From assembly GCA_002840155.1 (NCBI GenBank), contig PGZH01000003.1, positions 1 to 64,000 on the forward strand: a stretch of DNA of 64,000 nucleotides. The letters are read 5' to 3'. This document shows, in pieces, positions 1 to 64,000 of this stretch. Below the pieces are notes generated by a model, which made no database searches, was not told the origin of the DNA, and worked only from the letters and a program-made list of their open reading frames with translations. Origin of the DNA: Gammaproteobacteria bacterium HGW-Gammaproteobacteria-13 (GTDB lineage: Bacteria > Pseudomonadota > Gammaproteobacteria > Pseudomonadales > Pseudomonadaceae). The position numbers were made by a program, and so were the translations under genes. The first letter of the stretch is position 1, and each line of letters begins with the position of its first letter.

Positions 1-17
1 ACATGGCCCTGAAAAAC

Positions 18-48
18 AAAACGCCCGATGCTGTGCATCGGGCGTTTT
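18..48 (-). terminator. Intrinsic terminator, bidirectional
   Basis: A 10-bp perfect stem (22-31 with 35-44) with a 3-nt loop is flanked by AAAA on the left and TTTT on the right, so it can stop transcription from either side. It closes the minus-strand run that ends with the DUF1285 gene. Confidence 0.8.
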
Positions 49-98
49 GAGGTCTATTGACCTACCTGGAAAGGTGTAAACCTATTTCAGGACTAGAC

Positions 99-165
99 AC
101 CGGATGCAATCCGGGACCGATCTTGAACCCGACCAGCCGAGCCCCTGGATTTCATCCAGGCTACG
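99..165. repeat. REP/REPIN-like inverted hairpin pair
   Basis: Two short hairpins lie about 30 bp apart: CCGGAT-GCA-ATCCGG (100-114 region) and CCTGGAT-TTC-ATCCAGG (144-160). Read on the minus strand the second is CGTAGCCTGGAT followed by its complement. This resembles the CGTAGCCCGGATGCAATCCGGG repeats I know from many Pseudomonas genomes. The two copies face each other, as in REPIN doublets. The family assignment is from memory. The hairpins are seen directly. Confidence 0.6.
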
Positions 166-170
166 TACTG

Positions 171-740
171 TTATTCCGGCAACGGCCCGATAGGGAAAAA
201 CTCTCCACTGCTCCACACACCCAGCCAGGTTTTGCCATCGATCTCGCGCGGCACCGCCAGCTCGACCAGCTGATAAAACACATTGCGATGGATCAGCGCC
301 TCGAGATTAGTCCGCACATGCACGTAGGGCGCCGGCTCCTCGGTCAGGGCGTCCAGCTCAACCCGTAGCGGATGCTCGCTACCGGCCACCACCTCATCCT
401 CAACATTGGTGACAAAGCGCAGCACCTGCGCCTCGCCCTCACCCTCCACCTGCAAGGTGACCGCCACGAACGGCGCATCATCGACCTGGATGCCGAGCAT
501 CTCCACCGGCGTCACCAGCACGTATTTATCGCCATCGCGGCGAATAATGGTGGAGAACAGTTTAACCATCGGCTTGCGGCCAATCGGCGTACCCAGGTAG
601 TACCAGGTGCCGTCGCGGGCGATGCGCATGTCGATATCACCGCAGAACTCCGGGTTCCACAGGTGCACAGGCGGCAAGCCTTTGCCCTCACCTTTGGGTA
701 TCTGCGCCAGCAGGTCGCCGGCTTTGCCTGTATCAGTCAT
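171..740 (-). CDS. DUF1285 family protein
   Basis: This 189-residue soluble protein matches the DUF1285 family, a conserved proteobacterial family of unknown function (PA2958-like by position near tatD). It has no signal peptide or membrane segment. It is rich in aromatic and beta-type stretches, with a conserved block around GDIDMRIARDGTWYYLGTPI (residues about 36-55). The ATG at 740 is preferred over a TTG one codon upstream. It lies 3 bp after the DUF4823 gene, so the two are probably co-transcribed. The function is unknown. Confidence 0.8.
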   Translation of the reverse strand: MTDTGKAGDLLAQIPKGEGKGLPPVHLWNPEFCGDIDMRIARDGTWYYLGTPIGRKPMVKLFSTIIRRDGDKYVLVTPVEMLGIQVDDAPFVAVTLQVEGEGEAQVLRFVTNVEDEVVAGSEHPLRVELDALTEEPAPYVHVRTNLEALIHRNVFYQLVELAVPREIDGKTWLGVWSSGEFFPIGPLPE

Positions 741-743
741 CAA

Positions 744-1349
744 TCAACGCCCCAAGCCCAATAAACGCCGCGCGTAATCCTGCAGCGCCGGACCGATCAG
801 GTCCTCAGGCTTGGCATCATAAAGCGTGAGGAAGCCTCCGCGACTACGAATGCGCGTGGTATCGACCAAATAACGAGTATTGGTCTCGATCAGCATCAAC
901 TGAATCACCCCGCGATCGGTACCCAGACGATCCAGCGCCTCCTGATCCTCCCATTCCTCCACCGTACCGATCCGGTCATCGGCATAGGCAAAGCGGCTGT
1001 ACAGCAGGTAATGCGCACCGGCCTCGCGGGCCTCGGCGAGCGACTCTTCCAGGCCCAATGGCGCCTTGGCGCGACGCACCATGGGGAAATACTCGATAAA
1101 GCCCTTGTAGGCCTCCTCCGCCACCACATTGGGCCGTGGATAGGCTGAGCCCGGCGGCACAAAATGACCTTGAGCGATATAAATGAACGAATCGGCCTGC
1201 AAGCGCCAAGGGCTGGCGCGGCGTGTCTGGCTATGGTCAAGCACGCCGACATCGCGCAATTGATAAATCGCCTCATCTGCCAGATCACTGGCCTTCATGC
1301 AGCCGCCCAGCAGCAACACACTCATTATCAGCAACAGACTACGCATCAT
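744..1349 (-). CDS. DUF4823 family lipoprotein
   Basis: This protein of about 200 residues begins with a type II signal peptide: a basic start, a hydrophobic run, then LLGGC, whose cysteine at about residue 17 would be lipidated. The mature part matches DUF4823, a Pseudomonas lipoprotein family of unknown role. Two adjacent ATG codons (1349 and 1346) are possible starts, with a GGGAGAGG ribosome-binding site just upstream. It sits between the radical-SAM gene and the DUF1285 gene on the same strand. Family membership is recognised. The function is not known. Confidence 0.75.
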   Translation of the reverse strand: MMRSLLLIMSVLLLGGCMKASDLADEAIYQLRDVGVLDHSQTRRASPWRLQADSFIYIAQGHFVPPGSAYPRPNVVAEEAYKGFIEYFPMVRRAKAPLGLEESLAEAREAGAHYLLYSRFAYADDRIGTVEEWEDQEALDRLGTDRGVIQLMLIETNTRYLVDTTRIRSRGGFLTLYDAKPEDLIGPALQDYARRLLGLGR

Positions 1350-1422
1350 GCCTCTCCCGCAGCCGGTGACAAAAAACCGGCGGATAGCGCCTAGATGCAG
1401 ATTTCACGCCACCTGCTGCGCA

Positions 1423-2312
1423 TCAAAGGCCGCGCTGCCACTCCTGACGTAACCGCGCCTGTTGCGGCTGCTCGATAGCCTGCCGCACCTGCGCCAGCAA
1501 ACGCTGCTTGTCAGCACCGAGAGTGCCCTTAAGCACCAGATAATTGGAGGCATGATCACTGCGAAACACCGTATCGCGCAGCTCGAGGCCACTTAGCAAA
1601 CGCTCCACCTCGACAAATAACTGCTGCTGATTGAGCGCCTGAAAGTCAGCAAAACCCTGGCGAAACCGCGCTTCACCCTGGGGAAAACTCACCACCAGGG
1701 TCGAGAGAAATTCCGGCTGCGCCTCATTCATCAGGCGCGCCGAGTTATCCGCGTGCTGCTCACTCAGGGTTGTGCCGCCCAGGCCATTGAGGATCATTAC
1801 CGAGCGAGTGATGCCGGCCTGACCAAGCTTATCCAGCGCACTCAGGCTGGACTCGTAAGTCTCGCCTTTATTGACCCGTGCCAGTACCTCGTCATCACCC
1901 GACTCGCAGCCGACATACGCCATACGCAGGCCGGCATCGGCCAGCTCCTTGAGCTCATCTACAGACTTCTTGCGCAGGTTGCGCGGCAGACAATAACTCG
2001 ACACCCGCTCGACTTCCGGCATGTGCTCGCGAATAGCCTGCAGAATGGTCAACAGACGCCGCGTCGGCAGCACCAGGGCATCACCGTCAGCCAGAAACAC
2101 CCGCTGCACGATCATCCGCTCGCCGGTCAGGCGAATCTCTTCAAGCACCTGCGCCTCATCACGGGCGCGGAATTTCTTCTGTTCCTGAGTGTACATTCGC
2201 AGAACGTGCACTTATTCCAGGAGCAGCCATTGGTCACCGGCAGAATCAGCGAATGGGCTTCACTGGGTGGGCGGAACACCGGTTCGATATAGCTAATGGG
2301 GAAATCTTGCAT
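1423..2312 (-). pseudogene. Radical SAM protein, frameshifted by 1 bp
   Basis: The N-terminal frame carries [12 protein letters not shown], which is the 4Fe-4S cluster motif of a radical SAM enzyme. It then runs out of frame. The C-terminal part ([17 protein letters not shown] onward, about 257 residues) continues in the next frame. Joining them needs one extra base at the TT of 2196-2197 (GAATG where GAAATG is expected). The span of 890 bp plus one base gives about 296 residues. The downstream segment keeps radical-SAM landmarks such as GDALVLP and AYVGCESGDDEVL. Either the gene is broken or this is a homopolymer sequencing error. The substrate is unknown. The ATG at 2312 is preferred over a GTG at 2321. 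Confidence 0.8.
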
Positions 2313-2339
2313 GCTCTTCACTCAAGGCAAACGGCGGTC

Positions 2340-3308
2340 TTAGCCGCCAATAATCTTCATCACGGTCGCGCCACCGGAGAACGCTACAGCCTGCTTATCG
2401 CCCAGCGCCTTGACCAACAGGCCCTGCAGCGCAGGTAATGCCTGATGGCGCGGCTTGTCGAGCAGGTCGCCGATGTAGTGGCGATTGCTTGAGGACAGGC
2501 AACCATGCAGCCAGCCGGTCGAGGACAGGCGCAGGCGCGAACAGGTGCGGCAGAACGGCACGCTTTCATTGGCGATCACGCCGAAATGGCCAACACCGGG
2601 GATGGCGTAACGCAGCGCGGTGGCGTCCAGTGCAGCATGGGCCTGGACATAGTCGTAGCGGCTGCCGATCAGCGCCAACAGCTCGGGCATACCGATAAAC
2701 TGACGCTGAAAACCGTTGCCGTCGCGGGCTAGGTGGCCCATGCGCATCAGCTCGATAAAGCGCAGCTCGAAGCCATTGGCCAGGCAGTAGTCGAGCAGCG
2801 GCAGCACCTGATCAAGGTTCTGCCCGCGCAACGGCACCATATTGACCTTGATCTGCATCCCCGCCGCCCGCGCCTGCTGCAGGCCATCGAGCACCGTCGC
2901 CAGATCGCCGCCACGGGCAATCGTGCGGAATGCCGCCGCGTCGAGGGTATCCAAGGAAATATTCAAACGGCGGATGCCGCACTCGAGCAACAACGGCAGT
3001 TTGCGCGTCAACAACTGACCGTTGCTGGTCAGGCTGATATCGACCAAGCCGAGCTGGCTGACGCCGCGCAGAAAAACCTCGAGCTTGGGGCTGACCAGCG
3101 GCTCACCACCAGTGATGCGCAACCGTTCGATGCCAGCGGCTTCGATCAGATAGGCCACGCCGCGCAGCATGGCCTCGGCGGATAACTCATCCTGCGCAGC
3201 CACCAGACGTTTGCCGTCCGGCACACAGTAGGTGCAGGCATAGTTGCAAGCGGCGGTCAGGCTGACGCGCAGATTGCGAAAGCGCCGGCCCTGGCGGTCA
3301 ACGATCAT
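2340..3308 (-). CDS. MoaA-like radical SAM protein
   Basis: This 322-residue homologue of GTP 3',8-cyclase has both cluster sites. The N-terminal CNYACTYC (residues about 24-31) binds the SAM cluster. The C-terminal CRTCSRLRLSSTGWLHGC provides the second cluster. It ends in GG, like true MoaA, whose C-terminal GG tail enters the active site. True MoaA makes the first molybdopterin intermediate. Pseudomonas genomes often carry several MoaA paralogues, and no other moa gene is near here, so the exact substrate is uncertain. The ATG at 3308 begins MIVDRQGRRF. A longer upstream extension was rejected because it does not resemble the family. It is 27 bp upstream of the frameshifted radical-SAM gene. 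Confidence 0.75.
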   Translation of the reverse strand: MIVDRQGRRFRNLRVSLTAACNYACTYCVPDGKRLVAAQDELSAEAMLRGVAYLIEAAGIERLRITGGEPLVSPKLEVFLRGVSQLGLVDISLTSNGQLLTRKLPLLLECGIRRLNISLDTLDAAAFRTIARGGDLATVLDGLQQARAAGMQIKVNMVPLRGQNLDQVLPLLDYCLANGFELRFIELMRMGHLARDGNGFQRQFIGMPELLALIGSRYDYVQAHAALDATALRYAIPGVGHFGVIANESVPFCRTCSRLRLSSTGWLHGCLSSSNRHYIGDLLDKPRHQALPALQGLLVKALGDKQAVAFSGGATVMKIIGG

Positions 3309-3387
3309 GCACGTCTCCAGCAAAGGTAGGCGCCGAGTATAGGGGCGCCACCAACGCAGCAGATTGCTTATCCACGCGCTGAATACC

Positions 3388-4026
3388 TCAGCTGGCCGGG
3401 GTGTCACCCTCACGCTTGCGTTTGTTGCCCATGCGCACGCCGATATCCATGAGGAACTGGAAGAAGCCTTCCTGATCTTCCAGCACGTTGCTCCAGAACG
3501 GCGAGTGGTACAGCGCCACAGCGCCGTGCACCAATGCCCAGGCAGCGCAGTAATGGAAGTACGGCGGCACGTCTTCCAGCTTGCCTTCGGCGATGCGACC
3601 CTTGATCAGTTGGGTCAGACGCTCGAAGTTGGAGGCGCGGATCTTGTGCAGCTGCTCGACCATCTCCGGCACTTGATTGCCCTTGACCACCTTCTCTTCC
3701 AGGCGGTCAAACAGGCGGTAGCGCTGCGGGTCGCGCATGCGGAACTCGAAGTAGGCGCGCGACAGCGCTTCCTTGTCCCGGTCGACATCGGCCGAGTGCA
3801 GCAACTCGTTGAGATCGCGCTCGTAGTCGAGCATCAGGCGCAGGTAGATTTCCGCCTTGGATTTGAAGTGTTTGTAGATGGTGCCTTTGCCAATACCAAC
3901 CGTGTCGGCAATCATCTCCACAGTCACGCTGTCTTCACCCTGGTCGAGGAAGAGTTTCAGTGCTGTGTCGAGAATTTCCTGTTCGCGGCGGCGAAACTCA
4001 CGGACCTTGCGGGGTTCTTTATGCAT
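3388..4026 (-). CDS. TetR-family transcriptional regulator
   Basis: A protein of 212 residues. The N-terminal helix-turn-helix is clear (TVEMIADTVGIGKGTIYKHFKSK region, residues about 34-56), preceded by the usual helix REQEILDTALKLFLDQG. The C-terminal ligand domain has no recognisable specificity. It corresponds by position to PA2957 of P. aeruginosa. It is divergent from the aminotransferase gene, with start codons about 77 bp apart, so the shared intergenic region is a likely operator site. The effector and target genes are unknown. Confidence 0.85.
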   Translation of the reverse strand: MHKEPRKVREFRRREQEILDTALKLFLDQGEDSVTVEMIADTVGIGKGTIYKHFKSKAEIYLRLMLDYERDLNELLHSADVDRDKEALSRAYFEFRMRDPQRYRLFDRLEEKVVKGNQVPEMVEQLHKIRASNFERLTQLIKGRIAEGKLEDVPPYFHYCAAWALVHGAVALYHSPFWSNVLEDQEGFFQFLMDIGVRMGNKRKREGDTPAS

Positions 4027-4102
4027 AAAAGGACTACGGGGTCAAAAAAACGAAGGCGCGTATTATGCCTAACTAACGGCAAATTGCACGGATCATCCGA
4101 CC

Positions 4103-5236
4103 ATGTACGCAGTTCATGACGAGTTTCCGCAACTTCCCGGCCTGCGTTATCTGAACCACGCAGCCGTTTCCCCCTGGCCACAACGGGCCGTCGATGCAGT
4201 CAGCCGCTTTGCCATCGAAAACGCACAAACCGGTGCGCGCGACTACCCAGCCTGGTTGCGGGTCGAGCGGCGTCTGCGCGAGCGCCTGCAGCGTTTGCTC
4301 AACGCGCCTTCCCATAGCGATATCGCCCTGGTGAAAAACACCTCTGAAGCCTTGTCCTTCGTCGCCTTCGGCCTGGATTGGCGGCCAGACGATCAAGTGG
4401 TGATCAGCGATGAAGAATTCCCCTCCAACCGAATTGTCTGGGAAGCGCTCGCCCCGCAGGGCGTCGAGGTGGTGCAGGTCAATCTGCACCAGGGCGATGC
4501 CGAAACAGCTCTGCTTGCCGCCTGCGGGCCGCGCACCCGGCTAATGGCGATCAGCGCCGTACAGTACGCCAGCGGCCTGCGCTTGAATCTGCCGCGCCTA
4601 GGCCAGGGCTGCCAGGCGCGCGGCGTGCTGCTGTGCATCGATGCGATCCAGCAGCTCGGTGCCCTGCCCTTCGACGTGCAGGCCAGCCAGTGCGCCTTTG
4701 CCATGGCCGATGGGCACAAATGGTTGCTCGGCCCGGAAGGGCTAGGGGTGTTCTACTGCCGCAGCGATCTGCGTGCACAACTCAAGTTGCATGAATACGG
4801 CTGGCATATGCTCGAGCATGCCGGCGACTACCAGCGCACCAGCTGGGAGCCCGCCCGCAGCGCCCGGCGTTTTGAATGCGGCAGCCCGAACATGCTCGGC
4901 GCCATGGCCCTGGAGGCCAGCCTGTCGCTGCTGGAAGAAGTGGGTATGACTGCGGTCGAAAGTGCCCTGCAGGAGCGCGTGCAGTGGCTGCTCGATGGGC
5001 TGGGGAAAATCCCTGGCGCGCACCTGCACAGCGCTGTGGAGCGTCAGCAGCGCGCCGGCATCCTGACTTTCAGCTTGGATGGTTGGGACAACTCGGCCTT
5101 GTTCAGTCAGCTGAAACAGCAGCAAGTGATCTGCGCGCAGCGCGGTGCAGGCATCCGCCTGTCGCCGCACTTCTACAGCGAACCCAGCGTTATTGAAGAG
5201 ACGCTGGCGCTGCTGCGGCAGCTGGCGACTGCTTGA
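4103..5236 (+). CDS. Class-V PLP-dependent aminotransferase
   Basis: A protein of 377 residues. The fold-type I class-V signature is present: LNHAAVSPWP at residues 17-26, NTSEALSFVAFGL near 80, CIDAIQQLG near 181, and the pyridoxal-phosphate lysine in DGHKWLLGPEG near 203. The family includes cysteine desulfurases, kynureninases and serine-glyoxylate aminotransferases. It lacks the cysteine loop typical of IscS, so the reaction is not assigned. It is divergent from the TetR gene. Transcription probably ends at the terminator near 5411-5445. Confidence 0.8.
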   Translation: MYAVHDEFPQLPGLRYLNHAAVSPWPQRAVDAVSRFAIENAQTGARDYPAWLRVERRLRERLQRLLNAPSHSDIALVKNTSEALSFVAFGLDWRPDDQVVISDEEFPSNRIVWEALAPQGVEVVQVNLHQGDAETALLAACGPRTRLMAISAVQYASGLRLNLPRLGQGCQARGVLLCIDAIQQLGALPFDVQASQCAFAMADGHKWLLGPEGLGVFYCRSDLRAQLKLHEYGWHMLEHAGDYQRTSWEPARSARRFECGSPNMLGAMALEASLSLLEEVGMTAVESALQERVQWLLDGLGKIPGAHLHSAVERQQRAGILTFSLDGWDNSALFSQLKQQQVICAQRGAGIRLSPHFYSEPSVIEETLALLRQLATA

Positions 5237-5313
5237 GGACTCAGCAGCGCACTCTGTATTCCAAATCCGTTTAAGAATGCTGGTAAACGGCCTGGACGTT
5301 CGCCAATCTTCAC

Positions 5314-5320
5314 CAATACT
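5314..5320 (+). promoter_or_regulatory. Candidate sigmaS -10 element for RgsA
   Basis: CAATACT is one mismatch from the CTATACT element favoured by RpoS. It lies 6-7 nt before the inferred sRNA start near 5327. No good -35 is visible, as expected of sigmaS promoters. This is inference. Confidence 0.4.
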
Positions 5321-5326
5321 GAGCAG

Positions 5327-5445
5327 TACTGGTGTGCGGCGTATCCCCCAAGCGCCCCGCCAGGCAAGGTACCGTGGACCGCGTACCTTGATTTACTCCT
5401 AATGGTCTTAACCCGGTCTCATCCCCCAGAGCCCGGGTTTTTTTT
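5327..5445 (+). ncRNA. rgsA: Probable RgsA (P16) small RNA
   Basis: The gap between the aminotransferase gene and tatD holds a structured non-coding stretch. It contains a perfect 8-bp stem (5365-5372 with 5383-5390), then a terminator stem (5411-5416 with 5433-5438) followed by eight T. In P. aeruginosa the RpoS- and GacA-linked sRNA RgsA (PA2958.1), about 120 nt long, lies beside tatD. A start six to seven nt after the CAATACT at 5314 gives about 119 nt. The call rests on position, structure and length; no sequence comparison could be run. Confidence 0.65.
5409..5445 (+). terminator. Intrinsic terminator after aminotransferase / RgsA
   Basis: The stem ACCCGG (5411-5416) pairs with CCGGGT (5433-5438) and runs straight into eight T. 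It ends the proposed sRNA and any readthrough from the aminotransferase gene. Confidence 0.75.
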
Positions 5446-5471
5446 GTGTTCAACTTTTCAGGAAAGCTTGA

Positions 5472-6254
5472 TCAAGCCACCCGAGCCAGCGGGAATAGGC
5501 GTTTGAAATTGGCGGTGGTCTGTTCGGCCAATTGCTCGAAGCTCACACCGCGCAACACCGCCAGGTATTCGGCCACATCACGTACGTACTCGGGCAGGTT
5601 CGGCTTGCCGCGATGCGGGATGGGCGCCAGGTAAGGCGAGTCGGTTTCCACCAGCAAGCGATCAGCTGGCACCTGGCGCGCCACTTCACGCAGCGCGTCG
5701 GCATTGCGGAAGGTAACAATGCCGGACAGCGAGATATAAAAGCCGATATCCAGCGCGGCCTTGGCCATTTCCCAGTCTTCGGTAAAGCAGTGCAGCACGC
5801 CGGCCTGCGGCAACGCCGCTTCACGCAGCAGCGCCAGGGTGTCGGCACGCGCCTCGCGGGTATGCACGATCACCGGTTTGCCGGTAATCCGCGCCGCATC
5901 CAGGTGCAAACGGAAGGATGCCTGCTGCAGTTCCGCAGACTCCGGCTCGTAGTGATAATCCAGGCCGGTTTCGCCGATGGCCACCACCTGCGGGTGATTC
6001 AGCTCACCGAGCAGCCAGTCCAGCGCTGGAGCCGCGCCCGGCTCAAGGTCCAGCGGGTGCACACCGACCGAGCAATCGACATCGGCATAGCGCTCAGCCA
6101 GACCTTTGACCGCGGCGGCATTGTCGGCACTGACGCCGATGCACAGAAAATGACCAACGCCGCGCGCGCGCGCAGCATCCAGCGCCGCGTCGAGCGATCC
6201 GCCATGGGCGGCCAAATCGAGGCGGTCAAGATGACAGTGGGAATCAACCAACAT
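5472..6254 (-). CDS. tatD: TatD family metal-dependent hydrolase
   Basis: A protein of 260 residues, similar in length to E. coli YcfH and TatD. The metal ligands of the amidohydrolase fold are visible: DSHCHLD at residues 4-10, GETGLDYH near 95, HTREA near 131, HCFTEDWE near 156 and ETDSPYLAP near 205. TatD proteins are DNA exonucleases or 3'-repair nucleases of the cytosol. ATG 6254 (MLVDSHCHL) is chosen over an upstream start because it places the first ligand pair at the usual position. It is last in the run pabC-mltG-tmk-holB-pilZ-tatD. Confidence 0.9.
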   Translation of the reverse strand: MLVDSHCHLDRLDLAAHGGSLDAALDAARARGVGHFLCIGVSADNAAAVKGLAERYADVDCSVGVHPLDLEPGAAPALDWLLGELNHPQVVAIGETGLDYHYEPESAELQQASFRLHLDAARITGKPVIVHTREARADTLALLREAALPQAGVLHCFTEDWEMAKAALDIGFYISLSGIVTFRNADALREVARQVPADRLLVETDSPYLAPIPHRGKPNLPEYVRDVAEYLAVLRGVSFEQLAEQTTANFKRLFPLARVA

Positions 6255-6317
6255 GAGGAACAATCACTTGAGAATCGGTGCCGCAGAGCGGGCACCGTAG
6301 TACGGAGGAAAAACCAC

Positions 6318-6674
6318 TTACATGGTGTGCGTCGGGCGATCCGAAGTCAGCGCACCGGCCAGGTAGGTTTCAATCTTGTTGCGCGCGGTGTTGTCGCCAT
6401 CATTGAACTGCACGCCTACGCCAGCGGCGCGGTTGCCCTGAGCGCCCTTGGGGGTGATCCAGACAACCTTGCCGGCGACTGGAATCTTTTCCGGCTCATC
6501 CATCAGGTTGAGCAGCATGAACACTTCATCGCCGAGCTTGTAGCTCTTGTTGGTTGGAATAAACAGGCCGCCGTTCTTGATAAAGGGCATGTAAGCGGCA
6601 TAAAGCACGGATTTGTCCTTGATCGTCAGCGACAAAATTCCGTTACGCGGGCCCAAGTTAGGAGGCAGACTCAT
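6318..6674 (-). CDS. pilZ: Type IV pilus biogenesis protein PilZ
   Basis: A protein of 118 residues, the founding PilZ protein of Pseudomonas, needed for type IV pilus assembly through contact with PilB and FimX. As in P. aeruginosa PilZ, the RxxxR and (D/N)xSxxG residues that bind cyclic-di-GMP in other PilZ domains are absent, so it should not bind the nucleotide itself. The gene order holB-pilZ-tatD is the conserved one. Confidence 0.93.
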   Translation of the reverse strand: MSLPPNLGPRNGILSLTIKDKSVLYAAYMPFIKNGGLFIPTNKSYKLGDEVFMLLNLMDEPEKIPVAGKVVWITPKGAQGNRAAGVGVQFNDGDNTARNKIETYLAGALTSDRPTHTM

Positions 6675-6710
6675 GCGGCATTCCTGATTTTATTCACTTA
6701 ATGGCCGATT

Positions 6711-8331
<1,621 letters not shown>

Positions 8332-9384
8332 TTACTGATTATTGGGCGCGACTGGGGCCGGGCTCGAACGATAGTCCGCGCGGCGCTTGAGCTGATACTC
8401 ACGCACGGCGCGATTGTGCTGTTCCAGGGTGTTGGAAAATACGTGACTGCCATCGCCACGGGCGACGAAATACAGGCTGCTGCCGGCCACCGGGTTGAGC
8501 GCCGCATGAATCGCCTCACGACCGACCAGGGCGATGGGCGTCGGCGGCATGCCATCGATGGTGTAGGTGTTGTAGGGCGTCGGCTCGCGCAGGTCGTTGC
8601 GAGTGATGCGGCCGTTGTAGCGTTCGCCCATGCCGTAGATCACCGTTGGGTCAGTCTGCAGACGCATACCGATGCGCAGACGCCGCACAAATACCCCGGC
8701 AATCTCGCCACGCTCTTGCGGCACGCCAGTTTCCTTCTCAATCATCGAAGCCATGATCAGCGCGTCATAAGGCTCTTTGTAAGGCAAGTCCTTGGCGCGC
8801 TGCGCCCATTCTTCAGCCAGCACCTGCTCCAGTCGTGCATGGGCCTGCTTGAGCAAATCAAGATCGCTCATGCCACGCACAAAACTGTAGGTATCGGGGA
8901 AGAAACGCCCTTCCGGGTTCAGGCCCGGCAGACCAAGCGCCTTCATCAGTTCGGCATCGCTCAGCTCGCTCAGGGTCAGCTCAAGGCGTGTTTCACGCGC
9001 CAACGCCGCGCGCACCTGGCGGAAATTCCAGCCTTCAACCAGCGTCAGGTTGTATTGCAGCACTTCACCGCGTCGCCATTGGCCGAGCATATCCAGCGCT
9101 GTAGCACCGGGAGTCAGGCGATACTCGCCACTGTGCAGCGGTTGATTACGCAGATTGAAGCGCCAGTAAAGGCGCAGCCAGAAGGCCTGATCGAGGATGC
9201 CATCGGCCTCAAGGCGATTGAGCACACCACCCGGCGTCGCGCCTGCCGGCACATCCACCAGGTACTCTTCAGTCAGGTTCAGCGGCTGATGCAGCGCCGT
9301 GTGTTGTTGCCAGGCGACAAACGCAACCAGCAGGCCAGCCAGCAACACACCGCCTTCCAGCAGCAGCAAAATTTTGCGTATCAC
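8332..9384 (-). CDS. mltG: Endolytic murein transglycosylase MltG
   Basis: A 350-residue YceG/MltG protein with one N-terminal membrane helix (residues 4-25) and a periplasmic catalytic domain. The catalytic glutamate is in MASMIEKETGVPQERGEIAG (about residue 219). The pattern TDPTVIYGMG follows. It cuts nascent glycan strands and helps set glycan chain length. It starts at GTG 9384, 3 bp after pabC, as in other Pseudomonas. Confidence 0.93.
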   Translation of the reverse strand: MIRKILLLLEGGVLLAGLLVAFVAWQQHTALHQPLNLTEEYLVDVPAGATPGGVLNRLEADGILDQAFWLRLYWRFNLRNQPLHSGEYRLTPGATALDMLGQWRRGEVLQYNLTLVEGWNFRQVRAALARETRLELTLSELSDAELMKALGLPGLNPEGRFFPDTYSFVRGMSDLDLLKQAHARLEQVLAEEWAQRAKDLPYKEPYDALIMASMIEKETGVPQERGEIAGVFVRRLRIGMRLQTDPTVIYGMGERYNGRITRNDLREPTPYNTYTIDGMPPTPIALVGREAIHAALNPVAGSSLYFVARGDGSHVFSNTLEQHNRAVREYQLKRRADYRSSPAPVAPNNQ

Positions 9385-9387
9385 GAA

Positions 9388-10203
9388 TCAGCAGTCCAGT
9401 AGATCGCGGGCAATGGCCTGCAGTTTACGGGTGAGCGGGCCGACCGGCCAGTCGTGTGCGAGCAAAGCGCGAACTGGCCACACGCCATAGACGCTGTTGC
9501 ACAGCATGACTTCGTCCGCCGCCAGCAACTCGGCGTAACTGATATCGCGTACCTGACACTCAATCCCAAGCGCGGCCGCCTGGGCCAGCAACTCAGCGCG
9601 CATCACACCAGCCACCCCACAACGCGACAGGTCAGCGGTAATCAGCACGCCGCCACTGACCAGCAACAGGTTGCTGTAAACGCCCTCGATCACCCGACCG
9701 CTGGCATCCAGCATCAGGCCCTCGGCATGTTCGGCGTCCTGCCACTCGCTACGTGCCAGCACCTGCTCCAGTCGATTGAGATGCTTCAGGCCCGCCAGCA
9801 GCGGCTGCTCGGCCAAACGCGTAGCGCAGGCAAACAGGCGTACTCCTTGCTCGGCATAGGCTGCGGGATAAATCGGTTTTGCAGCCGCCTGCAGTATCAC
9901 GAGGGGCTGGGCGGCCTGGGACGGCGCATAACCACGCTGCCCGTCGCCCCGAGTGAGGATGAGTTTGGCCACCCCGTCACCCAGCTGCTGACTAAAGGCC
10001 AGCAACTGGGCACGCACGACGGCTAGATCGAAAGGAATTTTCAGCCGTACACAGCCTTCGGCCAACCGGGTCAGATGGCGTTCCAGCAGAACCGGCTGCC
10101 CGGCATTTACGGCGATGGTCTCAAATAACCCATCGCCGTAGGCCAGGCCGCGATCCTTGATGGACAGCAGCTCGGCCGGCTGACCATCAACCCAGCTCAG
10201 CAT
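9388..10203 (-). CDS. pabC: Aminodeoxychorismate lyase
   Basis: A 271-residue class-IV PLP enzyme that splits 4-amino-4-deoxychorismate to p-aminobenzoate and pyruvate for folate synthesis. Family landmarks are GLAYGDGLFETI (about 20-31), the PLP lysine in AGLKHLNRLEQVLA (about 138-151), and EGVYSNLLL near 174. ATG 10203 overlaps the fabF stop by one base (TGATG). Confidence 0.92.
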   Translation of the reverse strand: MLSWVDGQPAELLSIKDRGLAYGDGLFETIAVNAGQPVLLERHLTRLAEGCVRLKIPFDLAVVRAQLLAFSQQLGDGVAKLILTRGDGQRGYAPSQAAQPLVILQAAAKPIYPAAYAEQGVRLFACATRLAEQPLLAGLKHLNRLEQVLARSEWQDAEHAEGLMLDASGRVIEGVYSNLLLVSGGVLITADLSRCGVAGVMRAELLAQAAALGIECQVRDISYAELLAADEVMLCNSVYGVWPVRALLAHDWPVGPLTRKLQAIARDLLDC

Positions 10204-11447
10204 CAACCGGCGAACCGGCGGAACACCAGCGAGCCGTTGGTGCCACCAAAGCCAAAGGAGTTGGACAGCACTACGTCCAGTGCCATGGCCTTGGCCTGAT
10301 GCGCAACGAAGTCCAGATCACAGCCTTCGTCCGGGTTATCCAGGTTGATGGTGGGCGGCGCCACCTGATCACGCAGCGCTAGGATGCTGAAGATCGCCTC
10401 CACCGCACCGGCCGCGCCAAGCAGGTGGCCGGTCATGGATTTGGTCGAGCTGACCGCCAGCTTGTAAGCGTGCTCGCCGAATACCGACTTCACCGCCGCC
10501 ACTTCGGCTTTGTCACCGGCCGAGGTCGAGGTGCCATGGGCGTTGATGTACTGCATCTGATCAGGATTCACGCCAGCATCGCGCAGGGCATTGGTCATGC
10601 AGCGCGCAGCGCCTGCGCCATCTTCCGGTGGCGAGGTCATGTGGTAAGCATCGCCGCTCATACCAAAGCCGATCAACTCGGCATGGATGGTCGCGCCACG
10701 CGCCTTGGCGTGCTCCAATTCTTCCAGCACCAGCGCGCCAGCGCCATCGGAGAGCACGAAGCCATCGCGATCTTTGTCCCACGGACGGCTGGCCCTGGCC
10801 GGCTCGTCATTGCGGGTCGACAGCGCACGGGCAGCACCGAAGCCGCCCATACCCAGACCGCAGGCGGCCATTTCGGCGCCGCCTGCAACCATTACATCGG
10901 CCTCGCCGTACATGATGTTGCGCGCAGCCATGCCGATGCAATGCGTGCCGGTGGTACAGGCCGTGGCGATAGCGTAGTTAGGCCCCTGCAGCCCCAGATG
11001 GATCGACAGAAAGCCGGAAATCATATTGATGATCGAGCCAGGCACGAAGAACGGCGAGATGCGCCGCGGCCCTTGCTCATGCAGCGATTTGCAGTTGTTT
11101 TCGATATTGGTCAGGCCGCCGATACCGGAGCCCATGGCCACACCGATACGTTCACGGTTAGCGTCGGTGACTTCCAGGCCAGAGCTGCGCACCGCCTGAA
11201 AGCTGGCAGCGAGGCCGTACTGGATAAACAGATCGAGCTTGCGCGCCTCTTTGGCGGACAAGTATTCCTCGACGTTGAAGCCCTTTACCGCGCCACCAAA
11301 ACGCGTGGAAAAAGCGGAAAGATCCATGTGCTCAAGCAGGCCAATGCCACTGCGGCCAGCCAAAATGCCCTGCCAGCTACTCGGCACATCGTTACCCAAT
11401 GGCGACAGCATGCCCATACCGGTAACCACGACGCGTCTACGCGACAC
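10203..11447 (-). CDS. fabF: Beta-ketoacyl-ACP synthase II
   Basis: A 414-residue condensing enzyme of type II fatty-acid synthesis. The Cys-His-His triad is present: C164 in [11 protein letters not shown] near 304 in [12 protein letters not shown], and H near 341 in [10 protein letters not shown]. It starts at GTG 11447 with AAAGGAG upstream. It elongates acyl-ACP using malonyl-ACP. A terminator-like hairpin separates it from acpP, so it should be expressed below acpP. Confidence 0.95.
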
Positions 11448-11491
11448 AGCAATCTCCTTTTCTAGTTATCAACGCCTGGAAAGCGCTTAAA

Positions 11492-11529
11492 GAAAAGCCG
11501 CACGCCTGATGAAGGGAGTGCGGCTTTTC
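11492..11529 (-). terminator. Terminator/attenuator between acpP and fabF
   Basis: A perfect 12-bp stem (11492-11503 with 11518-11529) contains AAAAGCCGCAC. On the minus strand it is followed by CTTTA rather than a long T run. It lies between acpP and fabF and probably allows partial readthrough, which would fit the high acpP and lower fabF levels seen in other bacteria. Confidence 0.65.
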
Positions 11530-11554
11530 CGAGTCGGGATCCGACGATTACGTT

Positions 11555-11741
11555 TTACGCGTGAGCGGTAACGTAGTCGATCGCTTCCTGAACGGTGGTG
11601 ATCTTCTCGGCTTGTTCGTCCGGGATCTCGGTCTCGAATTCTTCCTCGAGAGCCATCACCAGCTCAACGGTGTCAAGAGAGTCGGCACCCAGGTCTTCAA
11701 CGAAGGAAGCGCTGCTTGACGCGTTCTTCGATGGTGCTCAT
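11555..11741 (-). pseudogene. acpP: Acyl carrier protein, frame broken by about 47-bp deletion
   Basis: The gene starts at ATG 11741 after a good TAGGAG site, and reads MSTIEERVK. It then jumps to codons for [14 protein letters not shown] in another frame, skipping the KIVAEQLGVKEEEV-type segment found in Pseudomonas ACP. The open stretch is 187 bp against 234 bp for a 77-residue protein, so 47 bp are missing and the frame is lost. The rest, from the DSL serine that carries phosphopantetheine to the TAHA end and TAA (11555-11557), is intact. As read, only a short peptide would be made. AcpP is essential, so a sequence or assembly error, or a second copy elsewhere, is likely. It lies between fabG and fabF as usual. 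Confidence 0.85.
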
Positions 11742-11937
11742 ACGTTGTTCTCACTCCTAATGGGACAAATCTTGGCCACTGTTCTGCGGCCAAGTGTATA
11801 GAAAGGGTTTTTAGCATTTCAAGCTGAATGCCGGGGTGCCCCACAAACACTTCAACGACCTGCCTACAAACCTGTTGCAGCTTTATAACGGATTTTAGAC
11901 AGCATCTATGACAGTTTTCTGAAGCCATCCGTCACAT

Positions 11938-12681
11938 TCAGCTCATGTACATCCCGCCGTTCACAGGGATAGTAGCGCCTGTGACGTAAGCCGCGCCATC
12001 AGAAGCGAGGAAAGCGACCACTTTTGCGATCTCTTCGGCCTGCCCCAAACGGCCCAACGGAATCTGAGTCAGCAGCGCATCACGCTGCGCTTCCGGCAAT
12101 TCACGGGTCATATCAGTGTCGATAAAGCCCGGTGCCACGGCGTTCACGGTAATCGCCCGCGAACCCACTTCACGCGCCAATGCACGACCAAAACCTTCAA
12201 GACCAGCCTTGGCAGCTGCGTAGTTGACCTGCCCAGCGTTGCCCATGGCACCCACTACCGAACCGATATTAATGATGCGCCCGTAGCGCGCCTTGGTCAT
12301 GCCGCGCAGCACCGCCTTGGTCAGACGGTACAGGCTGCTCAGGTTGGTGTTGATGACATCGAACCACTCGTCATCCTTCATCCGCAGCATCAGGTTATCG
12401 CGGGTGATGCCGGCGTTATTGACCAGAATCAACGGCTGACCAAGATGTTGCTGGATATGTTCAAGGGTGCTGGCGACCGACTCGCTGTCGCTGACATCCA
12501 GCACCAGGCCCGCCCCTTCAATGCCATTGGCTTTCAGAGTTTCCGCGATACGCTCAGCGCCCGAAGCGGACGTGGCGGTACCGATAACCACCGCACCCTG
12601 ACGCCCCAGCTCCAGGGCAATCGCCTGGCCAATGCCACGGCTCGCGCCGGTAACCAATGCAACTTTACCTTGCAGGCTCAT
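11938..12681 (-). CDS. fabG: 3-oxoacyl-ACP reductase
   Basis: A 247-residue short-chain dehydrogenase. It has the NADPH motif TGASRGIG (11-18), NNAG near 88, and the catalytic S141, Y154 and K158 (NYAAAKAG). It reduces beta-ketoacyl-ACP in fatty-acid elongation. It is 15 bp after fabD. The 196-bp stretch between it and acpP probably holds the separate acpP promoter. Confidence 0.96.
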   Translation of the reverse strand: MSLQGKVALVTGASRGIGQAIALELGRQGAVVIGTATSASGAERIAETLKANGIEGAGLVLDVSDSESVASTLEHIQQHLGQPLILVNNAGITRDNLMLRMKDDEWFDVINTNLSSLYRLTKAVLRGMTKARYGRIINIGSVVGAMGNAGQVNYAAAKAGLEGFGRALAREVGSRAITVNAVAPGFIDTDMTRELPEAQRDALLTQIPLGRLGQAEEIAKVVAFLASDGAAYVTGATIPVNGGMYMS

Positions 12682-12696
12682 AACGTTTCTCCTTAA

Positions 12697-13635
12697 TCAG
12701 ACCAGGGCCGCGTTCGCAGCAGCGAAAGCGTCCGGGGTGTCCAGGTTATGGGTATTGATGCCTTTGACGCAGCGCTTGTTCAAACCAGACAACACCTTGC
12801 CCGGACCGCACTCGACCAGATCCGTCACGCCTTGCGCAGACAGGCAGACGATCGACTCGACCCAACGCACCGGGCTGTACAGCTGAGCCAGCAGGTCACG
12901 CTTGAGCCCTTCCAGATCGGTCACTGCCGCAGCGCTGACGTTCTGTACCAAAGCGATTTGCGGAGCCTGCCAGTCAATTGCCGCTACTGCTTCGGCAAAG
13001 CGCTCAGCCGCAGGGCGCATCAGCGCGCAATGCGACGGCACGCTAACCGGCAGCGGCATCGCACGCTTGGCACCACGCGCCTTGCACGCCTCAATCGCGC
13101 GCTCGACGGCAGCCGCACCGCCGGCGATCACCACCTGGCCCGGCGCATTGAAATTCACCGCACTGACCACTTCACCCTGCGCAGCTTCGGCACAGGCAGC
13201 CAATACATCAGCATCTTCCAGGCCGAGAATCGCCGCCATGCCGCCCTGCCCGGCTGGAACCGCCTGCTGCATCAGCTGACCGCGATGCTCCACCAGCTTG
13301 ACCGCAGCAGCCAGCGACAAGCTGCCCGCCGCTACCAACGCCGAGTATTCACCCAGGCTGTGGCCAGCAACAAAAGCCGGTCGCGCGGCGCTCTCGGCAA
13401 GCCAGGCGCGCCACAACGCAACAGAGGCAGTGAGAATCGCCGGCTGGGTTTTGTCAGTTTGGTTGAGTTGCTCTTCAGGACCTTGCTGGGTCAGCGCCCA
13501 GAGGTCATAACCAAGGGCTTCGGAAGCCTCGGCGAAGGTTTCGAGAATCAGCGGTCGTTGTGCACCATGCTCGGCGAGCATGCTCAGCGACTGGGAACCC
13601 TGACCCGGAAAGACGAATGCGAGAGATGCAGACAT
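12697..13635 (-). CDS. fabD: Malonyl-CoA:ACP transacylase
   Basis: A 312-residue acyltransferase with the nucleophile S93 in GHSLGEYSAL, the FVFPGQGSQ start motif, and the histidine of VPSHCALM near 205. It loads malonate onto ACP. It is followed by fabG after 15 bp, in the conserved plsX-fabD-fabG-acpP-fabF order. Confidence 0.95.
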   Translation of the reverse strand: MSASLAFVFPGQGSQSLSMLAEHGAQRPLILETFAEASEALGYDLWALTQQGPEEQLNQTDKTQPAILTASVALWRAWLAESAARPAFVAGHSLGEYSALVAAGSLSLAAAVKLVEHRGQLMQQAVPAGQGGMAAILGLEDADVLAACAEAAQGEVVSAVNFNAPGQVVIAGGAAAVERAIEACKARGAKRAMPLPVSVPSHCALMRPAAERFAEAVAAIDWQAPQIALVQNVSAAAVTDLEGLKRDLLAQLYSPVRWVESIVCLSAQGVTDLVECGPGKVLSGLNKRCVKGINTHNLDTPDAFAAANAALV

Positions 13636-13739
13636 GGAAACCTGTTCCTAATGATCGTGATCGTCGGTATTACGCGCTCAGCCTAGCCAAGCGCAAGAAA
13701 CTGACAGTTGGATGACAGGCTGTTCGCTGCGGTCACATT

Positions 13740-14750
13740 CTAAAGCAGGTGTTCACCCAGGCGACCATGCAAACGCTGCGGCAGATTTTCTTCAATCTCC
13801 CGCAATGCTCGGCGAATAGCGCTTTTAAAACCATCAGGCCCGGCCGCACCATGGCTTTTCACCACAATGCCCTGCAGCCCGACAAAACTCGCACCATTGT
13901 GCTGTGCCGGGGCCAACTCACCCTGCAAGCGCCGCAACAGCGGTAACGCCAAAGTACCCACCAGACGCGCAGCCAGGCTGGATTTGAACAGCGCCTCAAT
14001 CCGCCCGGCAATCATTGCCGCCAGGCCTTCGCTGGACTTGAGCAGGATATTGCCGACAAACCCGTCGCACACCACCACATCGGCCTCACCGCGATACAAC
14101 CCATCACCCTCGACAAAGCCGATGTAGTTCAAGCCTTCCGCCTGCTGCAGCAGACTGGCCGCCAACTTGACCTGCTGGTTGCCCTTGATGTCTTCAGTAC
14201 CCACGTTCAGCAGCGCCACGCGCGGACGCACCGTACCCAACGCCTCAGCGGTAACCGAGCCCATCACGGCAAACTGGTAAAGGTGCTCGGCACTGCAATC
14301 GACATTGGCACCCAGATCGAGCAGATGACAAAAGCCCGCCTGCGTCGGAATGGCCGTGACCATGGCCGGACGATCAATGCCGGGCAGAGTTTTCAGTACG
14401 TAGCGCGACAGCGCCATCAGCGCGCCGGTATTACCAGCACTGACGCAGGCCTGCGCCGCACCACTGCGCAGCAATTCAAGACTGATACGCATCGACGAAT
14501 CTGGCTTGCCACGCAGCGCCTGCGCTGGCCGTTCGTCCATGGTGATAATTTCGCCAGCATGCTCAACGCGCAGACGTGCACGATCAACGCCGGGATAGCG
14601 AGCAATCAGGGATTCAAGCAGAGAGGATTGGCCGACGAGGACCAGGTGCAACGAAGGGTATTCAGCCAGGCAAGAGATGCAGGCTGGAACAATGCAGTGG
14701 GGACCGAAGTCCCCACCCATTGCATCAATCGCGATGATCGGAGCGGACAA
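13740..14750 (-). CDS. plsX: Phosphate acyltransferase PlsX
   Basis: A 336-residue enzyme that turns acyl-ACP into acyl-phosphate for phospholipid synthesis. The family start [12 protein letters not shown] (6-17) is present, as are [19 protein letters not shown] near 110 and [15 protein letters not shown] near 147. The apparent start is TTG 14750 ([10 protein letters not shown]), directly after rpmF. An internal ATG at residue 11 would truncate the first strand and is less likely. Confidence 0.92.
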
Positions 14751-14753
14751 GAT

Positions 14754-14936
14754 TTACTCGTCAGCGCCCTTGTCGATCACTTTACGACCACGGTAAACGC
14801 CTTCTGGCGATACGTGGTGACGCAGGTGGATTTCACCGGTGGTTTTCTCGACCGACAGAGTGCTGGCCTCGAGAGCATCGTGCGAACGACGCATGTCACG
14901 GGCGGAACGGGATTTTTTGTTCTGCTGAACAGCCAT
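14754..14936 (-). CDS. rpmF: 50S ribosomal protein L32
   Basis: A 60-residue L32 with the usual [20 protein letters not shown] start. The zinc-binding cysteine pairs of some L32 proteins are absent, as in other Pseudomonas. It sits between yceD and plsX, the normal order that links ribosome and lipid synthesis. Confidence 0.96.
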
Positions 14937-14949
14937 AACTAATTAACTC

Positions 14950-15477
14950 CTAAACGTTTGGGTCACGCTTTAACTGCGCCAATACACTGAACGGGTTGGA
15001 CCGCGTTACCTCGTCCTCGCTCGACTCGGGCTCTTCGAGGCCGGTCGGCTGCTGGCAATCTTTAGGGTCATGAGCCGGGACAATGGGCAAGGCAAGCAGA
15101 AGCTCCTCCTCAACCAGCGCCAGCAGATCCAATGGGTCTTCACCCAACTCAATCACGTCATAGCCTTGCGGCACTGACTGGGTATTCGCACCCTCTTTCA
15201 CCACAGCATAATCACACGCGCTATGGATCGGCAAAGTGACCAGCTCCAGACAACGCTGGCAAACCATCTTGACTTCAACCTCAAGCTCGCTGTGAAAAAC
15301 TACAGCATTGCGCTCGTCGCGCTCGAAGAAGAACTTCGTACGCACCATGCCTTGGTTATCGGCAAGCGGGCCGCAGAGTCGCTGCAAATCTGACAGTTGC
15401 AGCTCACCTTCAAGGGTGGCACTGCGATCGGCTAATTTGCGCGGATCAACGTGAGGTGGAATCGGGCCATTTGACAT
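14950..15477 (-). CDS. yceD: DUF177 protein YceD, 23S rRNA accumulation
   Basis: A 175-residue member of the YceD family (DUF177), always upstream of rpmF. The conserved CQRCLELV motif (residues about 80-87) is present. In E. coli YceD is needed for normal 23S rRNA levels, with an unclear mechanism. The acidic C-terminal half is typical. The start is ATG 15477 (MSNGPIPP). Confidence 0.9.
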   Translation of the reverse strand: MSNGPIPPHVDPRKLADRSATLEGELQLSDLQRLCGPLADNQGMVRTKFFFERDERNAVVFHSELEVEVKMVCQRCLELVTLPIHSACDYAVVKEGANTQSVPQGYDVIELGEDPLDLLALVEEELLLALPIVPAHDPKDCQQPTGLEEPESSEDEVTRSNPFSVLAQLKRDPNV

Positions 15478-15597
15478 AGGCGGCGCATTTTAGGGATGCA
15501 ACCCGCCGCTGTCAAAGGAAATTCGGCCTGTCCAGCATATGGGCCGACAGCTAGAATCGCCCATCCTCTGCAAACTCCTATATAGAAGGAAATCGCC

Positions 15598-16176
15598 GTG
15601 CTGCCTCTGGTGCTCGCCTCCAGCTCACCCTACCGCCGCGAACTGCTCACCCGCCTGCGCCTGCCCTTTACCTGGAGCGCCCCGCACATCGATGAAACAC
15701 GGCGCCCCGATGAGGACGCAGACACCTTGGTGCGCCGCCTGTCATTGGAAAAAGCCCAGGCACTCAGCGCAACCCACTCCCAGCACCTGATCATCGGCTC
15801 AGACCAGGTCGCGGTACTCGGCACGCAGATCCTCGGCAAACCACACACCCTTGAGCGCGCCCGCGAACAATTACTGGCCGCCAGCGGCAATAGCGTGACC
15901 TTTCTAACCGGCCTCACCCTACTTAACAGCGCCACCGGCCAGCAGCAAACCGACTGCATCCCCTTCACGGTGAATTTCCGCCCACTCAGCGAAGCGCAAA
16001 TCATGCGCTACCTGACCACCGAACAACCCTTCGACTGCGCCGGCAGCTTCAAGGCCGAAGGCCTGGGCATCAGCCTGTTTCGCAGCACCGAAGGCAGTGA
16101 CAGCAACAGCCTGATCGGCCTACCACTGATTCGCCTAGTAGACATGCTACTGGCCAGCGGTATCGACATCCCCTAA
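15598..16176 (+). CDS. Maf-family nucleotide pyrophosphatase (YceF type)
   Basis: A 192-residue Maf protein. It shows LASSSPYRRELL (5-16), the DE of HIDETRRPDED near 31-41, SLEKA near 49, and GSDQVAVL near 69. The family hydrolyses non-canonical or modified nucleotides. The YceF branch prefers 7-methyl-GTP. Starting at GTG 15598 with AGAAGGA upstream, it is the only plus-strand gene here, divergent from yceD. Confidence 0.9.
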   Translation: MLPLVLASSSPYRRELLTRLRLPFTWSAPHIDETRRPDEDADTLVRRLSLEKAQALSATHSQHLIIGSDQVAVLGTQILGKPHTLERAREQLLAASGNSVTFLTGLTLLNSATGQQQTDCIPFTVNFRPLSEAQIMRYLTTEQPFDCAGSFKAEGLGISLFRSTEGSDSNSLIGLPLIRLVDMLLASGIDIP

Positions 16177-16182
16177 AAGCAA

Positions 16183-16203
16183 CAAACCCGATCAATGACC
16201 GGG
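16183..16203 (-). terminator. Weak terminator after sppA
   Basis: On the minus strand CCCG and CGGG flank a nine-base loop (16187-16203), followed by TTTGTTGCTTTT. The stem is only four pairs, so efficiency is doubtful. It lies between the convergent maf and sppA genes. Confidence 0.4.
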
Positions 16204-16226
16204 CTCGCCTTCAGCAGACTCAAGCG

Positions 16227-17204
16227 CTAGCGCAGCGCCGGGCCCTGAAAGCCCATCCACAGGGCAATACGCTCAGCCATGCTGGCGCCCAGGGTTTTCG
16301 CGAAACGATCAAATGGCGACTCCTTCACGGTGAAGTCAACAATGTTTTTCTCACCAACCACTTCCCGCGCCACATAGCTGGTATTGCCCAGCGCATCGAT
16401 CAAACCCAACTGCAAGGCCTGCTCGCCCGACCAGACCAAGCCCGAGAACAACTCAGGATGCTCGGCATCCTTCAAGCGCTCACCACGACCCTGCTTGACG
16501 CTGGCAATAAACTGGCGATGAGTGGTTTCCAGCACACCCTGCCAGAACTTGGTTTCTTCAGCCTTTTGTGGCTGGAACGGGTCGAGAAATGCCTTGTGCT
16601 CACCAGAGGTATACACACGGCGATCCACACCCAGCTTCTCCATCACCCCAACAAAGCCGAAGGTGGCCGCCGTTACACCGATGGAGCCAACCAGACTGGC
16701 CTTGTCGGCATAGATCTCATCAGCCGCACTGGCGATGTAATAAGCACCCGAAGCCCCCAGATCAGTAATCACCGCATACAGCTTGATCGCGGGATATTCG
16801 GTGCGCAGACGCCGAATTTCGTCATAGATGTAGCCCGACTGCACCGGACTGCCGCCCGGGCTATTGATGCGCAGAATCACACCCTTGGTATTGGTATCCT
16901 CAAACGCCGCACGCAGACTGCTGACGATATTGTCGGCACTGGCCGACTCCTGATCAGCAATCATCCCGCGCACTTCGATCACTGCAGTATGACTACCGGT
17001 GGTCGCGCCCTTTTTCATCGCCAGCATGGGCGAGAACAACGCCAGCGCGCCGAAGATATAAATGAAGGTCAGCAGCTTGAAGAAAATCCCCCAGCGACGC
17101 GCGCGCCGCTGCTCCTGCACACCGGCCAGCAGGGTTTTTTCCAGCAGCTGCCAGCTTTTTCCGTCACTATCAGCCGCTGCCGACGCTTTCCATTCATCTG
17201 CCAT
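16227..17204 (-). CDS. sppA: S49 family signal peptide peptidase SppA
   Basis: A 325-residue membrane protease of the short SppA class, with one N-terminal membrane helix (IFFKLLTFIYIFGALALFSP, about residues 40-59). The serine nucleophile is in GASGAYYIAS (about 145-154). The lysine base is in SGEHKAFLDPF, about residue 204. It degrades leftover signal peptides in the inner membrane. ATG 17204 (MADEWKAS) is preferred to an upstream start. It lies 11 bp after the HAD gene. Confidence 0.9.
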   Translation of the reverse strand: MADEWKASAAADSDGKSWQLLEKTLLAGVQEQRRARRWGIFFKLLTFIYIFGALALFSPMLAMKKGATTGSHTAVIEVRGMIADQESASADNIVSSLRAAFEDTNTKGVILRINSPGGSPVQSGYIYDEIRRLRTEYPAIKLYAVITDLGASGAYYIASAADEIYADKASLVGSIGVTAATFGFVGVMEKLGVDRRVYTSGEHKAFLDPFQPQKAEETKFWQGVLETTHRQFIASVKQGRGERLKDAEHPELFSGLVWSGEQALQLGLIDALGNTSYVAREVVGEKNIVDFTVKESPFDRFAKTLGASMAERIALWMGFQGPALR

Positions 17205-17215
17205 GCAAAACCACC

Positions 17216-17905
17216 TCAAACTGACTGATTAGACGCACGCCGACCCAGCCAGGCGCGCAACTCGGTAAAACATTCTATTGCCAGTGTTGGCTGACACGCA
17301 CGCAGCGCCTGCAACGGCTGCGCGCCATAACCGACCGCCACACAATCCATGCCAGCGCGTTGTGCCATCAACAGATCGAAGGACGAGTCGCCGACCATCA
17401 GCGCCTGACTGGCTGCAACACCGCTCTGCGCAAGAATTTCATGCAGCATCAGCGGGTCCGGCTTGCTCGCCGTTTCGTCAGCGCAGCGGCTGTAGTCGAA
17501 ATAATCCAGCCAGCCGCGATCTGCCAACACCCGCTGCAAACCATGCCGACCTTTACCTGTCGCCACCGCCAGACGATAGCCCTCGGCACGAAATGCCTCC
17601 AAACCTTCAGCTACGCCATGGAACAGCGCCGACGGCTCGGATTCCAGAGCCAGGTAGTTTTCGCTGTAGCTTTGCCGCAAACGTTGCGCGCGAAGCGCAT
17701 TGTGCATATCCGGATATAGGCAACGAATCGCCTCAGGCAAACCCAATCCGATAATGCCGCGCACCTGATCATCGGTGCAGCGCGGCAACTCACAGGCATC
17801 GGCAGCCAGGTGCATCGCCGCAACGATCCGACCGATGGAATCGACCAAGGTGCCGTCCCAATCGAAGATCAGTAGCTGGTAGCCACGCTCCTGACAATCA
17901 CGCAT
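17216..17905 (-). CDS. HAD-IA family phosphatase
   Basis: A 229-residue haloacid dehalogenase-like hydrolase. Motif I is FDWDGTLVDS (about 13-22), motif II is VATGKGRHGL near 112, and motif IV is MVGDSSFDLLMAQRAGM near 165-181. This matches the phosphoglycolate phosphatase-like group (PA2974 by position). The substrate is not known. ATG 17905 lies 7 bp after the rluC stop, so the two are coupled. The longer reading into rluC is rejected. Confidence 0.88.
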   Translation of the reverse strand: MRDCQERGYQLLIFDWDGTLVDSIGRIVAAMHLAADACELPRCTDDQVRGIIGLGLPEAIRCLYPDMHNALRAQRLRQSYSENYLALESEPSALFHGVAEGLEAFRAEGYRLAVATGKGRHGLQRVLADRGWLDYFDYSRCADETASKPDPLMLHEILAQSGVAASQALMVGDSSFDLLMAQRAGMDCVAVGYGAQPLQALRACQPTLAIECFTELRAWLGRRASNQSV

Positions 17906-17912
17906 CTGAGAA

Positions 17913-18866
17913 TCAGGCACCGAGACGCTCCATGGTTCGCGCCCACATTTCATCGACCGGCGCGGCAAACTTGAGCTGACCACCCTCAGGCAGCGGCACA
18001 ACCAACTCATAGGCATGCAGAAACAGGCGCTTGCCGCCCAGATCGCGAATTTCCTTGGTGAAGTCGTCATCGCCGTACTTGCTGTCACCGGCAATGCAGT
18101 GCCCGGCATGCTGCGCATGTACACGAATCTGGTGGGTACGCCCGGTCACCGGCTTGGCCTCAACCAGGGTGGCGAACTCGCCGAAGCGGCGCAGCACGCG
18201 GAAGATGGTCAAAGCCTCCTTACCTTCAGGGTTGACCTCAACCATGCGCTCACCGGAACGCAGATTGCTCTTAAGCAGCGGCGCATTGACCTGTTTTTTC
18301 GCCGTCGCCCAGTGGCCGCGCACCAGCGCCATATAACGCTTGTCCACACCATCGCCACGCAAGGCTTCATGCAGGTGACGTAGCATGCTGCGTTTCTTGG
18401 CAATCATCAGCAGGCCCGAGGTGTCACGATCCAGGCGATGCACCAGCTCCAGATCCTTGGCATCCGGGCGCAGCTGACGGAAGGCTTCGATAACCCCGTA
18501 ATTCAGACCGCTACCGCCATGCACAGCAATGCCGGCCGGCTTGTTCAGCACGATCAGCGCCTTGTCTTCATAGACAATCGCTGCCTCAAGGCGCTGCAAA
18601 AGACCTTGAGCTAGCGGCTCGGGCTCATCGCGCTCAGCCAGGCGCAGTGGCGGCACACGAATGATGTCGCCGGCCTGCAGCTTATATTCGGGCTTGATCC
18701 GACCTTTATTCACACGCACTTCGCCTTTACGCAAAATCCGGTAAATCAAAGTCTTGGGCACGCCTTTAAGCTGGGTGCGGAGAAAGTTATCGATGCGTTG
18801 GCCGGCAAGTTCCGGCGCAACCTCGAGCAGCTGGACGCCGGAGGTTGGAGGGGAAGGATTTGTCAT
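17913..18866 (-). CDS. rluC: 23S rRNA pseudouridine synthase RluC
   Basis: A 317-residue enzyme. The N-terminal S4 RNA-binding domain (residues about 20-85, [20 protein letters not shown]) is followed by the synthase domain with the catalytic aspartate in [15 protein letters not shown] near 143. It makes pseudouridines 955, 2504 and 2580 in E. coli 23S rRNA. ATG 18866 (MTNPSPPT) is preferred. It is divergent from rne, as in most gamma-proteobacteria. Confidence 0.93.
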
Positions 18867-18894
18867 CACGCAATCATAACAATTTTTTATGGAA

Positions 18895-18923
18895 TTGAAG
18901 CACTTAATCATTGCTGCTATAGT
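18895..18923 (+). promoter_or_regulatory. Sigma70 promoter of rne
   Basis: TTGAAG (18895-18900), a 17-bp spacer and TATAGT (18918-18923) form a near-consensus promoter. The start would be near 18930, giving a leader of about 517 nt before the rne ATG. Confidence 0.65.
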
Positions 18924-18929
18924 CGGGAA

Positions 18930-19446
18930 CGCCGCCAAAAGCGGCCTGGTTTGCGGATGATCGCCAAAACTGCCATCCCCAACCAACGCAACCCATTTGG
19001 GACGTGAGGCCGTCCGACGGGTTATTCAATGAAAGAAAAGCCTCCAAGGCTGTGAATAACTCGGAAATAAAGCCTTTAAGCCATGATGCGCAACCTGCCC
19101 CTTTGGACGGTTGCGGTAATAGTTAACCCGCTGCGGATGTTCGCGAGCGGCACCCGAGTTTCAGCGATACGTGTAGGGTGGAGATGTACAACTGTTGGTC
19201 CGCGTAGCAGCTCGCTTTACCAAGACGCCTCATCTCGTCCGCTACCAACAGCTGATTCCTCCTCCTGACTTAGTGCTTTCTGTTATCACAGCGAGCAGGA
19301 GACGTCCGTCGCGGCCCAGCACAATTGGCTGACCGCCGCTAGACACTGGAACGCTTTACGACCGTTCCTGACGCACCTGACACCGACCCCTGAAGTCGTG
19401 TGTGCCGAACGCCGCTTCCGCCAGCACCGGAAACCGACGGTACTAC
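18930..19446 (+). promoter_or_regulatory. Long structured 5' leader of rne
   Basis: This 517-nt non-coding stretch between the promoter and rne contains stems such as CTGTTGGT (19192-19199) with ACCAACAG (19244-19251) and GGAACG (19348-19353) with CGTTCC (19363-19368). In E. coli the rne leader folds into hairpins cut by RNase E itself, which sets its own level. A similar autoregulation here is inference. I see no ORF with a good ribosome-binding site in it. Confidence 0.6.
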
Positions 19447-22400
19447 ATGAAAAGAATGCTGATTAACGCAACTCAGCCCGAAGAGTTGCGTGTTGCCCTG
19501 GTAGATGGGCAGAAACTCTACGACCTGGACATCGAGTCCGGCGCCCGTGAGCAGAAAAAATCCAACATCTACAAGGGTAAAATCACCCGCGTAGAACCCA
19601 GCCTCGAAGCCGCTTTCGTCGACTTTGGCTCTGAGCGCCACGGCTTTCTCCCGCTTAAAGAAATCTCCCGCGAATACTTCAGCAAGGCTCCAGAAGGCCG
19701 CGTCAATATCAAAGACGTGCTCAAGGAAGGCCAGGAAGTTATCGTTCAGGTCGAGAAGGAAGAGCGTGGCAACAAGGGCGCAGCCCTGACCACCTTTATC
19801 AGCCTCGCCGGCCGTTACCTGGTGCTGATGCCGAATAACCCGCGTGCCGGCGGCATCTCGCGCCGTATCGAAGGCGAAGAGCGTAATGAACTGCGTGAAG
19901 CACTGAATGGCCTGGTCGCTCCAAGCGACATGGGTTTGATCGTGCGCACTGCAGGCCTGGGCCGCTCCAGCGAAGAAATGCAGTGGGACCTCGATTACCT
20001 GCTGCAACTCTGGACCGCCATCAAAGAAGCCTCACTGGACCGCGCTGCGCCCTTCCTGATCTACCAGGAAAGCAACGTGATCATCCGCGCCATCCGCGAC
20101 TACCTGCGCCAGGACATCGGCGAAGTACTGGTCGACAGCATTGAAGCGCAGCAGGAAGCCCTGAGTTTCATCAATCAGGTGATGCCGCAGTACGCCAGCA
20201 AGATCAAGCTGTACGAAGACAGCGTGCCACTGTTCAACCGCTTCCAGATCGAAAGCCAGATCGAAACCGCCTTCCAGCGCGAAGTGAAACTGCCATCCGG
20301 TGGCTCCATCGTCATCGACCCGACCGAAGCCCTGGTGTCCATCGACATCAACTCGGCCCGTGCGACCAAAGGCAGCGATATCGAAGAAACTGCCCTGCAG
20401 ACCAACCTGGAAGCGGCTGAAGAAATCGCCCGCCAGCTGCGTCTGCGTGACATCGGCGGCCTGATCGTCATCGACTTTATCGACATGACCCCGGCGAAGA
20501 ACCAACGCGCCGTGGAAGAGAAAGTCCGTGAAAGCCTGGAAGCCGACCGTGCCCGCGTACAAGTGGGTCGCATCTCGCGCTTCGGCCTGCTGGAAATGTC
20601 GCGCCAGCGCCTGCGTCCGTCCCTGGGCGAAAGCAGCGGTATCGTCTGCCCACGCTGCAATGGTCAAGGCATCATCCGTGACGTTGAATCGCTGTCGCTG
20701 GCCATTCTGCGCCTGATCGAAGAAGAAGCCCTGAAAGACCGCACTGCCGAAGTTCGCGCACAAGTGCCGATTCCAGTTGCTGCCTTCCTGCTCAACGAAA
20801 AACGCAACTCGATCACCAAGACCGAACTGCGTACCCGTGCGCGCATCGTCATCGTGCCGAACGATCACCTGGAAACCCCACACTTCGAAGTCACCCGCAT
20901 CCGTGACGACAGCCCGGAAGCTCAGTCCACTCAATCCAGCTATGAAATGGCGACCATTGAAGTGGAAGAAGAGAAACAGGCCGCCGCAACGCGCACCCTG
21001 GTTCGCCAAGAAGCCGCAATCAAGACCGCGCCGCAGCGCACTGCACCAACCCCGGTTGAAGCAGTAGCCGCGCAGCCAGTTGCCGCCGCCGAGCCAAGCC
21101 TGTTCAAGGGCCTGGTCAAGTCGCTGGTCAGCCTGTTCGCCAGCAAGGAAGAAGAAAAGCCTGCTGTCGTCGAGAAGAAAACCAGCGAACGCCCACAGCG
21201 CAGCGATGAGCGCCGCAACGGTCGCCAGCAGAACCGCAGCCGCGGTGGTCGCAATAACGAAGAGCGCAAGCCGCGCGAAGACCGTGGTCCACGCGAAGAA
21301 CGCGCACCGCGTGAAGAGCGTCAGCCACGTGCTGCCCGCGAAGAGCGTGCTCCACGTGAAGAACGCGCCCCGCGCGAAGAGCGTGCGCCCCGCGAGGACC
21401 GCGCACCGCGCGAAGAACGCAGCCCACGTGACGTTGTAGAAGTTCGTGAGCCGCAGGAAGTGCGTCAGTCGCGCCCACCGCGCGAAGAGCGCCAGCCACG
21501 CGACCGCAAGCCACGTGAAGAGCGCCAGCCGCGCGAACTGCGTGAGCCACTGGATGCCGCACCGGGTGATAGCGCAACGGTCAGCGAAGAAGTCCGTGCC
21601 GAACGCCCACAACGCGAACCGCGCCAGCCGCGCCCACCGCGTGAAGAGCGCCAGCCACGTACCGAACAGGCTGCAGCCACCAGCGACGAAGAAGCACTGA
21701 ATGCTGAAGAAGCACTGCAGGACGATGAGCAGGAAGGCAGCGAAGGTGGCGATCGTCCACGTCGCCGCTCCCGTGGTCAGCGTCGTCGCAGCAATCGTCG
21801 CGAGCGCCAGAACGATGCCAACGGCAACCCGATTGAAGGCAGCGAAGAAGGCGCAGAAGCCCCAGCCGATGCCGACAACGCAGTAGTTGTAGCAGCAGTG
21901 ACCGCCGCCGTTATCACTGGCGCGGGCGAAGCAACCCAAGCGACCGCCGAAGCAGCACCGGTAGTTGTCGAGCAGGAGCAGCCACGCGAAATCGCTGCCA
22001 CTGAAGCGCCACAAGCCGTTGTTGAGACCGTAGCTGTTGAAGCTGTAAGCAGCCCAGCTGTCGAAGTCCGCGAAGCGCCTGTATATGCCGCCGAAGCGGC
22101 ACCTGCTGTTGTAGAAGCGCCAGCCCCGGTTGCAGAGGTTGTTGAAGCACCAGCCGTGGTTGCCGCTCCCGAGCCGGTTGCCGAAGTTGCAGTGGCTGAA
22201 GATGTGGCAGTTGAAGCCGCCCCTGCGGTAGCGGTCAGCAGCACCGGTCGCGCACCTAACGATCCGCGCGAAGTGCGTCGTCGTCAGCGTGAAGCCGAGC
22301 GTCTGGCCCGTGAAGCTGCCGAAGCACCAGCTGCCTCCGTACAGGCTGAAGCTGCTGCACCGGTAGCTGAAGAGCCGGCTGCAGAAGTGGTTGCCGAAGC

Positions 22401-22569
22401 CGTAGTTGAAACTGCAGCCGAAGCACCTGCAAGCATCGAAGCAATCGAGCCCAAGGCTAAAGCCGAAGTGCAAGCAGACGCAGAAGTAAACCAGGAGCCG
22501 CAAAGCTCGCTGTTTACTGAAGTAGAAGCTGACGAGCAGGATAAAGAAGCGGTCAAACCGCAGGTCTGA
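19447..22569 (+). CDS. rne: Ribonuclease E
   Basis: A 1040-residue endonuclease that heads the RNA degradosome. The N-terminal half holds the S1 domain (about 35-120), the catalytic aspartates D300 (SIDINSAR) and D343 (VIDFIDM), and the zinc-link CPRCNGQG with C401 and C404. Beyond about residue 520 it is a disordered scaffold. A membrane-binding-like stretch [15 protein letters not shown] lies near 555. Arginine-rich repeats of the type [10 protein letters not shown] occupy about 608-725. An Ala/Val/Glu-rich linker follows, then a [17 protein letters not shown] motif near 938. NDPR and REER short motifs are reported in Pseudomonas RNase E for partner and RNA binding. ATG 19447 ([10 protein letters not shown]) is the family start. 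Confidence 0.96.
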
Positions 22570-22582
22570 TCCGCTAGGCAAT

Positions 22583-22613
22583 AAAAAAGGGGATGCTTCG
22601 GCATCCCCTTTTG
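22583..22613. terminator. Bidirectional terminator between rne and murB
   Basis: A GGGGATGC stem with a UUCG tetraloop (22589-22608) is flanked by AAAAAA and TTTT. It separates the convergent rne and murB genes. Confidence 0.9.
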
Positions 22614-22671
22614 CGTTGTAGCTTTTATTACAGTGCGATCAATCGCTGTCGCCTAGCTTCCGCCAAACGCC

Positions 22672-23706
22672 TTACAGCACGTTCGGCTCGATCTCCAGCT
22701 CCACCGCAAAACGCTGGGCGATATCCGACTGGATACGCTGCGCCAGTGCCAACAACTGCGCACCAGTGGCGGCGCCGTAATTCACCAACACCAACGCCTG
22801 TAGACGATGTACACCTGCATCACCCTCACGAAAGCCCTTCCAGCCCGCCCGCTCGATCAACCAGCCGGCGGCCAGCTTGACCTGTCCGTCCGCCTGGCCA
22901 TTCACCACCTGGGGATAGGCCACCAGATCGGCATGCTCAGCGCGCAAGCGTTGCGCCAGCTCACTCGATACCAACGGGTTCTTGAAGAAGCTGCCGGCAT
23001 TGCCTAGCTCAGCCGGGTCAGGCAATTTTTCGCTGCGAATGGCGCAGATAGCCTGGCTGACATCCAGCGCAGTCGGGGCACTGATGCCCTGCTCTTCCAA
23101 ACGCTGACGCACCGGCCCGTAGTCCAGATGCAGCGCAGCAGCGCGGCTCAAGGTAAAGCGCACCCGGAGGATGACCCAGCGCCCGCTTTCGCGCTTGAAC
23201 AGGCTATCGCGGTAGGCAAAGGCGCAGTCCTGCAGAGAAAACTCACGCAGCTCGCCACTCTGTCGATCCAAGGCCGTCAACCCAGCAAACAGATCCTTCA
23301 GCTCAACGCCGTACGCACCGATATTCTGCACCGGCGCCGCACCCACGGTGCCTGGGATCAGGCTAAGGTTTTCCAGGCCGGCAAAGCCCTGCGCCAGCGT
23401 CCACTGCACAAATGGATGCCAGGGTTCGCCCGCCTCCGCCTCGATCACAACACGCTCGCCGTCATCGCTGAGCACACGAATACCGCGACTGGCCATACGC
23501 AGCACCAGCGCATCGACATCACGCGTCAGCAACAGATTGCTGCCGCCACCGAGCAACAACAGCGGCAACTGCTGCGTTCGCGCATAACTCAGCGCTTCGC
23601 GCACCTGCTGATCGCTCTCGGCTTCGGCAAAATGGCTGGCCTGGGCCTCGACCGCAAAGCTGTTATAGGGCTTCAGCGATACCTGAGTACACACCTGCAG
23701 GCTCAT
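22672..23706 (-). CDS. murB: UDP-N-acetylenolpyruvoylglucosamine reductase
   Basis: A 344-residue FAD enzyme of peptidoglycan precursor synthesis, reducing UDP-GlcNAc-enolpyruvate to UDP-MurNAc. It is type I. PLLLLGGGSNLLL near 48 binds FAD. The serine in NAGSFFKNP is near 236, and the C-terminal glutamate lies in VELEIEPNVL. ATG 23706 overlaps the ptpA stop (ATGA). Confidence 0.94.
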   Translation of the reverse strand: MSLQVCTQVSLKPYNSFAVEAQASHFAEAESDQQVREALSYARTQQLPLLLLGGGSNLLLTRDVDALVLRMASRGIRVLSDDGERVVIEAEAGEPWHPFVQWTLAQGFAGLENLSLIPGTVGAAPVQNIGAYGVELKDLFAGLTALDRQSGELREFSLQDCAFAYRDSLFKRESGRWVILRVRFTLSRAAALHLDYGPVRQRLEEQGISAPTALDVSQAICAIRSEKLPDPAELGNAGSFFKNPLVSSELAQRLRAEHADLVAYPQVVNGQADGQVKLAAGWLIERAGWKGFREGDAGVHRLQALVLVNYGAATGAQLLALAQRIQSDIAQRFAVELEIEPNVL

Positions 23707-24167
23707 AAGCGCCCCTTGAGTTCGATAACCAGGGCATCACAGGCCTGTTCGAGCAAATCCAGCACCTGGGCAAAGCCAGCCTCGCCACCGTAATAGGGGT
23801 CTGGCACTTCATCCAGTTCCAGCTGATAACGCCGCAGAAATAGGTCCAGCTCGGCCGCATCATTGCCCGGACGCAGCTGTTGCAGGTCGTGCAGGTTGCT
23901 GTTATCCATCGCCAGAATCAGGTCGAAGGCATGAAAATCCGCCGCCTTGACCTGCCGACCGCGCAATGCAGACAGGTCATAGCCACGCTGCTGCGCGGCC
24001 TGACGCGTGCGGATGTCCGCCGCCTTTCCCACATGCCAGTCGCCAGTGCCCGCCGAATCGACCTCGACGCGCCCTTCCAGCCCCGCCTCACGCAGCTTGT
24101 GGCGCAACACACCTTCAGCCGTAGGTGAGCGGCAGATATTGCCCAGACAGACGAACAGAACGCGCAT
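23703..24167 (-). CDS. ptpA: Low-molecular-weight protein tyrosine phosphatase
   Basis: A 154-residue enzyme with the CX5R active site VCLGNICRSP (C7, R13) and the acid-base aspartate in VPDPYYGG near 123. Such enzymes remove phosphate from tyrosine kinases or other proteins. The partner in Pseudomonas is unclear. ATG 24167 shares one base with the kdsB stop. Confidence 0.9.
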   Translation of the reverse strand: MRVLFVCLGNICRSPTAEGVLRHKLREAGLEGRVEVDSAGTGDWHVGKAADIRTRQAAQQRGYDLSALRGRQVKAADFHAFDLILAMDNSNLHDLQQLRPGNDAAELDLFLRRYQLELDEVPDPYYGGEAGFAQVLDLLEQACDALVIELKGRL

Positions 24168-24931
24168 CAGGCCCCCAGCAGGCGACGAACCCGCTCCAGG
24201 TCTTCCGGTGTGTCGACGCCCGCAGGTGGCGCTTGCAGGGCATCGGCGACATGGATACGCACGCCATGCCAGAGCGCGCGCAGCTGCTCCAGGCACTCGG
24301 TGTCTTCCAGCCAGCACGGGCCCCAGGCGACGAAGTCATGTAGAAACTGCGCACGGTAGGCGTAGATGCCGATGTGCCGGCGGTACGGCACGCCTGATGG
24401 CAGCTCGTCACGGTTCTTGGCGAAGGCATCCCGCGCCCAGGCCAGCGGCGCACGGCTGAAGGTCAAAGCCAGGCCAGTCTTGTCGCTGACCACCTTGACC
24501 ACATTGGGGTTGAACAGCGCCTGCACATCCTCAATGGGCTCAGCCAAGGTGGCAATCGCCGCCTGTGGATTGGCCGCCAGGTTGGCCGCTACCTGATCAA
24601 TGATCGCTGGCGGAATCAGCGGCTCGTCGCCCTGCACGTTGACCACGATGGCGTCAGCAGCCAGGCCCAGCGCCGTGGCCACTTCAGCCAGGCGGTCGGT
24701 GCCAGAGTTGTGGTCTACGCGGGTCAACACCACCTGCGCGCCAAAGCTGTGGCAGGCCTCAACGATGCGTGCGTCGTCGGTGGCTACTACTACCTGCTGG
24801 GCGCTGCTTTTGCACGCTTGTTCCCAGACATGCTGAATCATCGGTTTGCCGGCAATGTCCTGCAGCGGCTTGCCCGGCAGGCGACTGGAAGCGAAACGCG
24901 CCGGAATCACAACGGTAAAGGCAGTGCTCAT
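24167..24931 (-). CDS. kdsB: CMP-KDO synthetase
   Basis: A 254-residue 3-deoxy-manno-octulosonate cytidylyltransferase, activating KDO for LPS core. It carries [15 protein letters not shown] (9-23), VQGDEPLIP near 99, and HIGIYAYR near 186. It starts at ATG 24931, directly after the Trm112-like gene. Confidence 0.95.
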
Positions 24932-25117
24932 TTACTTGTCCAGGCGCTCGTCGACGTTGAGGGTGCGGGCTTCGGTTTCCAGCATCACCGGGATGCCATC
25001 GCGAACCGGAAAAGCCAGCGCGTCGGCCTTGCAGATCAGCTCGCTCTTGTCAGCGGCGAGCTTCAGCGGGCCCTTGCACAGTGGGCAAGCGAGAATATCG
25101 AGCAGTTTCGGGTCCAT
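24932..25117 (-). CDS. Trm112-like zinc-ribbon protein
   Basis: A 61-residue protein of the YcaR/Trm112 family. ACPLCKGPL holds the first cysteine pair, and the C-terminal [11 protein letters not shown] is the family block. It lies between lpxK and kdsB, as ycaR does in E. coli. Trm112 proteins activate methyltransferases in other organisms. Its bacterial role is not settled. ATG 25117 begins [12 protein letters not shown]. Confidence 0.88.
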
Positions 25118-25178
25118 GGGAGATCCTTGATAGGAAGCAGCAACTGGGGCGGACGAGGCCGCCGAATAATCAGAACAG

Positions 25179-26180
25179 TCAGGCGCGCGGCACAAGGCGC
25201 TGCAATTGCTGATCAAACCAGGCGACAAACGCGGCCGAAGGCTCGGCATCCACCGCCAGGTACCACCAATCGTCAGCCGCAAAGGCACGGCACTTGACCG
25301 CATCCTTTTCCGTCATCAGCACCGGCAGCGCCGGGCTGAAATTCAGCAGCTCGGCGCTATACGGCGCATGGTCGGCAAAGGCATGCGCGACAGGCCGCCA
25401 GTGTAGCCCTTCGAGGGTGTTGAAGAAACGCTGCGGGTTGCCAATACCGGCAACTGCATGCAGGGCCTGACCGGCCGGGAAGTAACTCAGCGGGTGCTGC
25501 TCGCCGCTGCGCAAATTGACCAAAGTGCGCGGCTGCAGGGTAAAGCCATAACCCTCCTGCGGATCGCTGAACGCGCCGTTATACAGCAGCGCATCGACAC
25601 TCTGCAGACGCTCGACCGGCTCACGTAGCGGGCCGGCTGGCAGGCAATGGCGATTGCCCAGGCCGCGCGCGGCATCGATCAGCACCAGCTCGAGATCTCG
25701 GGCCAGGCGGTAGTGTTGCAAGCCGTCATCACTAAGGATCAGGTCCAGCGATTCGGCCGCCAGCAAGGCCGCTACGGCGCGGCCACGATCAGGATCAATC
25801 ATCAGCGGCACGCCACTGCGTTGCACGATCAGCAGCGGTTCATCACCGGCCACACTGGCGGCCTGATCGGCCTGCACGCGCCAGGGCAGTTGCGGCGGCT
25901 GCGCGCCATAACCGCGACTGACCACACCGACGCGCAGCCCTTGGCGGCGGCAATGCTCGATCAGCCAGAGAATCATCGGGGTCTTGCCGGTGCCGCCGAC
26001 GGTGATATTACCGACCACAATCACCGGCACAGGAGCACGGTAGATCTCGCCCTCACCTGCCAGAAAACGCGCACGCTTGCGCTGCACCACGGTGCGATAC
26101 AGCCACTCCAGCGGACGCAGCAGGCCCAGCGCCGGATGACCGGCGTACCAGGCAGCAGTGAGTCGTGCGGACAGGCTCAT
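25179..26180 (-). CDS. lpxK: Tetraacyldisaccharide 4'-kinase LpxK
   Basis: A 333-residue kinase adding the 4'-phosphate in lipid A synthesis. The P-loop [12 protein letters not shown] is at about 57-68, and the [12 protein letters not shown] motif near 150 includes the conserved aspartates. The N-terminal amphipathic helix is near residues 15-30. ATG 26180 ([11 protein letters not shown]) is used. It lies 13 bp after exbD. Confidence 0.93.
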
Positions 26181-26193
26181 CGGCGGGCAAGCC

Positions 26194-26622
26194 TCAAGGC
26201 GCGGCTTGCGCCTCAATGGTGGTCATGCGCAAGTGAGCAAAACCCAGTTTGCCGGCCGCATCCATGGCGGTAATCACCGCCTGATGCTGCGCCTTGGCAT
26301 CGGCGCTGATGATCAGCGGCAGACTGTTATCGCCCTCCGATTCTTTCTGCAGCGCCGCCATCAGGCTTTCCAGGTCACTTTTCAGCAACTGCTTGGCATT
26401 TAGCGAGTAGCTGCCATCAGCGGCAATCAGGATTTCCAGCTGCTTCAGTTCAGTCTGCTCCGGCGGCGTGCCCGTGGCAGCCTCCGGCAGATCGACCTTG
26501 AGCTGGGTCTCACGGGTAAAGGTGGTGGTGACCACAAAAAACAGCAGCAGGATAAACACCACGTCGATCAACGAGGCCAGGTTGATCTCGACGTTCTCCC
26601 GCGGTTTGCGCCGGAATTTCAC
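26194..26622 (-). CDS. exbD: ExbD/TolR-family biopolymer transport protein
   Basis: A 142-residue protein with one membrane helix (about 17-38, [17 protein letters not shown]), in which the aspartate of LIDVVFIL is the proton-path residue. The periplasmic C-terminal domain follows. It starts at GTG 26622, overlapping the exbB stop (GTGA). The pair energises an outer-membrane process from the proton gradient. No tonB is adjacent, so its partner is unclear. Confidence 0.9.
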
Positions 26623-27251
26623 GCCTTGTCCTCGCCCATGTCGACATCACGGTCGCCCTGCACCACTTCCACCAGGCGAATCGCCTCCTGCTCCATGCCA
26701 ACCACCAGCTCATCGATCCGGCGTTGCAGGTAACGGTGGAAGAACAGTGCTGGAATGGCCACCATCAGACCCGCCGCCGTAGTGATCAGCGCCTTGGAAA
26801 TACCGCCAGCGAGCAAGGACGCATTGGCCATGCCCGAGCCCATAAAGGAGCTGAAGATTTCGATCATGCCCAGCACCGTGCCGAGCAAACCCAGCAGCGG
26901 CGCGATACCGGCAATGGTGCCCAGGGCATTCAGGTAGCGTTCCAGGTCGTGGATTACCCGGGCGGCAGCTTCCTGAATGCACTCTTTCATGATCTCGCGA
27001 CCATGTTTGGAGTTGGCCAGGCCAGCGGCGAGGATCTGCCCCAATGGCGAGTTGGCGCGCAGCTCCTTGAGCTTCTGGTTATTGAGTTTTTTATCCTTGA
27101 TCCACTTCCACACCTGACCGAGCAGGTTGGGTGGCGTAATGCGGCTCGGCCGCAGCGTCCACAGGCGTTCGGCAATAATGCCGGCCGCAGCGATAGAACA
27201 CAGAATGATTGGCAGCATCATCCAGCCGCCAGCTTTAACCAGTTCCCACAC
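26619..27251 (-). CDS. exbB: ExbB/TolQ/MotA-family proton channel protein
   Basis: A 210-residue protein with three membrane segments (about 11-30, 108-130, 140-165) and the family block GTIAGIAPLLGLLGTVLGMI near 110-129. It starts at GTG 27251 (MWELVKAGG). Conserved in front of lpxK in Pseudomonas, it forms the channel with the downstream ExbD. Confidence 0.9.
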   Translation of the reverse strand: MWELVKAGGWMMLPIILCSIAAAGIIAERLWTLRPSRITPPNLLGQVWKWIKDKKLNNQKLKELRANSPLGQILAAGLANSKHGREIMKECIQEAAARVIHDLERYLNALGTIAGIAPLLGLLGTVLGMIEIFSSFMGSGMANASLLAGGISKALITTAAGLMVAIPALFFHRYLQRRIDELVVGMEQEAIRLVEVVQGDRDVDMGEDKA

Positions 27252-27323
27252 GGTGGCAGATCCCCTTCACAAAAGTGGCGCCACTCTAGCATAGGGTCGC
27301 GGCCTCGCCGACCGCTGCCGTTC

Positions 27324-29549
27324 TCATTTTTCCCGCCAAAAACGTGCGTGGTCGCGCAAACTCTGCGCCTGCTCGAATGCGCCCAGGCGAATCCGTACCG
27401 CACCGTGCTGAGCCGTGTCATAGGGCTGCGCCGCCACCGCGCGATAACGTGCCATAACCTCGGCATGTGGATGACCAAAGCTGTTGTGCGCGCCACGGGA
27501 GATCAACACAGCAGCCGGTTTAACCTTTGCCAGCAACGCCGCCGATGACGAGCTGCGGCTGCCGTGATGGGGCGCCAGTAGCCATTGTGCGGGCATCGCT
27601 AGGGCGCTGTTGAGCAAGGCCCGCTCAGCCTGGCTATCGATATCACCGGTCAACCACAGCCGCTCACCATTGGCCTCGATACGCAGCACGCAGGACGCCT
27701 GATTGCCATCGGTCGCATCCGTCCAGCGCCAGGTACTGAATTGCACGCCATCCCACTGCCAGTGCTGGCCACTGACGCAGGCTTCGGCCTGTAGTGAGGG
27801 CGCGAGCTTATCCGGTTCGCCACTGAGCACCTGCCTGACCGGCAGACCGCGCTTGATCGCTGCGGCGCCACCGGCGTGATCGTTATCGGCATGGCTGATC
27901 AGCAGCAGATCGAGCCCACGCACATCCAATGCACGCAACGATGGCAGCACCACCCGCTCGCCAGTATCGAACTCGCCAAAGCGCGGCCCGGCGTCATACA
28001 GCAGATCATGCTCCTGAGTGCGTACCAGCACCGCCAGGCCCTGGCCGACATCCAGCATCCACACTTCGGCCATGCCCTGCTCAGGCCGCTGCTGTGCAGT
28101 AAACAGCAACGGCAGCAGCAATAACGCGCCCAAACTGCGCATCGGCAAGGCGGCAGGCAGTAGCAACACCAGCGCGCCAAGCGCCACCAGCAGCCAGGCC
28201 CAAAATGGCAAGGCGCTGGGCAACCAGGCTGGCAGCCATAAGGCCAATTGAATAAGCAGAGAGAACAGCAGGTCTAACACCCAGCCTGCCACCCAAAGCA
28301 GCGCAGCCCCCACTCCAGGCAAGGGCAGCAATAGCGTACCGAGCAATGCCAGCGGCACCACCAGTAACCCCACCACTGGCACAGCCACCAGATTAGCCAA
28401 GGGGCCACTGGCACTCACCGGCAGACCGAGCGCCAGCAACAACGGCAGCAAACCAATGGCCATAGCCCATTGCGCGCGCAACAAGGTGCCCCACCAGGGC
28501 CAAGCGCCGAGTCGACCGCTGAAGATCAGGACCAACAGAATCACCGCACCAAAGGACAACCAGAAACCCGGCTGCAAGCTGGCCAACGGCTCACCCAGCA
28601 ACACCGCAAGCAGTGCCAGCAACAGCGGTAACCACACGCCCAGATGGCGAAAGCGCCAGCGCCACAGCAGCACCAGGCCGACCATCACACAGGCGCGCTG
28701 CACAGGCACATCAAAGCCGGCCAACAACCCATAAGCCAATGCCCCGGCAAAGCCCAACGCACAGGCGCAGGGCAACCAAGGCCAGCTGCGTGGCCAAAGC
28801 CCCAGGCGCGCCAAGCCGGCAACCAGACCATATAACAGCGCTGCCAGCAGACCGATATGCTGGCCGGAAATCACCATCAGGTGCACCGTGCCGGTGTTCT
28901 GCAACACCTGCCAATCTGCCGTCGACAGCCCCGAATCATCCCCCAACACCAGCGCCGCCAAGGCGCCTTCGCGGCCATGCGCGGGGGTTGCCAAGAGCTG
29001 CTGACGCAAGCGATCACGCCAGGCTCCAGCGCCGCTGGCAGGGGCGATTAGCTCGCCGCTTTTTACTGTGCCCGTGGCACCGATGCGCTGCGCCAGCAGC
29101 CAGGCTTCGTAATCGAATGCTTGAGGATTGACCAGACCATGGGGGCGCTTTAGCCGAACTGCCAGGCGCCAGGTTTCACCGGCGCGCACGGCAGGCCCGC
29201 CATACCAGGCCAGACGCAAACGCGCGGGGAGTTTGCCGCGACGGGAAACCGCCTGCTCCAGCTGAAAGCGCACCACACCCTCGCCCACCTCGGGCAGGCC
29301 GACCACCTGCCCTTGCAGCCACAAGGTACGCGCATCCAGCTGCCGCGCCAGGCGATCATCCAGCGCCCACTGCGCCGATACGCACGCCCAGGTGAAGCCA
29401 AATAGAAACAAGGCGATGGGATAACTGCGAAATGGCAACAGCATCAAACCGGCGACCGGCAAAACAGCCAGCAACAAGAACGGTGGCAAAACCGGAAGGA
29501 AGCGCAACACCAGCAGCCCGGCCACCAGTGCAAAAATCCCTGTGCGCAT
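27324..29549 (-). CDS. comEC: DNA internalization protein ComEC/Rec2
   Basis: A 741-residue inner-membrane protein. The N-terminal soluble domain (about 50-180) is followed by the multi-helix competence domain (about 190-480, GISGQHIGLLAALLYG-type motif near 215). A metallo-beta-lactamase-like domain with ISHADNDHAGG ends it. It carries single-stranded DNA into the cytosol during natural transformation. ATG 29549 is chosen. No other competence genes are near, which is usual in Pseudomonas. Confidence 0.92.
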   Translation of the reverse strand: MRTGIFALVAGLLVLRFLPVLPPFLLLAVLPVAGLMLLPFRSYPIALFLFGFTWACVSAQWALDDRLARQLDARTLWLQGQVVGLPEVGEGVVRFQLEQAVSRRGKLPARLRLAWYGGPAVRAGETWRLAVRLKRPHGLVNPQAFDYEAWLLAQRIGATGTVKSGELIAPASGAGAWRDRLRQQLLATPAHGREGALAALVLGDDSGLSTADWQVLQNTGTVHLMVISGQHIGLLAALLYGLVAGLARLGLWPRSWPWLPCACALGFAGALAYGLLAGFDVPVQRACVMVGLVLLWRWRFRHLGVWLPLLLALLAVLLGEPLASLQPGFWLSFGAVILLVLIFSGRLGAWPWWGTLLRAQWAMAIGLLPLLLALGLPVSASGPLANLVAVPVVGLLVVPLALLGTLLLPLPGVGAALLWVAGWVLDLLFSLLIQLALWLPAWLPSALPFWAWLLVALGALVLLLPAALPMRSLGALLLLPLLFTAQQRPEQGMAEVWMLDVGQGLAVLVRTQEHDLLYDAGPRFGEFDTGERVVLPSLRALDVRGLDLLLISHADNDHAGGAAAIKRGLPVRQVLSGEPDKLAPSLQAEACVSGQHWQWDGVQFSTWRWTDATDGNQASCVLRIEANGERLWLTGDIDSQAERALLNSALAMPAQWLLAPHHGSRSSSSAALLAKVKPAAVLISRGAHNSFGHPHAEVMARYRAVAAQPYDTAQHGAVRIRLGAFEQAQSLRDHARFWREK

Positions 29550-29683
29550 AGACTCGCTCCGTGAGTCGAATACTGCATTTAACCCATCGATCAGCTTTTG
29601 CTTATTTGCTGTCACAAAGTGTGAAAGCAGGCTGTCATCAAAGGGTGCATAATGTCGGCGCTTTTACCCGTCAGAGAGCCTTC

Positions 29684-30217
29684 ATGCCGCGTCGTTTATT
29701 CAAGCGCTACATGCCCCACCCAGACCGCATCAAGGGCAATAAATCCCTGCGCTTTCTGGGCAGCCTGATCCACGATCCCAACCTCTGGCACCTCAACCGC
29801 CATTCTGTGTCACGCGCCATGGCCATTGGCCTGTTCTGGGCGATGATTCCCATGCCCATGCAAATGTTAGCCGCTGCCGCCATTGCCGTACCGGCGCGGG
29901 GCAATCTGCCCATCTCGGTCGGGCTGGTCTGGCTGACCAACCCCATCACCATGCCCGCCGTGTTTTACTGCAACTACAAGGTAGGGGCCTGGCTAATGGG
30001 CACCCCAGCGATGCACATGCCAGATAACATCAGCCTGGCCTGGGTTGGGCAAATGCTGCAAACCCACTGGCAGCCGCTTTATCTCGGCTCTCTGGCGTTA
30101 GCTATTCTGCTTGCGCTCGTGGGCTATTTCGGCACCAACGCTTACTGGCGCTGGTGGGTGAGGCACAACTGGCGCAAACGCCAGGAGAAACGCCGGCAGC
30201 GCGACGCGCAACACTGA
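29684..30217 (+). CDS. DUF2062 membrane protein
   Basis: A 177-residue protein with hydrophobic segments near 50-75, 80-105 and 135-160, and a very basic C-terminus (RKRQEKRRQRDA). It matches DUF2062, often fused or linked to glycosyltransferases. Its role is unknown. ATG 29684 begins MPRRLFKRYM after AGAGAG. It is divergent from comEC. Confidence 0.8.
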   Translation: MPRRLFKRYMPHPDRIKGNKSLRFLGSLIHDPNLWHLNRHSVSRAMAIGLFWAMIPMPMQMLAAAAIAVPARGNLPISVGLVWLTNPITMPAVFYCNYKVGAWLMGTPAMHMPDNISLAWVGQMLQTHWQPLYLGSLALAILLALVGYFGTNAYWRWWVRHNWRKRQEKRRQRDAQH

Positions 30218-30220
30218 AAC

Positions 30221-30253
30221 AAAAAAGCCGTTACTGAGTAACGGCTTTTTTGT
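30221..30253. terminator. Bidirectional terminator
   Basis: GCCGTTAC (30227-30234) pairs with GTAACGGC (30238-30245), flanked by A6 and T7. It lies between the convergent DUF2062 and lolE genes. Confidence 0.9.
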
Positions 30254-30268
30254 TTCTGCCAGCGTAGC

Positions 30269-31513
30269 TTATTCGTAACGCAGCGCATCGGCCGGCTGAA
30301 TCTTCGCGGCCCGCCAAGACGGGTAGACGGTGGCCAGAAAGCTCAGACTGAACGCCGCGCCACAGATCAGCAGCACATCAGACAGCAGCAACTCCGACGG
30401 CAGGTTGCTGATGAAGTACACATCCGAACTCATCACCTGCTGGCCGCTCAAGCGCTCGATCCAGCCCACCAGCTGACTGACATTCAGCGCCGCGAGAATA
30501 CCCAGCACCGCGCCGATCAGCGTACCGATCACGCCGATCACCGTGCCTTGAACCATAAAGATGCCCATGATCTGCCCCGGCGTCGCGCCCAGGGTACGCA
30601 GGATGGCGATATCCGCGCCCTTGTCTGCCACCACCATGATCAACGTGGCGATGATATTGAAGGCCGCCACGGCGACGATCAGCAGCAGCAGCAGACCGAT
30701 CATGGTCTTTTCCATTTTCATCGCGCTGAACAGGCTGCCCTGAGTCAGGGTCCAGTCTGCAGAGCTGTAACCCGCGCCCAGCTCGCCGACAATCTGTGCG
30801 GCCACTTGCGGCGCCTGATAGAGGTCTTTCAGCTTCAGGCGCACGCTCTGCACCTGACCCGGCTGCATACGCTGGATATGCGCGGCATCGGCAACGTGAA
30901 TCAGCGCCAGCGAGCTGTCCAGCTCGGCGCCAACCTTGAAGATACCGACCACGTTAAGGCGCTGCATACGCGGGCTGATACCCCCCGGCACACTGCTCAG
31001 CTCCGGCACGATCAACGCCAGCTTATCGCCCACCCGCAGCTGGAAGCGCCGCGCGGTGATCTCACCGAGCACCACACCAAACTCGCCTTCACGCAAATCG
31101 CTCAGACGGCCTTGCTGCATATGCTGGTCGATGATCGACACCTGCGGCTCCAGCGCCGGATCGATGCCGTGCAGCTGCACCGGCTGCATCGCCCCGCGTA
31201 CCGAGAGCATGCCTTCCAGCTCGGCAAACGGCACTGCGGCAACCACCTGCGGATTGTTCTTCGCGGCAGCAGCAACCTGCTGCCAGTCATCCAGCGGCTG
31301 GCTGCCGGCAATGCTGGCATGCGGCACCATACCGAGGATGCGCGTGCTCATTTCCTTCTGGAAACCGTTCATCACCGACAGCACCATGATCATCGCCAGA
31401 ACGCCCAGGGCCAGGCCAATCATCGAGGTCATCGAGATAAAGGAAATAAAGTGGTTGCGCCGCTTGGCCCCGGTATAGCGGATACCGATAAAGATACTCA
31501 GCGGACGAAACAT
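30269..31513 (-). CDS. lolE: Lipoprotein-releasing ABC permease (LolE position)
   Basis: A 414-residue permease with four membrane helices (about 26-50, 270-295, 315-345, 378-400) and a large periplasmic domain, typical of LolC/E. It acts with LolD to extract lipoproteins from the inner membrane for LolA. It is the last gene of lolC-lolD-lolE. ATG 31513 overlaps lolD by one base. Confidence 0.9.
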   Translation of the reverse strand: MFRPLSIFIGIRYTGAKRRNHFISFISMTSMIGLALGVLAMIMVLSVMNGFQKEMSTRILGMVPHASIAGSQPLDDWQQVAAAAKNNPQVVAAVPFAELEGMLSVRGAMQPVQLHGIDPALEPQVSIIDQHMQQGRLSDLREGEFGVVLGEITARRFQLRVGDKLALIVPELSSVPGGISPRMQRLNVVGIFKVGAELDSSLALIHVADAAHIQRMQPGQVQSVRLKLKDLYQAPQVAAQIVGELGAGYSSADWTLTQGSLFSAMKMEKTMIGLLLLLIVAVAAFNIIATLIMVVADKGADIAILRTLGATPGQIMGIFMVQGTVIGVIGTLIGAVLGILAALNVSQLVGWIERLSGQQVMSSDVYFISNLPSELLLSDVLLICGAAFSLSFLATVYPSWRAAKIQPADALRYE

Positions 31514-32226
31514 CAGGCGGCCACCAACTTGCCGTCTTCCAGACGCAGGATGCGGTCCATCTGCTGGGCCAGCGCCATGTCGTGGGTCACCACCAGAAAG
31601 GCAGTCTGCGACGAGCTGCTCAGCTCCTTCATCAAGTCCTGAATGCCTTGCGCGGTGTGGTGATCAAGGTTACCGGTGGGCTCATCGAGCAGCACCAAAC
31701 CGGGCTGATTGACCAGCGCACGGGCAATCGCTACACGCTGGCGCTCGCCGCCGGACAACTCCGAGGGCTTGTGCGCCAGGCGATGGCCCAGGCCAACCCG
31801 CTCCAGCAACGCGGTGGCACGCTGACGCGCTTCGCTGATCGGCGTACGGCCAATCAGCAGCGGCATGCAGACGTTCTCCAGGGCAGTGAACTCGGGCAGC
31901 AGGTGGTGGAACTGGTAAACGAAACCCAGGGCGCGGTTACGCAGCAGACCGCGCTGCTTTTCATTCAGCGCCGACAACTCCTCGCCGGCCAGCCAGACGC
32001 TGCCGGTGCTCGGCGTATCCAGGCCGCCAAGCATATTCAGCAAGGTGCTCTTGCCCGAGCCAGAACTGCCGACAATCGCCACGCGCTCACCGGGGTGCAG
32101 CTCCAGCTGCAAGTCCTGCAGCACCACCACCGATTGCGGGCCCTCGTCGTAGCTTTTACCGAGGTTGCGACAACTCAACACTGCACGATCTTGCATAACC
32201 GAATCACTCATAACCTGATCACTCAT
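31513..32226 (-). CDS. lolD: Lipoprotein-releasing ABC ATPase LolD
   Basis: A 237-residue ATPase with Walker [10 protein letters not shown] (about 53-61), signature [13 protein letters not shown] near 157, and Walker [13 protein letters not shown] near 176. The start at ATG 32226 overlaps lolC by 8 bp. An internal ATG at 32196 (MQDRAVLSC) is possible and would match shorter homologues. Confidence 0.95.
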
Positions 32227-33469
32227 AACGTAGCGCCTCCGCGGGCTGGGTACGCGCCGCGCGCCAGGCCGGATACAGGGTGGCGAAGAAACTTAGAATC
32301 AACGCCGCGCCGCAGACCAGCAGCACGTCCGCCAGCATCAGCTGCGAGGGCAGGTAGTCGATGAAATACACGTCGGCATTGAGGAACTTGATCCCCAGCA
32401 GCCCTTCCAGCGCGGCAATCGCACTGCTGATATTCAATGCGGCAAGGCAGCCCAGCACCGCGCCAATGGCGGTGCCGAACACGCCGATCACCGTGCCCTG
32501 GACCATAAAGATCGCCATGATCTGCCGTGGCGTGGCGCCCAAGGTGCGCAAGATGGCGATATCGCCCTTCTTGTCGGTGACCACCATGACCAGGGTGGAA
32601 ATGATGTTGAACGCGGCGACCGCAACGATCAGCAGCAGCAGCAGGCCAATCATCGCCTTCTCCATGCGGATCGCCTGGTACAGATTGCCGTGGGTTCGGG
32701 TCCAGTCGCGGGCGTAGTAATCACCCTCGCCCAACGTCTGCGCCAGCGCCCAGGCGGTGCGTGGAGCTTCGAACAGATCAGCGAATTTCAGGCGAATACC
32801 CTGTACCTGATCCGCCTGCCAGCGCTGCAAGCGCGCCAGATCCTGCACATGGGTCAGGGCCAGGTGGCCGTCAATCTCGCCGGCGCCAACATGGAAAATC
32901 CCGACCACGGTAAAGCGCTTGAGACGCGGAAACATGCCGGCCGGAGTGACGGTTACTTCCGGGGCGACAAAGGTGACCTTGTCACCCAGGCCGACGCCGA
33001 GTTTGGCGGCGGCCTTGTCGCCCAGCACCATGCCAAACTCGCCGGGCTGCAGTGCCTCCAAGCGGCCCTGCTTGAAGAAGTTACCGATGATCGAGACCTT
33101 GGCTTCTTCAAGCGGATCGACCGCATTGATCAGCACTTTCTGCACCTTGCCGTCGCTGGTCAGCAGGCCCTGCATCTGGCTGAACGGCGCAACCGCCAGC
33201 ACCTGCGGGTTGCTCTGCGCCCGCTCGGCCAGGCTGCGCCAGTCCTTGATTGGTGTGGCGCTCTCGACCGTGGCGTGCGGCACCATGCCGAGCACGCGGG
33301 TGCGCATTTCATAGTCGAAGCCATTCATCACCGACAGCACCAGAATCATCACCAGCACGCCAAGTGCCAGCCCGATCATCGAGGTCAGGGAAATAAAGGA
33401 TACGAAGTGGTTGCGACGCTTGGCCCGCGTGTAGCGCGTGCCGATAAATACGAACAGAGGTCTGAACAT
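32219..33469 (-). CDS. lolC: Lipoprotein-releasing ABC permease LolC
   Basis: A 416-residue permease, similar to the downstream lolE product, with the start [20 protein letters not shown] and four membrane helices around a periplasmic domain. It contacts LolA in E. coli. First gene of the operon, with ATG 33469. The two permeases are clear paralogues. Confidence 0.92.
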
Positions 33470-33572
33470 GTCGGGGCTGATTCGAGGGAAAAAGAAACGT
33501 CCTTGTGGGGGCTTGGCGAGCAGCCTTACACTCTAAACCAGGGTAAAGTCTGCTGCGCGTCGGACCTGCTAC

Positions 33573-33670
33573 GTTGAAAACTGTCTCGGAATGCTCATTT
33601 ACATTCGTAAACTGCGCTTCCTCACCACTTTTCGCCTTGCATGCCGCTAGCTCGCAAGACTTTGAACAGG
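33573..33670. repeat. Short MITE-related repeat, about 100 bp
   Basis: A non-coding block starting GTTGAAAAC (33573-33581) and ending near TTTGAACAGG (33661-33670). It contains AATGCTCATTTACA-TT-CGTAAACT (33590-33613), which matches 23 of 24 bases of the core of the longer element at 54572-54886 (reverse strand). The loosely inverted ends suggest a deleted or short relative. It lies just upstream of the PilZ-domain gene. Confidence 0.55.
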
Positions 33671-33703
33671 TTCTTCGACCACTACTGCTGCCATGGGTTC
33701 GCC

Positions 33704-34285
33704 ATGCCGACTCAAGATGAAGATGATCGCCGCGAATACTATCGTATCGACGATACGATCGCACTGGAATTCACCCTGCTCTCGGGCGCAGAAGCCCTGG
33801 CCAGTGAAGAGCTTCACGACAGCTCGCCGTTGTTCAACCTGCTCAGTGATCTGCACCTGATGGACTTCGAGTCGCAGCATCTGCTGCGGCATATCACCGA
33901 GCGCGACCGCACCCTGGCCAATTACCTCAAGGTCATGAACAAGCGCATCGACCTGCTCGGTCAGGCCGTGGCGCAGAGCTTGTTGCGCGACATCGGTACG
34001 CCGCGCAAGGTCAGCCTGTCTGAGGGCGGCGTCAGCTTCAACAACCCTCAACCCGTGGCAGCCGGCGCGCACCTGGCAGTAAAGATGGTGCTGATGCCAC
34101 AGGCCTTGGGATTGCTGCTACGAGCCAAGGTGGTGCATTGCCAACCACTGCCCTCGCAGCAATTTGAGATTGGCGCGGAATTCGAAGCTGTGAGCGATGC
34201 CCAACGCCAGTTGCTTGCCCGGCATATCCTGCAACGCCAGGCCCTGGAACGTCGCCAGGCCCGCGAGCAACCCCTGCAATCCTGA
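33704..34285 (+). CDS. PilZ-domain protein
   Basis: A 193-residue protein. An N-terminal REYYR motif (within RREYYRID, about 9-16) fits RxxxR of a cyclic-di-GMP site. The second motif reads SLSEGG near 107-112, where (D/N)xSxxG is expected, so the first residue is serine. Nucleotide binding is therefore uncertain. ATG 33704 is used because the upstream extension runs into a repeat. It corresponds by position to PA2989. It is followed by a small exported protein and glpQ. Confidence 0.8.
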   Translation: MPTQDEDDRREYYRIDDTIALEFTLLSGAEALASEELHDSSPLFNLLSDLHLMDFESQHLLRHITERDRTLANYLKVMNKRIDLLGQAVAQSLLRDIGTPRKVSLSEGGVSFNNPQPVAAGAHLAVKMVLMPQALGLLLRAKVVHCQPLPSQQFEIGAEFEAVSDAQRQLLARHILQRQALERRQAREQPLQS

Positions 34286-34297
34286 TAGCGAGCCACC

Positions 34298-34600
34298 ATG
34301 CCCCGCCTGTTTCTGCTTCTCGCCCTGCTCCTGCCTCTCGGCGCTGTCGCCGATACCCTGCAAATCCCCATCGGCCAGCAAGGTGCCGGCGAATTGCGCC
34401 TGCCGCAATTCGGCGAATCCCAGCGCGCGGTACTGGAGCGTTTCGGCCTGGCGGATGAAGAGCACCCCAGCATTGGCAACCCGCCGATCACCCGCTGGGA
34501 TTACCGTGAGTTCAGCGTCTACTTCGAGCATAAACACGTGATCAACAGCGTGCGCCATCACCAGCCCGGCGCCGCCCTGCCCGACAAGGAGCAACAGTGA
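34298..34600 (+). CDS. Small exported protein of unknown function
   Basis: A 100-residue protein with a signal peptide (residues 1-18, cleavage after AVA-D). The mature part holds LRLPQFGESQRAVLERFG and ends in RHHQPG. I do not recognise a family beyond conserved Pseudomonas homologues. The stop overlaps the GTG start of glpQ (GTGA), so the two are translated together. This suggests a periplasmic link to the phosphodiesterase. Confidence 0.7.
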   Translation: MPRLFLLLALLLPLGAVADTLQIPIGQQGAGELRLPQFGESQRAVLERFGLADEEHPSIGNPPITRWDYREFSVYFEHKHVINSVRHHQPGAALPDKEQQ

Positions 34601-35313
34601 CAGTCATCTATGGACATCGCGGCGCCAAAGGCGAGGTGCCGGAAAACACCCTGGCCAGCTTCCAGCAATGCCTCAAGCACGGCGTGCGCCGCTGCGAGCT
34701 GGATCTGCACCTGTCGCGCGATGGCGAGCTGATGGTGATTCACGACCCAACGCTCAAGCGCACCACCGGCCATCGTGGCAAGGTCGTCGAGCATGACGCC
34801 GCCGAACTGGTGACCTATGACGCCCGTAAAGGCGGCCCTGGCGCCGTCACGCCCTGCCCGATCCCACGGCTGGAAGAGCTGTTCCAGCACTGCGATTTCG
34901 AGCACTGGCAGCTGGAAGTCAAAAGCGCCTCGAAGGTTCGCTCGGCGCGGATGGTCAAGGCGATTGCCGAACTGGCCGAGCGCTACCAGCTGACCGACAA
35001 GGTCACCGTAACCTCCAGCTCACGCGAGGTGCTCGGCGCCCTGCAGCGCCTGACGCCGCACCTGCAGCGCGGCCTGGTCGCCGAATATGCCTGGCTTGAT
35101 CCGCTGAAAGTCGCCAAGCATTACGGCTGCCACCTGCTCGCCCTGAACTGGACGCTGTGCACCCCGGAGCGCCTGCTCAAAGCGCAGAAAGCCGGCCTGC
35201 ATGTCTCGGTGTGGACGGTCAACGAACCGGCGCTGATGCGCCGCCTGGCAGACTTCGGTGTGGACAGCATCATCACCGACTTTCCCGGCCTGGCCGTGGC
35301 AACCCTGGAATAA
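34597..35313 (+). CDS. Glycerophosphodiester phosphodiesterase
   Basis: A 238-residue GDPD enzyme without signal peptide, hence the cytosolic (UgpQ-like) type. It shows YGHRGAKGEVPENT (about 4-17) with the first histidine, the E and D of CELDLHL near 40, and HDPTLKRTTG near 51. It releases glycerol-3-phosphate from phospholipid headgroups. The GTG start is coupled to the previous gene. Confidence 0.9.
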   Translation: MTVIYGHRGAKGEVPENTLASFQQCLKHGVRRCELDLHLSRDGELMVIHDPTLKRTTGHRGKVVEHDAAELVTYDARKGGPGAVTPCPIPRLEELFQHCDFEHWQLEVKSASKVRSARMVKAIAELAERYQLTDKVTVTSSSREVLGALQRLTPHLQRGLVAEYAWLDPLKVAKHYGCHLLALNWTLCTPERLLKAQKAGLHVSVWTVNEPALMRRLADFGVDSIITDFPGLAVATLE

Positions 35314-35343
35314 CCATCCCGAATGGCTCCAGCTACAGAAACG

Positions 35344-35370
35344 AAAAACCGGCCACAAGGGCCGGTTTTT
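35344..35370. terminator. Bidirectional terminator
   Basis: AAAAACCGGCC (35344-35354) pairs with GGCCGGTTTTT (35360-35370) over a 5-nt loop. It separates glpQ from the convergent sthA. Confidence 0.9.
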
Positions 35371-35471
35371 CGTTAAGCCTGATCAGAAACTTTCGCGATT
35401 AGGCCAACGCCAGTCGCAGGAGTCGCTGAACGGGTTCTCCCCGGCCGGCTCAGGCCACCGGCCGGAGCCGC

Positions 35472-36866
35472 TCAAAAAAGCCGGTTGAGGCCGTCGAACG
35501 CCGCCACCCGATAGGCTTCCGCCATGGTCGGGTAGTTGAAGGTGGTGTTGACGAAATACTTGATGCTGTTGGCCTCCCCCTTCTGGTTCATGATCGCCTG
35601 GCCGATATGCACGATCTCCGAGGCCTGGTAGCCGAAGCAGTGCACGCCCAGCACTTCAAGAGTTTCGCGGTGGAACAGCAGCTTGAGCATGCCCACCGGC
35701 TCGTGGGAAATCTGCGCGCGGGCCATGCCTTTGAAGAACGCCTTACCGACTTCGTAAGGGATCTTGGCCTGGGTCAGCTCGCGCTCGTTCTTACCAATCG
35801 AGCTGATTTCCGGAATGGTGTAGATGCCGGTCGGCACGTCATCGACGAAGCGCCAGCTGCCATTGTCAACGATGCTGCCGGCAGCCGAACGGCCCTGGTC
35901 GGCGGCGGCACTGGCCAGGCTCGGCCAGCCAATCACATCGCCCGCCGCATAGATGTTCGACACCTGGGTGCGGTAGCTCTGGTCAACCTCGATCTGCCCA
36001 CGGCTATTGACCTTGATGCCGATGTTTTCCAGGCCCAGCTGATCGGTATTACCGGTACGACCGTTGCACCAGAGGAAGGCGTCCGCTTTGATCTTCTTGC
36101 CGGACTTGAGGTGCAGGACCACCCCGTTCTCCACCCCTTCAACACTTTCGTACTCTTCGTTATGACGAATCAGCACGTTGTTGTTGCGCAGGTGATAGCT
36201 CAAGGCATCGGAAATTTCCGCATCGAGGAAGCTCAGCAACTGGTCACGGTTGTCGATCAGGTCGACCAGCACGCCCAGGCCGCTGAAGATCGAGGCGTAC
36301 TCGGAGCCGATTACCCCTGCCCCGTAAATAATGATGCGGCGCGGGGTATGACCGAGGCTGAGGATGGTATCGCTGTCGTAGATGCGCGGGTGGTGGAAGT
36401 CCACGTCCACCGGGCGGTAAGGCCGCGAACCGGTAGCAATGACGATCTGCTTGGCCACCAGTTTTTCCACCACGCCATTGGCGCAAACCACTTCGACGGT
36501 GTGCTCATCGGCAAAACTGCCGGTGCCGAAAAACACATCGATGCGGTTACGCGCGTAGTAGCCGGTACGCGAACTCACCTGCTTGGCGATTACACGTTCG
36601 GCGCTTTTCAGCACGTCAGGGAAGGAGAACCAGCGCGGCTCGCCGATCTGGCGGAACATCGGGTTGGTGTTGAACTGCATGATCTGCCGCACCGAATGGC
36701 GCAGCGCCTTGGACGGAATAGTGCCCAGGTGAGTGCAGTTGCCGCCGACTTCACGGCGGCTATCGACCACTGCCACCTTGCGCCCGGCCTTGGCCGCGTT
36801 CATTGCCGCGCCTTCACCCGCAGGGCCGGAACCCAGCACCACTACGTCGTAGTTGTAGACCGCCAT
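35472..36866 (-). CDS. sthA: Soluble pyridine nucleotide transhydrogenase
   Basis: A 464-residue flavoprotein of the disulfide-reductase fold, with [17 protein letters not shown] (about 12-28) for FAD and [17 protein letters not shown] near 181 for NAD(P). Where relatives have the redox CxxxxC, this has THLGTIPSK, keeping only the first cysteine region as in known SthA. It balances NADPH and NADH. ATG 36866 is used. Confidence 0.94.
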
Positions 36867-36989
36867 GTTTACTCCTTCAGATCACACCGGAGCACTTGTA
36901 CCGTGCTCTCGGCAGGGCCAGCACTGCGCACGCAGCCTGACAATCAATACGTTCACTGCAAGCCTAGCCGTTGGCTGGCCGCAGGACGA

Positions 36990-37217
36990 TTAGCGTTTGG
37001 TCGCGTCGTAGGCCAGGGCTGCGGTCTTGCCTTGCGGGTCGCTGTTGATTTCCTCGCACTTCTCGCGACTGCCACCACAGATCGAGCATTCCTTCTCGAT
37101 ACCCAGGTTGGCGATACCGCCGCACGAACCGGCGATGGGCTTGCGCCCCATCATCACGCCTACCGCCATCATGCCCACTACCAGCAGCATGGTCAGAAAC
37201 ACCACTAAAAACGTCAT
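36990..37217 (-). CDS. nqrM: Na+-NQR maturation protein NqrM
   Basis: A 75-residue protein (DUF539) with an N-terminal membrane helix (3-23) and a cysteine set in CGGIANLGIEKECSICGG and KCEE. NqrM delivers iron for the NqrD-NqrE iron centre and is needed for an active Na+-NQR. The ATG overlaps the apbE stop (ATGA), placing it last in the operon. Confidence 0.9.
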   Translation of the reverse strand: MTFLVVFLTMLLVVGMMAVGVMMGRKPIAGSCGGIANLGIEKECSICGGSREKCEEINSDPQGKTAALAYDATKR

Positions 37218-38239
37218 TGCTCGTCTCCTGCAGCGAATAGCTGCTCGAAAGCCTGAGTTGTCTGTGTGACGAAGGCGTCACCTTCACGGGTCACGAAAAA
37301 CGCCGCAATACCCATACGCTCAGCAAATGCCAGGCCACGCTCAGTGCCCATCACCATTAGCACTGTAGACAAGCCATCGGCGCGTAAGGTCGACTTATCC
37401 ACCACGGTTACCGCAGCCAGCGTGTGGGTGATCGGTGCGCCGGTCAACGGATCGAGGGTATGCGAATAGCGCTGCCCATCCTCCTCGAAGTAATTGCGGT
37501 AATCACCCGAGGTAGAAATGCCGTAGCCATCCACCGCCAGTACGCGCTGGGCAACACGCTGGCCGTCCTGCGGCGCCTCCAGGCCGATACGCCAAGGCTG
37601 GCCGTCAGGCTTTTTGCCTGCGGCCTTGAGTTCACCGGTGGCCTCGACCATGTAACTGGTCACACCCAGCTCAGTGAAGCGCTGCACGATCTTGTCCACC
37701 GCATAGCCGGCGGCAATGCTGTTGAAGTCGACCTGCACATCAACATCCTTGCACAGCTGCTCACCTTCACTGCGCAGGTGTTGCATGCCCACTTGCGCAC
37801 GCGCGGCGGCGAGTTGCTCAGCGGTCGGCACCTTTTCGGCGCGCGCCTTGGGGCCAAAGCCCCACAGATTGAGCAACGGTTCCAAAGTCAGATCGAACGC
37901 GCCGGCACTTTGCTCATGCAACACGCGCCCTGCCTCGACCAACTCCAGCACCCCGGCAGGCATCGCCTGACAGGTACCCGCCGGAGCCTGGTTGAATTGT
38001 TCGATAGCGGAATCATCGCGATAGGTCGACATCTGTTGGTCAACCTCAGCCAGGATGGCATCGGTCTCGCGCTTGAGTAACTCAAGGCTCGGCGAATCCT
38101 TGCTGCGCACATATTTGACGGTGTAGGTGCTGCCCATGGTCGGGCCGCCAAATTCTTCTACCCGCTCTGAAAACCAACAGCCCGTTAGGGCTGTCAGCAA
38201 GCTGACAGCGATAACGGGCCGCAGTAGCACATGGCTCAT
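37214..38239 (-). CDS. apbE: FAD:protein FMN transferase (lipoprotein)
   Basis: A 341-residue ApbE. The signal peptide ends at LTGCW (cysteine near 18, lipid site). GGPTMGSTYTVKY follows. The FAD and Mg sites include DFNSIAAGYAVDKI near 163 and STSGDYRNYF near 235. It attaches FMN to threonines of NqrB and NqrC, both present upstream. ATG 38239 is 2 bp after nqrF. Confidence 0.92.
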   Translation of the reverse strand: MSHVLLRPVIAVSLLTALTGCWFSERVEEFGGPTMGSTYTVKYVRSKDSPSLELLKRETDAILAEVDQQMSTYRDDSAIEQFNQAPAGTCQAMPAGVLELVEAGRVLHEQSAGAFDLTLEPLLNLWGFGPKARAEKVPTAEQLAAARAQVGMQHLRSEGEQLCKDVDVQVDFNSIAAGYAVDKIVQRFTELGVTSYMVEATGELKAAGKKPDGQPWRIGLEAPQDGQRVAQRVLAVDGYGISTSGDYRNYFEEDGQRYSHTLDPLTGAPITHTLAAVTVVDKSTLRADGLSTVLMVMGTERGLAFAERMGIAAFFVTREGDAFVTQTTQAFEQLFAAGDEQ

Positions 38240-38241
38240 GC

Positions 38242-39468
38242 TTAACCGCCGAAGTCGTCGAGCAGGATGTTCTCCTCCTCCACACCCAGGTCGATCAGCA
38301 TCTTGATCACGGCAGCGTTCATCATGGGCGGGCCGCACATGTAGAACTCACACTCTTCCGGAGCCGGATGGTCCTTGAGGTAGTTCTCGTACAGCACATT
38401 GTGGATAAAGCCCTTGAGACCGGTCCAGTTGTCTTCCGGCAACGGATCGGACAAGGCCAGGTGCCACTTGAAGTTGGGGTTCTCGGCCTGCAGCTGATCG
38501 TATTCTTCAACGTAGAAGGCTTCACGCATGGAGCGCGCGCCGTACCAGAAGCTGATCTTGCGGGTCGACTTCAAGCGCTTGAGCTGGTCGAAGATGTGCG
38601 AACGCATCGGCGCCATACCAGCGCCACCACCGATAAACACCATCTCGGCGTCGGTTTCCTTGGCGAAGAACTCACCAAACGGGCCGTACACATCGATCTT
38701 GTCGCCCGGCTTGAGGCTGAACACGTAGGAACTCATCTTGCCCGGTGGCAGATCGTCCTTGCCCGGTGGTGGCGACGCAATACGGATATTGAACTTCACC
38801 AGGCCCACTTCTTCCGGGTAGTTGGCCATGGAGTAGGCACGGATCACGGTCTCTTCGACCTTGGACACGTACTTCCACTGGTTAAACTTGTCCCAGTCGC
38901 CGCGGTACTCTTCCTGAATATCGAAGTCCTTGTAATGCACTTCGTGCGGCGGGCACTCCAGCTGCACATAGCCACCAGCGCGGAAGTCGACGCTTTCGCC
39001 TTCCGGCAGTTTCAGCGTCAGTTCCTTGATAAAGGTGGCCACGTTGGGGTTGGACTCAACGGTGCATTCCCACTTCTTCACGCCAAAGACTTCTTCCGGC
39101 ACTTCGATCTTCATGTCCTGCTTGACCGGAGTCTGGCAGGACAGGCGCCAGCCAGCCTTGGCTTCGCGACGGGTGAAGGCAGCTTCTTCGGTCGGCAGCA
39201 TTTCGCCGCCGCCATGCTCGACCACGCACTTGCACTGGGCGCAGGTACCGCCGCCACCGCAGGCCGAAGACAGGAAGATATTGTTGGCCGCCAGGGTCTG
39301 CAGCAACTTGCCGCCAGCTGGTACCACAATGGTTTTTTCGCCGTTGATCTCGATGCTTACGTCACCGCTGGAAACCAGCTTGGCGCGCGCCGCGATAATG
39401 ATCAGCACCAACGCCAGCACAATGCCGGTGAACATGCCGATGGCGATGAAAATCTCGAAATTGATCAT
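38242..39468 (-). CDS. nqrF: Na+-NQR subunit F (NADH dehydrogenase)
   Basis: A 408-residue subunit with one membrane helix (about 5-27), the 2Fe-2S ligands C70, C76, C79 and C111, the FAD-binding [11 protein letters not shown] near 210, and the NADH-binding [12 protein letters not shown] near 274. It takes electrons from NADH. Start ATG 39468. Confidence 0.96.
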
Positions 39469-39483
39469 CTATTCATCCCTTCC

Positions 39484-40092
39484 TTACAACTGCACGCCGG
39501 AGAAGGACATGAAGCCCAGAGACATCAGACCGATGGTGATAAAGGTGATGCCCAGTCCCTGCAGACCCTCAGGTACATCGCTGTACTTGAGTTTCTCGCG
39601 AATCCCCGCCAGAGCGGCAATCGCCAGGGCCCAGGAAACACCTGCGCCGACACCGTACACGGTGCTTTCCGCCAGGTTGTAGTCACGCTCGACCATAAAC
39701 AGCGAGCCACCCATGATGGCGCAGTTCACCGTGATCAACGGCAGGAACACGCCGAGGGCGTTGTACAGCGAGGGCACGTACTTATCCAGGGTCATCTCGA
39801 GGATCTGTACGATCGCCGCGATCACGCCGATAAAGGTCAGCAGGCCGAGGAAGCTCAGATCGACTTGCGGGTAACCGGCCCAGGCCAATGCACCGTCCTT
39901 GAGCAGGTTGGTGTAGATCAGGTTGTTCACCGGCATGGTGATACCCAGCACCACCACTACGGCGATACCGAGACCAATGGCGGTTTCGACCTTTTTCGAG
40001 ATGGCAATAAAGGTGCACATGCCGAGGAAGAACGCCAGGGCCATGTTCTCAACGAACACCGCACGGACGAACAGGCTGATGTAGTGCTCCAT
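39484..40092 (-). CDS. nqrE: Na+-NQR subunit E
   Basis: A 202-residue membrane subunit with six hydrophobic segments. It pairs with NqrD around an iron centre in the membrane. The start overlaps the nqrD stop by one base. Confidence 0.95.
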
Positions 40093-40760
40093 TAGTAGGC
40101 CTCCTTATTGGATACCTGAGGCGCCATCTTGAAGCTCGGCTTCTCGACCTGGTCTTTTTTCCAGACGCGAATACCCCAGATAAACAGACCGATCAGGAAG
40201 AACGCCGAAGGCGGCAGCAGCAGCATGCCGTTAGGCTGGTACCAGCCACCGTCGTTGATCACCGGAATGATCTCGTAACCCATCAGTTTGCCCGCGCCAA
40301 ACAGCTCACGAATAATGCCCAGAACGATCAGAAAGGCGCTGTAGCCCAGACCGTTACCAATACCGTCGAAGAACGACAGCACCGGCGGGTTCTGCATGGC
40401 AAAGGCTTCGGCGCGGCCCATCACGATGCAGTTGGTGATGATCAGTCCGACAAACACCGAGAGCTGCTTGGACAGGCTAAAGGCAAAGGCCTTGAGCACC
40501 TGATCCACCACGATCACCAGCGAGGCAATGATCACCATCTGCACGATCATGCGGATCGAGCCTGGGATCTGGCTGCGAATCATCGAGATAAACAGGTTGG
40601 AGAACCCGGTTACCAGGGTCAGCGCGGCAGACATCACCAGCGCGGTTTTCAGGTTCGAGGTCACCGCCAGGGCGGAACAGATACCGAGAATCTGCAAGCC
40701 AATCGGGTTGTTGTTGAAAATCGGGTTAAGCAGGACTTCTTTAATAGTCGGCTGCGACAT
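40092..40760 (-). CDS. nqrD: Na+-NQR subunit D
   Basis: A 222-residue membrane protein with six hydrophobic segments, homologous to NqrE in inverted topology. ATG 40760 ([13 protein letters not shown]) is preferred over a TTG two codons upstream. It is 2 bp after nqrC. Confidence 0.94.
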
Positions 40761-40762
40761 GA

Positions 40763-41551
40763 TCAAGCCTCCCCTGCGCGCAGGTTCGCGATAAACGGAC
40801 CGAAGCCATTCTGGCCAAGCCAGAACTTCAGCAGGTTGTCCACACCAACGCTGGTCAGCGTAGCGCCTGCCAGGCCATCAACCTGATGCACGGCCTTGGG
40901 GCTCTGTGCATCGACACCACCCTTGACGATTTGCACGGCCAGTTTGCCGTCCTCATCGAACAGGGTTTTGCCTGGCCATTGGCCTTTCCACTTCGGATTG
41001 TCGACTTCGCCACCCAGGCCCGGCGTTTCGCCGTGCTGGTAGAAGCCCATGCCAACCACGGTATTCAGGTCGCCCTTGACTGCGATAAAGCCATGCAGGG
41101 TCGACCACAGCCCGTAGCCACGCACCGGCAGAATCAGGGTTTCAACCTGACCATCCTTCTCCACCACATACACGGTGCTGAAGCGCTCCTGACGCTTGAT
41201 CCCAGCGATGTCATCGCTGCCCTTGAGCACCGAGGACAGTTTCGGGTCCTTGGAAGCCTTCAACGGGTCGAAGGTGACCGGGTCCTGAGCATCGGAGAAC
41301 TTGCCAGTTTCCAGGTCCACCAGCTTGGCGCTGATGGTGCCTTTGAACATGTCCTTAACCTGGGCGCTGGACATGCTGGCATCGCCCAGACCGGCGATCG
41401 CCAGAATGCTGCGCTGCTTGTCCAACAGACGGTTGTCCACCTGGGTCGGCTTCAGCGCCACGGCTGCACCGGCAACAAACACCGAGCACACCAGGCACAC
41501 CAACAGGGCCACCACCAGCGTACGGACGGTGGATTCTTTTTGACTAGACAT
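40763..41551 (-). CDS. nqrC: Na+-NQR subunit C
   Basis: A 262-residue subunit with one membrane helix (12-34) and a periplasmic domain. The FMN-bearing threonine is T231 in LAGATLTS, the standard ApbE target. It overlaps nqrB by 8 bp. Confidence 0.95.
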
Positions 41552-42755
41552 TGCGCGCCAGCCTCCGCTTGATATTGGCTTGAACGACGAAGTGGTCGAT
41601 CAGCGGTGCGAACAGGTTGGCGAACAGAATCGCCAGCATCATGCCTTCCGGGAAGGCCGGGTTGACCACACGGATCAACACCACCATCACACCGATCAGG
41701 GCACCGAAAATCCACTTGCCGGTATTGGTCATGGACGCCGACACCGGGTCGGTGGCCATAAAGAACATACCGAACGCAAAACCGCCCACCACCAGGTGCC
41801 AGTACCAAGGCATGGCAAACATCGGGTTGGTGGTCGAACCGAGGGCGTTGAACAGCAGGCTCAGGCCAACCATGCCCAGCATCACACCGGCGACGATGCG
41901 CCAGGCGGCAATCTTGGTGATCAGCAACACCAAACCGCCGATGGCGATGGCCAGGGTGCTGGTTTCACCAAGCGAGCCATGAATGGTGCCGACAAAGGCG
42001 TCCATCCAGGTAATGCCGTTGTTGATCACGTTGTCGATGCCGCCGGAAGCCGCCAGGCTCAGCGAAGTGGCACCGGCAAAGCCGTCCACCGCAGTCCATA
42101 CCGCATCACCGGACATCTGCGCCGGGTAGGCGAAGAACAGGAAAGCACGACCGGTCAGCGCCGGGTTGAGGAAGTTCTTGCCAGTACCGCCAAATACTTC
42201 CTTGCCGATCACCACGCCGAAGCTGATACCCAGGGCGACCTGCCACAGCGGAATGCTCGGCGGCAGAATCAGGGCAAAGAGTACCGAGGTGACGAAGAAA
42301 CCTTCGTTGACCTCATGCTTGCGGATCGAAGCGAACAGCACTTCCCAGAAGCCACCGACGATAAACGCCGTTGCATACACCGGCAGGAAGTACGCCGCGC
42401 CCTGGATAAAGTTATCCCACAGGCTGTTCGGGTCAAACCCGGCCAGCGAGCCTATCAGCGCAAAGCGCCAGCCTTCCTGTGCCGCCAGCAGCTCAGGGCT
42501 GTTAGCGAAGATCAGGTTGGCCTGATAACCGGTGTTCCACATGCCGAAAAACATCATCGGGAAGGTACACAACCACACGGTGATCATCATGCGCTTGAGG
42601 TCGATGCCGTCACGCACGTGGGCGGTGGTCTTGGTTACGCTGCCAGGGCGGTAGAAGAAGGTGTCGACAGCCTCATAGAGGGCGTACCACTTCTCGTACT
42701 TGCCGCCTTTTTCGAAGTTGTGCTCGACTTTATCGAGGAATGCACGAATACCCAT
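41544..42755 (-). CDS. nqrB: Na+-NQR subunit B
   Basis: A 403-residue membrane subunit with about ten helices. The FMN-bearing threonine is T230 in GFAGATSLS. It carries riboflavin and FMN and is part of the sodium path. ATG 42755 is 3 bp after nqrA. Confidence 0.96.
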
Positions 42756-42758
42756 GAC

Positions 42759-44342
<1,584 letters not shown>

Positions 44343-44367
44343 CTAATAGACCAACTGGAGCCCTGCC

Positions 44368-44928
44368 ATGCGCCTGTTACTCGCGCTTACCACCCTACTG
44401 CTGCTGAGCGGCGAGTTATTCGCCAACAACCGCGAACGCCTGCAAGAAGCCAACTTCGCCGCCACCCACCAGTTCGAACAGAGCAGCCTGGAGCGCAAGA
44501 ACCAGAGCGTGCTGACCTACCTGTGGGCCGACGTCTACGCCGCCGCCTTCTACGCCCCCAGCGAGGCCAGCGCCAGCCAGGCAGTCGCCAAGCCACTCAC
44601 GCAACGCCTGGAGCTTTACTACTTCCGCAACATCGACAGCCAAGACGTGATCAAGGCTGCCTGGGTCACGCTCGAACGCCAGCACGACGCCGCTACATTG
44701 CAGCGCCTGCGCCCCGAGGTAGATGCCCTGCACGCCACGTTCAGGGATATTCGCCCAGGCGACCGCTACGCCCTGAACTTCAACCAAGACAGCGGCCTAA
44801 CCCTGGAGGTGAATGGCAAAGTCGCCTACACCAGCCATGACCCAGCCCTGGCCAGGGCCTACCTGGGCATCTGGCTGTCGCCCAACGGCCTGTCGGATAA
44901 GTTGCGCACTAGCTTGCTGGCTGATTAA
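44368..44928 (+). CDS. Exported chalcone isomerase-like protein
   Basis: A 186-residue protein with a signal peptide (about 1-19, cleaved after LFA). The mature part resembles the chalcone isomerase-like family of bacterial periplasmic proteins: YLWADVYAAAFY near 50, RLELYYFRNI near 80, and the end AYLGIWLSPNGLSDKLR. No flavonoid chemistry is expected. Bacterial members have unknown substrates. ATG 44368 has CTGGAG upstream. It is divergent from nqrA. Confidence 0.75.
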   Translation: MRLLLALTTLLLLSGELFANNRERLQEANFAATHQFEQSSLERKNQSVLTYLWADVYAAAFYAPSEASASQAVAKPLTQRLELYYFRNIDSQDVIKAAWVTLERQHDAATLQRLRPEVDALHATFRDIRPGDRYALNFNQDSGLTLEVNGKVAYTSHDPALARAYLGIWLSPNGLSDKLRTSLLAD

Positions 44929-44948
44929 TTCCAGCAATTTCAGGCAAC

Positions 44949-44977
44949 AAAAACGGGAGCCGAAGCTCCCGTTTTTT
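44949..44977. terminator. Bidirectional terminator
   Basis: ACGGGAGC (44953-44960) pairs with GCTCCCGT (44965-44972), flanked by A and T runs. It is shared by the chalcone isomerase-like gene and gapB. Confidence 0.9.
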
Positions 44978-44992
44978 ATGCATCGCCTGCGC

Positions 44993-46459
44993 TTAGCGCG
45001 GGAAAGCTGGCGGGTTGACCCCGGCCATGTCTTCCATCACGCGAACCACCTGGCAGCTGTAACCGAACTCGTTGTCGTACCACACGTACAGCACAACGCG
45101 GTTGTCGTTGCAGATGGTGGCTTCGGCATCGACTACACCGGCGTGACGCGAGCCAACGAAGTCAGTGGAAACCACTTCCTGCGACTGAACGAAGTCGATC
45201 TGCTTCTGCAGGTCCGAGTGCATGGCCATCTGGCGCAGGTACTCGTTGACTTCTTCACGGGTGGTGGCTTTCTCAAGGTTGAGGTTGAGAATGGCCATCG
45301 ACACGTTCGGCGTCGGTACGCGAATAGCGTTGCCGGTCAGCTTGCCCTTCAGCACTGGCAGCGCCTTGGCAGCAGCAGTGGCGGCACCGGTTTCGGTGAT
45401 CACCATATTCAGCGGCGCGCTGCGGCCACGGCGGTCGCCCTTGTGGAAGTTGTCGATCAGGTTCTGGTCGTTGGTATACGAGTGAACGGTTTCGACGTGA
45501 CCATTAACGATGCCGTACTGATCATTGATCGCTTTGAGCACCGGCACGATGGCGTTGGTGGTGCAGGAAGCAGCCGAGATGATCTTGTCTTCTGGGGTGA
45601 TTTCACCGTGGTTGATGCCGTGCACGATGTTCTTCAGCGCGCCCTTGCCCGGCGCGGTGAGCACTACGCGATCGACACCCGGGCAGGCCAGGTGCTGGCC
45701 CAGGCCGTCGGCGTCACGCCATACACCGGTGTTGTCCACCAGCAGCGCGTTCTTGATGCCGTACTGGGTGTAATCAACTTCGGCTGGCGACTTGGCGTAG
45801 ATCACCTGAATCAGGTTGCCGTTGGCGGTCAGGGTGCTGTTTTCTTCGTCGATGGTGATGGTGCCATCGAACTTGCCATGCACCGAGTCGCGGCGCAGCA
45901 GGCTGGCGCGCTTGACCAGGTCATTGGTTGCGCCTTTGCGCACAACAATGGCGCGCAGACGCAGGCCGTCGCCACCACCGGTTTTCTCGATCAGGATGCG
46001 TGCCAGCAGGCGACCGATACGACCGAAACCGTAGAGCACCACGTCGGTGCCTTCGCGGGCTTCGCTGTTCTGCTTGCCAACCACTTCAATCAGCTCGTCC
46101 TTGACGAACTGCTCGATGCTGCGGCCCTGGCCTTCGGCCTTGAACTTGCTGACCATCTTGCCCAAGTCCACCGAAGCGGCGCCCAGCTTGAGCTCGCTCA
46201 TGGCCTTGAGCACCAGGAAGGTATCGTGCACCGACAGTTCGCTGTCGCCGGTCAGGCGGTGACGCGCGAAGCGGTGGGCCTTGAGAATGTCGATCACCGA
46301 GCGGTTGATCAAACCACGGCCGTAGATCGAGGTGACCACGTTGTTGTTACGGTAGAGTTGGCCAATCATCGGAATCATCGCTTCCGCAAGGGCTTCTCGA
46401 TCGATCCACTCACCGAGACACTGGTCGGGCTTCTGAGTCACGGGCAGTACCTTCCACAT
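44993..46459 (-). CDS. gapB: Glyceraldehyde-3-phosphate dehydrogenase, long form
   Basis: A 488-residue enzyme, longer than the usual 330. The classical NAD-binding GFGRIGR starts only at residue 144 and the catalytic cysteine C299 lies in SAASCTTN. The first 138 residues are an extra helical domain of unknown role. This form is typical of the Pseudomonas gene beside mfd (PA3001-like). It is thought to serve gluconeogenic or glycolytic triose phosphate oxidation. ATG 46459 is used; an internal start at residue 28 or 31 (M in MIPMIGQ) is possible. Confidence 0.88.
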   Translation of the reverse strand: MWKVLPVTQKPDQCLGEWIDREALAEAMIPMIGQLYRNNNVVTSIYGRGLINRSVIDILKAHRFARHRLTGDSELSVHDTFLVLKAMSELKLGAASVDLGKMVSKFKAEGQGRSIEQFVKDELIEVVGKQNSEAREGTDVVLYGFGRIGRLLARILIEKTGGGDGLRLRAIVVRKGATNDLVKRASLLRRDSVHGKFDGTITIDEENSTLTANGNLIQVIYAKSPAEVDYTQYGIKNALLVDNTGVWRDADGLGQHLACPGVDRVVLTAPGKGALKNIVHGINHGEITPEDKIISAASCTTNAIVPVLKAINDQYGIVNGHVETVHSYTNDQNLIDNFHKGDRRGRSAPLNMVITETGAATAAAKALPVLKGKLTGNAIRVPTPNVSMAILNLNLEKATTREEVNEYLRQMAMHSDLQKQIDFVQSQEVVSTDFVGSRHAGVVDAEATICNDNRVVLYVWYDNEFGYSCQVVRVMEDMAGVNPPAFPR

Positions 46460-46483
46460 GTAGGGGCTGAAAAAAGGGGCTAC

Positions 46484-46512
46484 ATTATGACGGCGCAAGC
46501 AAGCATGAGCAA
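46484..46512 (-). promoter_or_regulatory. Candidate promoter of gapB
   Basis: On the minus strand TTGCTC (46507-46512), a 17-bp spacer and CATAAT (46484-46489) resemble a sigma70 promoter. The start would lie about 20 nt before the ATG at 46459. Confidence 0.5.
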
Positions 46513-46590
46513 TGCACGACTGTCGTAACTGACACCGCACATAAACGCCCGCTACAATCGCCGACCTTGTGCCATGACCGTGAGCCGCCC

Positions 46591-49500
46591 GTGCCTGTAC
46601 TGCGTCTACCGTCCCTACCGGCCACTGCCGGCAAACAACACTGGGGCAACCTGCCCGGTGCCGCGCTGAGCCTGGCGATTGCCGAAGCCGCCAGCAATGC
46701 CAAACGCTTCACCCTGCTGCTGACTGCCGACAGCCAGAGTGCCGAGCGCCTGCAAGAGGAGCTGAGCTTTTTCGCTCCGGATTTGCCGGTGCTGCATTTC
46801 CCTGACTGGGAAACCCTGCCCTACGACCTGTTTTCGCCGCACCAGGACATCATTTCCCAGCGCATCGCCGCGCTTTATCGCCTGCCCGAGCTGAAACACG
46901 GCGTATTGGTAGTCCCGATCACCACAGCCCTACACCGCCTGGCGCCCAAGCGCTTTCTGCTTGGCAGCAGCCTGGTCATGCAGGTCGGCCAGCAACTCGA
47001 CGTCAACCAGATGCGCGGCAATCTGGAAGCCGCCGGCTATCGCTGTGTGGATACGGTGTATGAACATGGTGAGTTCGCCGTGCGCGGCGCGCTGATCGAC
47101 CTGTTCCCGATGGGCAGCAGCCAGCCATACCGCATCGACCTGTTCGATGACGAAATCGAAACCCTGCGCACCTTTGATCCGGAAAACCAGCGCTCCATCG
47201 ACAAGGTCGAGTCGATCAAGCTGCTGCCGGCGCGCGAATTCCCGCTGGAAAAGAAAGCCGTTACCGATTTTCGCGGGCGCTTTCGCGAGCGTTTCGACGT
47301 GGACTTCCGCCGCTGCCCGATCTATCAGGACCTCAGCACCGGCATCACCCCGGCCGGCATCGAGTACTACCTGCCGCTGTTCTTCGAAGAAACCGCCACC
47401 CTCTTCGACTATTTGCCCGCCGACACCCAGGTGTTTTCCCTGCCGGGCATCGAAAAAGCCGCCGAGCAGTTCTGGGTGGATGCGCGCAGCCGTTATGAGG
47501 ATCGCCGCGTCGACCCGGAACGCCCGCTGCTGCCGCCTGCCGACATATTCCTACCGGTAGAAGACTGTTTCGCCCGCCTGAAAAACTGGCCGCGCGTGGT
47601 GGTCAGCCAGGACGATATCGAAGAAGGCGTCGGCCGTCTGCGTTTCAACGCCAAACCGCTGCCCGACCTGGCGATCCAGGCCAAGGCCGGCGAACCGCTG
47701 GCCGCATTGCGGCGTTTTATCGAGGAATACCCTGGCCGCGTGCTGTTCTGCGCCGAGTCCGCCGGGCGGCGCGAAGTGCTGCTGGAGCTGCTCGCGCGCC
47801 TAAAACTCAAGCCCAACGAATTTGAAAGCTGGCCGGCCTTCACTGCCAGCAAACAGCGCTTAGGCATTTGCATCGCACCGCTGGATGATGGCCTGCTGCT
47901 CGAAGACCTGGCCTTGGTGGCGGAAAGCCCGCTGTTCGGCCAGCGCGTGATGCAACGCCGGCGCCGCGAGAAATCCCGCGATGGCGGCGACAACGTCATC
48001 AAGAACCTTACCGAGCTGCGCGAAGGCGCGCCGGTGGTGCATATCGACCACGGTGTCGGCCGCTACCTGGGCCTGGTAACCATGGAGTTCGACGGCCAGG
48101 CCGCTGAATTCCTCGCCCTGATGTACGCCGAGGAAGCCAAACTCTACGTGCCGGTGGCCAGCCTGCACCTGATCGCCCGTTACACCGGCAGCGACGACGC
48201 CCTCGCCCCACTGCACCGCCTGGGTTCGGAAATCTGGCAGAAGGCCAAGCGCAAGGCCGCCGAACAGGTGCGCGATGTCGCCGCCGAACTGCTCGACATC
48301 TATGCGCGCCGCGCTGCTCGCGAAGGCTATGCCTTTGCCGACCCGAAGGCCGATTACGCCACCTTCAGCGCCGGTTTCCCCTTCGAGGAAACCCCGGACC
48401 AGCAAGCCGCCATCGACGCGGTGCATGACGACATGCTCGCGCCCAAGCCGATGGACCGCCTGGTCTGCGGCGATGTCGGCTTCGGCAAAACCGAAGTGGC
48501 GATGCGCGCCGCCTTTATCGCCGTGCATGGCGGCAAGCAGGTGGCGGTGCTGGTACCGACCACCCTGCTCGCCCAGCAGCACTACAACAGCTTCCGCGAC
48601 CGCTTCGCCGACTGGCCGGTAAAAGTCGAGGTGATGAGCCGCTTCAAAAGCGCCAAGGAGGTCAGCGACGCCGTGCAGCAGCTGGCCGAGGGCAAGGTCG
48701 ACATCGTTATCGGCACCCACAAGTTGCTGCAGGAAGACGTCAAGTTCAGCAACCTGGGCCTGGTAATCATCGACGAAGAGCACCGCTTCGGCGTGCGCCA
48801 GAAAGAGCAGCTCAAGGCCCTGCGCAGCGAAGTCGACATCCTCACCCTCACCGCCACACCAATTCCACGCACCCTGAATATGGCCGTGGCCGGCATGCGC
48901 GACCTGTCGATCATCGCCACGCCACCGGCGCGCCGGCTGTCGGTGCGCACCTTTGTCATGGAACAGAACAACCCGACGATCAAGGAAGCGCTGCTGCGCG
49001 AACTGCTGCGCGGCGGCCAGGTGTACTACCTGCATAACGATGTGAAAACCATCGAGAAATGCGCCGCCGATCTGGCCGAACTGGTGCCGGAAGCACGCAT
49101 CGGCATCGGCCACGGGCAGATGCGCGAGCGCGAGCTGGAACAGGTGATGGGCGACTTCTACCACAAGCGCTTCAACGTGCTGATCGCCTCAACCATCATC
49201 GAAACCGGCATCGACGTACCGAGCGCCAACACCATCATCATCGAGCGCGCCGACAAGTTCGGTCTGGCTCAGCTACACCAGTTGCGCGGCCGCGTCGGCC
49301 GTAGCCACCACCAGGCCTACGCCTACCTGCTGACACCGCCGCGCAAGCAGATGACCGATGATGCGCAGAAGCGCCTGGAAGCCATTTCCGGTGCCCAGGA
49401 CCTCGGCGCCGGCTTCTTGCTAGCCACCCATGACCTAGAAATCCGCGGCGCCGGCGAGCTGCTCGGCGACGGCCAGAGCGGGCAGATTCAGGCAGTCGGT

Positions 49501-50028
49501 TTCACCCTGTATATGGAAATGCTTGAGCGCGCGGTGAAATCCATCCGCAAGGGCGAGCAGCCTAACCTCGATCAGCCGCTTGGCGGCGGCCCGGAGATCA
49601 ACCTGCGCGTGCCGGCGCTGATCCCCGAGGATTACCTGCCCGACGTGCATGCGCGGCTGATCCTCTACAAACGCATCGCCAACGCTGCCGACGAGGATGG
49701 CCTGAAAGAGCTGCAAGTGGAGATGATCGACCGCTTCGGCCTGCTGCCAGATGCAAGCAAGAACCTGATACGCATCACCCTGATGAAATTGCAGGCGGAA
49801 AAGCTCGGGATCAAGAAGGTCGATGCCGGCCCGCAAGGTGGACGGATCGAATTCGCCGCCGACACCTGCGTCGATCCGCTGACCCTGATCAAGCTGATCC
49901 AGAGCGCGCCGAACCGTTACAAGTTCGAAGGCGCGACGATGTTTAAGATCCAGGTGCCCATGGAGCGCCCGGAAGAACGTTTCAATACCTTAGAGGCGCT
50001 GTTCGAGCGCCTGACTCCCTCTACCTAA
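46591..50028 (+). CDS. mfd: Transcription-repair coupling factor
   Basis: A 1145-residue Mfd. The N-terminal UvrB-like module contains HFPDWETLPYD near 71. The RNA-polymerase-interacting region is near 470-540. The translocase has Walker A GDVGFGKTE near 630, DEEHRFGVRQKE near 730, and the TRG region with RGRVGRSHHQAYAY near 903. It removes stalled RNA polymerase and recruits UvrA. GTG 46591 (PVLRLP) matches the family start better than the TTG eight codons upstream. Confidence 0.95.
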   Translation: MPVLRLPSLPATAGKQHWGNLPGAALSLAIAEAASNAKRFTLLLTADSQSAERLQEELSFFAPDLPVLHFPDWETLPYDLFSPHQDIISQRIAALYRLPELKHGVLVVPITTALHRLAPKRFLLGSSLVMQVGQQLDVNQMRGNLEAAGYRCVDTVYEHGEFAVRGALIDLFPMGSSQPYRIDLFDDEIETLRTFDPENQRSIDKVESIKLLPAREFPLEKKAVTDFRGRFRERFDVDFRRCPIYQDLSTGITPAGIEYYLPLFFEETATLFDYLPADTQVFSLPGIEKAAEQFWVDARSRYEDRRVDPERPLLPPADIFLPVEDCFARLKNWPRVVVSQDDIEEGVGRLRFNAKPLPDLAIQAKAGEPLAALRRFIEEYPGRVLFCAESAGRREVLLELLARLKLKPNEFESWPAFTASKQRLGICIAPLDDGLLLEDLALVAESPLFGQRVMQRRRREKSRDGGDNVIKNLTELREGAPVVHIDHGVGRYLGLVTMEFDGQAAEFLALMYAEEAKLYVPVASLHLIARYTGSDDALAPLHRLGSEIWQKAKRKAAEQVRDVAAELLDIYARRAAREGYAFADPKADYATFSAGFPFEETPDQQAAIDAVHDDMLAPKPMDRLVCGDVGFGKTEVAMRAAFIAVHGGKQVAVLVPTTLLAQQHYNSFRDRFADWPVKVEVMSRFKSAKEVSDAVQQLAEGKVDIVIGTHKLLQEDVKFSNLGLVIIDEEHRFGVRQKEQLKALRSEVDILTLTATPIPRTLNMAVAGMRDLSIIATPPARRLSVRTFVMEQNNPTIKEALLRELLRGGQVYYLHNDVKTIEKCAADLAELVPEARIGIGHGQMRERELEQVMGDFYHKRFNVLIASTIIETGIDVPSANTIIIERADKFGLAQLHQLRGRVGRSHHQAYAYLLTPPRKQMTDDAQKRLEAISGAQDLGAGFLLATHDLEIRGAGELLGDGQSGQIQAVGFTLYMEMLERAVKSIRKGEQPNLDQPLGGGPEINLRVPALIPEDYLPDVHARLILYKRIANAADEDGLKELQVEMIDRFGLLPDASKNLIRITLMKLQAEKLGIKKVDAGPQGGRIEFAADTCVDPLTLIKLIQSAPNRYKFEGATMFKIQVPMERPEERFNTLEALFERLTPST

Positions 50029-50039
50029 AGGACTGACCC

Positions 50040-50579
50040 ATGCGCGCACTCCGCACCCTGGCCCTGTTGCCGCTTATCTTGCTGGGCCTGCTCAGCAGCA
50101 CTGCCGCCCTGGCTGACAGCCTGTACCAGGTTGAAGTCATCGTCTTCCGCCAGGCCGCCACACCGATTTCCGCCGGTCAGCTGCCGCCGGACAACTGGGC
50201 GCAGAACGCGCTGCCGGTGGATGGCAGCAACAGTCGCAGCACCGCGCTGAACACCGAAGCCGGCAAGCTCAGCCCTTCTAATGGTTATCAGGTATTGCTG
50301 CACAAGGCCTGGTCCCAGAGCCTGGGCGAATCGAGCAGCCGCGTCGCCATCAGCACCGGCAACGAGCAGTTCGGCCACTACCCCGTCGAAGGCACCATCA
50401 GCCTCAAGTCCGGTCGCGTGATCGAGCTGGACAGCGACATCTGGGTCAACCAGCTCGACGCCAGTGGCATTCTCAATGACAGTGAGCGCATCAAGCAGAG
50501 CAGCCGCCTGAAAAGCGGCGAGCTGACCTTTGTTGATAATGGCAGTCTGGGAATGCTGATTCGCGTCAGCCCGCTGTAA
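50040..50579 (+). CDS. csiV: CsiV family exported protein
   Basis: A 179-residue protein with a signal peptide (cleavage after LAD region, about residue 26) and the YQVEVIVFRQ block near 29, which marks the CsiV family linked to peptidoglycan. It lies 11 bp after mfd and ends in LRVSPL-like sequence. The exact role is not known here. Confidence 0.75.
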   Translation: MRALRTLALLPLILLGLLSSTAALADSLYQVEVIVFRQAATPISAGQLPPDNWAQNALPVDGSNSRSTALNTEAGKLSPSNGYQVLLHKAWSQSLGESSSRVAISTGNEQFGHYPVEGTISLKSGRVIELDSDIWVNQLDASGILNDSERIKQSSRLKSGELTFVDNGSLGMLIRVSPL

Positions 50580-50591
50580 AAACACCGCCAC

Positions 50592-50622
50592 AAAAAAGGG
50601 CCGCATTACGCGGCCCTTTTTT
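50592..50622. terminator. Bidirectional terminator
   Basis: GGGCCGC (50598-50604) pairs with GCGGCCC (50610-50616) with A and T runs on either side, between csiV and the convergent mtnP. Confidence 0.9.
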
Positions 50623-50639
50623 ATTGCAACACGACTCAA

Positions 50640-51380
<741 letters not shown>

Positions 51381-51387
51381 TTACTCC

Positions 51388-52386
51388 TCAGTCGATTAAT
51401 TGCGCATCGCGCAGGCTGCCAAGTGCCGCCAGCCAACGCGGGCTCTGCCGATACTCAATACCCGGAAAGGCCTGCCGACGCATCCGCGCCAGACCTTGCG
51501 GCGGTTCCACCTTGAGGCGCTGCAAGGCGCTCAGGGCCAGCTCTGCCGCTGCCCGATCATTACACACCAGGCCCATGTCACAACCTGCCAGCAGCGCTGC
51601 CTCGATACGGCAAGCCGCATCGCCGACCACATGGGCACCGGCCATGGACAGATCGTCGCTGAAAATCACCCCATCAAAAGCCAGCTCGCCACGCAGAATG
51701 TCCTGCAGCCAGCGCCGGGAAAAACCGGCCGGCTGACTGTCCACCTGAGGGTAGATCACATGGGCGGGCATCACCGCAGCCAACTGCCGACTCAATTGCG
51801 CAAAAGGCTGTAAATCGACAGCGCGAATCTGTTCCAGACTGCGCTCATCCACCGGGATGGCCACATGGGAATCCGCCTCAGCCCAGCCGTGACCGGGGAA
51901 ATGCTTACCAGTGGCGGCCATGCCCGCAGCGTTCATCCCACGGATAAACGCGCCGGCCAGTAAAGTGGCGCGCTGCGCATCACCCTCAAAAGCGCGGCTG
52001 CCAACCACCGCGCTGCGCTGATGGTCGAGATCCAGCACCGGGGCAAAACTCAGGTCCAACCCGGCAGCCAGCACTTCGGTGGCCATAACCCAGCCGCACT
52101 GCTCAGCCAGATGCTCGGCATTGGCGTTATCGGCCAACGCACGCATCGCCGGCAAGCGCACAAAACCCTGACGCAGACGCTGTACCCGGCCGCCTTCCTG
52201 ATCCACTGCCAACAACAGATCCGGGCGCACCGCGCGAATGGCCGCAGACAGCTCGCGCACCTGGCGCGGGTCTTCGATATTGCGCGCGAACAGAATCAGC
52301 CCGGCCACCTGCGGCTGGCGCAGGATCTGGCGATCTTCAGCCGTCAGCCAGGTGCCGGCGATATCCAGCATCAATGAACCTTGCAT
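51388..52386 (-). CDS. nagZ: Beta-N-acetylhexosaminidase NagZ
   Basis: A 332-residue family-3 glycosidase of the cytosol. The catalytic-loop block TGKHFPGHGWAEADSHVAIP lies near 160-179, DDLSMAGA near 235 supplies the nucleophile aspartate. It trims anhydromuropeptides during cell-wall recycling and so affects AmpC induction. ATG 52386 (MQGSLMLDI) matches the family start; a GTG four codons upstream is less likely. Confidence 0.94.
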   Translation of the reverse strand: MQGSLMLDIAGTWLTAEDRQILRQPQVAGLILFARNIEDPRQVRELSAAIRAVRPDLLLAVDQEGGRVQRLRQGFVRLPAMRALADNANAEHLAEQCGWVMATEVLAAGLDLSFAPVLDLDHQRSAVVGSRAFEGDAQRATLLAGAFIRGMNAAGMAATGKHFPGHGWAEADSHVAIPVDERSLEQIRAVDLQPFAQLSRQLAAVMPAHVIYPQVDSQPAGFSRRWLQDILRGELAFDGVIFSDDLSMAGAHVVGDAACRIEAALLAGCDMGLVCNDRAAAELALSALQRLKVEPPQGLARMRRQAFPGIEYRQSPRWLAALGSLRDAQLID

Positions 52387-52407
52387 GGGTGCACTCACAA
52401 CTCTTCC

Positions 52408-52932
52408 TTAATTAAGCGGCGCAACCGCCCACTCAGGGCAGGCGGCCTCGTCAATCTGTACCGCACAGTGAACCGGGACACGCGCAAAGAGTTCCAGCAG
52501 ATCGCTGTTGCGCAGACGCACGCAGCCATGGGACAGCGCTACGCCCATGGGCTCGCTGTCCGGCGTACCGTGTATGTAGATATAGCGGCGAAAGGTATCG
52601 ACAGCGCCCAGACGATTGCGGCCGGGCTCACAACCACTCAGCCAGAGAATGCGCGTAAGAATCCAGTCACGGCCGGGAAATTGCGCGTGCAATTCAGGCG
52701 ACCAGACCTCGCCGGTCCAGCGTCGCCCACGCAGCACAGCGGCATTTGGCAAACCCTCGCCAATCTTCGCCCGCACCTGGTGCAAGCCACGCGGCGTACA
52801 GCCGGAACCATTGCGCTCACCAGCGCCATTCAGCGCAGTGGAAACACTCAGGCGCAGCTGCAGCTGCCCGTTAGCGAAGCCGTACAGGCACTGATCAGCG
52901 AGGGAAATATGCAGAAAATCGAGAGCAACCAT
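52408..52932 (-). CDS. YkuD-domain enzyme without signal peptide
   Basis: A 174-residue protein with the YkuD signature: H121 in YIHGTPDSEP and the nucleophile C137 in SHGCVRL. There is no signal peptide or membrane helix, unlike periplasmic L,D-transpeptidases. It is 21 bp upstream of the cytosolic recycling enzyme NagZ. Cytosolic YkuD proteins of Acinetobacter (ElsL) and Vibrio (LdcV) act as L,D-carboxypeptidases on recycled muropeptides, so a similar role is likely by inference. A cell-wall cross-linking role is the alternative. Confidence 0.75.
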   Translation of the reverse strand: MVALDFLHISLADQCLYGFANGQLQLRLSVSTALNGAGERNGSGCTPRGLHQVRAKIGEGLPNAAVLRGRRWTGEVWSPELHAQFPGRDWILTRILWLSGCEPGRNRLGAVDTFRRYIYIHGTPDSEPMGVALSHGCVRLRNSDLLELFARVPVHCAVQIDEAACPEWAVAPLN

Positions 52933-52979
52933 GGGCGGCTAGCTTAGCGGATAGCATCCACCAAGCCCACCCGCCGAGG

Positions 52980-53687
52980 TCAAACTTTGCTGGGAACGGC
53001 TGGAGTTTTGGTGCGCGGCTTGAGCTGAGCGCTGGCCAGGGCTTCATCGGTCAGACCGGTTTCCGAACGCATACCGGCAGCCAGAAACGGCACCATCAGG
53101 CGCATCACCTGCTCAATCGAGGTATTAACGCCGAAATCGGTTTCCGACATGGCCCGCAGGGCCTTGATCCCGGACATGCTGAACGCTGCGGCGCCGAGCA
53201 TAAAGTGCACACGCCAGAACAGTTCCAGTGGAGGAATGCGTGGAGCGGCTTCATGTACCAGCTGCATATAGCGGCGGAACACCTTGCCGTACACCTCTTC
53301 GAGGTACTTGCGCAGGTGCCCCTGGCTCTGGCTGAAGGCCAGGCCCAGCAAGCGCATAAAGATTGAAAGATCATTACCACTGCGCGGCTTCACTGCCAGC
53401 GCCTGCTCGACCAGCAACTCAAGCAGCTCTTCCAGGCTGACCTTGGTTTCCGGCTTGGCCTGACGGCGATCCAGTTCACGCTCCAGGCTTACGCAGAAAG
53501 GCCCGAGAAAGCGCGAGAACACTGCCTGAATCAAGGCCTTCTTCGAGCCGAAGTGGTAATTCACCGCAGCCAGGTTTACCCCTGCCTTGCTGGTGATCAA
53601 ACGCAGAGAGGTTTCTGCGAAACCTTTCTCCGCAAAAAGCTGTTCTGCCGCATCGAGAATGCGTTCAACGGTTTCCGACTGGGCCAT
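52980..53687 (-). CDS. psrA: TetR-family fatty-acid regulator PsrA
   Basis: A 235-residue regulator. MAQSETVERILDAAEQLFAE begins the DNA-binding domain, with the helix-turn-helix LRLITSKAGVNLAAVNYHFG near 28-47. In P. aeruginosa PsrA binds long-chain fatty acids, represses fadBA and activates rpoS. ATG 53687 gives the family start. Two palindromes at 53705-53731 indicate autoregulation. Confidence 0.93.
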   Translation of the reverse strand: MAQSETVERILDAAEQLFAEKGFAETSLRLITSKAGVNLAAVNYHFGSKKALIQAVFSRFLGPFCVSLERELDRRQAKPETKVSLEELLELLVEQALAVKPRSGNDLSIFMRLLGLAFSQSQGHLRKYLEEVYGKVFRRYMQLVHEAAPRIPPLELFWRVHFMLGAAAFSMSGIKALRAMSETDFGVNTSIEQVMRLMVPFLAAGMRSETGLTDEALASAQLKPRTKTPAVPSKV

Positions 53688-53704
53688 GACTCTTTTCATC
53701 TGAA

Positions 53705-53731
53705 CAAACACTTGTTTGAAACATACGTTTC
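53705..53731 (-). promoter_or_regulatory. Two PsrA operators upstream of psrA
   Basis: CAAAC-ACTT-GTTTG (53705-53718) and GAAAC-ATAC-GTTTC (53718-53731) both match the PsrA consensus (G/C)AAAC-N2-4-GTTT(G/C). They share one base and lie just before the psrA ATG, giving a simple autorepression layout. Confidence 0.85.
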
Positions 53732-53899
53732 AGCCGCCCGCATTGTCAAGCCGGGCAAACCATCTTGTGGCCGGGTGGTCACAGACATCCGCTAAAGGTA
53801 CAGACTAACCCTAGCTAGACGCCCCGTGAGAGACCCGAGTAACAGTGCGCTGCAACAGACGACATAAAGGTCAATTGAGTAGAGATCAGAACACAAGGA

Positions 53900-53951
53900 T
53901 TGCCAACCGCTGATCACTGTATATAATCCCAGTCACTGTACAAAAAAACAG
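53900..53951 (+). promoter_or_regulatory. lexA promoter with two LexA boxes
   Basis: A promoter TTGCCA (53900-53905), 16-bp spacer, TATAAT (53922-53927) is overlapped by CTG-N10-CAG at 53917-53932. A second CTG-N10-CAG follows at 53936-53951, next to the start codon. Both fit the LexA consensus, so lexA is SOS-controlled. Confidence 0.9.
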
Positions 53952-53959
53952 AGCCGACC

Positions 53960-54571
53960 ATGCTAAAACTGACGCCGCGCCAAGCTGAAATTCTTGCCTT
54001 CATTAAGCAGTGCCTTGAAGACAACGGCTACCCGCCTACCCGAGCGGAGATCGCCTTGAAACTGGGGTTCAAATCACCCAACGCAGCGGAAGAGCACCTC
54101 AAGGCCCTGGCTCGCAAGGGTGCCATCGAAATGACCCCTGGCGCTTCACGCGGCATCCGCATTCCTGGCTTCGAGCCTAATGCCGAGGAAGACGAAGGCC
54201 TACCTGTGATTGGCCGCGTCGCCGCCGGTGCGCCGATCCTGGCGCAGCAGCATGTCGAAGAGTCCTGCAAGATCAATCCAGACTTCTTCCACCCCAAGGC
54301 CGACTACCTGCTGCGCGTACGCGGCATGAGCATGAAAGACATCGGCATTTTCGATGGCGACCTGATGGCCGTTCACACCACTCGCGAAGCCCGTAACGGG
54401 CAAGTAGTAGTGGCGCGCCTCGACGATGAAGTGACCGTCAAACGTTTCAAGCGTGAAGGCAACAAAGTCTGGCTGATTGCGGAAAACCCGGAGTTCGCGC
54501 CGATCGAAGTAAACCTGGAAGAACAGGATTTGATTATTGAAGGCTTGAGCGTCGGCGTTATCCGCCGCTAG
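53960..54571 (+). CDS. lexA: SOS repressor LexA
   Basis: A 203-residue repressor. The N-terminal winged helix covers residues 1-65. Self-cleavage is at A89-G90 within VAAGAPIL. The catalytic dyad is S124 (GMSMKD) and K161 (TVKRF). It represses SOS genes until RecA triggers cleavage. Start ATG 53960. The TAG stop lies within the CTAG at the edge of the downstream mobile element. Confidence 0.97.
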
Positions 54572-54886
54572 CAGGCCGTTGAAAACGTAGGCGACGACTG
54601 CATGGATGCAGGAGTTAGAGCGAAGCAGGAAGCCCGAGCCGAGGCAGGCGAGACAAGGAAAAAATGGCCGAGGAACGCAGCGCAGCGAAGTAACAGCCAA
54701 CGGCTGGCCCGTAGGGTGAACGCAGCGAATCAAGCGGACTGCACTCGCTGGCGAGTTTACGACTGTAAATGAGCATTACTCGTTCCACTCGCCCTTCGGG
54801 CCGCGCTGAAGCGCGTTAACCGCAAGCGGTTTGCCGAGGGCATTTTTAACGCAGTATCGACAACGCAGGTAGTTTTCAACCACCTG
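54572..54886. mobile_element. MITE-like element with CTAG target duplication
   Basis: A 315-bp non-coding block lies between lexA and sulA. Its ends are inverted: CAGG-CC-GTTGAAAAC on the left (54572-54586) and CAGG-TG-GTTGAAAAC on the right strand (54886 inward), 13 of 15 matching. Both are flanked by CTAG (54568-54571 and 54887-54890). A 4-bp YTAR duplication is typical of the IS5 group, so IS5-type mobilisation is inferred. No transposase or plausible ORF is inside. Its core resembles the repeat at 33573-33670. Confidence 0.7.
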
Positions 54887-54900
54887 CTAGTGGAGGATCT

Positions 54901-55377
54901 ATGCAGTTCCCACATTCACTGAACCGTACACAACTGCCTTTGTTCGATGCGTTCCTGGCATCGACGGTAACGCCATTACTTGCCGATAGCGCTGAGCTGC
55001 CCTGGCAGGATGATGGGACAGAGGCGTTCAGTGAACTGTCGCTGCGTGGCGCAGCCGGGCACTGCCTGAACCTTCTCGCGCCGATTCTGCGTGAGCTTAG
55101 CGACAACCACGACGCACGCTGGTTAACCCTGATCGCGCCACCCTCAAGCCTTACCCAGGCTTGGCTGCGCGAAGCAGGCCTGAACCGCGAACGCATTCTG
55201 CTGCTGCACCCGCGCGGCGAACAGAGCGCGTTGGAGTTGGCGCAACAGGCGTTGACGCTGGGACGCAGCCACACGGTTGTCAGCTGGCTGCACCCTCTAG
55301 AACGCAAGGCGCGGCAACAGCTTGAGCTGGCCGCACGTCTGGGCAAGGCACAAAGCCTGAATATCAGTTTGGGATAG
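54901..55377 (+). CDS. sulA: SOS cell division inhibitor SulA
   Basis: A 158-residue SulA that blocks FtsZ polymerisation during SOS. Family blocks are RWLTLIAPPSSLTQAWLREA near 77 and VVSWLHPLERKARQQLE near 126. The ribosome-binding site TGGAGG (54891-54896) lies just outside the mobile element. No LexA box is seen directly before sulA, so expression should come through lexA readthrough. Confidence 0.9.
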   Translation: MQFPHSLNRTQLPLFDAFLASTVTPLLADSAELPWQDDGTEAFSELSLRGAAGHCLNLLAPILRELSDNHDARWLTLIAPPSSLTQAWLREAGLNRERILLLHPRGEQSALELAQQALTLGRSHTVVSWLHPLERKARQQLELAARLGKAQSLNISLG

Positions 55378-55489
55378 ATGGCCAGAGGTCACGCACAAGG
55401 AATGTGCGTATCAGCCAGTAGAAACCTGATGCAAGAAACAGCCAATGCGAGCAGAACGCTCTAGCTCAGAGCCCGGAAGAGTTCTGCAA

Positions 55490-55723
55490 TCAATGCAGAA
55501 CTCGCGGCCCTTCTTCCTGCTGGAAATTATTTTCGGCCAAGCGCCCTGCCATCTGCACACCGACATTGAGCATGGCCTTGGCCACCTCGACGTGCTGCCC
55601 CTGTAGAAAGGCTTTGGCATCAGCAGAGAAATCCAGCACCACCAGCGACTCTTCATCCTCTGCACGACGCAGGGCAATGCGCCCGTCGGGCAATTCAACA
55701 ATTTCCAGGAATGATGTAGGCAT
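55490..55723 (-). CDS. Conserved hypothetical protein (PA3009-like)
   Basis: A 77-residue protein starting MPTSFLEIVELPDGRIALRR. It is acidic, without signal peptide or membrane segment, and ends in NNFQQEEGPRVLH. It lies convergent to sulA and matches by position a Pseudomonas hypothetical. I do not know its function. The first half could form a small beta-sheet (EIVELPDGRIALRR, LVVLDFS), with a helix after it. Confidence 0.7.
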   Translation of the reverse strand: MPTSFLEIVELPDGRIALRRAEDEESLVVLDFSADAKAFLQGQHVEVAKAMLNVGVQMAGRLAENNFQQEEGPRVLH

Positions 55724-55801
55724 TGGCTTAGCTCTCCACGAAAGGCCGACAGTGTAACAGCCGACCCGGGCTCGCCCTAGTCCGCCGGTCCAATCAGCCT
55801 C

Positions 55802-56320
55802 TTACCATTCGCTCAGGGTTTGCCGAAAGCGCTGTGCCAGAGCCTTCAACTGCTGACGCCAGGCTTCAAGCGTTTCCTGCGCCAAGGGTGCAGCTTCTTC
55901 GTCCAGACTAACCGCCGTGATCAATGGCGTAGCGGGATCAACCTTGGCCTTCTTACCCGCCTGCGGCGGCTGAAACAGCTCGGCATAGGCCTTGAGCAGC
56001 TGAGCAACCCAGCTGTCAGCGGACTGTGCCAGCTCGACCAGCTCACCCAACTCCTGGCTTGGCGCCGCCTGTAACACTGCCTCAGTAAGGAAGCGCTCGG
56101 CCTGCGGCGCGGCGCTGTCCGGCAAGCGGTAGTAACCGGCAATCTCATGACACAGGCCGAGCAAGGCACCGTACAGATGAAATAACGCAGCCTCGCGCTC
56201 GGCCTGGATCAAGGCTAGAGCATTCATGCTCTGGCCTTGTTCAGCCTTGCGCCAGGACTCCAGCGCCAGGCCGGCATAGAAAATTTTCTGGTTGGTGCGG
56301 GTATAGAGTTCATTGGCCAT
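55802..56320 (-). CDS. DUF6586 family protein
   Basis: A 172-residue helical protein beginning MANELYTRTNQKIFYAGLAL. It corresponds to PA3010 of P. aeruginosa and the DUF6586 family of unknown function. No signal peptide. ATG 56320 is chosen; the ATG 33 bp upstream (56353) is less likely. It lies between topA and the PA3009-like gene. Confidence 0.75.
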   Translation of the reverse strand: MANELYTRTNQKIFYAGLALESWRKAEQGQSMNALALIQAEREAALFHLYGALLGLCHEIAGYYRLPDSAAPQAERFLTEAVLQAAPSQELGELVELAQSADSWVAQLLKAYAELFQPPQAGKKAKVDPATPLITAVSLDEEAAPLAQETLEAWRQQLKALAQRFRQTLSEW

Positions 56321-56402
56321 TGCGGCGCCCTCCATAACGGATTGGATAAGCATACGCGCGCCGGCCAGCGGCAGACGCGCGTTGTGCTAAATCAGCTGTT
56401 GA

Positions 56403-59012
56403 TCAGCTCTTGTCTTCGACTTTCCACTTGCCGCCATCAAAGAACGCACGCCAGCCAGTCGGCTTGCCGTCGACCTCGGTCTGCACGTACTGCTCCTTGG
56501 TCTTGCGGCTGTAGCGGATCACCGCTGCACGACCTTGCGGGTCTTTCTTTGGTGCGTCGCAGAGGAAGTGATACTTGGGATCGATCTCATCGCGATGCGG
56601 GATCAACTCGAGCACCAATGGCGCGCGGGTTTCGCGGTTTTTCGGGAACTGGCTGGCAGCCAGGAACAGACCCGAAGCGCCGTCGCGAAGGATATAAGTG
56701 TCGTTGACCTTCTCGCACTTGAGCTCCGGCATCTTCACCGGGTCCATTTTCGGCGGCGCCGCTTCACCGCTTTTCAGCAGTTTGCGGGTGTTCTTGCACT
56801 CGCTGTTGGTGCAACCGAAGAACTTGCCGAAACGGCCGGTCTTGAGCTGCATCTGGCTGCCGCACTTGTCGCAATCCAGACTCGGGCCTTCGTAGCCCTT
56901 GATGCGGTACTGGCCCTGCTCCACTTCATAGCCGCTGCAATCGGGGTTATTGCCGCAGATATGCAACTTGCGGGTTTCATCGAGCAGGTAGGCGTCCATC
57001 GCGGTCGAGCAGATCGGACAACGGTGCTTACCGAGCAGCACGCGCGACTCCGACTCACCCTCGTCATCGGCGGCAATTTCGTCACCCGGCACCAGGTTGA
57101 CGGTGGCCTTGCAGCGCTCTTTCGGCGGCAGTGCATAACCGGAACAACCGAGGAATACGCCGGTTGATGCGGTACGAATGGTCATCGGTCGGCCACAATC
57201 GCGGCAAGCGATATCGGTCAGCGTCGGCTGGTTGGCACGCATGCCGCCCTCGCCCGCTTCAGCCACTTCAAGCTTCTTCTTGAAGTCACCGTAGAACTCG
57301 TCGAGCACATGCTTCCACTCACGTTCGCCCTGGGCCACATCGTCCAGGTGCTCTTCCATGCCGGCGGTGAAGCCGTAGTCCATCAGATTGGAGAAGCTTT
57401 CCGCCAGACGCTCGGTGACAATGTCACCCATCTTCTCGGAGTAGAAGCGACGGTTGTGCAACGCCACATAGCCGCGGTCCTGAATGGTGCCGATAATCGC
57501 CGCATAGGTCGACGGACGACCGATACCGCGCTTCTCCATCTCCTTAACCAGGCTGGCTTCCGAGTAGCGCGCCGGCGGCTTGGTGAAGTGTTGGCTAGGG
57601 TCGAGCTTGACCAGTTTGAGCACTTCGCCCTGATTCATTTCCGGCAATACATCGTCGTCGCCCGGCTTGCTCAGCTGCGGCAACACGCGGGTATAACCGT
57701 CGAACTTGAGGATACGGCCCTTGGCACGCAGCTCGAACTGCGCCGCCGTCACGGTAACTGTGGTCGACAGGTATTCAGCCGGCGGCATCTGGCAGGCGAC
57801 GAATTGGCGCCAGATCAGCTCATACAGCCGCTCGGCATCACGCTCCATGCCTGACAGCTGAGTCGGCTTGAGGTTGACGTCGGAAGGACGGATCGCTTCG
57901 TGCGCTTCCTGGGCGCCTTCCTTGCTGCTGTAGGCAATCGGGTTGGCGGGCAGGTACTTCTTGCCGAACTCGCCTTCGATAAAGTCACGCACCATGCTCA
58001 CGGCATCAGCCGAGAGATTGGTCGAGTCGGTACGCATATAAGTGATGTAACCGGCCTCATACAGACGCTGGGCCATCATCATGGTTTTCTTCACCCCAAA
58101 GCCCAGGCGGTTGCTGGCGGCCTGCTGCAGGGTGGAGGTAATAAACGGCGCCGAAGGCTTGCTGCTGGTCGGCTTGTCTTCGCGCTTGCTGATGCTGTAG
58201 CTGGAAGCTTTCAGCGTGGCCAGGGCCGCCATGGCCTGGGCCTCGTTCAGCGGTTTGAAGGCAGCGCCGTTCTCACGTGCTACTTCAAAGCGCACATTGG
58301 CACCTTTGGCAGTGCCCAGATCAGCGTGCACTTCCCAGTATTCTTCAGGGACGAAAGCGCGGATCTCTTTCTCACGCTCGACCACCAGCTTCACTGCTAC
58401 CGACTGCACACGGCCGGCAGACAGGCCACGGGCGATTTTGGCCCATAGCAACGGCGAAACCATATAACCCACTACACGGTCGAGGAAGCGCCGCGCCTGC
58501 TGGGCATTGACTCGATTGATATCCAGCTCACCAGGCTTGGAAAACGCTTCCTGGATCGCCTTCTTGGTGATTTCGTTGAACACCACGCGTTTGTAACGGC
58601 TGTCGTCGCCACCGATGGATTCGCGCAGGTGCCAGGCAATGGCTTCCCCCTCGCGGTCCAAGTCGGTTGCGAGATAGATGGTGTCAGCATCCTTGGCCAA
58701 ACGGCGCAATTCCTCGACCACCTTCTCCTTGCCTGGAAGGATCTCGTACTTGGCTTTCCAGCCGTGTTCGGGATCAACCCCCATGCGCGCAAACAGCTGA
58801 CGCTTGGCTTTTTCCTTGGGCGACAACGCCGGTACTTCACCTGCAGCGGCTTTACCACGCTTGACCGGCTCTTTGGCGGTACTCGCCGAACCACTGGTGG
58901 GTAGGTCACGGATGTGGCCGATGCTCGACTTCACCACGTACTCGTTGCCCAAGTACTTGTTGATGGTCTTGGCCTTGGCCGGGGATTCCACGATGACCAG
59001 CGATTTGCCCAT
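56403..59012 (-). CDS. topA: DNA topoisomerase I
   Basis: An 869-residue type IA topoisomerase. The TOPRIM acidic motif is [15 protein letters not shown] (about 116-130). The active tyrosine is Y325 in ITYMRTDS. Three C-terminal zinc ribbons carry CRDC, CPIC and CDKC motifs near 605-745. It relaxes negative supercoils. Start ATG 59012. Confidence 0.96.
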
Positions 59013-59077
59013 GGATTGGAAAATTCCTGAAATTCGGTAAATAAATGCGGGAGGCGCTGTACTGCCTGCTAGCGCGG

Positions 59078-59097
59078 CACCGCTATATATAGTGGTG
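59078..59097 (-). promoter_or_regulatory. Inverted repeat at the topA promoter
   Basis: CACCGCTATA-TATAGTGGTG is a near-perfect 20-bp inverted repeat (9 of 10) with a central TATATATA that can serve as the -10 of topA, 66 nt upstream. It may be an operator or a supercoiling-sensitive promoter element. This is inference. Confidence 0.4.
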
Positions 59098-59137
59098 GTC
59101 CGGCCGAGGTCAAGCGCAGCAGTGGCCCGATGTCAGC

Positions 59138-59374
59138 TCAAGGCCGAGTGAACAGTGCGGTTTCAGCCTGAATCAAAGCAAAGCGTGGAACCGTCTCGCC
59201 GTCCACCTCAACGCTTTCACAGAACATCTCCAGCGGCCTCACCCACAGACCAAACTCGCCGTACAGCGCCTGATAGACCACCATCGCCTGTTCCGTTTCG
59301 GAATGCTGGGCTACACCAAACACACGGTATTCAGGGCCTTTGTAGTGGCGGTAGAGGCCGGGCTGTAGCTGCAT
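59138..59374 (-). CDS. DUF1653 family protein
   Basis: A 78-residue protein with the DUF1653 pattern: GLYRHYKGPEYRVFGVAQHS (6-25), VVYQALYGEFGLWVRP near 32, and a final FALIQAE. This small beta-rich family has no known function. ATG 59374 (MQLQPGLYRHY) is used; the longer upstream extension belongs to fadA sequence and is rejected. Confidence 0.8.
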   Translation of the reverse strand: MQLQPGLYRHYKGPEYRVFGVAQHSETEQAMVVYQALYGEFGLWVRPLEMFCESVEVDGETVPRFALIQAETALFTRP

Positions 59375-59407
59375 GGGTGAATTCCTTGAAGATTTTCTGC
59401 TGATAAA

Positions 59408-59438
59408 CAAAAACCGGGGCACTGGGCCCCGGTTTTTT
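59408..59438. terminator. Terminator after fadBA
   Basis: CCGGGGC (59414-59420) pairs with GCCCCGG (59426-59432), with A5 on the left and T6 on the right, so it works in both directions. It ends the fadBA transcript. Confidence 0.9.
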
Positions 59439-59460
59439 CCATCTCTTACACCGGTGAAGC

Positions 59461-60651
<1,191 letters not shown>

Positions 60652-60666
60652 CTAGTCTGTCCGCGA

Positions 60667-62814
60667 TTAACCGAAAAACTTCTGGCCGTTAGCGGCCATT
60701 TCGCGAAGCTTGGCAGTCGGGGTGTACAGCGCGCCCAGCTCGGCGTATTTGTCGGCCAGGGCAACGAACTCGGCTACACCGACGGTATCGATGTAACGCA
60801 GCGCACCACCGCGGAACGGCGGGAAGCCGATGCCGTAGATCAGGCCCATATCGGCCTCAGCTGCGGTATCAACAATGCCGTCTTCCAGACAACGCACGGT
60901 TTCCATGCACAGAGGAATCATCATGAAGTTGATGATGTCTTCATCAGTCACTTCACGCTGCTCGGTCACGATGGACTTCAGCAGGTCGTAAGCCACTGGG
61001 TCAGAGACCTTCTTCGGCTTGCCGCGCTTGTCCATTTCGTAGGAGTAGAAGCCTTTGCCGTTCTTCTGGCCCAGGCGATCTGCTTCATACATCACGTCAA
61101 CCGCAGTACGGCCTTCAACAGCCATGCGATCCGGGAAGCCTTCAGCCATTACGTCACGGCCGTGGTGACCGGTGTCGATACCGACTACGTCGGACAGGTA
61201 CGCCGGGCCCATTGGCCAGCCGAACTTCTCCATGACTTTGTCGATACGCACGAAGTCCACACCGAAACCGAGCAGCTTGGAGAAGCCACCGAAGTACGGG
61301 AACAGCACGCGGTTAACCAGGAAGCCTGGGCAGTCGTTGACCACAACCGGGGTCTTGCCCATTTTCTTGGCGTAAGCAACGGTGGTAGCCACGGCTACGT
61401 CGCTGGACTTCTCGCCACGAATCACTTCAACCAGCGGCATCATGTGCACAGGGTTGAAGAAGTGCATGCCGACGAAGTTTTCCGGACGCTTGAGGGCCTT
61501 GGCCAGCAAGTTGATGGAAATGGTCGAGGTGTTCGACGCGAGGATGGCGTCTTCTTTAACCACGCCTTCCACTTCAGCCAGCACGATCTGCTTGACCTTG
61601 GGGTTCTCGACCACAGCTTCGACAACGATGTCGACAGCGCCGAAGTCACCGTAGGACATGGTCGGACGAATCGCGGTGAGGGCTTCAGCCATCTTCGCCG
61701 GGGTCATACGACCTTTGGCAACGCGACCGCCGAGCAGCTTGGACGCCTCGGCCAGACCCATCTGGATACCCTCTTCACGGATATCCTTCATCAGGATCGG
61801 GGTGCCCTTGGAAGCGGACTGGTAGGCGATACCGCCACCCATGATGCCAGCGCCGAGTACGGCAGCCAGTTTCACGTCTTTGGCGATTTCGTCGTACTGT
61901 TTGGCTTTCTTCTTCAGGTCCTGATCGTTCAGGAACAGGCCGATCAGGCTGGCAGCAACCGGGGTTTTAGCCAGTTTGACGAAGCCAGCAGCTTCCACTT
62001 CCAGCGCTTTATCGCGACCGAAGTTGGCGGCTTTCTGAATGGTTTTGATCGCTTCAACCGGCGCCGGATAGTTCGGGCCGGCCTGACCTGCAACGAAACC
62101 TTTGGCGGTTTCAAAGCACATCATCTGCTCAATCGCATTGAGCTTGAGCTTTTCCAGCTTCGGCTGACGCTTGGCCTTGTAGTCCAGCTCGCCAGAGATG
62201 GCGCGCTTGATCAGGTCCAGGGCAGCGGCTTGCAGCTTGTCAGCGGCAACCACGGCATCCACGGCACCCATTTTCAAGGCGTCAGCCGCTTTGTTCTCTT
62301 TACCACCGGCAATCCACTCAACGGCGTTATCGGTACCGATAACACGCGGCAGACGTACGGTGCCGCCGAAGCCTGGGTAGATGCCCAGTTTGACTTCTGG
62401 CAGGCCAACTTTGGCGCTTTCGGCCATGACGCGGTAATCCGCGGCCAGGCACATCTCAAAACCACCGCCCAGGGCGATGCCGTTGATCGCGACAACAGTC
62501 GGAACATTGAGGTCTTCAAAATCACTGAAGATCTTGTTGGCTTCGAGGTTGCCAGCCACCAGTTCTTCGTCCGGCAACTTGAAGTTGTCGACGAACTCGG
62601 TGATGTCGGCGCCGACGATAAATACGTCTTTGCCACTGGTGACAATCACGCCCTTGATCGAACCATCGGCCTTGATCGCATCAACGGATTGACGCAGTTC
62701 ATTGAGGGTAAGACGGTTGAATTTGTTGACGGATTCACCCTTGAGGTCGAATTTCAATTCGACGATGCCACTCTCAAGAGCCTTAACCGTGATGGCTTTA
62801 CCTTCGTAAATCAT
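60667..62814 (-). CDS. fadB: Fatty acid oxidation complex alpha subunit
   Basis: A 715-residue fusion protein. The N-terminal enoyl-CoA hydratase part includes [19 protein letters not shown] near 108-126 and the glutamate at [13 protein letters not shown] near 139. The C-terminal 3-hydroxyacyl-CoA dehydrogenase has [17 protein letters not shown] near 320 for NAD. ATG 62814 begins [13 protein letters not shown]. It forms the fadBA operon (PA3014-PA3013). Confidence 0.96.
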
Positions 62815-63296
62815 CAACTGATCTCCACGGTATGGAAGCTGAACAGTACACATCGGAGCCAACCAGCAAGCTACTCCACGGCATAGCCGTCTCAGAGTAG
62901 CCCCAATCAGCCTGGCACACCCACCGACGCGATAATCGGGCTGTAAAGGCGGTGCCTTTGAAGGCAAACGCTCAATTCATACGCCCGTTTGATTTGGGTG
63001 TGCACACCTTCAAGGAAAAGCCCCTACTTGTCAATTGGCCTGTAGTGACTGCAAAGGCGTACAAAAAATTACGTTCAGGCTTACAGCAGCGCGCCAGTGA
63101 CTCTGCAGCGAACAGGCGGCCATCCGCAGCGATATACGATTACTTCGCCAACTCTGTAGACAGAAGTGTGATCCAGCGCATACCTAGCCAAATGATTTGG
63201 CTGCAGGTACAGTCGTCTCAATACGGCCGTTTTAGACCGCCCGTAGCCAAAACAAAAACAATTAGAGCCCAATCAAGGGCGCACGGAGTTTCCCCC
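62815..63296. other. 482-bp intergenic region upstream of fadB
   Basis: A non-coding stretch between the divergent fadB and the exported-protein gene. It holds a PsrA-like site (62978-62991) and a long imperfect hairpin at 63181-63209 (TACCT AGCCAAA TGA TTTGGCT GC AGGTA). The short reading frame at 63081-63272 has no ribosome-binding site or conserved feature and is not called a gene. Confidence 0.6.
62978..62991 (-). promoter_or_regulatory. Candidate PsrA operator for fadBA
   Basis: CATAC-GCCC-GTTTG matches the PsrA palindrome except for one base (T for A in the left half). It lies about 164 bp before the fadB ATG. PsrA regulates fadBA in P. aeruginosa, so this site is a reasonable inference. 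Confidence 0.5.
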
Positions 63297-64000
63297 ATGT
63301 CGAGCCGCATGCTTGCCATTGTTTTGAGCACCCTGCTCGCGATCACCCTCCCCCTGTTCAGCGCCGCGACCCAGGCTGCAGATGCCGCCACCAGCTTGCT
63401 GAAGCTGCACCAGCTACGCCTCGCTGCACAAAAGTCCCTGGGTGACTTCTATATGTTCAACGGCATGGAAGGTGATCAACGCTATGCGCGGATGATCAAC
63501 GACTCGCTGAGTGAGGTGAATAGCCACCTGACGGCGCTGACGGACATGCCCGGCGAGGGCGCAAAAGCGCTGCGCTCGCAGCTTGATCAGCAATGGAAGG
63601 GGTATCAGATCGACCTCAATAACCTGATCAATGCCCTGAAGAGCCAGGGCTTTACCGACCTGCAACCGGTAGCCGACCTGGCTGCGCGCAACCAGCAGTT
63701 GATGACCCTGAGCCAGGAGCTGTACACCAAAATCCAGCAGGAAGGCAGCTACAGCGTACCGACGCTGACCCAGCGCAGCCGCGAACAGAGCCTGCTGATG
63801 CAAGGCATTGCCGTGGATTACGCCTCGCGCAGCGCCTCGGTAGGCGCCACCTTTATGGGCGGCGGCGATGCGCGACCGATTGAAGAGCTGATCAGCGAGT
63901 TCGCCAGCAAGATGGCGGCACTGGAGAAAGACCCGAAGAACACGCCACAACTCAAGCAATCCTGGGAAGGGGTCGCCACCAAATGGCGCTATATTGAAAA
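63297..64000 (+). CDS. Exported protein, incomplete at window end
   Basis: An open reading frame from ATG 63297 runs off the window with at least 234 residues. The first 26 or so form a signal peptide (hydrophobic AIVLSTLLAITLPLFSA, cleavage near TQA-AD). The mature part is long, mostly helical and charged (LLKLHQLRLAAQKSLGD, MINDSLSEVNSHL), like a sensor or periplasmic coiled-coil domain. I do not recognise a family. ACGGAG precedes the start. Confidence 0.7.
   Translation, partial: MSSRMLAIVLSTLLAITLPLFSAATQAADAATSLLKLHQLRLAAQKSLGDFYMFNGMEGDQRYARMINDSLSEVNSHLTALTDMPGEGAKALRSQLDQQWKGYQIDLNNLINALKSQGFTDLQPVADLAARNQQLMTLSQELYTKIQQEGSYSVPTLTQRSREQSLLMQGIAVDYASRSASVGATFMGGGDARPIEELISEFASKMAALEKDPKNTPQLKQSWEGVATKWRYIE

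Follow-up and report, generated by a model that had tools for sequence, protein, structure and literature searches.

A 47-base gap in acpP of a gammaproteobacterial draft genome is probably a sequence or assembly error

Introduction

For Pseudomonas aeruginosa, passages of PMC5686131 describe acpP1 as an essential gene that could not be deleted, and report that acpP2 and acpP3 were unable to rescue an E. coli acpP mutant and that the paralogues cannot replace acpP1. By extension, the present strain presumably also requires acpP. Here we analysed a window of 64,000 nucleotides, the start of contig C8 of this strain's draft genome. Consistently with AcpP of P. aeruginosa (AcpP1, PA2966), which belongs to the type II fatty acid synthesis (FAS) system, the acpP remnant in the window scored above the cut-offs of NF002149 and TIGR00517 and lay in the gene order fabD-fabG-acpP-fabF; unlike its P. 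aeruginosa counterpart, it misses 47 bases, and a complete protein cannot be read from it.

The locus also resembles the frame errors of draft assemblies, in that one assembly splits a conserved essential gene that relatives keep whole. Such errors are usually slips of one or two bases, in contrast to the 47 bases missing from acpP, and assembly errors more commonly take other forms than a clean 47-base gap without terminal repeats. Genes whose frames are broken by draft-assembly errors are the topic of PMC12007338.

The acpP reading frame is broken after codon 9

As written, acpP (11555..11741, minus strand) consists of a 14-residue peptide read from the ATG at 11741-11739 and an out-of-frame stretch of 60 codons holding the DSL serine. 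Comparison with relatives showed that exactly 47 bases are absent after codon 9, at a join on the minus strand (11714..11715): in the alignment, 11715 is the last base of GTCAAG and 11714 the first of CAGCGC. Between the flanks and the ends of the missing stretch there is no shared base that would let the join slide, and slippage between direct repeats was rejected as the origin of the gap for this reason. Frame 0 from the ATG meets its stop after those 14 residues; the frame containing GADSLD stays open across 60 codons (11737-11558, stop 11557-11555) and is directly preceded by a TGA that overlaps the ATG. One search output printed 87 for this open frame, against 60 in two others. Ahead of the active serine in the GADSLD frame, the translation listing contained no Met, and inspection by eye found no in-frame GTG or TTG. 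The original prediction, a 47-bp internal deletion with a frameshift leaving the DSL serine part out of frame, thus held to the base, and the serine part is without a usable start before it. The complete frame of about 77 residues that marks a functional AcpP, with its N-terminal helix and DSL serine, is therefore interrupted after codon 9; the 59-residue stretch from 11734 nevertheless reached 107.6 bits against NCBIfam NF002149 (cut-off 106), and the position between fabG and fabF is the fab-cluster location of a functional AcpP.

The neighbouring fab genes are intact, as had been claimed. All four lie on the minus strand as open frames, covered nearly whole by NCBIfam models with scores above the curated cut-offs: fabF (10203..11447; TIGR03150, 649.7 bits, cut-off 493.75), fabG (11938..12681; NF004197, 422.6 bits, cut-off 332), fabD (12697..13635; TIGR00128, 359.8 bits, cut-off 260.9) and plsX (13740..14750; TIGR00182, 328.3 bits, cut-off 243.4).

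Relatives carry the missing bases

A DNA search of 57 genomes yielded 29 acpP loci (L008-L036) outside the strain's own genome, all within the genus. A full AcpP could be translated directly at 28 of them, and the remaining locus (L010), whose first codon was read as Val, was intact in a separate reading. When the strain's own copy was aligned with 28 of these 29 loci, the 47 bases were present in all eight relatives among the alignment rows listed. Scanning with a conserved acpP stretch outside the gap retrieved 29 named Pseudomonas records, every one of which had the 47 bases at the acpP locus; the protein was complete in 28, and the 29th (L057), included in the codon comparison, has a GTG start. 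The nearest relative found was among them, a Pseudomonas MAG contig (L061, genome G419). Over window positions 11000-12300 it was 93.3% identical across 1348 columns including the 47 gap columns, or 96.7% across aligned bases (1258/1301), and P. guineae LMG 24016 (L074) was 92.0% identical over the same interval. A close relative with the 47 bp in place, named at the outset as an observation that would refute the lesion, was therefore found, and it speaks for the ancestral state rather than for the strain's own reads. The join pattern occurred in 0 records of the genome_contigs collection, which may lack the strain's own record and very close ones; with this caveat, the lesion is private to one assembly and the locus is intact in close relatives, as expected of an assembly or sequencing error.

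In the codons after the gap, the window differed from the 29 named records by 1 to 8 synonymous changes, with no non-synonymous difference in 28 of them and one in L076. Against the nearest relative, the acpP remainder showed 1 synonymous and 0 non-synonymous changes. This conservation led us to reject an old pseudogene, and indicates that acpP either remains under full constraint or lost it only very recently.

Across the genus, AcpP was matched at E up to 0.001 in 397 of the 398 genomes searched, own genome included. Four stand out: the present genome; G339, with a contig break inside acpP and the 47 bases on the first piece; G096, 87% complete and with no AcpP match; and G410. In the latter, a single contig, acpP lies in two frames covering residues 1-40 and 37-76 (L082/L083, G410:C1:996875-997103), likely another sequence error in an essential gene. 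For the other 394 genomes, E-values of at most 1.9e-34 suggest a full-length match; we relied on the E-value here because coordinates were given only among the best matches listed.

The assembly offers no visible substitute

The genome comprises 4,545,609 bases in 26 contigs and is 99.95% complete. Family, protein and DNA searches of these 26 contigs found no second FAS-type acpP, and the assembly held no copy of the missing 47-base piece. PF00550 matched six times: at the broken acpP locus, twice on C19 and three times on C21. Of the five carrier domains elsewhere, the two on C19 form an aryl-polyene-type pair; of the three on C21, two lie in non-ribosomal peptide synthetase (NRPS) modules and one in an isochorismatase-fused protein. 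An intact AcpP query matched the broken locus at 90% identity and gave three weak matches (32, 23 and 35%), all of them specialised carrier domains, and the first 107 bases of a relative's acpP matched only either side of the gap, apart from seven weak matches (E at least 0.03). Of the two readings offered at the outset, draft error thus gained support, short of proof. Replacement by a copy elsewhere was not supported: the full-length acpP that was to be sought in the rest of the genome did not turn up, and the searches returned specialised carriers only.

The two C19 proteins are freestanding ACPs of 86 residues. In their cluster (L037, G000:C19:352000-371000) they adjoin an AMP-ligase that carries an ApeI-like dehydratase domain, as well as an aromatic amino acid lyase. 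They were 32 and 23% identical to AcpP over the aligned parts, and scored above the cut-offs of NF006617 and NF003757 and far below that of the FAS model NF002149. From gene content and the Pfam name ApeI, we take the cluster to be of aryl polyene type; a literature search on aryl polyene clusters gave nothing. PF00550 counts were six in G419, as in the present genome, six in G339, five in G423 and one each, their acpP, in G014, G420, G421 and G422. ACPs of the C19 type were equally present in G419, where acpP is intact, and in G339, where the 47 bases are present.

Sequence quality around the gap

Over 58,755 bases aligned with the G419 contig (95.8% identity), the alignment had 18 gaps inside aligned blocks: the 47-base acpP gap, which was the largest, four of 15 bases and thirteen of 1 to 3. 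A radical SAM gene (1423-2321, minus strand) is split into two frames near 2196-2198 and is one base shorter than the intact copies in G419, G014 and P. guineae (G420); PF04055 was found in a relative's copy. This break and the acpP gap are 9.5 kb apart and, since the window is the start of C8, both lie less than 12 kb from a contig end. The pairing leans towards local sequence trouble, though it is a single coincidence.

General low quality of the draft was only partly supported. The radical SAM gene apart, 264 kb of C8 compared with P. guineae showed no other clear frame break; the automatic ORF counts of this comparison did not flag acpP itself. There, homology was found for 165 of 369 ORFs, of which 153 were full, 7 had internal stops, 3 were partial and 2 were frameshift-like; the last two were the radical SAM gene and the region of the rne-II leader RNA. 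The internal stops fell within the first 56 residues in six of the seven, as over-long start choices give, and the seventh ORF was without Met in its first 80 residues. In the reverse comparison, 126 of 231 own ORFs had a homologous counterpart: 111 were full, 10 contained stops, 3 were frameshift-like and 2 partial. Against G419, 52 of 59 automatically chosen ORFs were full-length, 2 were without a match, and the other five were the radical SAM gene, an antisense ORF over acpP that had been chosen in its place, and three ORFs with internal stops. Substitutions in these three regions, counted by plus-frame codon position (32/10/8, 22/0/3 and 7/1/1), fell mostly on the first, as they did in the minus-strand gene fabG (41/1/4), a bias on which we take the three to be putative antisense ORFs. 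Against G014, 86 ORFs gave 56 full, 17 without match and 13 others; in a larger comparison, loss of synteny outside the window left only 77 of 257 homologous, of which 70 were full, 3 frameshift-like, 2 interrupted by a stop and 2 partial.

Explanations for the gap

With intact copies in the examined relatives and no evident substitute among the contigs, the likeliest cause is a sequence or assembly error. We consider it highly probable that the acpP gap is an error of the draft: the 47-base deletion would have arisen in consensus or assembly, the strain's own DNA presumably holds the missing bases, and the living strain would keep an ordinary intact acpP here, encoding the acyl carrier protein of type II fatty acid synthesis. 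In favour of this stand the intact relatives, the private join, the absent substitute, the conserved codons, the second break nearby and the precedent of G410; against it stand the good quality of the rest of the sequence, as judged over 264 kb of C8, the 99.95% completeness and the clean, repeat-free nature of the gap. The gap might instead be real, here or in part of the cells, with an intact acpP missing from the draft as a collapsed duplicate, in an inter-contig gap or on an unassembled element. A draft of 26 contigs is compatible with such a hidden copy, yet the near-complete genome shows no trace of the 47 bases, and we regard this as unlikely.

Still less probable is a real and recent gap with another carrier, such as an aryl-polyene-type ACP on C19, serving fatty acid synthesis. 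Two freestanding ACPs are indeed available there; against this role speak their low identity to AcpP, their fit to other family models, their dehydratase and lyase neighbours, their equal presence in genomes with acpP intact (G419) or the 47 bases present (G339) and, in passages of PMC5686131, the inability of P. aeruginosa paralogues to stand in for AcpP1. That a free-living Pseudomonas should very recently have lost its canonical acpP and now make fatty acids via a carrier from an aryl-polyene-type cluster is accordingly very doubtful; loss of the sole FAS carrier, if true, would overturn a basic rule of essentiality. Least credible of all, and in our judgement almost negligible, is that frameshifting or an unusual start lets the broken gene yield a short, working ACP: although the DSL frame is open over 60 codons, no start precedes its serine, and restoring the frame would still leave out about 16 N-terminal residues that are conserved in relatives. 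With draft error preferred, the locus as it stands is a warning: acpP is frame-broken in this draft and in one or more single-contig genomes of the genus, including G410, so that a single assembly with a broken essential gene says little about biology.

Other features of the window

Two RNA families were matched above their gathering scores, both on the plus strand: the RgsA sRNA (5242-5436, RF00628) and the rne-II leader (19167-19437, RF01756). A dispersed repeat of about 130 bases lies at 33535-33676, between a LolC/E-like permease gene and a PilZ gene, with at least 43 matches across the strain's genome when 40 of 105 candidates were scored. These 142 bases (33535-33676) fall between two main alignment blocks and are absent from G419 and G014 at that site; pieces similar to the repeat occur elsewhere in relatives.
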